64,000 nt of DNA, taken from NCBI RefSeq assembly GCF_011397635.1, contig NC_064761.1:36172143-36236142 (forward strand), written 5' to 3'. This stretch comes from Epinephelus fuscoguttatus (taxonomy: Eukaryota > Chordata > Actinopteri > Perciformes > Serranidae). The position numbers and the translations under genes were made by a program. Below the pieces are notes generated by a model. It did not search any database. It had not been told where the DNA came from and saw only the letters and a list, made by a program, of their open reading frames with translations. This document shows positions 1-64,000 of the stretch, one piece after another. Numbering within the stretch: position 1 is the first letter of the stretch; each line of letters starts with the position of its first letter.

Positions 1-696
1 AGTTATCCCCGGTCATCTTTCACGACACGTGTGATGTCATCGGGTTATTCTTGTCCTATTTTTATTACTTTTACTATTATTTGAGTCACTGTGACTGTTC
101 ATGTGCCAGCAGAAATGTTGTTGTAGTAACGTAAAAAGTGCCACCACAGTCCACAATAAGTTCCTACAAATGTTTCACAATAAAAGCCTATTTAGAAAAT
201 GGAGGGATTCTCTCAGCAGAGGATATAAGGGGCTTTTAATTTGAAACACATTCAGGAAGTGTCAAGTTTGAAATGACAGCGCCTTGCATTAACTTTATCA
301 AGACAATGGGAACGGATAAAAAGTAAAAATATAAAGATACAGAGGGATTAATAAATAACGGTCCTTTTATAATGCAGTCTGTTTCAAATGAAGCTGTTAG
401 CCTCTGCAGTTGTGGTGAGTAAAAGCCCCGCCACTGTTTTTTAATTTTCTTACTTTAACTCATCTGACGAAAATTCTTGTATTTTTTTAATGTCACAATA
501 TATATTGCAAAAAACAAAACAAAATAAAAACAATCGCAATGTCAGTTTTTTCCAGTGTCGTGCAGCCCTACTAGATACCCCAAATATGTTAACAGTTCAA
601 GCTTCTGGTGTTGTAATGTTTCACCGTAACTTTGTTTTCATCTTTTTCGCTGCTCATCTCTGTGAAATGCTAGGTTATATACCACTGGTCTGGCAG
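1..696 (+). other. Intron of the gelsolin-family gene; no exon seen
   Basis: AT-rich sequence upstream of the first recognisable exon. The preceding exon of the family (end of segment G2a, a Trp-Cys-Gly motif) should end in phase 2, and no such exon with a GT donor is present here. This stretch is therefore read as intron, with the gene's 5' end outside the window. Confidence 0.6.
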
Positions 697-3600
697 TGAG
701 AGCAATTTCTTTGAGTGCTTAAAAGCCACTGAGGTGGCCAAGGATATCCGTGACAACGAGAGACATGGGCGTGCCACCATTGAGATGATTGAAGAAGGCA
801 GTGAGCCAGAAGCTGTCATTGAGGTGAGCTTTTTTTCTAACTTTAAAACGTGAACAGCTTTATTCAGGACACCACTGGCTTTGGCTGCTCCGAAGGATGT
901 AAATGAAATGTTGCAATCTGTGTGCATGTCTTTATTTATAGGTGCTTGGACCCAAGCCTGATCTCCCATCGTGTGAGGATGAGAAAAAGGCAGGCATTTA
1001 ATGAATTACTGTGGACAAATGTTACATTATCTAAAGGATTCAGATGATAAATGTAAATGTGTTGATCATCTCTCCACTTTCTAGTGTGATGAAACTGCTG
1101 ATAGAAAGAACAAAAAGACGGCAACTCTCTATTTGGTAAATATGTGCAAATATTAAGGTTTTAAATTAATTACTGTAGATAAATGTCTCAGTATGCAAAG
1201 GATTGAGATGATAATGATGATAATCATCTCTCTACTTTCTAGATTTCTGATGCTGCTGGCTCCATGAAGACAACTGAGGTGGCTAAGGAAACCCCTTTCA
1301 AACAAGACATGCTCTCTCAAAATGAATGCTACATCTTGTACAATGAAGGAGACAAAAACCTATTTGTCTGGAAAGGTATTACACCATGACATCTATCCAT
1401 TTCTGCAACCTCTTCTTAGCTGCATACACCCTATGTTTATCAGTGCTCAGCTGGCTTATTGCTTATTGTTGTTAGTCAGCACAAATGGGAAAATGTGTAA
1501 ATTTGACCAAAGTTTGTAGTCTCTAACCACTGTAGCACTCCCCAAACTGCAGGTAAGGATGCAAATGCAGATGAGCGCAAAGAAGCACTGAATAGGGCAA
1601 ACAAATTCATCAAAGACAACAACTGCGACCCACATACTAAGGTAATGAGGCCATGTAGTGAAAGTCTGACACCAGAGCTTCGTTCTTTCTAGCTTGTTTT
1701 TCTGTTTATGAATATGCTCACTCCTCTTTCTGACACAAACAGATCCAGATTATGCCAGCAGGGGCTGAGACCTCCATTTTTAAACAGTTTTTCTTCAACT
1801 GGTTGGACAAAGATGAGACCACTGGCCCAAGTGAGGCCTACGTGGAGAATAGAATCGCGAAGGTGGAGCAGATTCCCTTCGACGCCTCCAAACTCCACAG
1901 CAACAAATGCATGGCTGCCCAGCACCGTATGGTGGATGATGGCTCTGGGAAAACGGAGGTATGCTTCACTAGCCTGACAAAGCTCATGTTGTATTTTCAT
2001 CTCCTCAGATATCAACATGTATGTGTGACAATTGTGGCTGTCTGTAGATTTGGCGTGTGGAAGGAGGTGACAAAAAACCTGTGGATAAATCCACGTATGG
2101 ACAGTTCTTTGGAGGTGACTGTTACCTTGTGCTGTATACCTACAAAGATGGAGGCAGAGAGAAGTTTATCATCTACACCTGGTGAGTGCAACCTTCAAAT
2201 CAATTTGTTATCCAGGAGCTTCACTGACAGTTGATTGAACCAGTGTACCTCTTCTTTGTGAATATAAACACTGATTTAGCTTGAATGAGTTAAGAAAAAG
2301 ATGGCACGGTTGTCTGGTGGTTAGCACTGTCGCCTCACAGCAAGAGGGTTCCTGGTTCGATCCCGGTTGTGGGAGCCCTTCTGTGTGGAGTTTGCATGTT
2401 CTCCCCATGTCAGCGTGGGTTTTCTCCGGGTACTCCGGCTTCCTCCCACAGTCCAAAGACATGCAGATTGGGGACAGGTTAATTGGTAACTCTAAATTGT
2501 CCGTAGGTGTGAATGTGAGTGTGAATGGTTGTCTGTCTCTATGTGTCAGCCCTGTGATAGTCTGGTGACCTGTCATGGGTGTGCCCTGCCTCTCGCCCAA
2601 TGTCAGCTGGGATAGGCTCCAGCCCCCCCGCGACCCTCAAGAGGATAAGCAGTTAGACAATGGATGGAGTTAAGAATACATTTTGGCTTTCCTGTCTTCA
2701 GGCAAGGGCAGAAGTGCTCTAAGGATGAACTGGGTGCTTCAGCCATTCTCACCATCCAACTGGACGATTCCATGGGAGGAAAAGCTACCCAGGTAAGATA
2801 TTTACTGTGAAAACAAGCTATGATGTCACTCAGGTTTTTCTTGATAGGAATAGTTGGAAATCAAAGTACGCTTACTTGGTGAGAGATGATGATAAGATCA
2901 ATACAAGTCTCATATCTGTGCTTTAAAGTTAGATGTGGGGACAGCTACCAGTTAGCTTTGCATAAAGACTGGAAACAGAGGGAAACAGCTAATCTGGTGT
3001 TAATTAGTGATCTTAGGGGGTGCCGGCAGGTTGATCTTGTTATCTTTGGACAGCATTGTTGGATTACTGAACATGCCTATTGGGCACAGCCCCAGGGCCC
3101 CAAAGTGTAAAGGGCCCCCTTGGCCTTTACCTGTAAAATGTCAATCAAATTAACACACACTGACCAGGAAGAGACACAAAAAGACCAAGAAAAGATGCAA
3201 AACAAACACTGAGAGACACAAAATGACTCAAGGGAGACTCCAAATGACCAAAAAAGACACAAAATGGCCATAAAGAGACAGAAAATGATCTTAAAGGGAG
3301 ACATAAAATTACCTCAAAGAGACACAAAAGTACATACAAAAGGGGCAAAATGACCAAAAAGAGACAGAAAATGACCTTAAAGAGATTTAAAAAAAACAAA
3401 CAAAAAACCCTAAAACATCCATAAAGTTACCTCTTACAAGTAGACACAAAATAACTACACGTGGGGCAAAACAACAAAAAAGAGACACTGATCTCAAAGA
3501 GACACAAAATAACTACAAAAAGGGGCAAAACAACATGCCTACCAGGCACAGGCACAGGTAAGATGTACTGACCACAAAGAGACACAGTAAGACCACAAAG

Positions 3601-6600
3601 ACAAAACAACCACAAAGAGACACAAAATGACTACAGAGGGACACAAAACAACCACAAAGAGATATGAAATGACTAAAGAAAACTCAAAATTACCTAAAAC
3701 CCACAAATTTGTCTTCAAAAAGACACAAAATAACCACAAAAAGCAGCAAAACAACCAAAAATAGTCACAAAGCGACCCAAGAAAGAAACAAGAGGATCTC
3801 AAAGAGACACAAAGTGACTACAGAAAGACACAAAATGACCAAAAAGAGACACAAAACGACTACAAAGAGACAGAAAATGACCAAAGAAGATTCAAAATGA
3901 TCTTAAAGAGACATAAAATCACTACACAATGGGGCAAAACAACCAAAAAGAGATATGAAATGATTTCAGAAAACTCAAAAAAACACCCACAAACTGATCT
4001 TGTAGAGACACGAAATAAGTACAAAAAGTGGCAAAACAACCAAAAAGAGTCACAAAACGACCCAAGAAAGAAACATGAGGACCTCAAAGAGACACAAAAG
4101 ACCTCAAAGAGACACAAAAGACCAAAAAGAGACATAAAAGACCTCAAAGAGATACAAGAGGATCTCAAAGAGACAGAAAATGATGATTATGATTTTTATG
4201 ATTAAATTAAACTACACAATGGGCCAAAAAGAGATATGAAATGATTTCAGAAAACTCAAAATTACCTAAAACCCACAAATTGATCTTGTAGAGACACGAA
4301 ATAAGTACAAAAAGCGGCAAAACAACCAAAAAGAGTCACAAAACAACCCAAGAAAGAAACATGAGGACCTCAAAGAGACAAAACACCAAAAAGGGACACA
4401 AAAGACCTCAAAGAGACACGAAAGTCCTCAAAGAGATACAAAAGACCAAAAAGAGACACAAAAGACCTCAAAGAGATACAAAAGACAAAAAAGGGACACA
4501 AAAGACCAAAAAGAGACACAAAGGACCAAAAAAAGGGACACAAAAGACCTCAAAGAGACACAAAAGACCAAAAAGAGACACAAAAGACCTCAAAGAAATA
4601 CAAAATAAATACAGAAAATGGCTTCAACAAAAAAGCTGTGGCTAAATCACCACAAAGTGTGTTTCCAGTCTTATGTGGGAGTGAGAGGGTGGGGCCTTTC
4701 TGTGCCCAGGGGCCCATTGTCTCATAATCCACACATGTTGAACAGAGCCTGGCTGTTTCCCCAGTTTCCAGTTTATATGCTATACAGAGCTAATTGGCTG
4801 CTGGCTGTAGCTTCACATTGAGCAGACAGACATGAGAGTGGTATTGATCTTCTCATCTAACTCTCAGCAAGAAAGCAAGTAAACATGTTTCCCAGAATAT
4901 CAAAATACTTCTTTAATGACTTACTCCTGCCATTTAAGCACAGGGTGAGTCTTATCACCCCTGTCCTCATTATACATGTAGGCTGAGCTACTGCTTTGTC
5001 TTGGCAGGTTTGTGTCCCTCAGGGTCAAGAACCACCTCATCTTGTGAGTATGTTTAAGGACCCTTTGATCGTTTACCTGGGTGGGACAGGCCGCCACGAC
5101 CAAGAGAGCAAGCCCAACAGCACACGTCTCTTCCACATCCGCCAGAGCTCCAACAAAAGCACACGGGCTGTTGAGGTCAGCCTTGTTTATTACATTGGAC
5201 GTGCATGAATGTATTGCTCTATAATGAGCGATTCACACCATTGTCTCGATCTTTGTGTCTCACTCACCCAGGTGGAGCCCAAAGCCTCCTCTCTGAACAC
5301 TAACGATGCGTTTGTGCTGAAGGAGGGTAATTCTGTGTACATATGGAAGGGAAAGGGAGCAACTCAGGAAGAGATGACTGCAGCTAACTATGTTGTCAGC
5401 GTGCTTGCAAAAGGCAAGACAGCAAAAGTGGTGGAGGAGACTGAAGAGCCAGGTGAGTGCTGAAAAAGGAGCTTTGATCTCTGCTGAATAGCAGTGTAAA
5501 ACATTCCCTGTGAAAATCTATGGTTTTCTCCTCACTGCCAGATGATTTCTGGAAAGCACTGGGTGGAAAGGCAGAATACCAGACCTCCAAGACTCTGCAG
5601 AAGACTGTAAAGCCTCCACGACTGTTTGGCTGTTCAAACAAGACTGGCAACCTGATCGTAAGTATTTAGAGCCCTCTTCCTGCACAAAATCACCACTTAC
5701 ACCCGTTTTTTTTCTTTTTTTTTTAATATAACGATAAAGGTTGCAATCGGCATTCACACGTGGGTCAGATAACTCTGCAGTAGTCTTGTGTATCTATCAG
5801 CTCCAGCTGCGATCAGCTTTGACGGAAACACAACACCCAGGCGAACCAGCCAACGTGATGCAAAGACAGGTCACCACAAAATACCGTTCGTCTCCAAGCA
5901 GCACTTGAGCATCATTCCAAATTCAGTTTGAGAGAGAGTATAAAAGGTGGCCGGACGCTGTTATTGTTTGACAGCGCACAGGGGCGTCAGGGGGAAATGC
6001 AGCCAGGCAACAATGAAAGTTAAGACGGTGGAAGTCCAACTAGGGCAGGTAGGAGGGGTAGTGGATGGGTCCAACAACCATCGGCTTTCAGTGGTTGGTC
6101 AGTGTTCGCCAAACCCTGTTCTTTTTTCCTGAACCCAACCACATATGTGTGCTGGCTAAACGTAAGCACGTGTTTGTTGCTGAAGGGAAAAGAACGTTAA
6201 TTTGTAGTGTTGTGCGTGCTTTTATTTTGAAAGAGACTATATGCAAACTGTACATTTCCTGTGAAAATGTGTATTTCGAAAAATGACAATGCATGTAACA
6301 GGCAGAACTTGACAAGGTGTCTTGGAAGTTCAACAACATCGTACCTCAACGTGGAAAGTCCATGACCAAATGTCGACATGTGAAGTGGTCGGAGTGAGAA
6401 CGTGTTGTTGCTGCAGAGCCGTGTACACAGTTGTGGTCTACCGTCAGTGGGAAAGAAGTTTATTGCCTATTTCTAATGGGTTTTCCCTTTATTTAAAAAA
6501 CCTGTGTACAACCTGTGTACTGTGGAAAATGGGTATATGTTTTCATCCAAGCGACTGTTTTTTAAAGAGCGACTTTGTAAACATGTAGTTTTCAATCTTT

Positions 6601-7073
6601 AGGCAGAAGAGGTGCCTTGTGATTTCACACAGCTTGATCTGGCACCGGATGATGTCATGATTCTTGACATCTGGGATGAGGTATGCTGCCTTCACTTCCA
6701 CTTCTTGTAGATGCCATTTTTATTGCTGCCTTATCCTTAAATTCTTTTGGTCATGTCTCCCACCAGGTCTTTATTTGGGTTGGAAAAGATGCCAATGAGA
6801 CAGAGAAAGCAGGAGTAACCAAGATTGGTGAGACAAACAGAGCTGTTAGAGATAAAGGGAAATTATGTACAAGACTTTGTTCACAATATTTTTTTCTTTT
6901 CAGCCCAAGACTATCTGGAATCTGACCCCTCTGGCCGTTGTCACGTCCCCATCGCTACCATTAAGCAGGGGGAAGAGCCAGTGACCTTCACCGGCTGGTT
7001 TCACGCCTGGGACCCCGACATGTGGAGCAGATTTGAGGAAGATGACTATCTCCAAAAGTGTTGCAAAAAGTAA
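697..7073 (+). CDS. scinl: Gelsolin/scinderin-like actin-severing protein, 3' portion (14 exons)
   Basis: Calcium-dependent actin severing/capping protein of the gelsolin family, cytoplasmic. Exons: 697-823, 942-989, 1085-1135, 1243-1375, 1553-1641, 1743-1958, 2048-2181, 2702-2792, 5008-5175, 5272-5452, 5542-5657, 6603-6680, 6767-6827, 6904-7073. All phases join; 553 residues plus a split codon are visible. Family marks seen are the G2 core ([18 protein letters not shown]), [15 protein letters not shown]-type [32 protein letters not shown], the G5 repeat [33 protein letters not shown] and the G6 end [13 protein letters not shown]. There is no villin headpiece. G1 and the start of G2 are missing upstream (about 165 residues by family length). 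The intron after 989 has a GC donor. Wording is closest to the fish scinderin-like (C/L-gelsolin) group; I cannot separate a from b paralogues, and plain scin or gsn remains possible. Confidence 0.9.
2301..2668 (+). repeat. tRNA-like fish SINE-type interspersed repeat
   Basis: Lies in the intron between exons 2048-2181 and 2702-2792. The head carries tRNA-like promoter boxes (TGGTGGTTAGCAC near 2315; B-box GGTTCGATCCC at 2354-2364). It is followed by the widespread fish body (tactccggcttcctcccaca; gggataggctccagc) and ends near an ATGGATGGA tail. Orientation is sense to the host gene. Confidence 0.7.
2845..4905. mobile_element. Foldback transposon with long inverted arms around a minisatellite
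   Basis: The left arm (about 2845-3115) and right arm (about 4655-4905) are imperfect inverted copies. Shared words include GATAAGATCAATAC with its reverse complement near 4845, AAACTGGAAAC-type words, and GGGCACAGCCCC opposite a GGGGC...GTGCCC stretch. The core is a purine-rich tandem array. It fills the gelsolin intron 2793-5007. No transposase is seen, so it is non-autonomous. Confidence 0.75.
3165..4615. repeat. Degenerate minisatellite, unit about 18-21 bp (AAAGAGACACAAAATGACC)
   Basis: Dozens of variants of CAAAGAGACACAAAATGACC run for about 1.4 kb. The + strand reads open for long stretches as Lys/Arg/Thr-rich peptide (for example [14 protein letters not shown]), and the - strand as Phe/Cys/Leu-rich peptide. 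These open frames are products of the repeat, not genes. A more homogeneous sub-array (unit with AAAGACC) is at 4080-4600. Confidence 0.9.
5956..6410 (+). repeat. Interspersed repeat family A, copy 1
   Basis: In the gelsolin intron 5658-6602. It aligns with 12030-12527 in the same orientation over about 450 bp. Shared words are GCGTCAGGGGGAAAT / GTGTCAGGGGGAAAT, AATGAAAGTTAAG, CCAAACCCTGTTCTTTTT, TTTATTTTGAAAGAGACT, GACAATGCATGTAACAGG and GTGGAAAGTCCATGACCAA. A TATAAAAGG word lies just upstream (5940-5948), so an LTR origin is possible but unproven. Confidence 0.75.
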
Positions 7074-8095
7074 AGTGCTGTAAAACACAAAGCAGCAGTA
7101 TCTGCAGAGATGTATTTCTTAATGTGAACCATTGGACTTTAAAGAATAATCAACCTGTAAGATTTTGTGAGTTTGGAATTGTAAAGTTCTGTCTGGGTGG
7201 ATGGCAGCATGGAGATCACATCTCATGCTGCAGTTCTGATGTTCTTAGCATCTCAAAAGTTTTTTGTTTTTGTTTTTTTAAAAATATCTCAAAGTTTTAA
7301 AGCAATTTGAGTTGCGACAAAAATACAGTCTTGTGATTCCACACTCACAGTAGGCCTATATAAAATATATTCGATCAAACTTTTGCTGGGAAAGCTTTCT
7401 TCGCAGCTTGTTTTCATTCTGTCTTATGCACTGAAATGATAAACTGTTTATGATCCAGCAAAAACCCACGATGCACTAGTTCTCCCAAGTTCAGTGTGGC
7501 TTTAAAGGGATAGTTAAGATTTGTTTGAAGTGGGGTTGTATAGGGTACTTATCCGTAAACAGTATATTACAAACACTAAATGTCAGTCGACACACCCCGC
7601 CAGTTTGGAGAAGCAGGCAGGAGTACGACATGGAGGCTAGGCAATCTACTGTTGTGAAGTGTGTGAATTCACCAAAGTCACATAAAAACACAAACTAACT
7701 GACTGATTGCAGCAGCGGCAGACCAGCATCACCCGTGGTCAGCGAGGTCACATGAGCCTGGTGGCTTTGAGGAGAGCATAGATGGGGAATTGAAGCCATT
7801 AACAGCTTCCATGTTGGAACCGGCTGTCATCATCGGCTATTTTTTATCTTGTGTGCACAAGTTAATTATCTGCGAGATAATAGGCTAACTTGTGGACAGA
7901 AGATAAGTAACTTTCCCCACTAGTGAACATGACAAAAAAAGGGGGCTCCATAGATAGCAGTGTCAAAAATGTATTTCTGTTTTCAACAAAACGAATGTAT
8001 GGCCTATTTTTATGGAACGTTTCCCTTTCTACAGCCCAGTTTGCAAAGACAAACTTTGATTGAGAAATTTCAATAAAAATATGACCTCATCTGAA
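7074..8095 (+). terminator. 3' UTR and poly(A) signal of the gelsolin-like gene
   Basis: Non-coding sequence follows the TAA at 7071-7073. AATAAA at 8072-8077 is the best poly(A) signal, giving a 3' UTR of about 1 kb. Part of it (7503-8000) is repeat-derived. Confidence 0.6.
7503..8000. repeat. Fragment of a TTTAAAGGGATAGTT-type fish repeat in the 3' UTR
   Basis: It begins with TTTAAAGGGATAGTTAAGAT and continues with the common fish body (GTTTGGAGAAGCAGGCAGGA; CATCACCCGTGGTCAGCG). I do not see the matching inverted end, so the copy looks truncated. Confidence 0.5.
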
Positions 8096-8257
8096 CATTC
8101 TCTTCTGACTGCAATTCTTTATTCAAACAAGAACATGTGCTTTTTTCCCGTCAAGTCTTTGAGTCAAGTCTTCACGATTCACTGCGACAATAAACTTGTT
8201 ATCATCAGCCTAAATCCTCACTAGGCATTAGCACCATGCGTAGGCTGTGCTTGATGG

Positions 8258-8330
8258 TAATCTTCAGCCCATGTGCACAAGGTTTCTGCTGAGTTGCAGA
8301 CCTGTGGATTAAGAAGCGGGCTTTAAAAGG
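8258..8330 (+). promoter_or_regulatory. Putative rdh8 promoter: CRX/OTX-type motifs and TATA-like box
   Basis: CTTTAAAAGG (TTTAAAA at 8322-8328) sits about 90 bp before the start codon, at the right distance for a TATA element. GGATTA at 8306-8311 matches the CRX/OTX homeobox site and TAATCT at 8258-8263 is a second CRX-like site. CRX sites are typical of photoreceptor genes, which fits rdh8. The assignment rests on motif and position only. Confidence 0.45.
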
Positions 8331-8416
8331 GCCCTCCGCTCACCCATTACCTCCCCTCTTTTGTTCTCCTTCATTCTCTGCTGCTGGAGCTGCAAGACAA
8401 ACACTAACCAGGCACA

Positions 8417-11412
8417 ATGGCCCAGAAGGTGGTACTCATCACAGGCTGCTCCTCTGGGATCGGCCTCGCCTTGGCTGCCCGCATCGCAAAAGATGAGAAG
8501 AAAAGGTTCATGGGTAAAACTGCAACATTGTTAATTTAGTTTAGTTTTACGATGTCTGTGTTGCACATACATCAGGCTGTTGAGAAATTTGAATGGAAGA
8601 ATGGAAATTTAACAGCAGAGACTGTATGAAAATTACGAAAGGGGTTAAAATAGTAAGTTTAAAACAGTACACCACTTTAATTTCTTTATGCACCTTGGTT
8701 TTTATTATTAGCTGCATTAATTCAACACTGTGGTATTATTTTTAGATATGATAGAAGAGGGTTTTACAGTGTTTTCTAAGAAAGCTGAGGGTCCAGTTTC
8801 ATTAAAGGTGGGGAAGGCTTTTCCCCAAACCAATGAGTGTCGCACAGTCCCTTATTTAAACTAAAGTTTGATGAGTAATAATGGTGAATATCAAATACTG
8901 TGGCAATACAAGTGACCAGTTTGCTTTTAGAGACTAGTCATTCAAAGTTATGTGCCTACAGTTGTTTTACAAATATAAGAATACATGCTCAGATAACCTT
9001 TCATTTGGCAAGAAACTTGTTATAATTCTATTATAAATGTATTCACCCAAATCACAAAAGGAAACCATATTTTCTCAGCAGTGCAGATTGCTTTGTTTTC
9101 GGCTGCAAAGTTTTGAGTTTTTTGCCTCCGAGAGTCGTGCCAGTGCACGTCTCTTTCCAGGAACTGCTTTTATGGATGAAATAGTCACAATACCTGTAGA
9201 TTATATTTCTATTTTTGGTACTATATTGTATCTTACTGATTATTTTATAGACAGTTTTAAATCTTTGTCTTATTGTTTTATTGAATATTTGGGTGAGATA
9301 ACTTATAACCCTTTAAGGAGTTTTTCATCTCACCTGCACAATCTGTTTTTTGCTGTTGTTGATGTTTTTATACCAATTGTTTTAAAACTGTGCAAATAAA
9401 TAATACAAAATTATTCTGAACAACTGGAACACTGTTTTTGCAGAGGATGTTGCTGTTGAGTTCAGCTGCTCATTTTTAAATGCTGTGAACATCATAAACA
9501 AAACCATATTACCGCCATTGTTTTGGTATGGCAGCAGACATTTAGAGACAAAATCCGAGAAATTAAAATCAAAGTGATATGCACAACCCAACTGCCAGAG
9601 AAAAATGGTATTGTACGTTTATGCAAATCACAGATATGTTTCATTTGTATGTTATTATGTAGCAGATATGTTTAAATGTTACATGTTTTTTCAACATCAC
9701 TGTGGTCGATGTGTGGTTTGGGTTAGGCATAAAAACCACTTGGTAAAAAAGGGGGAAAAAAATCATGATTTGAGCTTAAGATATCACTGTCTGTGGCTCC
9801 ATCTATAATGTCGTGCTAAAAATACAAACGCTTTTCGTGGCACTATCCCGGCAGGGAAAGCAGCAATGTCTTGGTTAAGAAATAACACATTTGGTGGCAC
9901 TATCTTGGCTGGAAGCGCAGCAATGACTTGTTGGAAAAAAAACCCAACAAAACAACAATTTCATGACACTATTCTGGATAGAAATGCAATAATGTCTGTA
10001 GAAAGCAATTGCTTTTCTTGTCATTATCTTGGCCAGCACACAATAATGAATGACTTGTTAATTAAAAAAAACCCAACAACACTTTTTGATCTATCCAGTG
10101 CTACCATGGGTAAGTTTAAAAACATGTTGCTTATATTTGATGGTTGGTGCACTCGCCCTTTTTGCCTCTGTTCAAAGCCAGATTAGGTCTTTAACTTTAA
10201 TTCTGCGCTTAAGTTCTCAGTTAGTTTCCTTTGTTGCAGTCTATGCCACCATGAGGAACCTCAGTAAGGCTGAGCCGCTGGTTGAGGCTGCAGGTCGGAC
10301 GTTGGGCAGGACTTTGGAAATCAAACAGTTGGATGTATGTGACGAAGTCTCTATCAAAGCCTGTGTGGACAGCCTGCCTGAGCGCAGGGTGGACATTCTC
10401 AGTAAGTTCTTTGGTTCAATGCAGTCAGAAAAAAACGTGATATGTATATTCTTCCAAGGCATAGTACTCTACATGATTGAATAATATTTCTTCCTCTCAC
10501 AGTAAGTAATGCTGGGATGGGTCTGATTGGACCCATTGAGTGTCAGTCTATTGATGAGATGAAGACCGTCATGGACACCAACTTCTTTGGGCTTGTGCGG
10601 TTGCTGAAGGAAATCCTACCTGACATGAAGAGGAGGAAAAAAGGCCATATTGTGGTCATTAGTAGCGTCATGGGCATTCAGGGTGAGGACAGTTACACCT
10701 GTTTAACATGAAAACATATCTTCATGGTGACAAAAGACTAACAGTCACAGTGTCTTGCTCTTTTTTTCAGGAATTCTATTCAATGACGTCTATGCAGCAT
10801 CCAAGTTTGCAGTGGAAGGCTTCTGTGAAAGCCTAGCAGTGCAAGCCCTGAGGTTTCAACTCAAGTAAGATGCTTTTATGCTGCTTCTGCAGAACACACA
10901 GACTACTGCACTTTTTGCTCTTTACTTTCGGTACTGGAATTCAAATGGTGCTCACAAAGCTTAGATCATTCAGGGAAACAACATTCCTCTTCAGAACGAA
11001 CATGAAAATGCCTGCACACCAGTAGTTATCTGTTTGCAACATCTGCACACTCGCATCGCACAACTAGACCCACCATTGTCACACCAATGAGAGGAAAGTA
11101 TGCCAGCTTAAGTGTGTCATGCCAAAAACATCCACAGTACACCCTGGCCTGCAGGGCAAGTCCTAACAGCATCATTCAGTACCTGAATCCTGAAGGAAAT
11201 ATGTCTGCAAGGCGGTTTCAGATAAAAACAGTACATTAAAGTATAGCACTGTAGCACTCAGTTACCTTTTACTCTCATGCTCTACTCTGCTCTTCATCTT
11301 CTTACTGGGAGGCATATAATTCTGTTTTTAACAGGGGCGTTTCTAGACTTTGAGGACATGGGGGGCTTAACCCAGTCCTTTGTAGGAGGGTTCAGGGGGA
11401 TCCTCCCAAGTG

Positions 11413-11448
<36 letters not shown>

Positions 11449-14208
11449 CAAGCTCTATTTTGATGCTTTTTGATGCACTCTGGCATCTTGTTTTTCCTTA
11501 AACGTTTTCCCCCCAGATTAATTACTAATTGTGATTTTAACAATATCACTAGTTGTAATTAATTTGTATTGAGTAGAAGCAGAATACTTTGCAACCAATA
11601 TTATTTAAATGTAGAGAATTTACTTTTACCTTAGTATTTCCATCTTATGCTACTTTATACTTACTACACTCCACTACGTCTCAGAGAGAAACACTTTTTA
11701 CTCCACTACATTTATTTGTAAGTTACTTAGTTACTTTGAAGACTCAGATTAAAAATGCAAAATAGAATCAGCCAATGATGATGTGTTATTATAGATTAAA
11801 TTGCCCAGCAAAATATGTACTATACAGCCTTTAACATTACGGTAAACACACAAAATGCGCTGCTTAAGTGACAAAGAGGACCCAAGACTTCCGTTTTTGA
11901 TCAGTGATGTCATATTATTTTCAGGGGCTCACTCCAAAGTTGTCAAAATCTGGCGCTTGGGCAGTGACATGCAGCGTCAGACACAGACAAAAAAGCTATC
12001 CTTTCACGTCAGCATGATATGCTGCCAGGCGCTGTTACACGACACACAGTGTCAGGGGGAAATATGGCAGGACAAGAATGAAAGTTAAGGCAGCAAAACT
12101 CTGAATAGCATGGGCAGGAGGATTGTTGAATGAGTCCAACAAGCATTGAGTTTCACCTGTGAGAGCGATGTTTGCATCCCGTAAGATTATAAAGCCAAAC
12201 CCTGTTCTTTTTCCTAAACCCAACCATGTTTTGTTGCCTAAAGGCTACCACGTGGTTAGTTGTTGAAGGGTAAAAAAAAAGGTCAATTCGCAGTGTACTG
12301 ACGTAGTGCATTTATTTTGAAAGAGACTGTGTAGAAATGGTAAATTTCCTGTGAAAATGGAAGGTCATTTTGAAAGAAGACATTGCATGTAACAGGTAGA
12401 ACTTGACACGGCGTCCCAGAACGTTAACAACCTGTGCACCTGGGCTACCTTGCACGTTGTATCTGGACGTGGAAAGTCCATGACCAAGTGTCAATATATG
12501 ACGAGGTCGGAGTGAGAATGTGTTGCTAATGCATGAATGGAAAGACAGTTTAATACATTTTTTTGTTTTTATTATTAGGCCTATTCTTATTTTTGAACTA
12601 TACATATAGCCGATATATTTAGATTCAGGGCAACATGCCGCATTCACATGGAATTAGGCAGACAGCAGGCGGCACACGGGAGTGTTATGGTCTTCGGCTA
12701 TTGGGTTGTAACAGGAGACATCTGCTGGACGGAACAGGAAAAATAAACAAGCGGTCTGACGGAATGGCACAACAGCTAAATGAGACACACATGACTCATG
12801 ACACGTGATTGTTGCTATGGCAATTTTCTTGGGCTACAGAGAGCTAACGTTAGCCAGATAGCTCGCTAAGCTAATAAAGCAATTCATATCGTTACGTTTC
12901 ATATTACGTACCTGGTATTCCACCCAGCTCTGCGCTAATCGCGTCCCATATGTACACCTTCTTGGAAGCATCATGATAGGCTTTTAAAGTTTGGTCATAT
13001 AATTCTGGGTGCTGCTGCATCAAAAGCACTAGCTTTTCATTGTCGAGTTCAGCCATGTTTTCTTTTCTGTTTTGGAACTATGTCACATCTGGTTGAGTAT
13101 TCCGTGGTCAATGAACGGTAAAAGTTAAAATATTTTAACTTTGGACAGCATTGCCGTCTACCATTGCTGTGGACGGTATTCTCTGCCGTCCTCGCCCAAG
13201 TTTTACCGTCCTTCTCTCGTCCACTAACATGACATCCGGTTTGCCGTCTGCCGTTTGCCTGATTCCATGTGAATGCAGCATAAAACATTCGGGGCTGACA
13301 CCTCGGACACCCAGGCCTAACACCACCACTGTCTTGTACTGTACCTCTCTTCTTTTCTTCCCTCAGTATCAGCCTGATAGAGCCTGGTCCAGTGATAACA
13401 GAGTTCGAGCGTAAGGTCTTTGAGGAGGGCATGAAGACTGATCTCAGCAAAGCTGACAAAATCACTGCTGATATGTTTCAGAACATCTACTTGAAGAACT
13501 ATGGTCAGATCTTTGAAACCCTCGGGCAGACTGCTGAGGATGTAGCAGAGGTAACTATAGTTTTCATCCACAAGCATTATTCACCTCATCATCTACTGTA
13601 GTGGTTCCCAACCTTGTTCCTTGAGGGACCCCTTTTCTACGACTGAGTCAACTGACGAGCCCTGACTAAATGACATTTATGGATATTTTATATTACATTG
13701 AGTGCATAACAGTAACAGTAAAGAACCACTGATAGACTGTACACTTAACTCAATTACTGCAGGAAGTTTGTGCAAAAAAAATGTGAATGAATTTTGAGCA
13801 GATTATTTCTTCTGAATATTCAGAGATGAATTTTCCTGATATTTGTAGGAACTACATATATAATTAACAAATTCAGTGTTTTGTTCTTCTGCCTGATGCT
13901 TGGTTGTTGTTCCGTTAGCTCTTTTGTCATTTATCAATCAATCAATTTTATTTATACAGCCCAATATCACAAATCACAATTTGCCTCACAGGGCTTTACA
14001 GCATACGACATCCCTCTGTCCTTAAGACCCTCGCAGCGGATAAGGAAAAACTCCCCCAAAAAAACCCTTTAACAGGGGAAAAAAAACGGTAGAAACCTCA
14101 GGAAGAGCAACTGAGGAGGGATCCCTCTTCCAGGATGGACAGACGTGCAATAGATGTCGTACAGAACAGATCAGCATAACAAATTAACAGTAATCCACAT
14201 GACACAAT

Positions 14209-14266
<58 letters not shown>

Positions 14267-14616
14267 GGTAATGACAGTAGCTTACAATAACATTATTGAA
14301 AGTAATAATATTATAGTTATAGTTCTGGCTACTGTGGTACAATATGTTGAAAGTATGTATTAATATCTGGCAGTATACATGTGTGACAATAGTCGTGTAT
14401 AATAACAGTAGAAGTATGACTAATGACTAATGATGGCAGCAGCAGCAGCAGGAGGCATCTGGCAGGACCACGGCAGCAGCACAACCACACACGTCACGCT
14501 GTCCAGGCACCGCTGTGATATGAGTTAATCTGAGAGACAGTGGAGCACAAAGGCTCCGGAGAAGAAGCCGAGTTAGTGACATGCAGTATAGCCGAGTTAG
14601 CAAGATGCAGTAATAG

Positions 14617-14656
<40 letters not shown>

Positions 14657-15638
14657 AGAAGAAGAGAAGGTGCCCGGTGTATTATAGGGGGGTCCTCCGG
14701 CAGACTTTAAAGGGATTGTCCTTAATTTATGTGAGGCAGGGGGTGGCAGGGGTACAATTTTTATTATTTTTTTTCATTTTGACCCTCCCTGAAGCTACAA
14801 ATGTGTTTCCTTGAGCCTCCCTAAATGACTGGTGGAAAACGCATGACCACCCCTCCACCATAATTTAGTCTAGATTTTTAAATCTTACTCTTTGGTGTTT
14901 GAAAGTTAAAAGTTAAAAGCTGGTTTACTTTTGGCCAAATTTTAAATGACATGAAGTCATTGAAATTTTGCTATTTGGTGTTCATTGCACATGATGTGTC
15001 CAAGGAGTGTTGGAAGTTTGAAAATCCACAAATAGTTTCTGTTTTTACAGTTTCTGGTTATGATAAATAGTGTAATTTTGATGATATATATGTATATATA
15101 TATATGTGTATTTATGTATATATTAAAAAAAACATGCTTTCTAAATGCAAATTTGGAACGCTTTTTCTGTTGTCGTTTTTTTAAATTGGCAATTAAATAA
15201 ATCCAAAGTACAACCATTTAAATTTGCACGTCCCTCCCCTAAGCGAGAATAAAAAACACAAGTCCACTTGACGACCCATAGTGGTGGCGGGACCCCCAGG
15301 TTGGGAACCAGAGATCTACTGCTTTGTCTGTAAAGAACTGGAAACTGAGATGAATCAGTGCACATTGTCTGTGTGGTTGATGTTTGTGTTTTTCCTCCTA
15401 GCATACCATCAAGATCATCACCATGGAGAATCCCCCTTTCCGTCATCAGACAAATACGCTTTACACCCCTATGACCACACTGAAATACGCTGACCCCAAC
15501 GGCGACCTCCCAATTGAAACATTTTACAAAATGGTGTTTGAGCACGACAAGGTCTTCAACGCCAGTCTGAACTTCCTCAAACTTCTGCGCTGGAGAAGTC
15601 GAAAGAGCTTTACCTTGGAGAAGGACAAGACCAATTAA
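8417..15638 (+). CDS. rdh8: Retinol dehydrogenase 8 (photoreceptor all-trans-retinol dehydrogenase)
   Basis: Short-chain dehydrogenase that reduces all-trans-retinal with NADPH in photoreceptor outer segments (known for RDH8). Exons: 8417-8513, 10240-10401, 10503-10682, 10771-10864, 13367-13550, 15402-15638. These give 954 nt and 317 aa; human RDH8 is 311 aa. Seen motifs: cofactor fold [12 protein letters not shown] (residues 9-20), YATMRNL with its Arg after strand 2, LDV, ISNAGMG (NNAG-type), the catalytic Ser in VVISSVMG and the YAASK catalytic Tyr/Lys pair. The C-terminal extension ends in a basic stretch ([16 protein letters not shown]). The start ATG is in good context (GGCACAATGG) and opens directly on the Rossmann strand. 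HSD17B1 is the nearest alternative family; the YATMRNL and C-terminal wording favour RDH8. I cannot tell rdh8a from rdh8b. Confidence 0.92.
8514..10239 (+). other. rdh8 intron 1
   Basis: AT-rich, with no coding exon. The first kilobase has no recognised element. The last part (9602-10090) is a satellite-bearing repeat described separately. Confidence 0.6.
9602..10090. repeat. Satellite-bearing interspersed element, copy in rdh8 intron 1
   Basis: Its start (ATTGTACGTTTATGCAAATC, then CACAGATATGTTTCATTTGT) matches the start of the 38208 element. A GGTTAGGCATAAAAACCACT module follows. Then come about four degenerate units containing GTGGCACTAT...GGCTGGAAGCGCAGCAATG, which are the reverse complement of the unit arrayed at 38208-39215. 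Confidence 0.65.
11420..11448 (+). repeat. Poly(A) tract (29 bp)
   Basis: An uninterrupted A run in rdh8 intron 4 (10865-13366). It may be the tail of a decayed retroposon. Confidence 0.9.
12030..12527 (+). repeat. Interspersed repeat family A, copy 2
   Basis: Same family and orientation as 5956-6410, with an extra segment (GGGCTACCTTGCACGTTG) that copy 1 lacks. Lies in rdh8 intron 4. Confidence 0.75.
12637..13279. mobile_element. Non-autonomous TIR transposon carrying a MADF-like exon
   Basis: Terminal inverted repeats: left GCCGCATTCACATGGAATTA at 12637; the right end reverse complement begins GCTGCATTCACATGGAATCA. AT dinucleotides flank both ends (12635-12636 and 13280-13281), consistent with a 2-bp duplication. 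The interior holds a MADF-type exon on the minus strand. It sits in rdh8 intron 4, with its right end about 87 bp from exon 5. Confidence 0.75.
12912..13056 (-). pseudogene. MADF-like DNA-binding domain, captured first exon in a TIR element
   Basis: Minus-strand ATG at 13056 opens 48 codons without a stop, then a consensus donor (CAG|GTACGT at 12912/12911). The peptide has the MADF/Myb-SANT pattern: [14 protein letters not shown], then an acidic/basic helix with [24 protein letters not shown]/Myb-like proteins are the second ORF of PIF/Harbinger transposons, which suggests the source. No following exon is seen inside the element, so it is probably a remnant. Too short for usual ORF thresholds. 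Confidence 0.6.
13930..14715. repeat. Fish interspersed repeat with two (GA)n microsatellites
   Basis: It starts CAATCAATCAATTTTATTTA and continues with the common CCCAATATCACAAATCACAA and GGAAAAACTCCC modules. (GA)n tracts are at 14214-14262 and 14619-14652. It lies in rdh8 intron 5 (13551-15401). A related, shorter copy is at 44424-44645. Confidence 0.65.
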
Positions 15639-15750
15639 AAGAGCCTCAGAGTCTTTGTTATTTTTGTCAAGATGCATCAGTGCATTCTGTAATTTATCTT
15701 TATTCAATTTGATGTAGCTGTGAAGTGTCTTTGTGACGAAACTGTGAACA

Positions 15751-15775
15751 AATAAAAATATGAAAGTAATAAATA
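15751..15775 (+). terminator. rdh8 poly(A) signals
   Basis: AATAAA at 15751-15756, with a second AATAAA about 13 bp on. This gives a short 3' UTR of about 130 bp after the TAA at 15636-15638. Confidence 0.7.
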
Positions 15776-16489
15776 ATCAGTTCAGTCTCTTGTCACATGT
15801 GCCTGTGAGCTCCTGCTGCAGGTTTTAAACTACACCTGGTACATTCATCCGTCTACCATAACTGTCTTAACTCGTTAAGCCTCCAAGCCTTACATTACAC
15901 AATATGCAAGTTGTAAGCAAAACTTTGAAGGGTAGGGACAAAGTCACTGCATCAGAGTAAACGTTCAGGTCGTTACACTGCTTTACAGAGAGGTGACATT
16001 TGTGTTTGACGACATTCCAAACATTTAAAAGCCAACTTTTAACAACAGGGAAGAGTTTGTGGATCGGTTGTGTTAATGACATATTGTGTTTGTGACACTT
16101 GGTTATGTAAGATAATAACTCATGGCCTAATCTGGGATTCAGCAGTTTGCTCTGAGCCTCACACCACGTGGACTTTTAATGGGAGACCTTTCACAAAGAT
16201 ATTCGTGAGTTGAAACAAAAATGGATCATTTCTGTTATGCAGCAACATTTCGGTCTCATATATTTATTAAAAAATGGTGGATTTTTCATGTTTTTCGCCT
16301 TTTTCCTGGAATAGTGACATGTTTAACTGTCAATATATAGGCACCCAAATAAGAATCCTTATGGGTGAACTGGATTATGTTGTTCACCCATAAGAACAGT
16401 ATGGTTAATTTAGCTCGTCACAATTTAATAGTACTTGAGTTTATGCTCATCCTACTTTGCTCCTTTGAGTTCCCTTCAAAAAGGTCTAG
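15776..16489. other. Intergenic spacer between rdh8 and dr1
   Basis: AT-rich single-copy-looking sequence. I see no exon, RNA gene or clear transposon in it. Confidence 0.5.
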
Positions 16490-16775
16490 ATTCAATTCAA
16501 TTCAATTCAGTTTAATAGAACTTTATTTATCCCCAAGGAAATTCTTGTGCCAGAGAATACTTCAAATTACAGTAACACTAAGTATGGTAACCACAATTTA
16601 ATGTTCACAACCAGTAATAACCAGAACAACCAGAGGGTTGCTCGGGTCAGGGTCACTCACTGGGCCCAGTTTTATAACAACAGAGTATTAAATATATGGC
16701 AAAATATACAAATATACAAGATAAGTAGTGTTTTCAAGGAGCAAGAGCAAAACCAGTGCCTCATAGATTATCAAT
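16490..16775. repeat. LINE/retroposon-like fragment (AACTTTATTTATCCCC family), copy 1
   Basis: It starts ATTCAATTCAGTTTAATAGA, then AACTTTATTTATCCCCAAGG and AATTCTTGTGCCAGAGAAT, and ends with CAAAACCAGTGCCTCATAGA. The same blocks recur in the same order at 19378-19650. Confidence 0.65.
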
Positions 16776-16809
16776 ACCACGTTCTCAAACTGCCACTGTG
16801 GTACAGGAC

Positions 16810-16860
<51 letters not shown>
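16810..16860 (+). repeat. (ATCT)n microsatellite
   Basis: About 12 uninterrupted ATCT units, directly upstream of the dr1 promoter region. Confidence 0.95.
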
Positions 16861-16879
16861 GTCGAATGAGTGTGTAATT

Positions 16880-17621
16880 CTCCGGCTTGAACACAAGATG
16901 GCGGTAAACACTAGCTGTGCCACATCAAACACCTCTCGGTTACACCGTACATCCGGCTCTTTGTTTGACGTTGGTTCCGGCTAAATTTAGCTAATGTGGC
17001 TCAGAATACAAAATTGTAAATGAACTGTTGGCAGCTTTAAGGTTGTTTGACATGTTTGGCTCATTTGGTCGATGCAGGGAAGAGTGACCCGCAGTGTCGT
17101 GGCGACTTCATTCAACTCGTCGTCTGTAGCCGGCCAACTATTTAGTTACATATGGCAGGGGGCAGCTCATTGTTAGCCTAGCTTTAGCCATGCTCTCTGC
17201 CTCCGCTTTCACTTGTCTTCTGGGTTGCGGCTTGCTTGCGACAGGGACCACGGCTACTTTTCCCAGTATTAACGTCTTTGTGTTTTCTTAATTGTGCTTG
17301 AGCCTTTATCAGGCCTTGAATTTCCTGTCACATTCCGCGTAACAGCGGTGGTCTGCGGAAACTGCACCTCGTTTGTTTCAGCACGTAAAACTCGCTGTTA
17401 GCTTAGTTAGCAAGCTAGCCAACCAACCGGCTAACTTTGAGGAAACGTCTTTCTGTCTTGATGACATTTAAATTGATGTTGCCTTGTCTCGGGCAGAACG
17501 TCAAACTCCACTAACTTAAAAACACCTGTCGCCGTCTGCTGTAACGTTGTTCTTTACCACTGAGTCAAGAACCGGAGCTATCATTTATTTTTTTGTGGTT
17601 TGTGGTCATTTGCCTGCCACG
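16880..17621 (+). promoter_or_regulatory. dr1 promoter / 5' UTR region
   Basis: GC-richer than its surroundings, with many CpGs and no TATA box, as for a housekeeping gene. ACAAGATGGCGG (16893-16904) is a YY1-type motif, often found near start sites. The exact start site cannot be placed. The codon frame upstream of the dr1 ATG is open back to 17547. Confidence 0.4.
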
Positions 17622-20600
17622 ATGGCTTCTTCCTCTGGAAACGACGACGACCTCACCATCCCCAGAGCAGCTATCAACAAGATGATTAAAGAAACTCTCC
17701 CTAACGTACGAGTGGCTAACGACGCCAGGGAGCTGGTGGTTAACTGCTGCACAGAGTTCATACACCTCATATCCTCAGAAGCCAATGAAATATGCAACAA
17801 GTCCGACAAGAAGACCATATCTCCTGAGCATGTCATCAACGGTGAGTCCTTTGCTCCCAGGGTCCTATGTTCCCCTCTCAATATGACACATTAAGGAGAC
17901 TTTTCATGGGGTTTTATGTTCTCAGCAATGTTTTCCCCTTGGCCAAACGTTTCCCTTTGTCAGTATGTTGAAATCACCCACCTTATAGCAGCTTATACTT
18001 TACTGATCATGTCTTTAAATTCGCCGGCAAGACATAAGACAATTTTCTCGTCTTCAAACATTGATATCTCCACAGTGGCTGAATGGATTTCTTGTATTCA
18101 AACTGAATTTGAAACGACCACATCCCTTTGGTTTTTTTGCAGTTTGAACTGCAAAGATAGCCCTCACCAATCTTTTCCAATGTAAGTTTATGTCAACACA
18201 CACGCCCAATTAGACCAACTCAAAACAGAGGAAGAGCACCTTTGAGAGGAAGTAGCGCTTGAATGGTCCAACATTTCAGCTTGGTATGAAAGTGTGAGTC
18301 TCATCCCTTAAACCATAATTTGAAGCTCAATGTAGGACCCATTGAGCTTTGGATTGCCAGAGAAACACAGGGATGACCCCTCTGGTCCATATTTCTACAG
18401 CAATGAGCTATTGAGGGATACAGGCAGGGGTGTGCCCCTCCTGCTGTCATCAATTTCAAACCACAGACAGTAATTATTTCACTCTCACTTCTTGTTTTCA
18501 TAACAAAGCCCTCGAGAGCCTTGGTTTCGCATCATACATCACAGAGGTGAAAGACGTTCTCCAGGAGTGTAAAACTGTCGCTCTGAAGAGGAGGAAGGCC
18601 AGCTCTCGACTGGAGAACCTGGGTATACCCGAGGAAGAGCTCCTCAGACAACAACAGGAATTATTTGCCAAGGTATGATCTGAAAATATGACCAGATATA
18701 CAGTTTATAATGTAGTAATGGTGTTGATGAGTACCCACATTTAAACAAAAAGAGATTAATAAGTAAAATGTACCTCAAATAAGAGAGAGATAGCAATGAG
18801 AGGAGGTGTCATGATGGCTAAAAGTATCGTGAAAGAGAAGTCTGAGCGAGTATAGGTATTTTAACTGTAGTGTAATATGTGAACATGATTTGTGAAAGAG
18901 GTTGAAGCAGTCAGATACTGTGTGTTTACTGAATTGAGAAATGCTTTCACTTTCATAGTATGTATGAAAGTGAAAGCAGTATGAAAACTTGCTAACTAAG
19001 CAGACTCTATTCTAATAATTAATATTATTTGAAGCTAAGCTATTAGCATCCTCCACAGTATGCCACCCTTATTACACTGCACACCTGGAGATATATGGGA
19101 CAGATTCCTTTGCAACTTGCTGTGATTTAAATGTAACACAAGCAGAAACTGGCAGAAAGTAATGCTGTGTACATATTTGCTAGAAGTAAGGAGTGTCCCT
19201 GTGTCAGTGTCACAATATTGTGGTGTCTTTGTACAGCGGTTCTGTAGATAGGTATGTAAGGGTCTTGTCTCAGGTGAGGTGCACCTCTTCAGAAATGTGA
19301 GTACATTTCTTGTTCTTGTTTTGTATGCAGGAGCAGATACAAAACAAACAAGACTAATTAAGTCCGTTTTTATCACCAATTCAGTTAAATTCAGTAGAAC
19401 TTTATTTATCCCGAAGGAAATTCTTGTGCCAGAGAATGCTTCAGATTACAGTAACCACAATTTTACATTCACAACCACTAACAACCAGATTACCAGTGGG
19501 TTCCTTGGGTCAGAGTCACTGACTTGGCCCAGTTTTTATAACAACAGACTATTAAATATCTGGCAAAATATACAAGATAGAAGTGTTTCAAGCAGCAAAA
19601 ACAAACCAGTGCCTAATAGAGTAACAGTAAGAGTAAGACAAGTACATGAGTTACTAAAAATGAACTGAAATGGTGGGAAAAGCAGCCTGCTCCTGATAAT
19701 CAGTGTCATACTGAATATGATAAAACATTGCACAAGATATTAAGAAATAGTAATATACATCATGTAAAGTAAATGTGCACCTAATGTAGGTGAATATTGC
19801 TGTCACTGTCCTTTGTTCCAGCTCTCCTCCCTACAGAAGGGGGAGAATTATACAGTTTGATGGCCACAGGTAGAAAAGATCTCCTGTTGTGCTCCTCAGT
19901 GGTCTCAGTCTGCGCACCACAGAACGCCACAGGTTATTTTTTTCTACCTGTGGCCATAAAAGTTATCTCAGGATACTTTTCACATAAACCAGGACTAGCA
20001 GCATACTTTTTAATTTAATTTAATTTACAGAGACCCCATAGTTCCTCCATGAGCAAGCTCTTGGTGACGGCGTCGAGGAAAGACTTCATGCCCATAGGAG
20101 GGCAACCATCTGCCTCGACAGCTTGATCTTTAATCTTAAAGACTAAACACATTTTAGAAAAATGTAACTTAGATGTTGTGATCTACCAAAGCTGTTTCCA
20201 GTACAGACTGTTTCCTCCTCAGCTGCGTCCTCAGAGTAAATGGGAGAAGATGTCTGCTTTGTGCATATTAAAAATGCAGAACATTGTCTAATAATGCATG
20301 CTATTAAATGATCTTGCAGCAGTGGTGTGCTAATCAATACATCTTTGCAACGACTAATATATACAAATTCAGCCTCAGTATTGTACTGCAAAAAAATATT
20401 GTGAGCATTTTTCTTTTGTCTAATGTATATAGTAGAATAACATCTTTACGGGTCAAAAACACTGACATGTTTGAGATCTATTTTAACATCAGATATCACC
20501 ATCATGATCCGTTTATAATCACCTAATAAGCTCTTTATTCGCCTTCCTTGTCTCATCTCTCTGTTTCGGTTCGACTGTGTTCCTGCAGGCGCGGCAGCAG

Positions 20601-20735
20601 CAGGCGGAGCTCGCCCAGCAGGAGTGGTTACAGATGCAGCAGGCCGCCCAACAGGCACAGATGGCGGCGGCATCTGCCAGCGCCGCCCAGCAGGCCGGCT
20701 CCTCTCAGGACGAAGACGAAGAGGATGACATGTGA
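17622..20735 (+). CDS. dr1: Down-regulator of transcription 1 (NC2-beta)
   Basis: Histone-fold subunit that pairs with DRAP1 to form NC2, which binds TBP on DNA and blocks TFIIA/TFIIB entry (known for the family; nuclear). Exons: 17622-17841, 18509-18672, 20589-20735. These give 531 nt and 176 aa, exactly the human length. The histone fold spans about residues 10-90 (TIPRAAINKMIKETLPNVRV; ELVVNCCTEFIHLISSEANE; KKTISPEHVI). The TBP-repression region follows with KTVALKRRKASSRLENLGIP. The C-terminal third is Gln/Ala-rich (RQQQAELAQQEW) with an acidic tail EDEEDDM. The ATG at 17622 was chosen because it starts the conserved MASSSGNDDD, although an in-frame upstream ATG exists at 17547. There is near-total conservation with mammals and no defects. 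Confidence 0.97.
19378..20110. repeat. LINE/retroposon-like fragment, copy 2 (longer)
   Basis: In dr1 intron 2 (18673-20588). The first 270 bp repeat the blocks of 16490-16775. Further downstream GATGGCCACAGGTAGAAAAG and AGCTCTTGGTGACGGCGTCG look like the continuing body of the same retroposon. No intact ORF. Confidence 0.55.
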
Positions 20736-21825
20736 TCCCAGGACGCCGGTCAACTTGTCCAAATCCCTTCCTGGGACAGTGTCGGCACACAGATCTCCCA
20801 GTGCCGTCATCGGCAGAGACATGAGGCGTGTTTGACCGCCGGTATACATCAGTGTAACATGGATAAATGCACATTGGAATGGACACTGAAGAGAAAGATG
20901 AAGGGGGATTTCAAGATGGCCACACGTTCAGACACCAGTACCTGAAAATGATTTGGATTGAGAGGCTGTTAATGAAGTTTTTTGATCTCATCTTTCCCCC
21001 TTTTTTTCCAGTTGCTTCTGTTTAATTATGTCTTGATATTAAGTTGTGAGTAATTTGTAGATTTCTGGCTGTGTTGTGGACACTGAAGGCAGACATTGCC
21101 TGGGATATGTCAGTGAATTTTGGTGATAATGCAGCAAGTGTTCGCTCCTTCAGGTACTGCACCAGATAGCTTACTTATGTCATTTGTTGTACTAGATCCC
21201 TATTTGGTGGTTTAGGAGAGCTGCTTTAGGACGATATCAGAGCAGTTGATTTCTCCTTTCTTGTGGTTTGATGGTCACTCTTACAAAAAGGGGTTTCTCT
21301 ACCCTCTCTTAGTATATTTGTTCAACCGCAGATCATTTGAGGGGTTGTGAATATAGGAATATTTTTGTTAAGTAGAGAATTAAATGGACATTTTGGTTAA
21401 TTTTAGCTCATTCAGATACTTTCTGTTGCATTTTCTTTCTACCTTGAACCACCCACAGTATTGCTCATTAGCCACACCTTTTGGAAACGTTATATTTTTG
21501 TCTCATAGAACCAAAGATAGAGGACAGACTAACAGCCCAGAGTTAGTGTTTTTTAAAGGTGTAGGTGCTAACTGTGATTCTCGTTGCTGACTCCATGTCA
21601 GTGTAAACAATGTTAAGGATTATTAACCTATGACTTTGTAAGATGCTTTGATATCCAGGCTGAATTTGTTATTTCCCCTCTCCTCGGGTGCAGTATCAAA
21701 CATTTGCATTGTGACTGTGGTCAATCCTCAGTGTAAAGACAAGTAACCTAGTTGTGATACACGTTCACTCACCTATGCTACAAAGTTGTATTCTATAAGC
21801 AATAAAGGAATCATGTTTTATAGAC
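20736..21825 (+). terminator. dr1 3' UTR and poly(A) signal
   Basis: AATAAA at 21801-21806 ends a 3' UTR of about 1.1 kb. It is AT-rich with no recognisable transposon, in contrast to the introns around it. Confidence 0.65.
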
Positions 21826-22034
21826 AATTGTTTTGTGTGTATGTAATCATGTATTCCTCTGAATTTAAACACATGATGGTTAGACCCCCATCCCCCTCTG
21901 CACTCACTCACTGTGCTCGTGATTTGTGAGTCAAATGTGTGTGAGCAGGTAGACGAGCAGCAGTGGAGCACTTAGCCCACTGGGTCCACGGGTCTTTTGT
22001 CTCAAGCATCAATCTTTCAAAATAATCTTTAAAA

Positions 22035-25000
22035 ATGGCAGGAGCAATCATAGAAAACATGAGCACCAGGAAATTGGTTTTCTTGGGCTGCTTTATTCTT
22101 GTTTTTCAAGTTCTTTGCATCATGGTCGGAGCATTAATTGGTAAGTAGTCAGATTTTATATATCAACTGTTTAAAGAAGGGATAGTAGATTTAGAATGTG
22201 TAATCTGCAAATTGTTTTTGTGTTACAAGTTCAGAAAAAAATCTGATGTGAACTGGCTTCTCCCAGTGTGGCTAAATGAATATGATAAAGCTTTATTCTG
22301 GCTATTATTAAAGAGTAAGTTTGATATGTTTCATACCTGGACCCTGTTTTCCCGTGTTTTGTGTCTAACTGGGAACAACAAAAACATTGGCAGCTGGGAG
22401 TGGTGAAACAGGCTGCGATGTAACCACCCAAGGTGTGCTTGCACTGTCAATAGGGCTGCAGCTAACGATTATTTTTATTGTCGACTAATTTGTCGTTTAT
22501 TTCTTCGATTAGACGACTAATCATTTTCCCGAAAAATGTGTTAAAATGTTGAAAAATGTCAGTCTGTCTCTCCCAAACCCCCGAATTATGTCATCTTGTT
22601 TTGTACTCATGCCAAAGGGTTTTAGTTCACTGTCACGGGAGAGTGTGTAAAGCTGCCAATATTTGAACGTAAGAAGCTGCAATAAGAGTATTTTGAGGTA
22701 CTTTTATAGTACTTTTCTATGAAAAATGACACAAACCAATTAGTCGACTACTAAAATAGTCACCGATTGTTTTGATAGTGGATGAGTCATCGATTAGTCG
22801 ACTAATTGTTGCCGCCCTAACTGTCAATTTTTGTCCACTACAAGTGCTTTTTTGTCACTGATAGGCTCAGATGGCTGACAACTTACAGAAAGGTTCCCTA
22901 CAGAGATAAACTTTTTTTTGTTAAAGAGTAGGATCTTTTTGGTTTAACTAAAAACAGCCCCAAACTTGCCCTCGCCAAACCCACCAGACTCTATTCAAAT
23001 AAACACTAATTTTAGCATGTATAAAGCCAGCATATTTTGACATCTAACTGCATAAATTAAGGATTTATTTCAGCCAAACCAGAGCTGGTGATTGCTGGAA
23101 CAGTGGAAAGATGAACCAAGATGGTTTTTGTGAGTTTTATTTTGTCTCTGTCAACTTAAAATGAAGTGAGTTGTATAATGAGAAAATTAATGTTTTTTAA
23201 ATGGAGTCTGGTGGGATTGGCGATAGCGATTATGGTGCTATTTCTGGTTAAACAAAAAGGATCTTACATTTAAACATAAAGGTCTGTCTCTTTTGACATA
23301 CTTATAAGTTGTCAGGCACAAAATAATAATCTGAACTTGTCCGTTGCAAAAACAAGCACTTCAGGGTGGAGCAGGCATGTTATCCCCCCTCTATTTCTGC
23401 CTTTCATGCTAACAACTGTCCTATTAATTAAAGGCTGATGCTTTCAGTTGTCTCGCTCAATGAACCAATTTTTAAAAAATTGTTGTTCCCATTAGTCACT
23501 TAGACACAAAACACTGGCAAATAGAGTCCAGTTTGAAAAATACAAAACTTGCCCTTTAAGAAACATAACTCAAACCACATGTCTCTGACAGTTTACTCTC
23601 CTTTGCAATAGCTCCCAGTCCCACCAGCGCCATTCGCTACCTAGCCACCAAATGTATTAATCGCCACAGGGCACGCGGCTGGCTTGTGCCGTGGGGACCA
23701 AACCGGTGCCAGCAGATTCACAGCTTCGATGAGCCTCTGGCAAAAACGCTGGATGCCAACGACATTGTTTTTGCTGTGCATGTGCCTCTTCCCAACAAGG
23801 AGATGAGTCCCTGGTTTCAGTACATGCTGGCTGTTCTACAGTATGACATCGCATTCAAAATGATCAATCAGATTGGTAAGAGGTGTGTCTTTGTCAGAAA
23901 TGTAAAGAATATAGTAGGTCCAAGCTACTGTTTGTTTTCTAAATCTTGTTCCTACCTGTGTAGAAGATGATGTAATCATCACTATTGATGCTGGCCTGGC
24001 ATACAGGGATGATCTGAGATCTGAGTGGACCACAAAGTTTCACTCAGTGGTGCAAAGGCCTCTCAGGTGCATATTTGCAGCCCCTAAGGTAAACCTGCAT
24101 GACTGCATTTTAATACATAAGAAATGAACTATAATATCTCTGCATAGTAACCTGTAACAGTCCGTACTTTTGCAGACGTATGAAAACGAAGGCCACTTTT
24201 ACAACTGTGACCCCATACCATTCATGGAACTGGGATGTGTAGCCCATAAATATTATCTGATTAACCTGCGCTTGCCAGTGAACGACACAGTGAATGTTGG
24301 TATTGGAGAAATAAAAGACATCCATGTGGTGGTGAGTTTAATTATTGTAATTTAATTGTAATTTCAGTTTCAATAGATCTCAAAGCCTGCATGTGTTACA
24401 TTCAAACATTTAATGTCCCACTTCTCAAAGGGCATCCACCAGAATGGAGGCTTCACTAAAGTGTGGATCACCATGAAGACTGTGTTCAGTCCCTGGATAT
24501 TTGTGGCAACAGCTTGGTACTGGCACAGGATCGGCCTCATGGCAAGACCTCCGGTCCTTTTGGAAAAGTACGAACCAATAAGGAAAAATGTGTTAATGTA
24601 TTAAACCCACAGCATTAACTCTTTAACACTAGCAACATGTAGCCACATTGAAAATATTGTTACATTTTAGCATTAAAGTTACAAATATACGGAAGCCTAA
24701 AGGGTTCAATATTTAATAGACCAATTACACATTATGATAAGTATATAATAATAAATACAAAACATGGGAATATATGTGACAAAAAAAATCTTTTTTAAAG
24801 TATTTTCTTAGTTCATATCACTTTTAGAAAAGCTAGTTTGTTGCAAGTAAGCTAGCTGGCAGATAGTTAGCTGGGCAACTGGGGGCGTGCGATTGGCTGA
24901 AGGGTGAGGGGGCGGGAACTGGTGATAGTTTAACTGTCATGAAAAGTTATGAGAAGCAACATTTGTGAAGTGACATTATGAAATGAAATGTGACGTGAAA

Positions 25001-28000
25001 TAAAAATGTAACTGAGAAAAATGGCATTATTCAATACCTACTTAAAAGAAGCATTTGAAATAACATTTCTGTAACGAAATAAATGTAATATATATAAATA
25101 CCTGTTTATTTATTATCAGATACTTTTAAAAGAAGCATTTAAAATAAAGTTGTAGAATGAAATAAATATAATATATATAGATAGATATAAAATAAAAATA
25201 AATATAAATAATTTAATAAATAAAATATAATAAATAAAAAAAACTCAATAAAAAGGATAATAAATTGAGTTTCTGTGATTTTTTTTAAAGGTCTCGTCTG
25301 AAGGATTTAGTAGCATTTAGCGGTGAGGTTGCATACTGCAGACTCCCAATGTGTAGGAGAACTACAGTGGCCAACATGAAAAACGCAAAAACACAAATGG
25401 CCCTATCTACAGCCAGAGTTTGGCTTGTCCATTTTGGGATACTGTAGAAACAAAATGGTGGATTTCATGGACAAGGACCCGACCTGTATGTAGATATAAA
25501 CAGCTCATTCTACGGTGACAAAAACACAACAATTCTTATTTTCAAGTGATTATAAACTAATGAAAACATGATTAGATTACATTTCTGTCAATATCTTTCC
25601 TTAATCCTACACGCTGGACCTTTAAATCATTTTACAATTTACTGGTACATCTATATTTTGCACTGATATTTTTTATTTTTGATGATTTGATTATTTGTTT
25701 ATTCAACATTGACCTCTTTGGGCCTCCATACATTGCTTACATCTCTGCAGGCTTCAGATTTACAGACTGAATACACCGTCAACTTTTCATTATACAGCAG
25801 TTCCATTGCTCTTGGGTTGAAACTCTGAGTGCAGCCCAGGCTTTTTAGTCACTCAGTGTGGACTTAAAGCCACAGGTAAACTTCCTGTCATAATTTCAGG
25901 AGGGATGCAGTGCTTCAGGGTGGCATGTTGAGAGCAGGGGAAATGAATTGATCTTAAGTGCACTTGTAGCCTAGTAGAATCAGGTCAATACTCAGCCTAT
26001 AGCAGAATGTTATTGTCTTTTAAGAGCAATCCATTATAGTAGTCTTTGTATTTGCCTTGTATACAGGGTGATTTTTGCTCTGGGTATCTCTATGACGCTC
26101 CTGAATGTGCCAGTGGAGTGGCTGTCCCTGGGCTTTGAATGGACGTGGATGCTGCTGTTTGAAGATGCCCAGCAGGGCGTCTTCTATGCCACACTCTTCT
26201 GCTTCTGGATCATCTTCTGTGGTGAACACCTCATGGTCAGCACCTTTCACTTCTTCTCTATTGTAGCTTTCTCCATTCTGCCACACCACTTATTGAGCAT
26301 CAGTTCAGGCAGGACACACTGTCAAGCTCAGCTCACAGCCCAGCTACATCAGCTCATCTCAAACAGCCCATCAGCTGATGGAGCAGCTGATTGATGGAAG
26401 GGAGTCAGCTGATAGATCACATGATTCTTTTCTATGCCTCAAGGCTTTCCTCGTTTGCACATGGAAGGGCAGAGAGGTGTACTGTCTTTGCCTTAAGGCT
26501 TTCCACATAGGCACGTGGAAGAGGCTTTCTGTGTAGGCCCGAGGAAAGGCAGAGAGGCCCCAGAACAGAGCCATACCACCAAATATAATACTGCAAATGG
26601 AAATAAAGTTTTCTTTGACTCAAGTGTTCCTGCCTGAAATGCAGTTTACTTAATTATCAAATCCTTTAGGACCAAAGTCAGAGGAATCGGCTCTCAGCAT
26701 ACTGGTGGCAGGTTGGACTGGTGATGTTCGGCTCATTTATCCTCCTCATATTTGACCTAAGTGAAAGGTAATGACATGACTGCTTTTGATGAAGTCTTTT
26801 GTGTTATGGTTCTGTTTTGCTTTAACTATTGATCTGCTTTGTTTCTTATCATAGGGGCGTTCATTTGACCAACCCCTTCTACAGTGTTTGGGCATCAGAA
26901 ATTGGGGCGAAGGTGGCAGTATCCTTCAGATGATTACAATGTTTCAGACACATAAGATCATACTTTAAATTTGTGCCTCTGTGTGTATCATCCAGGGGCT
27001 GGTTACACAAAGCACCTTAAGTGAAGATTTTGATTTCCTTTAAATGTGAGTTAAGAATTCCTTTAAATAAAATCAGTTGCAGAAAACATCCTTAAGTCTT
27101 CTCCTTAATGTTTCATTGAGTCTTTTTCCTTGTCCTGGTCTTATACTTGAGGAACTGCTTAAAGCTTGTTAAACTGTTGTAAAGACGACCTCAGCAACCA
27201 AAGTCAGGAAAAAAACAAGGTGGCCAACAGGAAGTCTAGGCTATCACAAGTGCACATTCAAGCAAACAAATGGGTGTCTGAGCAAGAGTCTGTACAACAC
27301 CCTTGAGTCATTTCCTCAGCTAAGGAAAAACTAAACCTTAGGTGTCATAGTAGAGGAGTAAACTTAAGGTGCATTGTGCGACCGGCCCCAGGCCGTTTCC
27401 TTGACTGTCATCACAGATCGCCCTCATTAATGTGGCAGGCATTTCTGTCTGTCTGTATTTCCTCTCCCTGTGTGTCATGGTGCGTTGTGTGTTCAGTAAC
27501 ATTGGTGGGAAAATACAGCAACTTCCTGCAATGCCTGAGGCCAGAAGACTGCGTTATAAGGTTTGAATTGTTTTATTTGTTTCATTTGATACCTGAATCA
27601 CAAGAGATGAAACAATATTCAGACTTTTTTCACTCTTGCTCCAGGGTATAATTTTCAGGTTCAAGTTTTTGATGCTGGTAACTCTAGTGTGTGCAGCCAT
27701 GACGGTGATCTTCTTTATCTTAAATCAAGTAAGTATTACCCCTCTAATGATAAACATGGAAGTCCTAGCTGCCTCAGCTAGGACTTGGAATCTCCGGCTG
27801 TCTCTGGGCTCTTAAAGATTATTCCAAATGTTTATTTTTCACCAGGTCAGCGAGGGTCACTGGCACTGGGGAGACTACACGCTCCAAGTCCACAGTGCTT
27901 TCCTCACAGGGATCTACGGCATGTGGAACCTGTATGTTTTCACCATTATCTTCCTCTACGCCCCCTCCCACAAGCACAACAGGAACAAGTCAGGAGACAG

Positions 28001-28869
28001 TCAGCAAACAGGTCTGTAACATTTCCACGTCACAGTTGAAATCCAGCTCTTAAGGGGCCAGTGTGTAGGATGTAGAGGAACATATTAACAGAAATGCAAT
28101 ATAATAGGTATGTTTTCTTTGGTGTCTAATCACTTGAAGATAAGAATTGTTGCCCTTTCATTACCTTATAATGAGCCCTTTATATCTACATAGGGAGTGG
28201 GTGCTTGTGTTTCAGCGTCAGCCATGGTAGTTAGCAGCTCCTCAGCGATGAGCAGCATCGGAAAAACAATGATTTTTCAATGGGAACCTGCTTTAGTCTG
28301 TGCTTCTACTGGTTTAAATCACCTGCTCTGTTTGTTATGGAGAGGAGGATATCTCTGTGGATAATTCGGCTCATGGTAAAAATCCCCTGAACGTCAGGAT
28401 ATTAAGGTATCAGAGAACAAATGTCAAACAGCATTGGCGAAACACTTGATTTGTGATGTGAAACTGCTTTACTCAGTGTTTTTACCAGTTTTCTTCAACA
28501 GGTCTGTTTGTTTTGGAGAGGAAGAGACCTCTGTGGATAATTTGGCTCTTGGTAAAAACCTCCTGAACAATCAACACTGAAGGAATTCTAACCAGGAGAC
28601 GTTTCAGCTGGTTGCAATCTGCATTTCTTTTTGCTAGATTCCACTAAATCCCCCTAAATCTTACACACTGGGCCTTTAAATGAAAAAAAAAGCAACAAAA
28701 AGAGACATTTACTTAGTAAAAACTTCGGATGTTCAATGTTTGTCTAAGATTATGTTCACTGTTGACAGATGTGCTGGAGAAGCCGGAGAGTCAAGAGACC
28801 CAGCTGTCGTGTGGAGAGCAGGGGCCGACGGAGACCTACAGGATCACAGGGAAGGTGGCTGAAGAATAA
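22035..28869 (+). CDS. wls: Wntless, Wnt ligand secretion mediator (12 exons)
   Basis: Multi-pass membrane carrier that binds lipidated Wnt in the ER/Golgi and escorts it to the cell surface (family knowledge). Exons: 22035-22140, 23612-23875, 23964-24088, 24176-24331, 24431-24567, 26067-26235, 26670-26767, 26855-26918, 27417-27560, 27645-27728, 27846-28011, 28769-28869. These give 1614 nt and 537 aa (human 541). Seen: N-terminus [20 protein letters not shown] leading into the first membrane span, then the luminal domain with [48 protein letters not shown] and [10 protein letters not shown]. The multi-span region carries [60 protein letters not shown] and [12 protein letters not shown]. The tail ends [13 protein letters not shown]. 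Several luminal stretches (about residues 125-165) depart from the usual vertebrate wording, so this may be a diverged teleost duplicate. Confidence 0.95.
22451..22819. mobile_element. hAT-type MITE with 8-bp target duplication
   Basis: Ends TAGGGCTGCAGCTA and (reverse complement of the right end) TAGGGCGGCAACAA. The 8-bp direct repeat ACTGTCAA flanks both sides (22443-22450 and 22820-22827). The arms contain repeated GTCGACTAAT / GATTAGTCGACTAAT words. Lies in wls intron 1 (22141-23611). Confidence 0.88.
25288..25625. repeat. Copy of the TTTAAAGG...CTACACNCTGG family
   Basis: In wls intron 5 (24568-26066). The right end CCTACACGCTGGACCTTTAA matches the right end of 28052-28678 (CTTACACACTGGGCCTTTAA). 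The left end (TTTTTTAAAGGTC) is less clear. An AT-rich stretch at 25080-25240 precedes it. Confidence 0.5.
26430..26560. repeat. Short tandem duplication (about 50-bp units)
   Basis: AAGGCTTTCC occurs in two successive units, with a third partial unit carrying AGGCTTTCTGTG and a repeated GGCAGAGAGG. Located in wls intron 6 (26236-26669). No function seen. Confidence 0.5.
26995..27389. mobile_element. TIR MITE filling most of wls intron 8
   Basis: Left end GGGGCTGGTTACACAAAGCA; reverse complement of the right end GGGGCCGGTCGCACAATGCA, both continuing CCTTAAGT. The right end is 27 bp from the first base of exon 9 (27417), so the acceptor tract lies directly against the element. Confidence 0.75.
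28052..28678. mobile_element. TIR element with TTAA-type ends in wls intron 11
   Basis: Left TTAAGGGGCCAGTGTGTAGG; reverse complement of the right end TTAAAGGCCCAGTGTGTAAG. The TTAA at both ends recalls piggyBac target sites, but no transposase is present. Internal words (TCTGTGGATAATTYGGCTC) occur twice. Confidence 0.6.
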
Positions 28870-30065
28870 CTGCCACAAAACCTGAAGGCAGTAAAATGTA
28901 GACTGTCTTCGATAATATGACTTTTGAATATCAGTGGAATTTATATGACTTGAAATGTAGATGATCGAGAAAGTGAAATTTCTAGGAAGATCCCCCGACC
29001 GTTCCAGTAGATGTCTAGATCTATGATTGCTGTCATCTGACTCCTCCCCCAATGCACAGACTTGTTCAATTGGATGTCTTTAAGCCAATCATAGTGTTCC
29101 ACATCATCTAAAGTGGCCACAGTAGAACCACGCCCTCTTTGTCAAAAAAACATGGTGGACTGCAAGGCAAGGAGGAAGAGTAAGGAGCATTTTAATCCAT
29201 CAGTCATATTATTTAAGTACATAATTTGGGTTTAAAGTAAACATGAGATGTTATATTACTTCATCATACATGAGATTTATAGGAGTGTCACCAGGAAATG
29301 AAAAGGGAAATACTGTTTTGATTTATTCTGACTGTTCTGATTTGATTTTCTCATGATACAGTCAGCTTTTAACACACCCTTTTTGATTATGCACAAAGAA
29401 AATTCATCACAGATGTTTATGAAGAAACTGCTATAAAGAGATATTTCACAAATTGAGGATATTTTGATAACCGCTATGACATGTCGGAAATGTCTTCTGT
29501 GACAAAGGCTAATTTGTCTGCTTTTGAGGAATTGCACACTTTAAAAAGAGCTAGAGAAATGAGACTGTGAGGAGGTTGTTGGTTCAATTATTAATAGAAG
29601 TTAACCTATTAATCAATTGCCTGACAATTTTTGAAACAAAACTGCCAACTGATGCCACCTGTTCAACTGCCGCCTTTCTTTGTCTCATGTGATAGTTAAC
29701 TGAATGTGTTTTGGACAGAAGATATTCAGCTTCAACTATTTAATGCCACCATATGAATCCTGTATGATGTAAAATGTAGACTGCAATTCCATGCTTTGTA
29801 TCTAGGCCTCATTATACAGTGTTTCTGTATTTCCTGTGACCACATTGATACAGACTTCATATAACATGCTGCATGTCGAGAACACACTTCTATATGAGAT
29901 GCATATCAAAATTGAGTGTGAAAATGTCATTATACATTTTGAGCACGATAAATATAACATCACTTTTCCTTTGTTAAATATTCAGTTTTGAGGTTTATTA
30001 ACATTTTGGATTGACTGATATCACTGTATTTGTTCAAAAATAAAATCCTCAGGAATACAAATTGC
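28870..30065 (+). terminator. wls 3' UTR and poly(A) signal
   Basis: AATAAA at 30039-30044, about 1.2 kb after the stop at 28867-28869. AT-rich, with no clear transposon. Confidence 0.55.
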
Positions 30066-30479
30066 CTGATAATTGTGCACACAGTGAGTATCATGCCTCA
30101 TTCACAGACTACTGTACTCCTTAATGTGTGACAAGTGTCACATTTATAAATGCAAAAACCAAACGTTACCCCCAAGTTTACTGTTTCACTCATTATATGT
30201 TTCTACATTTTACACACACTGCCTAATTTCCAAAGTCAGTTGTTAAATCATGTGTAAACACATGTTATATCACATGGATGTCTGTAACATGACAAGTAGA
30301 CTGGTGTATGAGCTAGTGTGAGAAGCACCGACAGAGGGCGCTGTGGTCTCTTCACACAGGAGAGTAAATAGTAAGAGTCCCAGCCCCTCAGCTCAGCAGC
30401 CGCCAGCAGCAGATGTCTCTCTCCGCGTCTCCTGTCACTGTCTCACATCTACAGCCCCACTGCTCATTTTCTGCGTCGT

Positions 30480-30596
30480 CAAACTTTTCATTCGACACAA
30501 CTCGGGTGTATTATTTAAATTCAGGGAGCCGCACGCGCATTATTTTCATGGTTCGACTTTGAAGAGACAGAAACTCTGTCGGATCCGAGAGGCCAG
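30480..30596 (+). promoter_or_regulatory. Candidate promoter and non-coding first exon (possibly gng12)
   Basis: A GC/CpG-richer block begins near 30330 after AT-rich DNA. TTATTTAAAT (about 30511-30520) could act as a TATA-like element. A consensus splice donor AGGCCAG|GTGAGTATC follows 30596. No convincing coding frame ends at the donor, so a 5' UTR exon is the likely reading. In tetrapods GNG12, which has non-coding first exons and a very long first intron, lies downstream of WLS on the same strand. The gng12 assignment is synteny-based inference only. Confidence 0.4.
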
Positions 30597-31109
30597 GTGA
30601 GTATCAGCTCAGAGATTACATGAATAAGCTCTCAGTAACTGTAACTTGACATGACAGCGGTGTATGGACAGTAATGTTGTGGTTTAATAACACCAGCTGG
30701 TAAATAATGACCTCTAATAATGGCCTAACTTCTGTTAACAATAAGCAAGTACAGTTGGGGGGAAACACATGAATGTATTTCCATCAGGTTGACATGTTGC
30801 CTGTGTGATTTGCCATGTCAGATTCAGGCCTGCAGTATTTTTACATGATGGGCAAGGTACGTTATGTTGGATGTCGTGATAACGATATTAATTGCAGTCA
30901 AATGTTAAAGTGTACTTAGTTTTACCTTTCTGCTGCTTTCAGTGTACGGCTAAGTTACAGCATTTTGATGATTGTCGTTCAATTAAAAATGACGAAAGGA
31001 AATTATTTCTGCCATTCTTTTAGCTGAACAATGAACTAAAGACAAAAAGAACCAATAAAAAAAAAAAAGATAGATTACATTTTAAAGTGAAGTGCACTGT
31101 CCTACTGAT

Positions 31110-31755
31110 GCATTCACACTGGCGCTTTTTGGTCCGCTTTAAACGAACCCTGGTCCGCTTCAACAGATAGTCCGGTTCATTTGGAGTGGTGTGAACGCTC
31201 ATTCAAACTCTGGTGCGCATCAAACGAGTGAACCCTGGTCCGCTTGAAAACTGGGGGTCTCGGTTCACTTACAGTGGGAAATGCAAACGGACTATCCGGC
31301 GAACCAAAGAGAGGAAGTGAACCAAAGAGAGGAAGTAATGTAGAGAGCAGTTCATTTTGGGTAGAAAAAAACCCCAAAGCCAACAGCGTGAACCGAGCGA
31401 AGCAGAGGTAAAAACGTAAAAACAGAAACCCCAAGGCTGCGTAAATTGTTGCTCCATTGTTTTTGTGGTGACCAAGCCGACTGAAAGGGATGGATTTCCG
31501 TTTTCGGTCCTGGCCGATCAATGAGCCGGGTTTTCTTCTTCCTCATGCTTTTTTTTCTTCCTGGTCAGAGGTCATTTCTGGCAATACCACCCCCAAACGA
31601 GCAGCTGTTGTAACTGCGTGACATTGTTAAGGCAGTTTGGTCCGCTTTAAAAAGTGCAGTGTGAAAGTGAACCGAACCAAATGAAGGTGTGAAATTTTTC
31701 GGCATTCTCAGCCCAATCGAACCGAGTCCCCCGGACTATCGTGGTGTGAATGCAC
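31110..31755. mobile_element. TGCATTCACAC-type TIR element, copy 1
   Basis: Left GCATTCACACTGGCGCTTTT; reverse complement of the right end GGTGCATTCACACCACGATA. Many internal TGGTCCGCTTTAAA / GAACCCTGGTCCGCTT repeats. It aligns along its length with 58711-59283. Confidence 0.8.
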
Positions 31756-31926
31756 CCTTAATCCTCCCCACTGCTCCTTCAAGCAGGACTTTGATATATA
31801 CACATTTTGACAGCAGTGTTGTTTTATGCTGCGTTTGGCTTCATAGGAGACGTCTTCTACTCTTACACTTAAAGGCTCTGATGTAGTTGTTGTTTGCTAG
31901 CTAGACTCCCAGGCGTTCCCTTAACA

Positions 31927-33055
31927 TCGTAGCAGCTGTGGCTCAGGAGATAGAGCAGGTTGTCCGCTAATTCCAAGAAAGGTGGTTCAATTTCCGGCTT
32001 CAGGATGCATTTTGAAGTGTCCTTGGGCAAGCTACTGGACCTCAAGCGGACCTCAGTTTAACTGAGTAGCAGGTAGGGGTGTGCCATATCATCTTCTTCA
32101 AAATCATACCAGCGTCGTATCATGATACTCACAATACTTTGACTTGTTGACATATTGATGTCATACTGTTACCGACAGCAACGACAAGAACGGCTGAAAG
32201 CAAAATTATCACAGACTCTGCAGTAGTTTAAAAAAGAGGAGCAGCTTCAGTAATGTGGAATAAACTGTGGCGTTCTAAATGTTTTATGAACAGCCCCGGA
32301 CTTCTCAGACTCTTTTAGCGACTTAGAGATCAGAGGGAACTCATTCAGCGGCTCCTCTGGCAGCAGCACAGCGTCTCTCTCTTTCTCCTCTCTCGCGCTG
32401 CGCTACACGGGAGTCGATGTTGTCAAGTGATTTTTGTCATAAACCTTTGGTAATGTAAACCTATCTGAAAAAGCTACATATATGTGAATGTGCAATAGTT
32501 GTGGTATCATAACAGCCTGTTGCAGGTTACAGCGTGATGATTAGAGGAGAAATGGCAGAGCATAAAGGTGCAGGTGGAAAAAAAAAACAACTCAGTCTTG
32601 TAGGATTTTGCTAAAAGAAGGAAATCACCTGTTGATTTATATATGTAGATCCCAGGGGACATTTTTTGTATTTGAGAGCTGTTTAAATGTGTAATTTGTG
32701 GTAGATTTTATTTAGTTGAACTATTAATATTGTATACAGAATCTGAATCTCACTTTGAGTTACTGTTGTTCACAAACTAAAGAAATAAGAGATCATTTTT
32801 GTTTAGTTTTTACTGAATATTTGAAGCAAACTATAAAACTATATCACTTATTTTGTTGTAATTCTATGTCCTTAAATTAATAATAAAATATTTGTTTTAC
32901 TATTTTTTTTTGTATTGTTAAGGATAGCATTATATCGCAGAAATGGTATGGTAGCCTCGACCCCCAGTGTATGAATGCGACAAGTTGTGTAAAAGGTGCT
33001 TTGAGTGGTTGAAAAGATGAGAAAGGCAGATACAAGTGCAGGTCGATTATCATAA
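31927..33055 (+). repeat. tRNA-derived SINE, interrupted by a DNA transposon
   Basis: The 5' part (31927-32076) has tRNA-like head words (GTGGCTCAGGAGATAGAGC; GGTGGTTCAATTTCCGG) and the fish SINE body AAGTGTCCTTGGGCAAGCTA. The 3' part (32956-33055) continues with TAGCCTCGACCCCCAGTGTA, TGAATGCG and GTGCTTTGAGTGGTTGAAAA. The two halves join naturally if 32077-32955 is removed. Confidence 0.75.
32077..32955. mobile_element. DNA transposon inserted in a SINE
   Basis: It begins GGGGTGTGCCATATCATCTT. Internal words GACTTCTCAGACTCTTTTAG and TCTGGCAGCAGCACAGCGTC recur at 56695-56997. The right end as seen (ATATCGCAGAAATGG) seems to lack the ACCCACCCCTA end of the other copy. Confidence 0.65.
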
Positions 33056-34238
33056 TGATGATTTTTACTGTGTGAACTGATGTTTTGACGAGTTTACTTT
33101 CAGGTGCCACTACAGGGAAGCAACACATGCACACGTCACATGCATGTATGCATACATATCGACACTTACATACACTTTTGAACCTATTTATGTCAATGCA
33201 AAGACTCGAAGATGTGCACTTTTGCATGCACATAATTGGTCCTGTTGTTACTCTCTGTTTAGTTGTTTTTCCCTTCATTTAAAAGCCAAACCAAAAATGA
33301 AGTCTGCTGTTTAGCTTCTACTAGACACCCGATAGTATATGTATTGCATCTACTGTATTTCCATCTGTTGCTGCAGTGACATTTATTCAGTGAATTAAAC
33401 TTGTTCTTTGGAGACTGCATAACGTGACAAATACAGAGAGGCATACCAGAATATTTCTCAGGCTAATCTTTTCAGTTTTGGGGGATCTTTCCAGTAACAT
33501 GGCTTCTGGCAGTTGTGAGTGACTCCACCTGAGTGGGTTTTTGGTGCTGACGTGGGTTTGGCTGTGTTGCCTGGTTACACCACAGTCACTGGTGCAGACC
33601 TTAGCATGGTTTAATCTCGTGAGAGCGCAGCCCCCCACCCCCCCCTCCCCTTCTATCCCTCGACTCAAATTCCACGCTCGGCCTCCAGGGAGCTCGTCTG
33701 TGCGTCACTGCTCTGGTCACAAAGACCTTCAGAGAATGCTCCTAGTCAACACAGTGGAGCCGCCGCCGTCAGCCTTGAGCCCTGTTAGTCCACAGCAATA
33801 TGTGAAATATGTGCTGCTGCTTTGGCACACGTCAGAGGTCTCTTAGCCTTCTCACTGGAGCGAATCACAGTGATGTAGGTTTTATACAGTCATGGTGTAT
33901 GAGTAGATGCATCACATATATGAGGCTGTTTACTACACAAAGCATACACTGCTTATCAACAGGTGATGAAGGCTTTCACAGTGGACCCTATGAGCTTTTC
34001 CAAACACTACCTTCCATTTTTAAATTAATATATTTACATGCACACTAGTATCCCAGTTATGTGATTAATCATATTCAGGATGGAGCAACAAGCTACATCT
34101 TGTGTGGCGCCCAGCAGTCAGTGAGCCATGCATGTCATTGTTTTTTTTATTTAAATGTTTTCGGATCAGAACAGCTGCTTTTGTTTCCTTTTTTTGACAA
34201 CCAACCAGTAGGAAATCAGTGTAGTCCTCTACCTTAAA
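33056..34238. other. No gene seen
   Basis: Mixed-composition sequence with a C-rich run near 33631-33650. I see nothing else definable. Confidence 0.4.
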
Positions 34239-34866
34239 GGAGCACTTCACCCCTCAAATGATAATCTGTGTATCAGTTACTCACCCTGCATTATGTTGAA
34301 TTCACAAAGAACATTTTGTTTTTCTTTCATGCGTCCACAGTGAGCAAAGAATCCAAAAACAGAAAATTCTTGATGAATTGAAGTCATAGGGGTCCACGTT
34401 TAACAACAGTAAAACTGTATCAAAACATTTGTTCACAAACTCGCACACAACTTTTGCTTTATAATCCAGTTGTATGCTCAGTCAGTACTCACTAGACATA
34501 TGCATTTTTTTCTTAAACCATAATGTTTAAAACTGTATGTCCTTTTATATTGCATCAATTTTCCTCAAGTTTTAGCACTGAATCACACATTTGATGATCA
34601 TTACATTCTTGTGACGAAAATAATCGCGTTAAAATCATTTCATGTTGATGTGTTCAGAGATGTCTGAACTTAACATAACTAAACTAAACAGTATTACGCA
34701 TGGACGAGTACTGCACCTTTTAGCAAAAAAGCATGTGTATGTAAAGTACTGAGCATACGACTAGATAACTGAGACTTGGAATATACTGCACAAGTTGTGT
34801 GAGAGTTTGTAAACAGATGTTTTGATATAGTTTTAAATGTCAAATGTTGTTGAATGTGTCCCCATG

Positions 34867-35961
34867 GTCTCTAGTTTCCCGGCACATTGAGGGTGGCAAA
34901 CCCCGCGCAGAGCTAGTTTCAAGCAGCGCAACCCGAGGCGCGCTCAGTTTGGTAGTTTGGCACACCGAGGTGCGCTGAGATGGATGTGGCGGCGCAGCAG
35001 GGGGAGGTGTCAACAGATCCAGCTTGGCTTCGCCGAAGGTGCACTAAAAGCTCGCCAGCTGAAACCACTGTTAGTGCAGGCGGAGCGCAGCCAGTGTAAG
35101 CCAAAGTTTGGCTGACCGGCGGACAGTGTGCACACGTCACCAAAACCTCACAGGCAGGTCTCCAGAATATCAGGCACATTAACGATGCAATAAATACCCA
35201 CAAAAACCACTATTCAATGCAACTATCTGCAATCAGCACATAAATGTATCTCTATATCGACTGTCCCGTCACATCTGATGTCAGATCAAAGGATTGGCAC
35301 CGTTTGGCATGTTTGGCACGCGTAATGGAAACCCAACCTGATTTGATTAACACAGCTGCAAACTAATGAGTTCACATCCCTCTCAGCCAACCACAAACAG
35401 CCACAGCATCAGATAGGGAGTATATATTCAGCATCTGTCATCCTAGAAAAGTCAAAAGAAAAGAAACAGAGTGAGACTGCGAGAGAGAAAGAGAGAAACG
35501 CAAACGCAACACATTGATTTACAGTTGTGGTGACCTCCTCCCAGGCTACCTTTGCATCATCAGCCCGTGGAGGTCTGCTCACAGTTCCGTATATTCAAAC
35601 TCTGCGAGCTTGGACCTCCCGGACCAAAACATCAGTTTCCTCCTGGGAGAAGTTTGGCCATCTGATGCTGCTGCTCTCTTCTGCCATGGCGAATTGAGTA
35701 AACTCTCATTACGCCTTTGTGCGGCGCATTTAAGGGCGAGGAGAGGGGCTCATTTGATTGGTGTGATGTGTATAAAACCCACTCCACGCCTTCTCTCCTC
35801 CCTCTTTCCGACTTGCGCAGGTAGGAGGGACGGAGGTGGGATAGAGGAGTAGCTGCGCCAGGCGCACGGTGTGCCAAACTTACAAAATCCACCTGGCCAC
35901 ACCCAGTTGGCGAAGCGCAGGTGCGCTGCACCCCCGCCTCGCCCGGTCTGCGAAACTAGAG
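34867..35961. mobile_element. TIR element with 7-bp duplication, carrying a Myb/SANT-like ORF
   Basis: Ends TCTCTAGTTTCCC and (reverse complement of the right end) CTCTAGTTTCGCAG. CCCCATG flanks both sides (34860-34866 and 35962-35968). The interior is GC-rich with many GGCGCA/TGCGCC words and has a minus-strand Myb/SANT-like frame at 35513-35687. Confidence 0.75.
35513..35687 (-). pseudogene. Myb/SANT-like DNA-binding domain remnant in a transposon
   Basis: Minus-strand ATG at 35687. The frame reads FSQEETDVLVREVQARRV, then one in-frame TGA (35595-35597), then in the same frame IYG...RPPRADDAKVAWEEVTTTV. The pattern F-S-x-x-E-x-x-x-L-V-x-x-V, IYG and AWEEV...VN is the Myb/SANT-like (Myb_DNA-bind_5) domain common in transposon-related proteins. 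One nonsense change is visible; otherwise the domain is complete over about 55 residues. Confidence 0.7.
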
Positions 35962-36089
35962 CCCCATGACTTAAATTCATCAAGGATGATTTCCTGTTTT
36001 TTGGATTCTTCTTTCACCGCTTTAAACAGAAAATGATTCCAGCTTGAAACGAGTATTTTTTAATTCCCACTCACTGCATTTCTAGTCTT

Positions 36090-36290
36090 GTCTGTACCAT
36101 TAAATGTGGATGTTTTATAGCAACCTGTGACTTTCTTTCCAACATAGTTTGTGCTCCAAATGTGGGTGTTTTTTAGCAACCTGTTGCTACATCTCCAATG
36201 GCCACTGTGCCATCAAATGTGGGAGTTAAGGCCAAAACATGATGTTTTCCTAACAATAACCAAGTGGCTTTTGTGCCAGCACATCACATT
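36090..36290 (+). repeat. Short array of the AAATGTGGGTGTTTTT satellite
   Basis: About three units (ACCATTAAATGTGGATGTTT; CTCCAAATGTGGGTGTTTTT; CCATCAAATGTGGGAG), with TTAGCAACCTGTTGCTAC between them. Same family as 38208-39215. Confidence 0.65.
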
Positions 36291-37024
36291 TGAGCTTTAG
36301 ACTGTTGGTCCAACAAGACTAACTTTTGATGTCACTTTTGGCTGTGGGAATTTTTGGGATTTTTTATTTTTTATTTTGACATTTTCTCAATTTAAAAAAA
36401 ACAAAAATCAACTAAATAATCAAAAATGAAATAATCTCTAGTTTAGGTTTCAAACGAGTGTCCTGCAGTCCACAGCACAAACTGAAATACATTTGCATGT
36501 AAATGATTTCCTCCTTTTAAGAGTAGATTAAGCCATCTTTTAAATTTAAATACAACATTTTATTTACCAGGTTAAGGAGTTTGTTTTTACAGAAAGTTAA
36601 AATTCATCACTCCAGGAGTGAGAAGCTTTTGTTGCCCCTTGTTTATTTCATTGTCGGAGGACACCATTAATGTCTACATCTCGCTGTTACGAGCATGGGC
36701 TCTAGCCCATGAGTAGATGCACACTTCCTTCTGCATGGCGATACAATTGGCGGTCCAGTAGAAAGAAAATAGTTCCTACATGAAACTGCTCACAGTGAGG
36801 TCTGTGCATTATCTTGAGTAACCAGATCATGATTTCTGGAAAGAGACATTGCTGTTGAGTTTTTCAAAAGTATTGTCCATTAGACCGGGGAGAAGGCAGA
36901 CATCTCTACGGCTGATATCTCCAACACTCAGCAACTCACACCAAAACAATCTAGATTGATAAATAGCTCAACAGGTAAATGGGAAAATATGTGTTTTTGA
37001 TTTTGGGGTGAACTGTCCCTTTAA

Positions 37025-38207
37025 GAAACAACCCAGATGGCATATTGTGTTTGTGTGTCCTGTTTGTGCACAATTTTACATACAATCGGACCATGTTTCC
37101 ATCTTAATTCTGCATTCTTTTTTTACATTTTCTTACATTATTTGCAGTCTTGGTGCTATTTTTAAATATTGAGCATCATACTTCATCAAACACATTATGG
37201 AGTTTTATATATGTTTATCATATAGACTGGATTTTATTGGTTCAATATCTGAAGTAGATTTAGCTTGTGGGAGAAAATATGGCGGTCAGGGCATTTCCAC
37301 ATGTTTTGGGAATAAAAGCAAAGATCTGCTTGACTCAGTTGTGATGCTGATGTCAAATAGCTGAGTGCTGCCTTGGCAACCTGGCAGATGAAATTAGGCC
37401 TCCATAGTGTTGTTCTTCTGTGCTACTGGGTAACCAGACTGCCACACACACATTCACACACTGACTGCAAGTTGATGCTTTATTCTTGTTGTCAGTCCCT
37501 TTGTGTCGTGCATTTCTGATTCAGGGCAGTCTGTAGAGAAGTAGCTGATCTCAGAATCACTATTTGAATTATGCAGGGTGCACTTTGGTTGCTTATACAT
37601 TTTAATTAAATAGCTTCTCAATTTCATAAACCCGCTGGGACAATATAATGTATTTCTAAACTGTTTATCCTTAAATCCAATAGAGTACAAAGTGCTGTCT
37701 CACTGTTGCTCCCTCTGTCCCCGTGTCAGGATGTCCTTGCAGCTCATGGCTCGTTCCCCCGGCACAGTGACACACAGGCCTGTGTGGCAGCAGCCAGGTC
37801 ACTGACTTGTGTCAACCTGTGTATGACCTCAGTGGCACTGAGGGAATTGTCATATTGCTGCAGTGGGATATTTATAGACGAGCGCTGTAGTCGCACCTGA
37901 TACAACTGACACAATTACACAAACTCCAGTCTCTGTGGTGCATCTGTGCAGCATCAGGGGAGCGAGTCTCCTAATAAAGCCTTTGTCATTAAATTTAATT
38001 ATCTTCTCTTTATGCTGTCCCCCGGTCGGCCGGTTGCTGTGGGTGAGCTATGCGCTGATGTGTAATTGGCTGGTTGGGTTGCACTGTGTTTATGTCTCAG
38101 TGGGTTTTAATTAAGCTGGATCTATTTAAGATGTGACTAGTATAAATAAAAGAGAAAAATCAAAATCACAAATTTAAAGTGATTCTGTAGCCCAGTCACC
38201 AGAGGAA
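37025..38207. other. No gene seen; possibly unique sequence
   Basis: No transposon ends recognised. AT-rich homeobox-like words (AAATTTAATTATCTTC near 37990) could be regulatory, but nothing here proves it. Confidence 0.35.
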
Positions 38208-39215
38208 AATGTTGGCATTGTATGTTACTGGAATCCACAGATATGTTACATTTGTACTGTTTTTGCCACTAAATGTGGGTACTTTTTCAAGACCCGTTGC
38301 TACTTTTGCAGCTGCATTTGTACCACTCATCGCTACTTTTCTAGTGCTGTTCATCCACCAGATGTGGGTGGTTTTAGTGATCTGTCACTGTGTTTGCAGG
38401 GGCTTTTGTATGACCAAATATGGGTGTTCTTTTGTGCCCAGTTACTGCGTTCCCAGTGTGGTTTGTGCCACCAAATGTGGGATGATTTTTTTAGCAACCC
38501 ATTGCTACTTTCCAGTGCTTAGTGCCACCAAATATGGGTGTTCTTTAGTGACCCGTCACTGCCTTTCCAGCACAGTCTGTGCCACCAAATGTGGGTATTT
38601 TTTCAAGCCCCGTTGCTACTTTTACAGCTGCATTTGTACCTGCAGACGTAAGGGTTTTTTAGTAACCCTTTGCTACTTTTCCAGTGTTGTTAATGTCACA
38701 AAATATGGGTGGTATTCAGCGACCAGTTGCTACATTTCTGGTGCATTTGCACCACGAAACATGGTTATATTTAAGTACCCAGTTGCTGCGTTTCCAGCCT
38801 GTTAATGCCACCGATTGTGGGTGTTTTTAGTGACCTGTCACTGTGTTTGAAGGGGCTTTTGTACCACTAAACGTGGGTATTTTTTAGCGACATGTTGCTA
38901 ATTTTCCAGCTGTGTTTATACCGCCAAATGTGAGTAGTTTTTAGCAACCTGTCGCTACTTTTCCAGCACTGTTAGTGTAACTAAATATGGGTGTTCTTAG
39001 TGACCTGACGCTGTGTTTGCAGGGGCTTTTGTGCCACTTAACATGGGTATTTCTTAGCGTTCTGTTCCTACTTTTCCAGCTGCATTTCTACTGCCAAATG
39101 TGGGTAGTTCTTAGCAACTTGTTACTACCTTTCCAGCGCTGTTTGTGTCACCAAAAAGTGACCTGTGGCTACTTTTCCAGCTGCATTTGTGCCACCAAAC
39201 AAGTATATCTGCTAC
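38208..39215 (+). repeat. Minisatellite, about 60-bp unit (CCACCAAATGTGGGTGTTTTTAG)
   Basis: About 16 degenerate units of the pattern GCCACCAAATGTGGGT, TTTTTAGTGACCCGTTGCTA, CTTTTCCAGCTGCATTTGT. A 198-codon open frame (38209-38805) is an effect of the repeat. The leading edge (GCATTGTATGTTACTGGAAT, CACAGATATGTTACATTTGT) matches 9602-9660, which shows that the array belongs to an interspersed element. Confidence 0.85.
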
Positions 39216-39953
39216 ATCATAACAAACAATTGTTCCACATTTGAATATGTATCATAAGTGAGAAGCAAGAAAAAGGTATTTGCATTCCAGAAGTTTTATT
39301 TTCTTTCTGTGCCATGACTTTGTATGGCATATAGGACTGGGTGTTGTTTGAAAAATAGGCACTTGTTAAGATGCTTTTTCTGAGCTTCAGTACTGATACC
39401 AAATGGTTTTTCCCACAGATATTTAAGATACAGAATTACCTTTTAACAAATAGATGTACAAATGAACCAATGAACCGTAACTGTAAGGATGTAACTCCTG
39501 AGGGGAGAGGTAAGGTGTTATTGCTTTACTGACATCACACGTAGTAAGTCTAGATAAGTATGTGTTTTTGTACAGCACAGATTTGTAAATACTCATTCTG
39601 TAAAGCTTTAAAATGATGTCATAATTATTCCCTCTTTCCATCACCCTGCACTGAAACTGGACAGTAAATTATAAACTAGACAAGGAAGAAGGAGGTTGCT
39701 TAGCAACTGGAACACAGCAGGTAATAAAACATCTTTGGTTTCAGCGTTGTACAATAACAGACCTCTGAGTGTCAGTTTAACAGATCAACAGTTACTCTGG
39801 TAATGTTTTTATATGTAATATAACTTTATAACAATTCAGATACATAGGCTAATCAATATTTAGGCACTAATCAACATTTGTATAATAGTGACAAACCCAC
39901 AGACAGTGATCCCTGGACTCTGCAGTTCCCCTCAGCTCAGAGTTATTCAGCTT
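39216..39953. other. No gene seen
   Basis: AT-rich. Nothing recognised. Confidence 0.4.
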
Positions 39954-40557
39954 CAGTGGTGTAAGGTAGTTACAGCGGGCCCCAGTGCACACTAGTATGA
40001 CAGTTCCTAGTGTACGCTATCATGCATGTATTGTCTTGACACCAGTAGAGACTTGACACCCATAACAGCTGGGGACTTCTAAACACTCATATCCGTTTAC
40101 ATTGTACTTGCCATGTGTTTCTGTGTATGTTGTCTTACCTATCAAAGCACTGTTTAGACTGTTGGAATAAATGTCTAAATGGGACCATTTAGTAGTTAGC
40201 ATCAGGTTACTTTAGTCTCTAGGTTTTGGTTAGTTGTAGGAGTTCTGTAGGTTAGAAATGTTAATGTCTTGACAAAGTGTCCATAAACACATTTTAAATA
40301 TAGTTTGCTTCATGTCCGGGCCCCTATTCTCAAGCTTTTGATAGCTTATCAGCGTGTTTCATTTCACATCTCTATTATGTCTTATGAATTGACCATGTAC
40401 TTTTTCTGTTTCTGTTTTTGTGAATAAAATTGTGAATTGAATTGGACATCATCACCATACATATTATCCACTAATAAACACTTTCTCTTCGGGCCCCTCC
40501 ACCCTACGGGCCCCTAGTGCAACCGCACTGTCCGCATTGTCTATATTTACGCCGCTG
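39954..40557. mobile_element. CAGNGGNGTAA-type TIR element
   Basis: Left CAGTGGTGTAAGGTAGTTAC; reverse complement of the right end CAGCGGCGTAAATATAGACA. GGGCCCC words lie just inside both ends. No ORF. A related GGGGCCCC-rich stretch is at 57001-57300. Confidence 0.6.
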
Positions 40558-40996
40558 TTCAGCTCATTGCTTTGGTTCACTCTTGCCGCTCTCATCCACC
40601 CTGTTTCCAGCCACAGTTTTCATATTTGAAAACACTCTGATAAACCCACTGTACACAACCAAAGAGCAGACAGACACGTCTAACAGGTGAACAGTGGAGC
40701 ATTTAGCAGCTATAGAGCCACATTTCCCTCAGTAGTTCTTTAACAGGAGAGTAAATAGACTTACATTCATCAGGTGATCACAAACATGACTTCAAATGAA
40801 TGCTAATGTTGTTCTGTGTTTGCCAGGTGTGTAAATAGGCCCTGTTTGCTAACAGTATTGCTGTGACAAAATTATGTCAGTGCTTTGTTCTTAGTTTGCT
40901 CTGCTGCCTCCAAGTGGCCACAAATGAATAACTGCTGCTTTAATTCATGAGAACATACAGTATGAAGCATTGCCGGTTGGTATATCAAACAACCTC

Positions 40997-42108
40997 TTAA
41001 AGGGATAGTGCACCCAAAAACGAAAATTCAGCCATTATCTACTCGCCCATATGCCGATGGAGGCCCTGGTGAAGTTTTAGAGTCCTCACATCCCTTGCGG
41101 AGATCAGCGGGGGGAGCAGCCAGCACACTTAATGGCAGAGGGCGCCCCAGACTAACGTCCAAGAACACGAAATTGAATCCACAGAGTACCTCCATACTGC
41201 TCATCCGTTGTGATCCAAGTGTGCTGCAGCCGCGACATAAAAAGTTGTTTAGAAAAATGTCATATGAACTGTTTTTAGCCTCACTGTAGCCTGTAGCTCT
41301 GACTGCTTCAGAGTGAAAGCGTGAGCTTTGCTCACCCATGTTTACATCACGTGATGCGTGCACCGCAGGGGAAAACAACGGTAACCACAGAGCTAAAAGA
41401 TTATTTGCACTACGGCCTTTTAGCAAAGGACAGCCCAACATGTCTGAAGACTTTGAAACTGAGGAGGAACAGCATTTCTTTGAGCCGTATTTGTTTGAGC
41501 CCGAGTATACGGACGGAACTCAGGCTACTGGACGAAGCAGCCGCCACAGCTCATGAGCCTAACCCTCAGCCAGCCAGCCGCTGAATACTGAGCCGAGTCG
41601 AGCACTGGAAACCTGATGGTGTAGTTGTTTCAAATGCAAAGCAATGCCAACGGATGAGGAAAGTCTTTGTTGCTCAGACTGGGAATTGGCAATGCGTGCA
41701 CTTGAGAATCTGGACATCAGTACTGACGAGACTGCTGCTCTTCAGAGATCACGATCACTCTGAGCACGCACACGTGAATGCGGAGCACAGAGAAGCAGTC
41801 AGAGCTACAGGCTACAGTGAGACTAAAAACAGAGTTCATATGACGTTTTTTGAAACAACTTTTTATGTCGGGGCTGCAGCACACTTGGATCACTACGGAT
41901 GAACAGTATGGAGATACTTTGTGGATTCAATTTTGTGTTCTTGGACGTTAGTCTGGGGCACCGTATGCCATTAGGTGTGCTGGCCGCTTCCCCCCCGCCA
42001 ATCTCCGCAAGGGATTTGAGGACTCTAAAACTTCACCAGGGCTTCCATCAACATGTGGGTGAGTAGATAATGGCTGAATTTTCATTTTTGGGTGCACTAT
42101 CCCTTTAA
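40997..42108. mobile_element. Foldback transposon carrying a P2X7-ballast-like ORF
   Basis: Arms of about 240 bp or more: left TTAAAGGGATAGTGCACCCA; the right arm ends with its inverse, TGGGTGCACTATCCCTTTAA in part (TTGGGTGCACTATCCCTTT). Further matched words are CAGCCATTATCTACTC / GAGTAGATAATGGCTG and GTGCTGCAGCCGCGACATAA opposite a TTTATGTCGGGGCTGCAGC stretch. The unique core between the arms holds the decayed ORF. Confidence 0.85.
41440..41755 (+). pseudogene. Frameshifted P2X7-ballast-like cysteine-rich protein remnant
   Basis: It starts MSEDFETEEEQHFFEPYLFE and continues EPEYTDG. A shift then moves the frame to ELRLLDEAAATAHEPNP, which stops at TGA. Back in the first frame, after another stop, comes WCSCFKCKAMPTDEESLCC followed by ENLDISTDETAAL. 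The W-C-x-C-x-x-C-x-x-M-P-T-x-x-E-x-x-C-C pattern is that of the zinc-binding C-terminal (ballast) domain of P2X7 and of the many fish proteins with this domain alone. It lacks the P2X channel part. Two frame changes and at least two stops make it a pseudogene. Confidence 0.6.
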
Positions 42109-42109
42109 T

Positions 42110-42984
42110 GCTGCCTGACCAGAGCAGAAACTTCACAGCAACCACAAGGGTCGTGGCTCCTTGTTACCCCTCTGTTGGCCTTGAAGCACTTCTGAAAATT
42201 GTATGCTTTAATTTCTTTCTTTGCCCTTCCTGTCTGTGCTCTCCTGTCAAGTCTGCCCTGGTAACAGAATGTTAGTACATGTACTTGATTGGTCAAGGGT
42301 TGGGTGCATTCATAAATAGCAGATCCGAGCACTAGATCGTACTGTGGCACAAACTGGACTGTTTGTACTGAGCACTGTTGCTATATGCTGTTTGGTTATT
42401 CAGAGCACCACACTCTCAGAGCTGCAGAGTGTAGTGAAAGTGAAACTTAACCGTTCATTAAATTAAAGAATGCTCTATATCTTTGAACAGCTCCTTGTAT
42501 ATTTCACGCTTTGGATCTGCACTCCTCTAACTTTTTATTGTAACTGCTGCACAGTAATTTCCTTCAATATAAATAAGTTCTACCTTATTTTAGTATAGAG
42601 CGTCAGATTGCATTTTAATCAACACCAGTGGTGTGACCAATAAAAATCCAAGTGTAAAAGAGCTTTTGCTCTGAAGTGTCTGACAGGCATGTACAGCTCT
42701 CAGCAGAAGTGAGAGGGAAGTGAGATGGAGATGATGTTTTGACTGTTTCTCTGTAGGGAATAATCCCATACATAAATCTGATATATGACAAAATATGTAA
42801 ACTACATACAGTGTATATGTCTGCCTCCCACATATATGCTTATAGACGTGATGTAAATATAAGTCACCATATATATACTCATATCATGTGCCTCATCAGA
42901 CCGCATCCAGAGGATGTTAAAACTTGATTAAAAAAAGGCTTAACATTCTGAATTAAATTATTCTTTAAAATTGTTTTGTGTTAC
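42110..42984. other. No gene seen
   Basis: AT-rich, with no recognised element. Confidence 0.4.
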
Positions 42985-43335
42985 AGTGTTTTTAAGAAGG
43001 CATTGGTGATCGAGCTTTTGTGGCTGTAGTGCCCACATTTTGGACTACTCTGCCTGCTCCCTTACAGTCTGCTGAATTTGTGGTTTCTTTTAAAGCCAGC
43101 TAAAGACACACCTGTTTAGACAGGTGTTAGTGTAACTTGTGTGCACCACAGTTGGACTTTATTCATATTTTGTGTACTGTTGGGTATTGTGATTTTCTTT
43201 TAACTGTGCAAATAGTTGTGCTCTTTCAACTTCGTTGCTCACATAGTCACTTTGTCTTCTGTGTTTCCTTTCTTGTTGTATAGTGCCCTTGGCCTATGTC
43301 TGCAGAAGTGCTATATAAACAAATTTAATTTACTT
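42985..43335 (+). repeat. 3' end of a non-LTR retrotransposon
   Basis: Contains TTTTAAAGCCAGCTAAAGAC and ACACCTGTTTAGACAGG (peptide remnant K-T-H-L-F-R-type), then the 3' UTR word GCAGAAGTGCTATATAAAC. Decayed; no RT frame. Confidence 0.55.
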
Positions 43336-44423
43336 ACTAAAAGTGGATTTGTCTATTTAAGTGAAATCATAATTGTGTTTTTAACTTACAGCCTTGATGT
43401 CCTGACATGTGGCATTAGTGCCCTCAAAAAAATTGCCCCACTGCAGGCCTAGTGATCTTGCCACTGAAATGATGAAATCCCAGGCCTGTTTCTGACCGAT
43501 CGATTGTGTTCTTCTTTGTGGGGCAAAATGTAGGTCTTTAAATGAGAAGAAAGGTGACTGCTGAAAGCAAGTTAACAGTAGAAAAAACTAAACAGTGATT
43601 TGAAGTGTCTGCTCCCTAGTTCGCACCAGCAAACCCTGCCTCCACCAAAGGACTGGCCATTAACTGGTTTCACTGGAATGCGGTAATGAATGCAAACAGA
43701 GCAGAGGCTGGAGTATCTTCTCCCACAGCAGATTTGGCATGCCAGGGCTCAACGTTTTCCCTAAATGACGAGGGAGCTGGTGTTTGTGGACTGGTATTCA
43801 TTGTGCTCTCACGGTTGCCCTCTGCTGAGAGCACTAATACGTAAACAATTTAATATATTCACACAAATCTAAGGTCAAACACACATCCACCACCTCTTAC
43901 TCCCATGCTCACCACAAAATCTGACTCTCTGGTGTTGAAAACCGTTTGGTGAGCTGTCATGGCTACTTAGTAATTTCAACATTTTCTTTTCTTTCCAGAT
44001 TTATGCTGGTCACAGAGACTGGGACCCCGATACATGCTCCTTGAGATCTTTTACCACACAGCTCAGTTTTTGTCCCCAGCGTCCACAGCCTTTACTGTAA
44101 TTTAGAGAAGGATCAGGTTGCAAACATTGCTTCAGCATTCTATCCATTATTAATCACACCCAGTCCCCATAAGTCTGTCATATCTCCAGCCAGACACTGT
44201 TAACTGCCTGCAAGATGCTGCCCCCTGGTGATAAAAACAGAGTTTACAGAGCTTAGGCTTTCACATTTTTGGCATTGCTGGCAGTTTTTGAATTTTAGTT
44301 AGACAGTGTGCAGGAGTTTGTCTGTCCTGCCCAACTATTTTGAGATTGATGTAGAAGTATTCTTTTGTTCTCTTATTCGAAATCTGATGTGCCAGAAGAA
44401 AATGGCTTTTCATTTCATTTTAA
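43336..44423. other. No gene seen
   Basis: Unremarkable, moderately AT-rich DNA. Confidence 0.4.
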
Positions 44424-44645
44424 GTCAAGTCAGTTTTATTAGTAAAGCCCAATATCACAAATTTACCTCAAGGGACTTTACAATCTGTACAGCATACAAT
44501 ACCCTCTGTCCTGAGACAACTGATTCAAAGAAGGACCCCCCCCCCCCCCCCCCGAAAAAAACCTTTAGCATGGAAGAATGAATGCAACTTAGCAGGGATC
44601 CCTCTTCCTGGGCAAAAAGACAGGAAATAAATGTGTGTACAGCAG
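44424..44645 (+). repeat. Fish repeat related to 13930-14715, with poly(C)
   Basis: Shares CCCAATATCACAAAT, GACTTTACAATCTG-type and GGGATCCCTCTTCC words with the 13930 copy. An 18-bp C run lies at 44536-44553. Confidence 0.6.
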
Positions 44646-47600
44646 TTTTATTATCGTAAAAACTCAAAATAAAAATTAAGCAGTGAAAAGAAATATATAC
44701 TTTTAGAAAAAATTAAATTGAAATTATATTGCTTGGTTAAAAAACACTACTAAACACAAAATAAAACTGAACATAAATTTCAATTTTAGGTTTTTAGCTT
44801 TAATATATCACTACAGAAAAAATGACATTTGAAATTAATAGTATTCAAAGAGACATTAAACTACAACGAAGTGACTTCCTTTCCTATGCTGTAGTAATAC
44901 ATTTCCTCCACATGATGACAGTATCAGGCAGTGAGAGCTCTCTGTTCCTCAGGTTGGTCAAATCACTACCTTTGTTATACTATCCAAAAACCTCTTTCTT
45001 TGTCTGTACTTGTCCACAGCATTGCAGTGAACAGTAAAAAGGGAATTATCTTTTCATTTCTATTCACAGTACCCAGCGGTGTTCAGTATGGGCGTGTGCT
45101 TCTTTGTGCAGTTTTGTCCTGATTTCATGTGTGAAGAACTGTGGTGGCAAATGTTGCTTAAAACACAATGGCTCATCACTGCATTGTGATGTCTTAATCA
45201 CCTATACATGTGTTAATAATAACACATACAGGTCTTCGTGCAAAGGATATTCTGTACATAGTGATATATGAGCACAGCACAGCAGAGCTCCTTCCCATAT
45301 GGGGAAATATGTGGGAGATGGGAGTGGCAGTAGATTTATTAGGGCAAGAATCATATCAGTATGTTACAACATGTGCATTTGTCCCCCTCCACCCCCAATA
45401 CAAACATGAAAGTAGCAGAGAACTTTTATTGTGACAAAATAAATCACATTTACCCCACAAATTGGTGTCAAAAAGGCACAAATTAGTGCATTAAAGATAA
45501 GAGTTATAGATGCTCAAAGTTTTCTGGTGAAGGCCACCCAAACTCCTCGTTTCATATGCATGCCCACCAACGTTGAAATGAAACCTACGCCAGTGGATAG
45601 CTGAATAGAGCAAAATGTAGTGTCACTAAGAAGTAGGTCAGTCAACATGGTGGGAACAGGGAAAAAATGCAACAAATCAATTTGGGGCTTCCCAGCTGCT
45701 TTTGGAGAGAACAAGGCGTGTTTGACTGCATGAACATGGCTTCTGATTAAACGTGAGAGTGAAAAGTGCTCCAGACATGTGCAGGTGTTAAACAAAGGCT
45801 CTTTTTGCTAGTGTGCAGGTGTGTTGCTAATTGGCTGCAGGACAATCCTGCACAGCCGGCAGAAACAGAAACCTGCTCTCAGTTAATGGACCCAACACTG
45901 GTACCACCGGCAGCCAGCAGCTTGTGTTGGGTGGCAAATAATGAATCTTATCTAGACTTCATTATAAGATTCAGGTGGGCTGTTTACTGGAGTGTCAGTT
46001 TGAATGGAAGTTTGGGCTCAGTGCAGCTTTTGAGTGCCAGGGTGTGTAGGAGGAGGTTTACACATTTCCTACATTATTGTCGCACCCAAGGGAGATCCCA
46101 CCCAGGCCTCTTCAGGCATGCACTCCATCCTGTTTCATCTGCTCATATATGGGCATCTTCCTTCCTTCTGCTCGGTTGCACTGTGTCCGCTTCCTGAGCG
46201 ACCCCCCCTTCACACACACATATACATACTCCTACTCATGTTGGTTAGCCGAGGGCAGAGGCAGGAGTGGCTCTTCCCTGTGCAGGAAGTAATGTGGTTA
46301 ATACTCATTTGATCACCAGTTTTGATGACTTGCATCCATGACCGGCGAGCCAGCTGGTTGTGTACTCACTCATGGAAATAGCTCACAAGTCTGCATGTGA
46401 TTGTTTCCCTCATGCCACACATGTCACACTTCAGTTCCCTTATGGAAGCTGAAAAAAAATCCATTTGAACCAAATGCATTCAAGACCTTTTGTTCTTGTG
46501 TGTGATATCCTTGGCAGCTTTCCTCTGTTCTCAGGAGCTGCCGTGAAGTCTTTGTTGCTTGTATAAATAAATCCTAGACTTCCAGAGATTTACGCTCTTG
46601 TGCTATTTATGTACGCGTACCTTTAATTCTGGGAATTCATCCAGGATTGGTGCACTGGGTGGCCTCCAAGTGCCCTGGATGTATGCATGATACCACTTAA
46701 GATTAGCTGCCCTATCTGCACAGCTATGATGTAGACACATGTCGGCTTTGAAGGAGGACAAACTGGGCCTCATCAAGTTTTTGCCACAGGGCACAGAAAG
46801 TATCATTAGTGTGCAGCTGGGGCTTCTTCAGCAACCTTTTTTCTTGTTCACCTGGAACAATCTGCACAATGTAAACCACATGATTTAGATTAATCCTAAA
46901 AATATATGTTGCTTATTAGCACAGGAACATTTCCCATGTGAAGCAAACAGAATGTCCACACACAGCCAACAATGTGCCAACACAAAACCATTAGTGTGAA
47001 TGAATTATTACTACAGTTTCAGATGTTTAATTTCCATGACCCCCCCTCCTTGTTGCCCCGTTGTGACATATTATCAGCCCACTCAACAAATAGGTCACCG
47101 CAGATCCAGTTTCCATGGATGGGATTTTCATACAACTGCCTGCCAGATAGTGTCACGTCTCTGGGGATGGCGGTGTCATCTGGCTGGTCCAGAACTTTGA
47201 GTAAGACTGAAGTATCTCAACAGCTATTGGATAGATTGTGTTTGTGGTCCTCAGAGGATGAATCTCACTGACACATTCAAATCAGCCTCAGCTATACTTG
47301 TAAAGGGTGGGGAAAATCAATTCACTTGACTATCAAGCTTTTTCTTTTTACAATTGTTTAATACATTTTTTAATGCCTGATTTAATATATTCAAATGCGA
47401 AGGTTGAAAGAAGTTGCTGCATTTATTGTTGTTATCCACTATTAACATGATGTCATATCCGTTTCAAGAAAAACAAAGCTGAAGCAAGAAAGCAGACAAG
47501 GGAGGACGGTCCGAGGACAGACTTTTAGCTGCTCCAACAGCAACTCAAATTCAACCAGCTCAGCATAAACTCCCTGCAATATCAGCAAACTTTCTGTTGC

Positions 47601-47881
47601 TGCTGTGTCACAGGTGAGATATCTAGTTTTGCGCCAGCTGATATCAGATTGCTACAGTCGCTACTGAAGGTCAGTCTCTGGAGCTTATGCCTGGTCTCCT
47701 CCCGGTGAAGGGTGTCCTACTGATTGTAGAGACGAAGAGACTGTGGGATGGCTAGCTAGTTGGCGAGCTAGCTAGCTAATTCACGAGTCGTTTGTGGTCT
47801 GATAAACAGAACAAGAGTGGGGCGAGGGGCTGAGTGAATCAATGCACTGCGCAGACCTCTGCAATGGAACTATTTGGGAAC
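44646..47881. other. No gene or clear repeat seen
   Basis: About 3.2 kb with no recognised transposon ends and no coding signal. One of the quieter stretches of the presumed intron. Confidence 0.4.
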
Positions 47882-48191
47882 TGCCCATTGGGCCGACATC
47901 CCATTGTTCCGGCCATATTAAACCCATTGTTCCGAAGTCCGTTCCGAAATCATCATGATGCCTTGTGGTTAAGATCTGGTTAGGTTTAGGCACAAAAACC
48001 ACTTGGTTAGGGTTAGGAAAAGATCATGGTGTGGGTTAAAATGAAAAAGAAAGTGGCAAACACATAAGCCGTGAGCCTGCTTCACCTCAAGCCTTTCCTA
48101 GCTGACCCAGAACCGGTCAAGACAGAAATACGCCCGCCGGGAGCCATTCAGCACCGCGGACCGTCGGACTAATGGGCTGTCGGACCAATGA
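47882..48191. mobile_element. Short TIR element with GGTTAGG core
   Basis: Left CCCATTGGGCCGACATCCCA; reverse complement of the right end CATTGGTCCGACAGCCCATT. The core has GGTTAGGTTTAGGCACAAAA and ACCACTTGGTTAGGGTTAGG, a module also present at 9715-9770. Confidence 0.6.
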
Positions 48192-48229
48192 CATGGACCC
48201 AAACTATTTAACCAATTTTATATACTAAA

Positions 48230-48760
48230 AAATAGTAAATCAATAAGTGATGGTCAGTGTTGATATTGTGGCAGCCATCCAGGGGCCTGTTCATGGGGGC
48301 AGCAGGCTGAGCAAAGCACTCCAGACGTCCCTCTCCCCAGTGACGCTTTCCAGCTCCTCCTGGGGGACCCCAAGGCGTTCCCAGGCCAGATGAGATATGT
48401 AATCCCTCCAGTGTGTCCAGTGTGTTACACCTGTAACAGGAGGCACCCAGGAGGATCCTGGTCAGATGTCCAAACCACCTCAACTGGCCCCTCTCGACAC
48501 AAAGGAGCAGCGGCTCTACTCTGAGCTCCCCCCGGATGTCTGAGCTCCTTACCTTATCTCTAAGGCTGAGCCCAGACACCCCACGGAGGAAACTAATTTC
48601 GGCCGCTTGCATCTATGATCAACATCTTTTGGTCATGACCCAAAGCTTACGATTGTAGGTGAGGGTTGGGACGTAAATGGACCAGTAAATCGAAAGCTTT
48701 GCCTTCTGGCTCAGCCCCTTCTTCACCATGACAGTCTGGGGCAATTCCCGCATCAAACCA
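48230..48760 (-). repeat. Non-LTR retrotransposon ORF2 C-terminal fragment
   Basis: Minus-strand frame (ATG at 48612) with SLRDKVRSSDIRGELRVEPL and ERGQLRWFGHLTRI, the region after the reverse transcriptase domain in Rex/L2/CR1-like fish LINEs. It then drifts out of the family pattern. 5'-truncated, with no poly(A) tail seen. Confidence 0.75.
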
Positions 48761-50779
48761 CCTATCCATCTCATGTGTCATTTTGCCCTCACTCATGAAC
48801 AACACCCCAAAAGCAACACCCCATAAAAATGATACCTTCTTAACATCGGCATGTTAGCATGCTGACATTAGCAATTACCCCAAAGCTCAGCCTTGCAGAG
48901 CTGCCCCTGTTTATATCTTGTTTCAGTTCTTATCATTCTACATGCTGATGCAATGAGTGCTTCTGCATAGCAACAGCATGTCTGCTGGTCAAAACCTTGC
49001 TCATGGCTGCAGGGTCTTGACAATAAACACAGCATACTTTATCTGCTGCTGTGTCCATTTTGAGACACTCCTGTGCCACGTGTCTGCCAGACAAGAATTC
49101 CAGCCACCCTGATCTTTGCTGCAGGAGCCGTCCAGGGAATGTCGGCTTCCAGTTAACAAACATAAGGGTCTGGCAGTTAAGAGAGGAAGACCACGCAGCC
49201 ATCGGGATGTCACCCTGCCCAGAAAATCTGCCCAGCCACTGGTTGCATGCCTGGGATTCTTCTCTACAAGCTGCTCTTTCCTGCTTTGATTTTTTCTCTA
49301 AAACATTTTCTTCCACCAGACAGTGGCAAAGGAAATATTTTCCAGTCCAGGAATAAGTTGCTTTTAATTGCACTGCCTTGCGAGTATACACTTGGTGGTC
49401 TGTGCCGCTGTAAGAATGCGCCTTTGATTGATGTTCATTAGGGGCGAAACAGGGTGGTATGCTGCTCGGCATTGCAGCCGCGTTCCATTGGAGTTACACT
49501 GTTCTGAAAACAAACCGCCGCAACCGGCCCGCACATACTTTCCCTGTGAGATCCTGGTCGCTGCTTTGAATGAATACAGCATTATAATGCTGCAAAATAC
49601 ACAACTGAAAAAGGCTCTGTCATCATTTGAACTCTCTTCACCAGACTAGTTTGAATATCACGCTATGTAGGTCATTGTTGACTGAGGCAATGCACAGATT
49701 TGGTTTGGGAAGATGAGCTCCTCATTTTGGATGAGAAGCAAGTTAACATTGCATCAAACGACACACATCTGCCCTTTTAAGGAGCACACTTGTCTTGGTC
49801 CTTGTGATCTCATGACGGCATAAATGTTCTCACTCATGAATGATTTACTGCAGAGTGACAATGTGTATTCAAAAGTGTTCTATTTACCTCTAACAGTCAA
49901 ATCCTGTTCTGATAGCTTTTTTGTGAGAATAGCTGTTGAGTTTTACCACTAGATGATGACACTGCAGGTTACAAAACATGGCATGTGAGCAACAAAGACA
50001 CACCAGTTGATGTTAAAGTCATAAAGTCCTGAAAGAAATCCTGTGCTGGATTTCACTGTGGTAGCTGCTTTGCATGCAGACCTTACGAAATGCATATATA
50101 ACTTGCAGCAATCCTTTCTTGGAAATGAATACCTGTTGTGTTTTTTTTTTCCATGTCATTACACACATCACATCACGTGCTACTGAGCATGCTGCATACA
50201 TGCTGTCATGTGCACGAGAGGCAGCATGAGATGTAAACAGTAATGGCTGTAACATTAACTCGATGCACTTGGGTGTAGTTCAATAGAAAGAAAATAGTTC
50301 CTGCACCAAACTGCTCACAACAAGGTCTGTGGATTGTCATGATTTCAGTAGACAAAGTTAGCAACTAGCTAGTGAGCATGGTGGATTTATATAGTGGATC
50401 TATAATCTCAACATGTTTTGTATGTAAAATCTTAACCTGCAAATTAACTAGTAACTACAGCTGTAATATAAATTTAAGAGATAAATATTTCTGACTAAAA
50501 TATAAAAGTATAAACTGCCATGAAATATAAGTACTCAAGTAAAGTATCTCTATAGATCTGTAGACTAATGGTTTGGAAGAGCTCATGTTACATTATTAAG
50601 AGCTTGGTGGAAAAAATTATACCAAAGATAATATTGTTTATGTACAAAAACTTAAAATGTAAATGCGTTGGTCAACAAAAATTGCAGCATGCAAAATGTG
50701 CAGGTCAAAAACAACAGACAGAGAGACGCAGCAACTTCCAACTTCATTCAACATTTGAAGTTGCACAAAGAACGCTTAA
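48761..50779. other. No gene seen
   Basis: Contains a short copy (about 50277-50345) of words also found at 36755-36815 (AGAAAGAAAATAGTTCCT; AACTGCTCACA). No exon recognised. Confidence 0.4.
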
Positions 50780-51590
50780 AGCCTAGTTCACATTACGCGA
50801 TTTTCACCGAGATTTTGACGTCGCAGAGGATCTTGAGAGCCACTTTGGGTCGGAGGTGATTCGGCAGATATTCTGCCACGATGAGTCCTCGTGTAAACAA
50901 GCCTACGAGCAAGTCGCCCCCTCGTCTGCAACTGGGACTGGATATCTGGCATGCTAGAAAACTGGAGAAGGCTTACACGACTGACAAAGAGCATCAGCCA
51001 ATGAGAGGTGGGATACGGCCCACGTCAGCACGCAGGGGAACGGAAGAAATGTGAGGAGGACAAGCCGCAGGGTTGCCAGGTCCGCTTATCAGCCGCGACT
51101 TTGGGCTTGTTTCTAAAGTGGAGTTGCCTATTTGGGCTTGCTCTCTAAACGTCACCTTCCTCTATATATCCGTATAACAAATTATTTGAATACATAACAG
51201 TTGCTTCTTTTGGGCTTGTTTCCATAGCCCTGGTTGCTTTTTTCTCTCCCAAGATCTTGCAACAGTGACAAGCCGGCTGGCAAGCAACAACAACAATGGC
51301 GGCGTCCACAGGATTAAGGGGAGCGCATTGTGTTTGGACCCAGGATAATAAAGAATATCCATGCCTTTACGAAGTGTCGTCTCCAAGTTTGGTGACGTCA
51401 CCGCGTTATCTAGGGCTCTGTCGGCGAGGGCTCGGGGGAGAAATCTTGTAGTGTACACACACAGGTTGTAACGCAGTTGGCGAGACTCCTGCTGACAGAA
51501 ACACACGTTGCCAGGTATGAACACTCAAAAGATTACGATAGTCTCCGCGGCGCAAAATCAGGGTGAAAATCGTGTAATGTGAGCTAGGCT
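50780..51590. mobile_element. PIF/Harbinger-like non-autonomous transposon (TAA duplication)
   Basis: TIRs match at about 34 of 38 positions: left AGCCTAGTTCACATTACGCG; reverse complement of the right end AGCCTAGCTCACATTACACG. TAA flanks both ends (50777-50779 and 51591-51593), the 3-bp TWA target of PIF/Harbinger. Contains a plus-strand MADF-like start. Confidence 0.8.
51296..51451 (+). pseudogene. MADF-like ORF start in a Harbinger-like element
   Basis: ATG at 51296, 51 codons to TAG. The piece WTQDNKEYPCLYEVSSPSL matches the first helix of MADF domains (x-x-Y/H-P-x-L-Y-D/E-V...). After the Leu the sequence leaves the pattern, so it is a remnant. Inside 50780-51590. Confidence 0.5.
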
Positions 51591-51826
51591 TAAACAGGCT
51601 AGGCTAACATTAACATAGTTAGTGAGCTAACATTTAGCTAACATTAGCGTACAAACAAACTTTTTTTTGCATTATGACTTGTTTAGAACTCGAAACTCAA
51701 AGTTTAGGACTTGGAACCCAACTTGGGGCTTGTTAGCGTTGACTTTGGACTTGAGTGCAAAAGCTTGAGACTTACTTGTGAATTGCAAAACAATGACTTG
51801 GTCCCACATCAGATTTTATCCATGTG

Positions 51827-51882
51827 ATTTTCCATATTGTAGTTTTACAGGGATCTCCCTGTAAAACTACAATATGGAAAAT
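51827..51882. repeat. Near-perfect hairpin, 27-bp arms
   Basis: Left arm (51827-51853) starts ATTTTCCATATTGTAGTTTT. The right arm (51856-51882) is its exact reverse complement, with a 2-nt loop (TC). Confidence 0.95.
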
Positions 51883-51889
51883 GTTGACA

Positions 51890-54800
51890 TAAACATTTCT
51901 CAGACAAAGCACTCTACTCAGGTATGTTGGTTAGAAATGTGGACCCTCCTTTAACTAAATTTGGGACACAAATAACTTCCACTAAGGTCGGGTTACAACT
52001 GTTATTTAGAGCAGTTCAGTGTGCATTTCCAGCAACATGCATGAACTAAATCCACAGTGATACCTTTAAAAAGTCCATTCCAGCAAATGTGAAATGCACG
52101 CATTCTCCGAATATCATCCTGACACAAATGATTTCATTCTGCAGAAGCGCACGCAAAATGTTCCCATGTGCTGACTCTAAAAATGTGAACTTTGTCTGCA
52201 GTGACACTTGTGCAGAGCTGGGTGAGGTGGATGCTTGGGATTCTTTCTCAGTTAATAATACCTGTTTCATTGCCCTGAATCTCACTCTGTATGCAGACTC
52301 TCCAGTAATAAGTCCAAAGGACAGATTAGTAATGCGTCAAGACTGCAGCCACTTGTGGAGCCTCCCTAAAAGGACACGGCGTCCACCCCAGCCGCTCTCA
52401 CGTCCCACGCCCGCTTCTCCACCTCCCCCACTGCTGCTCATTATGTTCAGTTTAGTGCTCACTCAGCTCAGGGGTGCTCCAAAGTTCACAGGAAGGAGAA
52501 GAGAGAGGAGGGGGGCAGGGGATCATTCCTGTTACTGAGGTCAGAAGGCTGTGTTGTTGTTCCCAGCCCTCCCTTTATTTTGTTTCTCTCTCTGTTTCTT
52601 TTGTTCATCATGATAAGCAGTCAGGTGGCAGCAGTGAAGAAGCCTCCGTATCACCTACCACCACCTTCCCACATTACTGAGCATGTGCTGATTAGCCTCT
52701 GAAACTATAAACCGTGAGATCACTTTCATTTTCTCTCCATTCAGTCTCTTATGTCTGCATGCTTCAAACAATCTGTCATGCAACCTTTTACAGCTGCAGG
52801 TACTTTGTGATCCATTTAGAACTGTTTGCTACTTGTATGAAACTGGAATAAAATGCCCCTTGTGCTACATCTGATTTCAAGTTTCATTCTTCTATCCAAA
52901 TGTTACCAATGTGAGCCAAATGTTGTACAGTTGATCTTTTCCATTCAAATGGTCTATTAGCAATCAGGATTGAAAAAACAATAACCACTCAGAATTAGGC
53001 ACAGATCCTGCAAAGTTACTTTGAAGCAGAGGTTCTAAAAAGTTAATGACTGATTGCCAATTCAGGGAGCCAGCATAAGATTAAGGGCTGGACAGGAAAA
53101 GTGCACAAGTCAGTCTGTCCAGGAATTGATAGGCTGTTTGGGGGATTGTTGTGACCTGGAATGTCTGATTTTCATAATTTTCCTGAAGAATTGTGATTCA
53201 TGTCGTGATGTTTTCAGGCATGTCTTTGCAGTGAAATTGCGGGGGCAAGTGAAGATTGCAAAATCATGATGACGATCAGCTGTTGCTGCTGTTCAACGCA
53301 GCGCTGAAGGGTTATATATTCAATTTGCATTTTGCAGCTTGGGCAGAAGCCTGGCAGCAGCAGTTAGTCTCATACTGACAGTGAAGCAGTTCGACTCTGT
53401 TGTTAAACCTGGTCATAAACATTGGGTAACGTTAGCCATGTGATGCTAACAGTTAGCCTTGTAACTGTGTGTGACTCTGTCTTAGGTGTGGAGCTCACAC
53501 TCCTGCAGTAGTAGTCTCATGATAAACAGAGAGGGAAAGGGGGCTGTGCAAATCAATATGCTGCACACAGCTCTACAATGAAATGAGATTTTACTCGTTT
53601 TAAATTCAGTTTCAAATTTGCAGTAAAGTTCTGGTGATTAGACAAAATTGCAGGGTTGTGCAGCTTTGACTTTGACCAGCACAGAGGTTTGCGGAACAAA
53701 TTCGTTTTACCACAGTCTCTGGTCATGGAATGACCTGCAGGCCAAGCCCAAACTAGCACAGCAAATATTGCTGCCTTTAAATGTACTCTACTATGTAATG
53801 TATTTTGGCATACCTGATGTCCCTGTTGTAATTTGATATTATAAATTACTATACAACTCTGTCTTGGCCAGGTCTCACTTGCAAAAGTTGAATAAAGGTT
53901 GTATAACTCATTGGGAATGGCTGAATTTGCATTAATTGTCGCAATCGCAACATCATGAAATCCTGAAGGGGCTGAAAAATAAGGTCCTATGTCCACTTAC
54001 AAAAAGTGAAAAGCAGTAGCAATGTGCTGGGCAACACTTCATCCCAGCACATCAAAAAAAAAATAAATTATGAAGCACTTCATAAAAAAATGCTTGCAGG
54101 TCTTTTGAATGACAGGCTGTGCGTTTGTTAGGTTTCTATGACAACAATATCTTGACACTAATGTTAGCTAGGTAGCTAACATGATGCTACATTAACAAAT
54201 GGTTGAATACAAAGTTAACAAGGTTACAAAGCGTACAGTGATGAAAGCACAACACTCATCAGCAACAATCAGTGTCTGGCCGATCTAATGACATCAGAAG
54301 CGCCCACCCTCTCTGAAGAGTACAGAATATTACATCTGGAAGCACTTAGTGAGGGCGCACAAAAAAGCAGGAGCGCACTGAAAAAGATGGCGGGTGTGGC
54401 ATTTTCTCCTAGACCCCCACATGCAGCCGCATTCACGCAGTGTCCCCAACTGAAAAAAAGATTCCGGTGCTGAGAAACAAACGCTATGTGGAAACGGGCT
54501 CTTAAAAAATACATATTTTTTATCTCACTTCCACATTAAACTGCTGAGTTGTCCACTGAAATCGCTAACTTATGCTAACAGCACTAACACTAACGACAGA
54601 AGGTAATTCCTGCGACACTTGCAAGGTGCCGCTAGTTGCCAAGCAACCAGTAGCGTTCTACAAGTTGTCATTGCTAATCTGACAGATGCTTGTTGATGCA
54701 TGTGGAGTAGTGCATTAGGCTATTGAAAATGAAAGTATTGAAGTGGACGGGGGATGAGTAAAATATAATGCATGCATTTCATGTCACGTTCAGAGGGCGG

Positions 54801-56694
54801 GTTGCACTTTAAGAAACTTTGCTTTAGACTTTTCTCTAAGTGTGTAGTATTCAATCTGTGTCATAAATTTTCAGTTTAGGATTTATGACAGTGTTTTAAG
54901 AACGGTGCAAAAGAAAATATTTGAATATAAATGTATTACAGTTTGTTGGAAAGCTTGACACCCAGCAGTGTTCAGCAACTGTGCTGAATAAACCTTCCCT
55001 TGAGACAGAGTCAATAAAAGGATGAACCCAAAGAAACCTTAAAATGCCTGCAAAACGATGACTGTGTGTGTGTGGGTGTTTTGGGCATGTGAGTGTGGGG
55101 AAGTGGGGAAAAGGTGAGAGGACTGTTAGGAATGGCATGACAGTATTAAGGCTGTGGAGGACGAGCTGCTGGTGTTTATCCTTAAGCAACGGTCTGTGTC
55201 AAAGAAGGGTGTTGGCCTCTTGGACTGACGTGCTGCTCAGCGTGGTGCAGTTGAAGCCTGCTTCTGCAGCCTGTTTTACATTCCCACATTTAGAATTTAA
55301 AAAAAGACAGATTTTCCTGCACAGAGAAAACCTTGTTTAGCAAAATACTCCAATATCTGTTATTTTCATGAATGACAAGGTGGTGCATTTAGCTGGAGTG
55401 TAAATGCTGGATTATTGTAACAATGAGAGCTGTGACTTGGTTGCTTGGTGCCATGTGAGAGCGGCAGGCTAAAGGTGGTGTGAGAATGAGGGGCTGTGGG
55501 TTTACCAAATTCCTATCCGGTGAGTGGAGCATTGGTTTCTGTCTAGACAAAGCTCAGTTGTCGGGGAGACCCATGCAGATCCAGGACTGCCCCGGGCTCC
55601 AGGAAGTATTGGTGGGAGAGAGTGGGCTCTTTTTTTTCATCCTGCTCACTTTTCCCTCCTCAGGGGATTTCAGCGAATGCAGTCAACTGCTGAGAGCGGG
55701 TTTTTTTGTTAGTGGTGGGAGTTTTTCTCCCATGATAGGGTGGAGACAGCTTGGTGCATTTGTGTTATCAATGGCATAAAAATCTTTCTCCCACTCGGCA
55801 GGAAATAGCAGACTTGCCCACCTTGCACACAAAGCAGGCACAGTTATAGATGCACACACTCACACTCAGAGGAGAGGATACAATAGGATCCATCAAATTT
55901 ACGGCTTTCTTACCTGACATCAAAACCACAAAAGCGCTTCTCATGCTCTCCATTCATGGAGCCACTCTGTGTGATTCTCTTGTCTTTGAGTGACTGTGGT
56001 AGAGCAAGATAAGGCAAAGACAGGCGGCGTGACGGCTCACACAGCGTCAGATCAGGGAGCAGACAGGGCTGACTAAGGGTTCATTAACTGTTACACTCAG
56101 CTGTGCCCCCAGGGCTCTTTTTTGGGAGCCATGTGTGCTGCTCTACTGGAGCCGAGATGCTTTCTTGTCTTCGTGGGATTCATAGTGGTGACAGCAGTTA
56201 TTAGGTGGTGCCAATATCTAAGTGAAGATAATACAGTCTGGAAAAAGACAGACATAACACAGCAGACCCCCTGTTCCAAAGTTCTGCAGGCTGGTAGCCA
56301 AATTTTGAACAAAGGTCTAGAAAGAGCAAAGTCAGATGTAGTTTTACAGTACAGCGGTAGCTTGAGACAAGATGATCTACTTTTGTTCCAAATCCTTAAA
56401 CATAATCTTAATCCACTTAATTCTGCATTTGTTTTGTCTTGCAAACATTGTGCTGCATGCTTATAGAAATGTAGCCTGACCTTTCACCCCTTTACTTAAG
56501 ACCTGAAGCAGTGTAGTCTCAAATCTTTTCACAGCTACGGCCCTGTAGATAGCACTGTGCATTTAGGCTGTCTTTGTATTTTTACACTTAAATATTTTGA
56601 AAGTATTTCTCGTGTCACAGAAACCATTAAGTCTGAATCCTAGCCTGGTTTGCCGCTGCTGGCAGTCGCATGATTTGGAGAGGTAAACCAAGGA
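51890..56694. other. No gene or clear repeat seen
   Basis: About 4.8 kb of mostly unique-looking DNA. Open frames here (for example near 52089-52538 and 56122-56466) show no family resemblance and no paired splice signals. Confidence 0.35.
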
Positions 56695-56997
56695 GCCCCA
56701 GCCCCGGGCTTCTCAGACTCTTTTAGCGACTTACTGCTCAGAGGGAACTCAGTCAGCAGCTCCTCTGGCAGCAGCACAGCGTCTCTCCCTCTGCTCTCTT
56801 GCCGTGCACAAAAACTATAGAAATGAGATATCATTTTTTTTCATTTTTACTGAATATATGAAGGCAAACTGTAAACTATATAACTTATTTTGTTGCAATT
56901 CTGTGTTCTTTGTCATATTGTCAAGAATATCATTATCACAAAAATGCCCTGAAATATCATGACATTATTTAAGGGCCCTATTACCCACCCCTAAAAC
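56695..56997. repeat. Deleted second copy of the 32077-32955 transposon
   Basis: Shares GGGCTTCTCAGACTCTTTTA-type words, TCTGGCAGCAGCACAGCGTC, AACTTATTTTGTTGCAATTC and the right end TTACCCACCCCTA. The first third seen in the other copy is missing. Confidence 0.7.
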
Positions 56998-58710
56998 CAG
57001 GCAAATGTTTGGGGCCCCCAAAATAATTTGGGAAAAAGGGCCCCTGACAACCACACATACTGGCACATTTTACACTGACAACTATAAACCCTTTAAACCT
57101 CTGATAAAGGCACTATACAGTGCACCGCCACTGCCCCAAAAACCCTTAAGTGGGGCCCCTTCTAGCCACTGTATGACAGCTGGATACATTAGTTAGAACA
57201 GTCAGCTAGCTTCCTGTAACTGTCATACACACAATGTGAGGTGTAATTGCAACGAAATAGGGTCTTGATGGGCTTCTTTGCCTGGGGCCCCTCCCCCCAG
57301 AGTCTAGGATAGCCACTGATCCTTCTCATCTTTGGCTCTCTCATGCTCTGTGCCGTTGCCTGGCAAAGGTAGAGGTGTCAGCGGCCCAGAGGACAATGAT
57401 ATCTTCAGGTTCATAAAATGTCCCAGAATTCCTGAATATGTATATTACTACAGACATTGCTGTAACCTTACGTTACGCTGCTAATAGCTGGTCTGACCAG
57501 CTAGAGACTAGCGGGCGCGTCTACACACATACCGCCATCAGGCAAGGAAAGTACACCCTTCGGCACACAATGAACAACTGAAGGCAGCGCTTTTACATTA
57601 GTCATTGATTGTTTCTGTAAAGATGTGTGATTTATGTCAGAGTAACAACTGAAATATCTAAAATCTAAGATGATGTATAGTTTCATATCTCGATAACGAT
57701 AAAATATCTTAATATTGCCCAGCCCTGATGGCAAGCCGAAAATGTATAGACATATGGAAATGTCCAGAGGTGAAGGACTTCTGAAATCATTTGTAAAACT
57801 CTCTCTACAGCTGTTGATAAATTCATTCACTTGCTGTCACAAGTGCAGCTGCTACATGATGGCACCAATCTGGAACCCTCCCATATCATAAAAGTGACTC
57901 TGACTTGTCTTACGGCAGCTGAAGAGACTAAGACTAAGAGACTTTAGACTGAGACTAAAGAGGCTTCTTGCTTTGAGCTAATAACATCAGCATGCTCACA
58001 GTGACTGTGCTTAATGTTTAGCCTGTTAACACGCTAATTAGCACTAAATACAAAGTACAGGTTAGGCTGACTGGGGTGTCATTAGCTCTGCAGGAATTTG
58101 TTTATGAACATAGACTGCAAAAATAATGGATGTAGCCAGAGGGGGTTATGAGAGGGTGGAGGAGCAAGGGCTAGATCTGACGCATATGTCGTGACACCTC
58201 GAAGACAGCCTGTCAATCAAAGCGGCCACGCCCTAAATTATGCATCATTTAAGCTTTAATAAATTGTAAACTGGTGATATATAAAAGTGTACCACCTGTA
58301 CAGCTGTTACGAACCAGGCTGTAAACATGTTTATTTCTGTTGTAAAACTGAGAAACATTCCCCTGCAGAGCCAATGTTTTAGACGTGTGCATGTGCGGGT
58401 TTCAGAGCCAGCGTTTCGGACGTGCATGCAGTACTAGACTCTTAGTTTTATGTTGTACGGAAGGAGATTGTTAAATACATATTTCATGTCGTAGTTGTAA
58501 AATAACGTTAGCGTTCACAATTGCTTGTTTAAAGCGGAAGTACAAAACTTTTCCACTAGCTCGCCAGTTAACACTGTCTGCATGTCAACTCCTTAACCAT
58601 GTATCATTACAGAATATTGCAACTTCCACCACTGTTCATTTTAGGAGGACCACCGCGAGGAAACATGTTCTTTGTTTAAATCATCAAATGGGCGGTGGAT
58701 CATTGGACAG
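56998..58710. other. Repeat-like but unassigned
   Basis: Includes a GGGGCCCC-rich stretch (57011-57300) and a GATAACGATAAAATATC...GCCCAGCCCTG end (57690-57726) that look like element ends. No gene. Confidence 0.35.
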
Positions 58711-59283
58711 ATTCACACTGGTGCTATTTGGTCCACTTTAAACAAACCCTGGTCCACTTCCACGGATAGTTTGATTCATTTGGAGTGGTGTGAATGCTCA
58801 TTCGAACTCTGGTGCGGACCAAATGAACAAACCCTGATCCGCTTGAAAACTGGGGGTCTCGGTTCACTTGCAAGTGAACCCTGGTGCGATTCGCTTACAG
58901 TGGGAAATGCAGACGGACTATCCAGTTAACCATAGAGCAGAAGTGAACCAAAGAGAACAAGTGACGTAGAGCGCATTGCATTTTGGTGTTTTTGTGGTGA
59001 CCAAGCCAGCTGTGGCGGATGGATTTCCGTTTTTGGTCCTGGTCAATCAATGAGCCGGATTTTCTTCTTCCTCATGCTTTTTCCTTCCTGGTTAGTGGTC
59101 GGTTCGGGCAATACTGCCCCCAAACAAGCAGCTGTTGCAACTGCGTGACATTGTCCAGGCGGTTTGGTCTGCTTTAAAAAGTGCAGTATGAAATTGAACC
59201 GAACCTAATGAAGGTGTGAAATTTTTCGGCATTCCCCGCCCAATCAAACCGAGTCCCCCGGACTATCCTGGTGTGAATGCGCC
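58711..59283. mobile_element. TGCATTCACAC-type TIR element, copy 2
   Basis: Aligns with 31110-31755. Shared words are TGGTCCACTTTAAACAAACC (TGGTCCGCTTTAAACGAACC in copy 1), TTTGGAGTGGTGTGAA, AAACTGGGGGTCTCGGTTCA and GAGTCCCCCGGACTATC. Copy 2 lacks about 70 bp near 58980 that copy 1 has. Confidence 0.8.
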
Positions 59284-61765
59284 CATAGATACTTGTTAGC
59301 TAGCTGACAAGTTGTCTATTTCCACTTTGAAATCTCAGTTATAAACATTGCCACCTGTTGATACTTTAACTTGGATTAGTGATAAAATGGATGGTGCTGA
59401 GAATCAAGTCTGTCCATCTGAAAGACAGGGGCATGAGACCCCTGGGGGAAAATAAGAAAAGTGGCCTCTAAACACCTAAGCAGCCTCCAGCAAACCTTGA
59501 TTGGTTGTCTGTTAATTGTCTGCGGATTTAAAAAACAAACACGCCTTCTTGCAGTGGTCCTTCTAAAATGAGCAAGTTACTATATTCTGTTATGATCAAG
59601 GAGCTGATATGCAGACACCAGCTAGCATTAGCATAGCTAGGTAATTGAAATGTTGACCACTCCCATTACTGTGAGGGGATTGGCGGAATTAAAATCTGAT
59701 ACGTTTTTGTTAGTCAGGGGATTGTGCACTTCTGATCAGCCACGTCAAAAAAAAAAAATGGCTGACAGATACACTGCCCTCTCAAGCTCACGCATGCGCA
59801 CGTCTAAAATACTGACTCTTTGGCTCTGTGGGGGACGAAATTGGTAAAAACTGGGCATTTTAACATGGAGGTCTATGGGACTTGTTTTCAGAACCAGCCT
59901 CAAGTGGCCATTTGAGGAACTGCAGTCTTTGGCACTTCTGCATTGGCTTCATTCTTCAACCTCGGAGGCTGCCGCTTGGTCACAAACCAAAGTTTTTATC
60001 TGCTGATGCGGCTGAAGATTCACGAGTTCTTACAATTCATCCCGATGGGAACAAGAATCTGTGGAACACACTTCATGGCCATGCATCCAATAGCTATTGA
60101 GACATTTCAAAGTGAGTGATCCCCATGCAACAGGTTTGCATGATAACCCCCCGCCCACATTCATCTGTATGACAGCACTTACATGTAATAAAAGCAGCTG
60201 GTGGCACACTGTGTTGCATCTGTCCTTCCAGATTTAACTCCAGACACGGTGGAGCATTTTCTCTGTGGCGGCTTTTCATTTCTTCTGTCTGTGTGTCAAA
60301 TCAAAGCAATGTCTACAGTTTTTGGAAAACAATCAAAGCAGAGAAACTCGTGAGTGTTATAGAAGAGAGCAGCACCTGGTTCAATGCTTTTTAGCTGCTT
60401 CTCTGCTATTGACTTCCAAGTACATTAAAGAAAACTTCAAAGAGAGCCCTAATCCGTGCATGTTACTCACTATACCTCTTTGCAGGGTGTGTGTGAAGAT
60501 AGATGAATTTATTTCTCAGGGAATCAGAAGCACATTACTCAAAGCTTTGAACTTTTCAAATGGCTGTGACCGTCTGCAGGTTGCGCGACCAGACACACAC
60601 ACTCACACACGCTCAAAGGAACCTGTTTTTCCGCACATGGGTCCCAGGTGGGAAGAAAGGACAGGATGACAGAAACTGGAGTGAGACTCTGTTGTCCCAC
60701 AGCTGACCTCACCTTAAGCAAAGGTGTTGCATGCCACTGCAGCGCTTAGGAGAGACGCTGGAGCCCAGAGAGAAACTCACAGCATGTGACTCAACAGTTT
60801 GGAACCCTCACCTCCTGTTGTAGTCTGAAGCGCAAACACCAACGCCTCCTATGACTTTTCATGTCGGCTCACTTCACACAGAAGATCTTCAAAGCTTTTT
60901 GGATAGCACCCTTGACGCCTTTAAAAGCTGTCACCATCAAAGCTTGTAATCGATGATGTTCGTGCAGATTGGAATGTTATTGCGTTAGTCATACAGTTTG
61001 TCTCCACCAAACTCATAAGTGTGTGTTTGTTTCTCTCAGGGAAGCCTCTGTCTCTTTCCTCTGCACGCCTGGCTGGACAGTCTGGCTCCCAGATAGCATC
61101 AGGCTGCCTGAGATTAGCGCTCATGAGGGTGCAGTTAAACTTGTAAAAGCTCTGGACTCCTGTCCCGCTGCCTCTGTTCTACACAATGCCAAATAGCAAT
61201 CGTGAGTGTGGCATGACACTGATAGCTCGTCTGCATTGTCACCGTGCCTCTCAAATGTGCCTAAGCCTCAGAGCTTATTGCAGAGGCAGCCACAGATCCC
61301 GACCCAGGAGCAGGCTGTGGGGCCTGCCGGTGTTGTTGCCAGGCAGTTTAGCTGTGTAACAGACAGATAATGCTCAGCGTCCCGTGGCCCAACATTTTTG
61401 GGAACTGGAGAGCTGATAACTAATCATTTAGGCTGCAGCGCCCTGCCTGCCTTCTGTTTATCAGACACTTACTAACACCTCTGTAATCTGTGAGCAAAGT
61501 GCACCTTGGTTTGTTTGGACTGTGTTTCATTTCACTAGAAATGTCATAAATGCAAGTTTATGTTTCCCTTCACTGCTGAGGAGATATGTCAGATAGAAGT
61601 GGAACACAGTTCATTGCATTCATGGGTTCACATTTGTTTCAAGTCTGTCTAGTCTTGTAGTTCTTGTTTGCTCTATTTGTTCCATGTCAGTCTTTCCTTG
61701 GTGCAAAAATGCATTCTAGCATTCAGACAAAGTGAATATGAGCCTTCTGTAGTTTGGGTTGATTA
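59284..61765. other. No gene or clear repeat seen
   Basis: About 2.5 kb. The part 60100-61650 has even composition and no transposon marks, so it may be constrained non-coding sequence, but I cannot show conservation. Confidence 0.35.
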
Positions 61766-62450
61766 AGGCCCAATCCCAATACCCCCCCTTGCCCTTGCCC
61801 CTTGGCTCTTGAAATGAAGCAACGAGGGGTAGAGGATGAAATCTTTCCCTAGGAATTGGGACACCACTCACTACGTCACTGCGTCGGTTACGTTCACGCA
61901 TACGTAACTATTTTAAACAGGAAGCTGCAAGCCATCTACATTTCCAACCAGCATCTACAATGGAGTCTCCACTTGAGTTCATCCTACTGCTCGCGTTTGC
62001 TGTATTCATTATGCTTCGTTTGATGAACAACAGACGACAGGGGACTTCTGCTAGCTAGATAGCTAGCTAACCAGCTAACATCACGAGGCAGCATAGTTAT
62101 ACTAGCTAACGTGTTATCGTAATGTGAAAAATCCGACAATTTTGCGGAACAGGACAGATGACAGATGCCAGATAGTGCGAGCTAGCTAGCTAGCTAACAA
62201 GCAACCTGACGACGGTAATGTTAGCTATGTATGAACTTTTTTCCCTGTCTGTTGCGCGGTGGTAGCCATGGCGACATCTACTCCTCACTGGCAACTCAGC
62301 ATCTGAAATCCCTCGCTCTGAAAGGTTAGTTTCATACCCGCTACCCCTCGTTATGCCCCCTACCCCTACACACAAAGAGGAATTGGGACTCTCCTACCCC
62401 TCGCAGGAACACGCAAATGTAGGGGTAGGGCCAATGGGTAGGTCTAAGGG
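61766..62450. mobile_element. Probable TIR element with CCCAATCCCAAT end and short ORF
   Basis: Left AAGGCCCAATCCCAATACCC; GAGGGGTAG / CTACCCCTC words are mirrored inside both ends (61829, 62340-62425). A short plus-strand frame (61960-62058, MESPLEFILLLAFAVFIMLR...) is hydrophobic and of unknown family. Element borders are approximate. Confidence 0.45.
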
Positions 62451-62718
62451 GGGTAGAGTGGGGAATTTGTCATAGAAATACACCATACAACATAGTACAT
62501 AGACAAATGAGCATTATACCCAACGGAGCAATAAGAAACACTAAAAGATAAATGAATAGATACCACTGTATGCTAAAAATACTTCTACAAAAAAGCAAAT
62601 CAGCAAATCGTCATAATCCAATGTCAGTTTTGGCTTTATCTGCCATTATTTAAAAGCTTTGTAGTCATTGGTGTGAATGAACTTTTAAATCTGTTCAGTC
62701 TGCAACGAGGCACTCTAA

Positions 62719-63214
62719 GGCCAGTAATATACTTTGCATCATGGCTGCCATGCATGATTTGCGTTCGTTTGATGCGTCGGCTGCACATCTCAACGCGAGG
62801 TACCAATATGCGTGCACAAGTTGCAATATTGACATGACCGCTAGAGGCACTCGTGCGAATGAACACGATGACCATGAAATCAGACCAGACGGAGTTGTTG
62901 TCGGAAACTTTTGAAGAGAGGCTGACAGACCTGGTGCGGAACTACCCGCATCTCTATGATGTTTCCACGCCGTTACATAGTGACATAGTTCTGACATAGT
63001 TCTTCTTCCTCATCAAGCATATCAAGGGCATCCATGTTTATTTACAACACCCAGCATGCACTACCCGATTTCTGGATTATATTTCTGTTGTCTGCCCCAA
63101 GTGGAGGCCGCCAGTATGGTGCGTTTTGGCTGCGTAGTGCTGCAGCAAGTATATACACAGACACGGTGCATTGTGTACGTGTATGTTCGATCAAGCGGCA
63201 AGTCTATTACGGCC
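62719..63214. mobile_element. Probable TIR element carrying a MADF-like start
   Basis: Left GGCCAGTAATATACTTTGC; reverse complement of the right end GGCCGTAATAGACTTGCC. No certain target duplication. The plus-strand MADF-like frame 62868-62999 lies inside. Confidence 0.5.
62868..62999 (+). pseudogene. MADF-like ORF start, 43 codons
   Basis: ATG at 62868 and TAG at 62997. The stretch ETFEERLTDLVRNYPHLYDV has the MADF helix-1 pattern (L-x-x-L-V-x-x-Y-P-x-L-Y-D). It stops shortly after, so only the domain start remains. Confidence 0.55.
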
Positions 63215-63472
63215 CCAAATCTTTTGCCAGAGGGCAGCAGCGCGTACTCTGCTGCAAAACATGAGAGGAGTCATTGATGATCTTATTGGCTTGACTTAGA
63301 GTAGCTCGTTCAAAAATAGTTCTCTCACACCAGTTGTTTTCCATACAGTATGGATCAATCAAAACAGTTTGTTTTTTAACTACACAGAGAGGTTACCCAA
63401 CCAAGCTGTGATACTGTACCTGATCAGGCTCTCTCGGACTGCATACATTTTTGATCCACACCATGAACTCTC

Positions 63473-63580
63473 CCCACTGAGCAAGCAATGTCTGTGGACG
63501 TCCAAGTCTAGTTGATATCATGTCCACAGATGTGATATCAACTAGACTTGGACATCCACAGACGTTGCTTGCTCAGTGGG
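63473..63580. repeat. Long hairpin, 48-bp arms with 2 mismatches
   Basis: Left arm 63473-63520 (CCCACTGAGCAAGCAATGTC...), loop 63521-63532 (TGTCCACAGATG), right arm 63533-63580. Only two positions differ. No similarity to the other elements was noticed. Confidence 0.95.
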
Positions 63581-64000
63581 TCAATGTAAGAAATGCAACC
63601 GTTGTGGTGATCTGCTACGGAGAACCTTAATGACCCCCATGTTAAGATGTCCAACTTTACAGCAGAAACAAACATGTTTACAGCCTGGTACAGAAAACTG
63701 TTTTGGTCTCTGTAGCTATTTTCCATATTCATGACAACTGCACGGGGGTGGATTTACATTTAATTAAGGCTTAAAGTTATACATAATTAAGGGTGGGCTG
63801 CTTTGACTGACAGACTGTATGCTGATAATGTCCTCAGCTTCTCAGACAGATTCACCTCCATATAGCTCCAGGCTCTTGTCCAAATATGGTCACTTCTGGC
63901 TCCAAAAAAACAAGATGGCGACGGCTGTAATGCCAAACTCCTGCCGAAAAACAGGAGTCAACAAACCAGTGGGTGACATCACAGTATGTTATTTCTACCA

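Follow-up and report, generated by a model that had tools for sequence, protein, structure and literature searches.

A link between the P2X7 ballast domain and transposons is already known and was printed in 2022 by Kojima and Bao (PMC9587614). According to that paper, Kolobok transposons create TTAA duplications and have RR/YY ends. In its account, KolX in the Kol0 lineage adopts the ballast fold, a P2X4-like gene fused with KolX to give rise to P2X7, and nanor is likely a domesticated KolX. The ballast domain had been described across animals by Rump et al. 2020 (PMC7016195), in whose excerpted text the string 'transpos' has 0 occurrences. Another relevant group is the Xenopus T2-MITEs, which parts of a 2018 paper (PMC6004289) treat as presumably non-autonomous Kolobok elements. 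Among the papers listed by searches of an open-licence library, none is titled on the fold-back family described here. We conclude that this family is non-autonomous and belongs to Kolobok; it is new, but its kind is already known, which makes it a well-documented example and no discovery.

The window analysed is a stretch of 64,000 nucleotides from Epinephelus fuscoguttatus (NC_064761.1). It contains a fold-back element at 40997..42108 (+ strand) that is a member of a non-autonomous family whose consensus measures 1153 bp. The left arm (41001..41309, + strand) starts AGGGATAGTGCACCC and, counting TTAA, is 343 bp long in the consensus; the right arm (41792..42104, - strand) is its inverted repeat at 91%. 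The arms of the window copy, each of ~310 bp, are 91.2% complementary across 317 columns from end to end, and are made up of three inverted pairs (118, 168 and 41 nt) with a complementarity of 90-98% that span 40997-41309 and 42108 back to 41792. The element begins with TTAAAGGGATAGTGCACCC and closes with its exact reverse complement; an exact occurrence at both ends was found 0 times in 100 shuffles. TTAA is present at 40997-41000 and 42105-42108, and is read as the target site adjoining the AGGGATAGTGCACCC terminal repeat. After TTAA, the termini of both the window copy and the consensus are 5'-AG...CT-3', an instance of 5'-RR...YY-3'. Another end resembling these, TTAAAGGGACAGTTCACCC, lies on the - strand at window 36995-37024. 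Near it, a 65-bp stretch (36753-36817) is repeated at 50278-50342 with 83% identity.

The ballast signature WCSCFKCKAMPTDEESLCC is located between these arms, at 41617-41673 (+ strand), as the first-pass annotation had claimed. It belongs to a damaged KolX exon 1 remnant (41440..41763, + strand) that runs from MSEDFE to TAALQRSRSL and then a stop. The ATG at 41440 starts MSEDFETEEEQHFFEPYLFEPEYTD, and the same frame, three stops later, gives WCSCFKCKAMPTDEESLCCSDWELAMRALENLDISTDETAALQRSRSL; these are the three in-frame stops between the ATG and the end of the remnant. A read-through of 107 aa, with X at the stops, matches the Pfam family P2RX7_C (PF20478) with E 6.8e-4 and 20 bits, and the last 48 aa alone give E 0.067. 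The curated cut-off of P2RX7_C, 23.5 bits, is missed by the window remnant (20), by the consensus reading (19) and by the exon of a longer sister copy, L081 (16). A search of the PDB with the remnant returned one match, unrelated, at E 1.5. A second profile was built from ballast sequences of the same genome; its 17 members were selected out of 29 loci with a regular expression that describes the signature, and it therefore leans towards that signature. Among 1693 stop-to-stop frames of the window, each of at least 25 aa, the frame at 41617-41760 ranks first with E 1.2e-7 and 28.9 bits, and the runner-up reaches 11.6. After local shuffling of the window, 20 replicates reached top scores of 4.8-10.7 bits. 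A chance cysteine pattern, the first objection foreseen in the annotation, is rejected by this difference. The signature of the window copy keeps five cysteines, and the consensus has a sixth. The ballast motif in the window is real, but it is a damaged fragment. What remains is an N-terminal exon and not a complete domain. The annotation's statement that the element carries a ballast-like gene therefore holds for a motif inside a multi-copy mobile element but not for a gene, as the motif belongs to a damaged first exon. An intact KolX gene inside the element was rejected for the window copy and for the consensus because of stops and a frame shift, with the caveat of an open chimeric frame that is described below.

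The element is highly repeated. In the searched genome (1,046,998,120 bases in 26 contigs), the element search gave 2149 candidates. Scoring was applied to 40 of them, and the best 30, the window copy among them, were cut out. These 30 are the copies nearest to the window copy, and their spread and age are unrepresentative of the family. Once oriented and aligned, they show 95.3-97.7% identity to the 1153-bp majority consensus, in which the arms form a perfect inverted repeat of 343 bp (100% complementary). TTAA is found at both ends in 27 of the 30, and L023, L027 and L035 each lack one end. The 60 flanks, of 200 bp each, gave four partial matches of 27-115 columns and no common insertion point. 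A 32-base core pattern allowing at most three mismatches has 585 genome matches (262 + 323), a figure that counts core-pattern matches and not whole fold-backs; the reversed control has 0. The 100 matches listed are all exact. These 585 matches reject a single retro-copy insertion, the other objection that the annotation had raised against itself. Together with the TTAA ends of 27 of the 30 copies, they support a multi-copy mobile element; the accompanying target duplication is not separately shown, since TTAA is palindromic and the copies alone cannot tell a duplication from a palindromic end. Outside this genome, the arm pattern is present in 0 contigs of the viral collection and in one contig, L001, of the bacterial collection. 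None of the 76 and 557 pattern stretches from a 48-aa search of other collections was confirmed. A degenerate DNA pattern for the ballast motif occurs in four viral contigs (L002-L005), where a rough estimate predicts a few by chance.

A longer sister form of the element identifies the sequence between the arms. A 21-base pattern that extends beyond the truncation point of the short form has nine exact matches, and five of these regions were read (L079-L083). L081 is about 1.32 kb long, L080 is 1.43 kb, and L082, with an internal loss, is 1.16 kb; in the matches fetched, L079 and L083 each lack one end. The inverted right arm extends to consensus position 364 in L081 and to 433 in the other four (L079, L080, L082, L083). 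All five regions have TDAELRLL in frame, at the place where two bases are missing in the short form. L081 is open from MSEDFEIEEEQHFFVEPYLFEPEYTDAELRLL via WRCSCFKCKAMPTDEESLCC to PCITDHPEFPALLTRGVLETFFYFPKINWKKRQRPAGPDGRLSEE, that is, from MSED to GRLSEE. L083 has one stop, and L079, L080 and L082 are frame-shifted, each at a different place, L082 also being without a start. Directly past the exon end, at equal distance, GTAAGT is present in all five. The exon of L081 and an exon of a ballast gene at L084 (G000:C2) share 50% identity along 92 aa. The L084 exon likewise ends before GTAAGT, the C-terminal ballast exon comes next, and TTAAAGGG precedes the exon frame by 442 bases. Against P2RX7_C, exon 1 of L084 alone gives E 0.056 and 13.8 bits, below the cut-off, and exon 2 gives E 1.8e-8 and 35 bits, above it; the two exons joined by hand reach E 7.2e-11 and 42.8 bits, also above it. 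Judged from these sequences, the passenger of the fold-back element is the first exon of KolX, an accessory gene of Kolobok transposons. KolX carriage, a feature of the Kol0 lineage, is found in part: the short form has an exon-1 remnant, the long form has exon 1 up to the splice donor, and the C-terminal exon is absent in both. A search with the end of KolX exon 1 gave 490 candidate places, and the 150 that were scored fell into 24 at no less than 76% identity and 126 at 49-70%. The latter possibly represent another high-copy family with the same exon.

The resemblance to the Kol0 lineage, as described in excerpts (PMC9587614), involves the TTAA target, the 5'-AG termini and the KolX ballast exon. 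In contrast to that lineage, the fold-back element has neither transposase nor C-terminal KolX exon, and both of its ends are copies of one end. It shares with the Xenopus T2-MITEs a non-autonomous nature, a TTAA target, terminal AGGRR and presumed mobilisation by Kolobok, according to the excerpted account of the latter (PMC6004289); the 343-bp arms and the KolX exon remnant may set the present family apart. The W-C-x-C-x-x-C ... C-C signature is common to the element, the C-terminal ballast domain of P2X7 and nanor, but unlike these proteins the element holds only the N-terminal part, and that part is damaged. It is highly probable that the family is a non-autonomous fold-back derivative of Kolobok, of a long-TIR, MITE-like type, that carries a KolX remnant as a passenger and is multiplied in trans. 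The anatomy suggests how it may have formed. The left end of a Kolobok, comprising the terminal repeat, the 5' leader and KolX exon 1, would have been inverted onto itself, and the inversion would have removed the transposase entirely, along with all of KolX beyond exon 1. The product would be a hairpin with two copies of one transposase-binding end around the exon-1 remnant, which a Kolobok transposase presumably multiplied in trans at TTAA sites. We infer both the parent element and the mobilising transposase, because no autonomous Kolobok with a AGGGATAGTGCACCC end is present in the regions fetched.

Kolobok-type elements with KolX do exist in this genome. A search with P2RX7_C finds 82 matches, 30 of which were cut out with 1.5-kb flanks. 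The strongest, L036 on C6 (216 bits, with a weaker match 2.3 kb away), is read from its ballast match as a candidate P2X7 gene. L067, L068 and L069 are copies of one another that agree at 91-95% along 3.7-4.1 kb. Each has its KolX pieces on one strand, and the opposite strand carries a transposase-like gene; L067 and L068 start TTAA|AGGTGAC. The zinc-ribbon piece of the L067 transposase has 25 genome matches. Pfam names no transposase family for the transposase pieces, and we take the matches to be of Kolobok type from their pairing with KolX, their TTAA/AGG ends and their motifs. A ballast match lies within 10 kb of 16 of the 25 matches and of none of the other nine, compared with a chance expectation of about 0.0016 per transposase match. 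The arrangement is tail to tail in all 16 pairs, which amount to 15 loci as two are pieces of one copy. The query came from L067, a locus chosen for its KolX, and six of the 16 pairs belong to L067's own family (87-100% identity); outside that family, 10 of 19 matches pair. A profile of eight ballast proteins of this genome, P2X7 omitted, finds four distinct P2X7 sequences in the PDB with E 8.8e-23 to 4e-21. The single-frame ballast ORFs L037, L039 and L055 have long shared flanks, in the manner of repeats.

The suggestion of the first-pass annotation that stand-alone ballast genes belong to transposons is thus upheld by the 16 paired transposase matches, but not for this particular element, whose arms are missing from the 1.5-kb flanks of all 29 non-P2X7 loci sampled from the 82 ballast matches. 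The fold-back element itself has no transposase. Among the fetched KolX and transposase regions, the AGGGATAGTGCACCC end is seen in none outside the fold-back copies, and an autonomous partner was not found there; such a parent may have died out, diverged too far or escaped scoring. A related but incomplete left end, 85% over 330 columns, lies at L036:2685-3006, on the downstream side of the ballast exon at a distance of about 0.7 kb, and its place beside the candidate P2X7 gene is probably a coincidence. These observations bear on whether the passenger was inherited from a Kolobok ancestor or was captured by the element from a stand-alone ballast gene of the host, as in transduplication. The many ballast matches in the genome, none of the 29 sampled non-P2X7 ones with these arms within 1.5 kb, and the failure to find a parent with these ends in the regions fetched are what capture would lead one to expect. 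However, the ATG of the remnant lies near the left end, the long form reaches the splice donor just as L084 does, and Kolobok ends together with KolX are a native arrangement. Capture is accordingly judged unlikely.

The annotation had asked for copies with an intact ORF. The window copy is not one of them, given its three stops, and the MSED frame is open in three of the 30 copies (L008, L028 and L029). The MSED and WCSC frames differ in the consensus, and the ATG-to-WWC length modulo 3 is 1 in 24 copies, 0 in four and 2 in two. The signature frame that holds the core is open across the whole remnant in 20 of the 30. The consensus has a chimeric frame of 194 codons that includes the signature, the first part being out of the KolX frame; read from its ATG, this frame extends to the signature in 12 of the 30 copies and has the consensus length in six. 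Non-CpG substitutions at codon positions 1, 2 and 3 amount to 1.20, 2.64 and 1.37% before the shift and to 1.43, 1.32 and 1.19% after it, and an excess of third-position substitutions is absent from the remnant in the 30 copies. The left arm, read in an arbitrary phase, has 3.36, 1.84 and 2.07%. Divergence of the remnant after the shift, at about 1.2-1.4%, is below that of the left arm (1.8-3.4%), a difference that lacks a firm explanation. Passenger status is most likely for the KolX remnant: compared with the longer sister, the short form is missing two bases and all of the sequence beyond DHPE, and there is no codon-position signal. The open chimeric frame slightly lowers confidence in the fold-back Kolobok explanation and slightly raises it for a regulatory role.

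Such a role could take a general form, in which fold-back Kolobok families keep KolX exon 1 as a self-targeting regulator selected at the level of the element. We regard this as improbable; if it were true, the 126 exon-1-like matches at 49-70% would represent further families of this kind. For the present family, the hairpin may have been kept by its action on the parent, a fold-back transcript or a short remnant or chimeric protein repressing Kolobok or its KolX. The perfect 343-bp arms of the consensus, the KolX sequence retained in the loop, the low divergence of the remnant relative to the left arm and the signature-bearing frame open in 20 copies are in keeping with repression. The lack of a codon-position signal, and the separation of the KolX N terminus and the signature into different consensus frames, speak against it and make it very improbable. 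Equally improbable is that the element is a piggyBac, likewise a TTAA user with, according to the excerpted text of PMC9587614, KolX-like proteins in a few families, but by the same source the AG...CT purine-purine termini follow the Kolobok rule rather than the piggyBac terminus, and the piggyBac proteins lack most of the seven cysteines, of which the window copy keeps five and the consensus six.

The fold-back Kolobok explanation places the family within a published framework. The claim that the P2X7 ballast domain is the Kolobok gene KolX is confirmed within one genome and counted against chance, and a fold-back family carrying KolX pieces is added to it. A caution also follows for annotation: in genomes of this sort, a predicted 'P2X7-like' gene that stands alone can be a transposon gene or what is left of one.

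The window has other features. A repeated element is present in two copies, at 31112-32873 and 56699-59287, in pieces at 81-90% identity. A tandem repeat with a period of about 20-21 bp occupies 3146-4646. An open frame at 17520-17894 encodes what we take to resemble the histone-fold protein DR1/NC2-beta. A short hairpin at 63473-63580 has 48-nt arms that are 96% complementary and a 12-nt loop.
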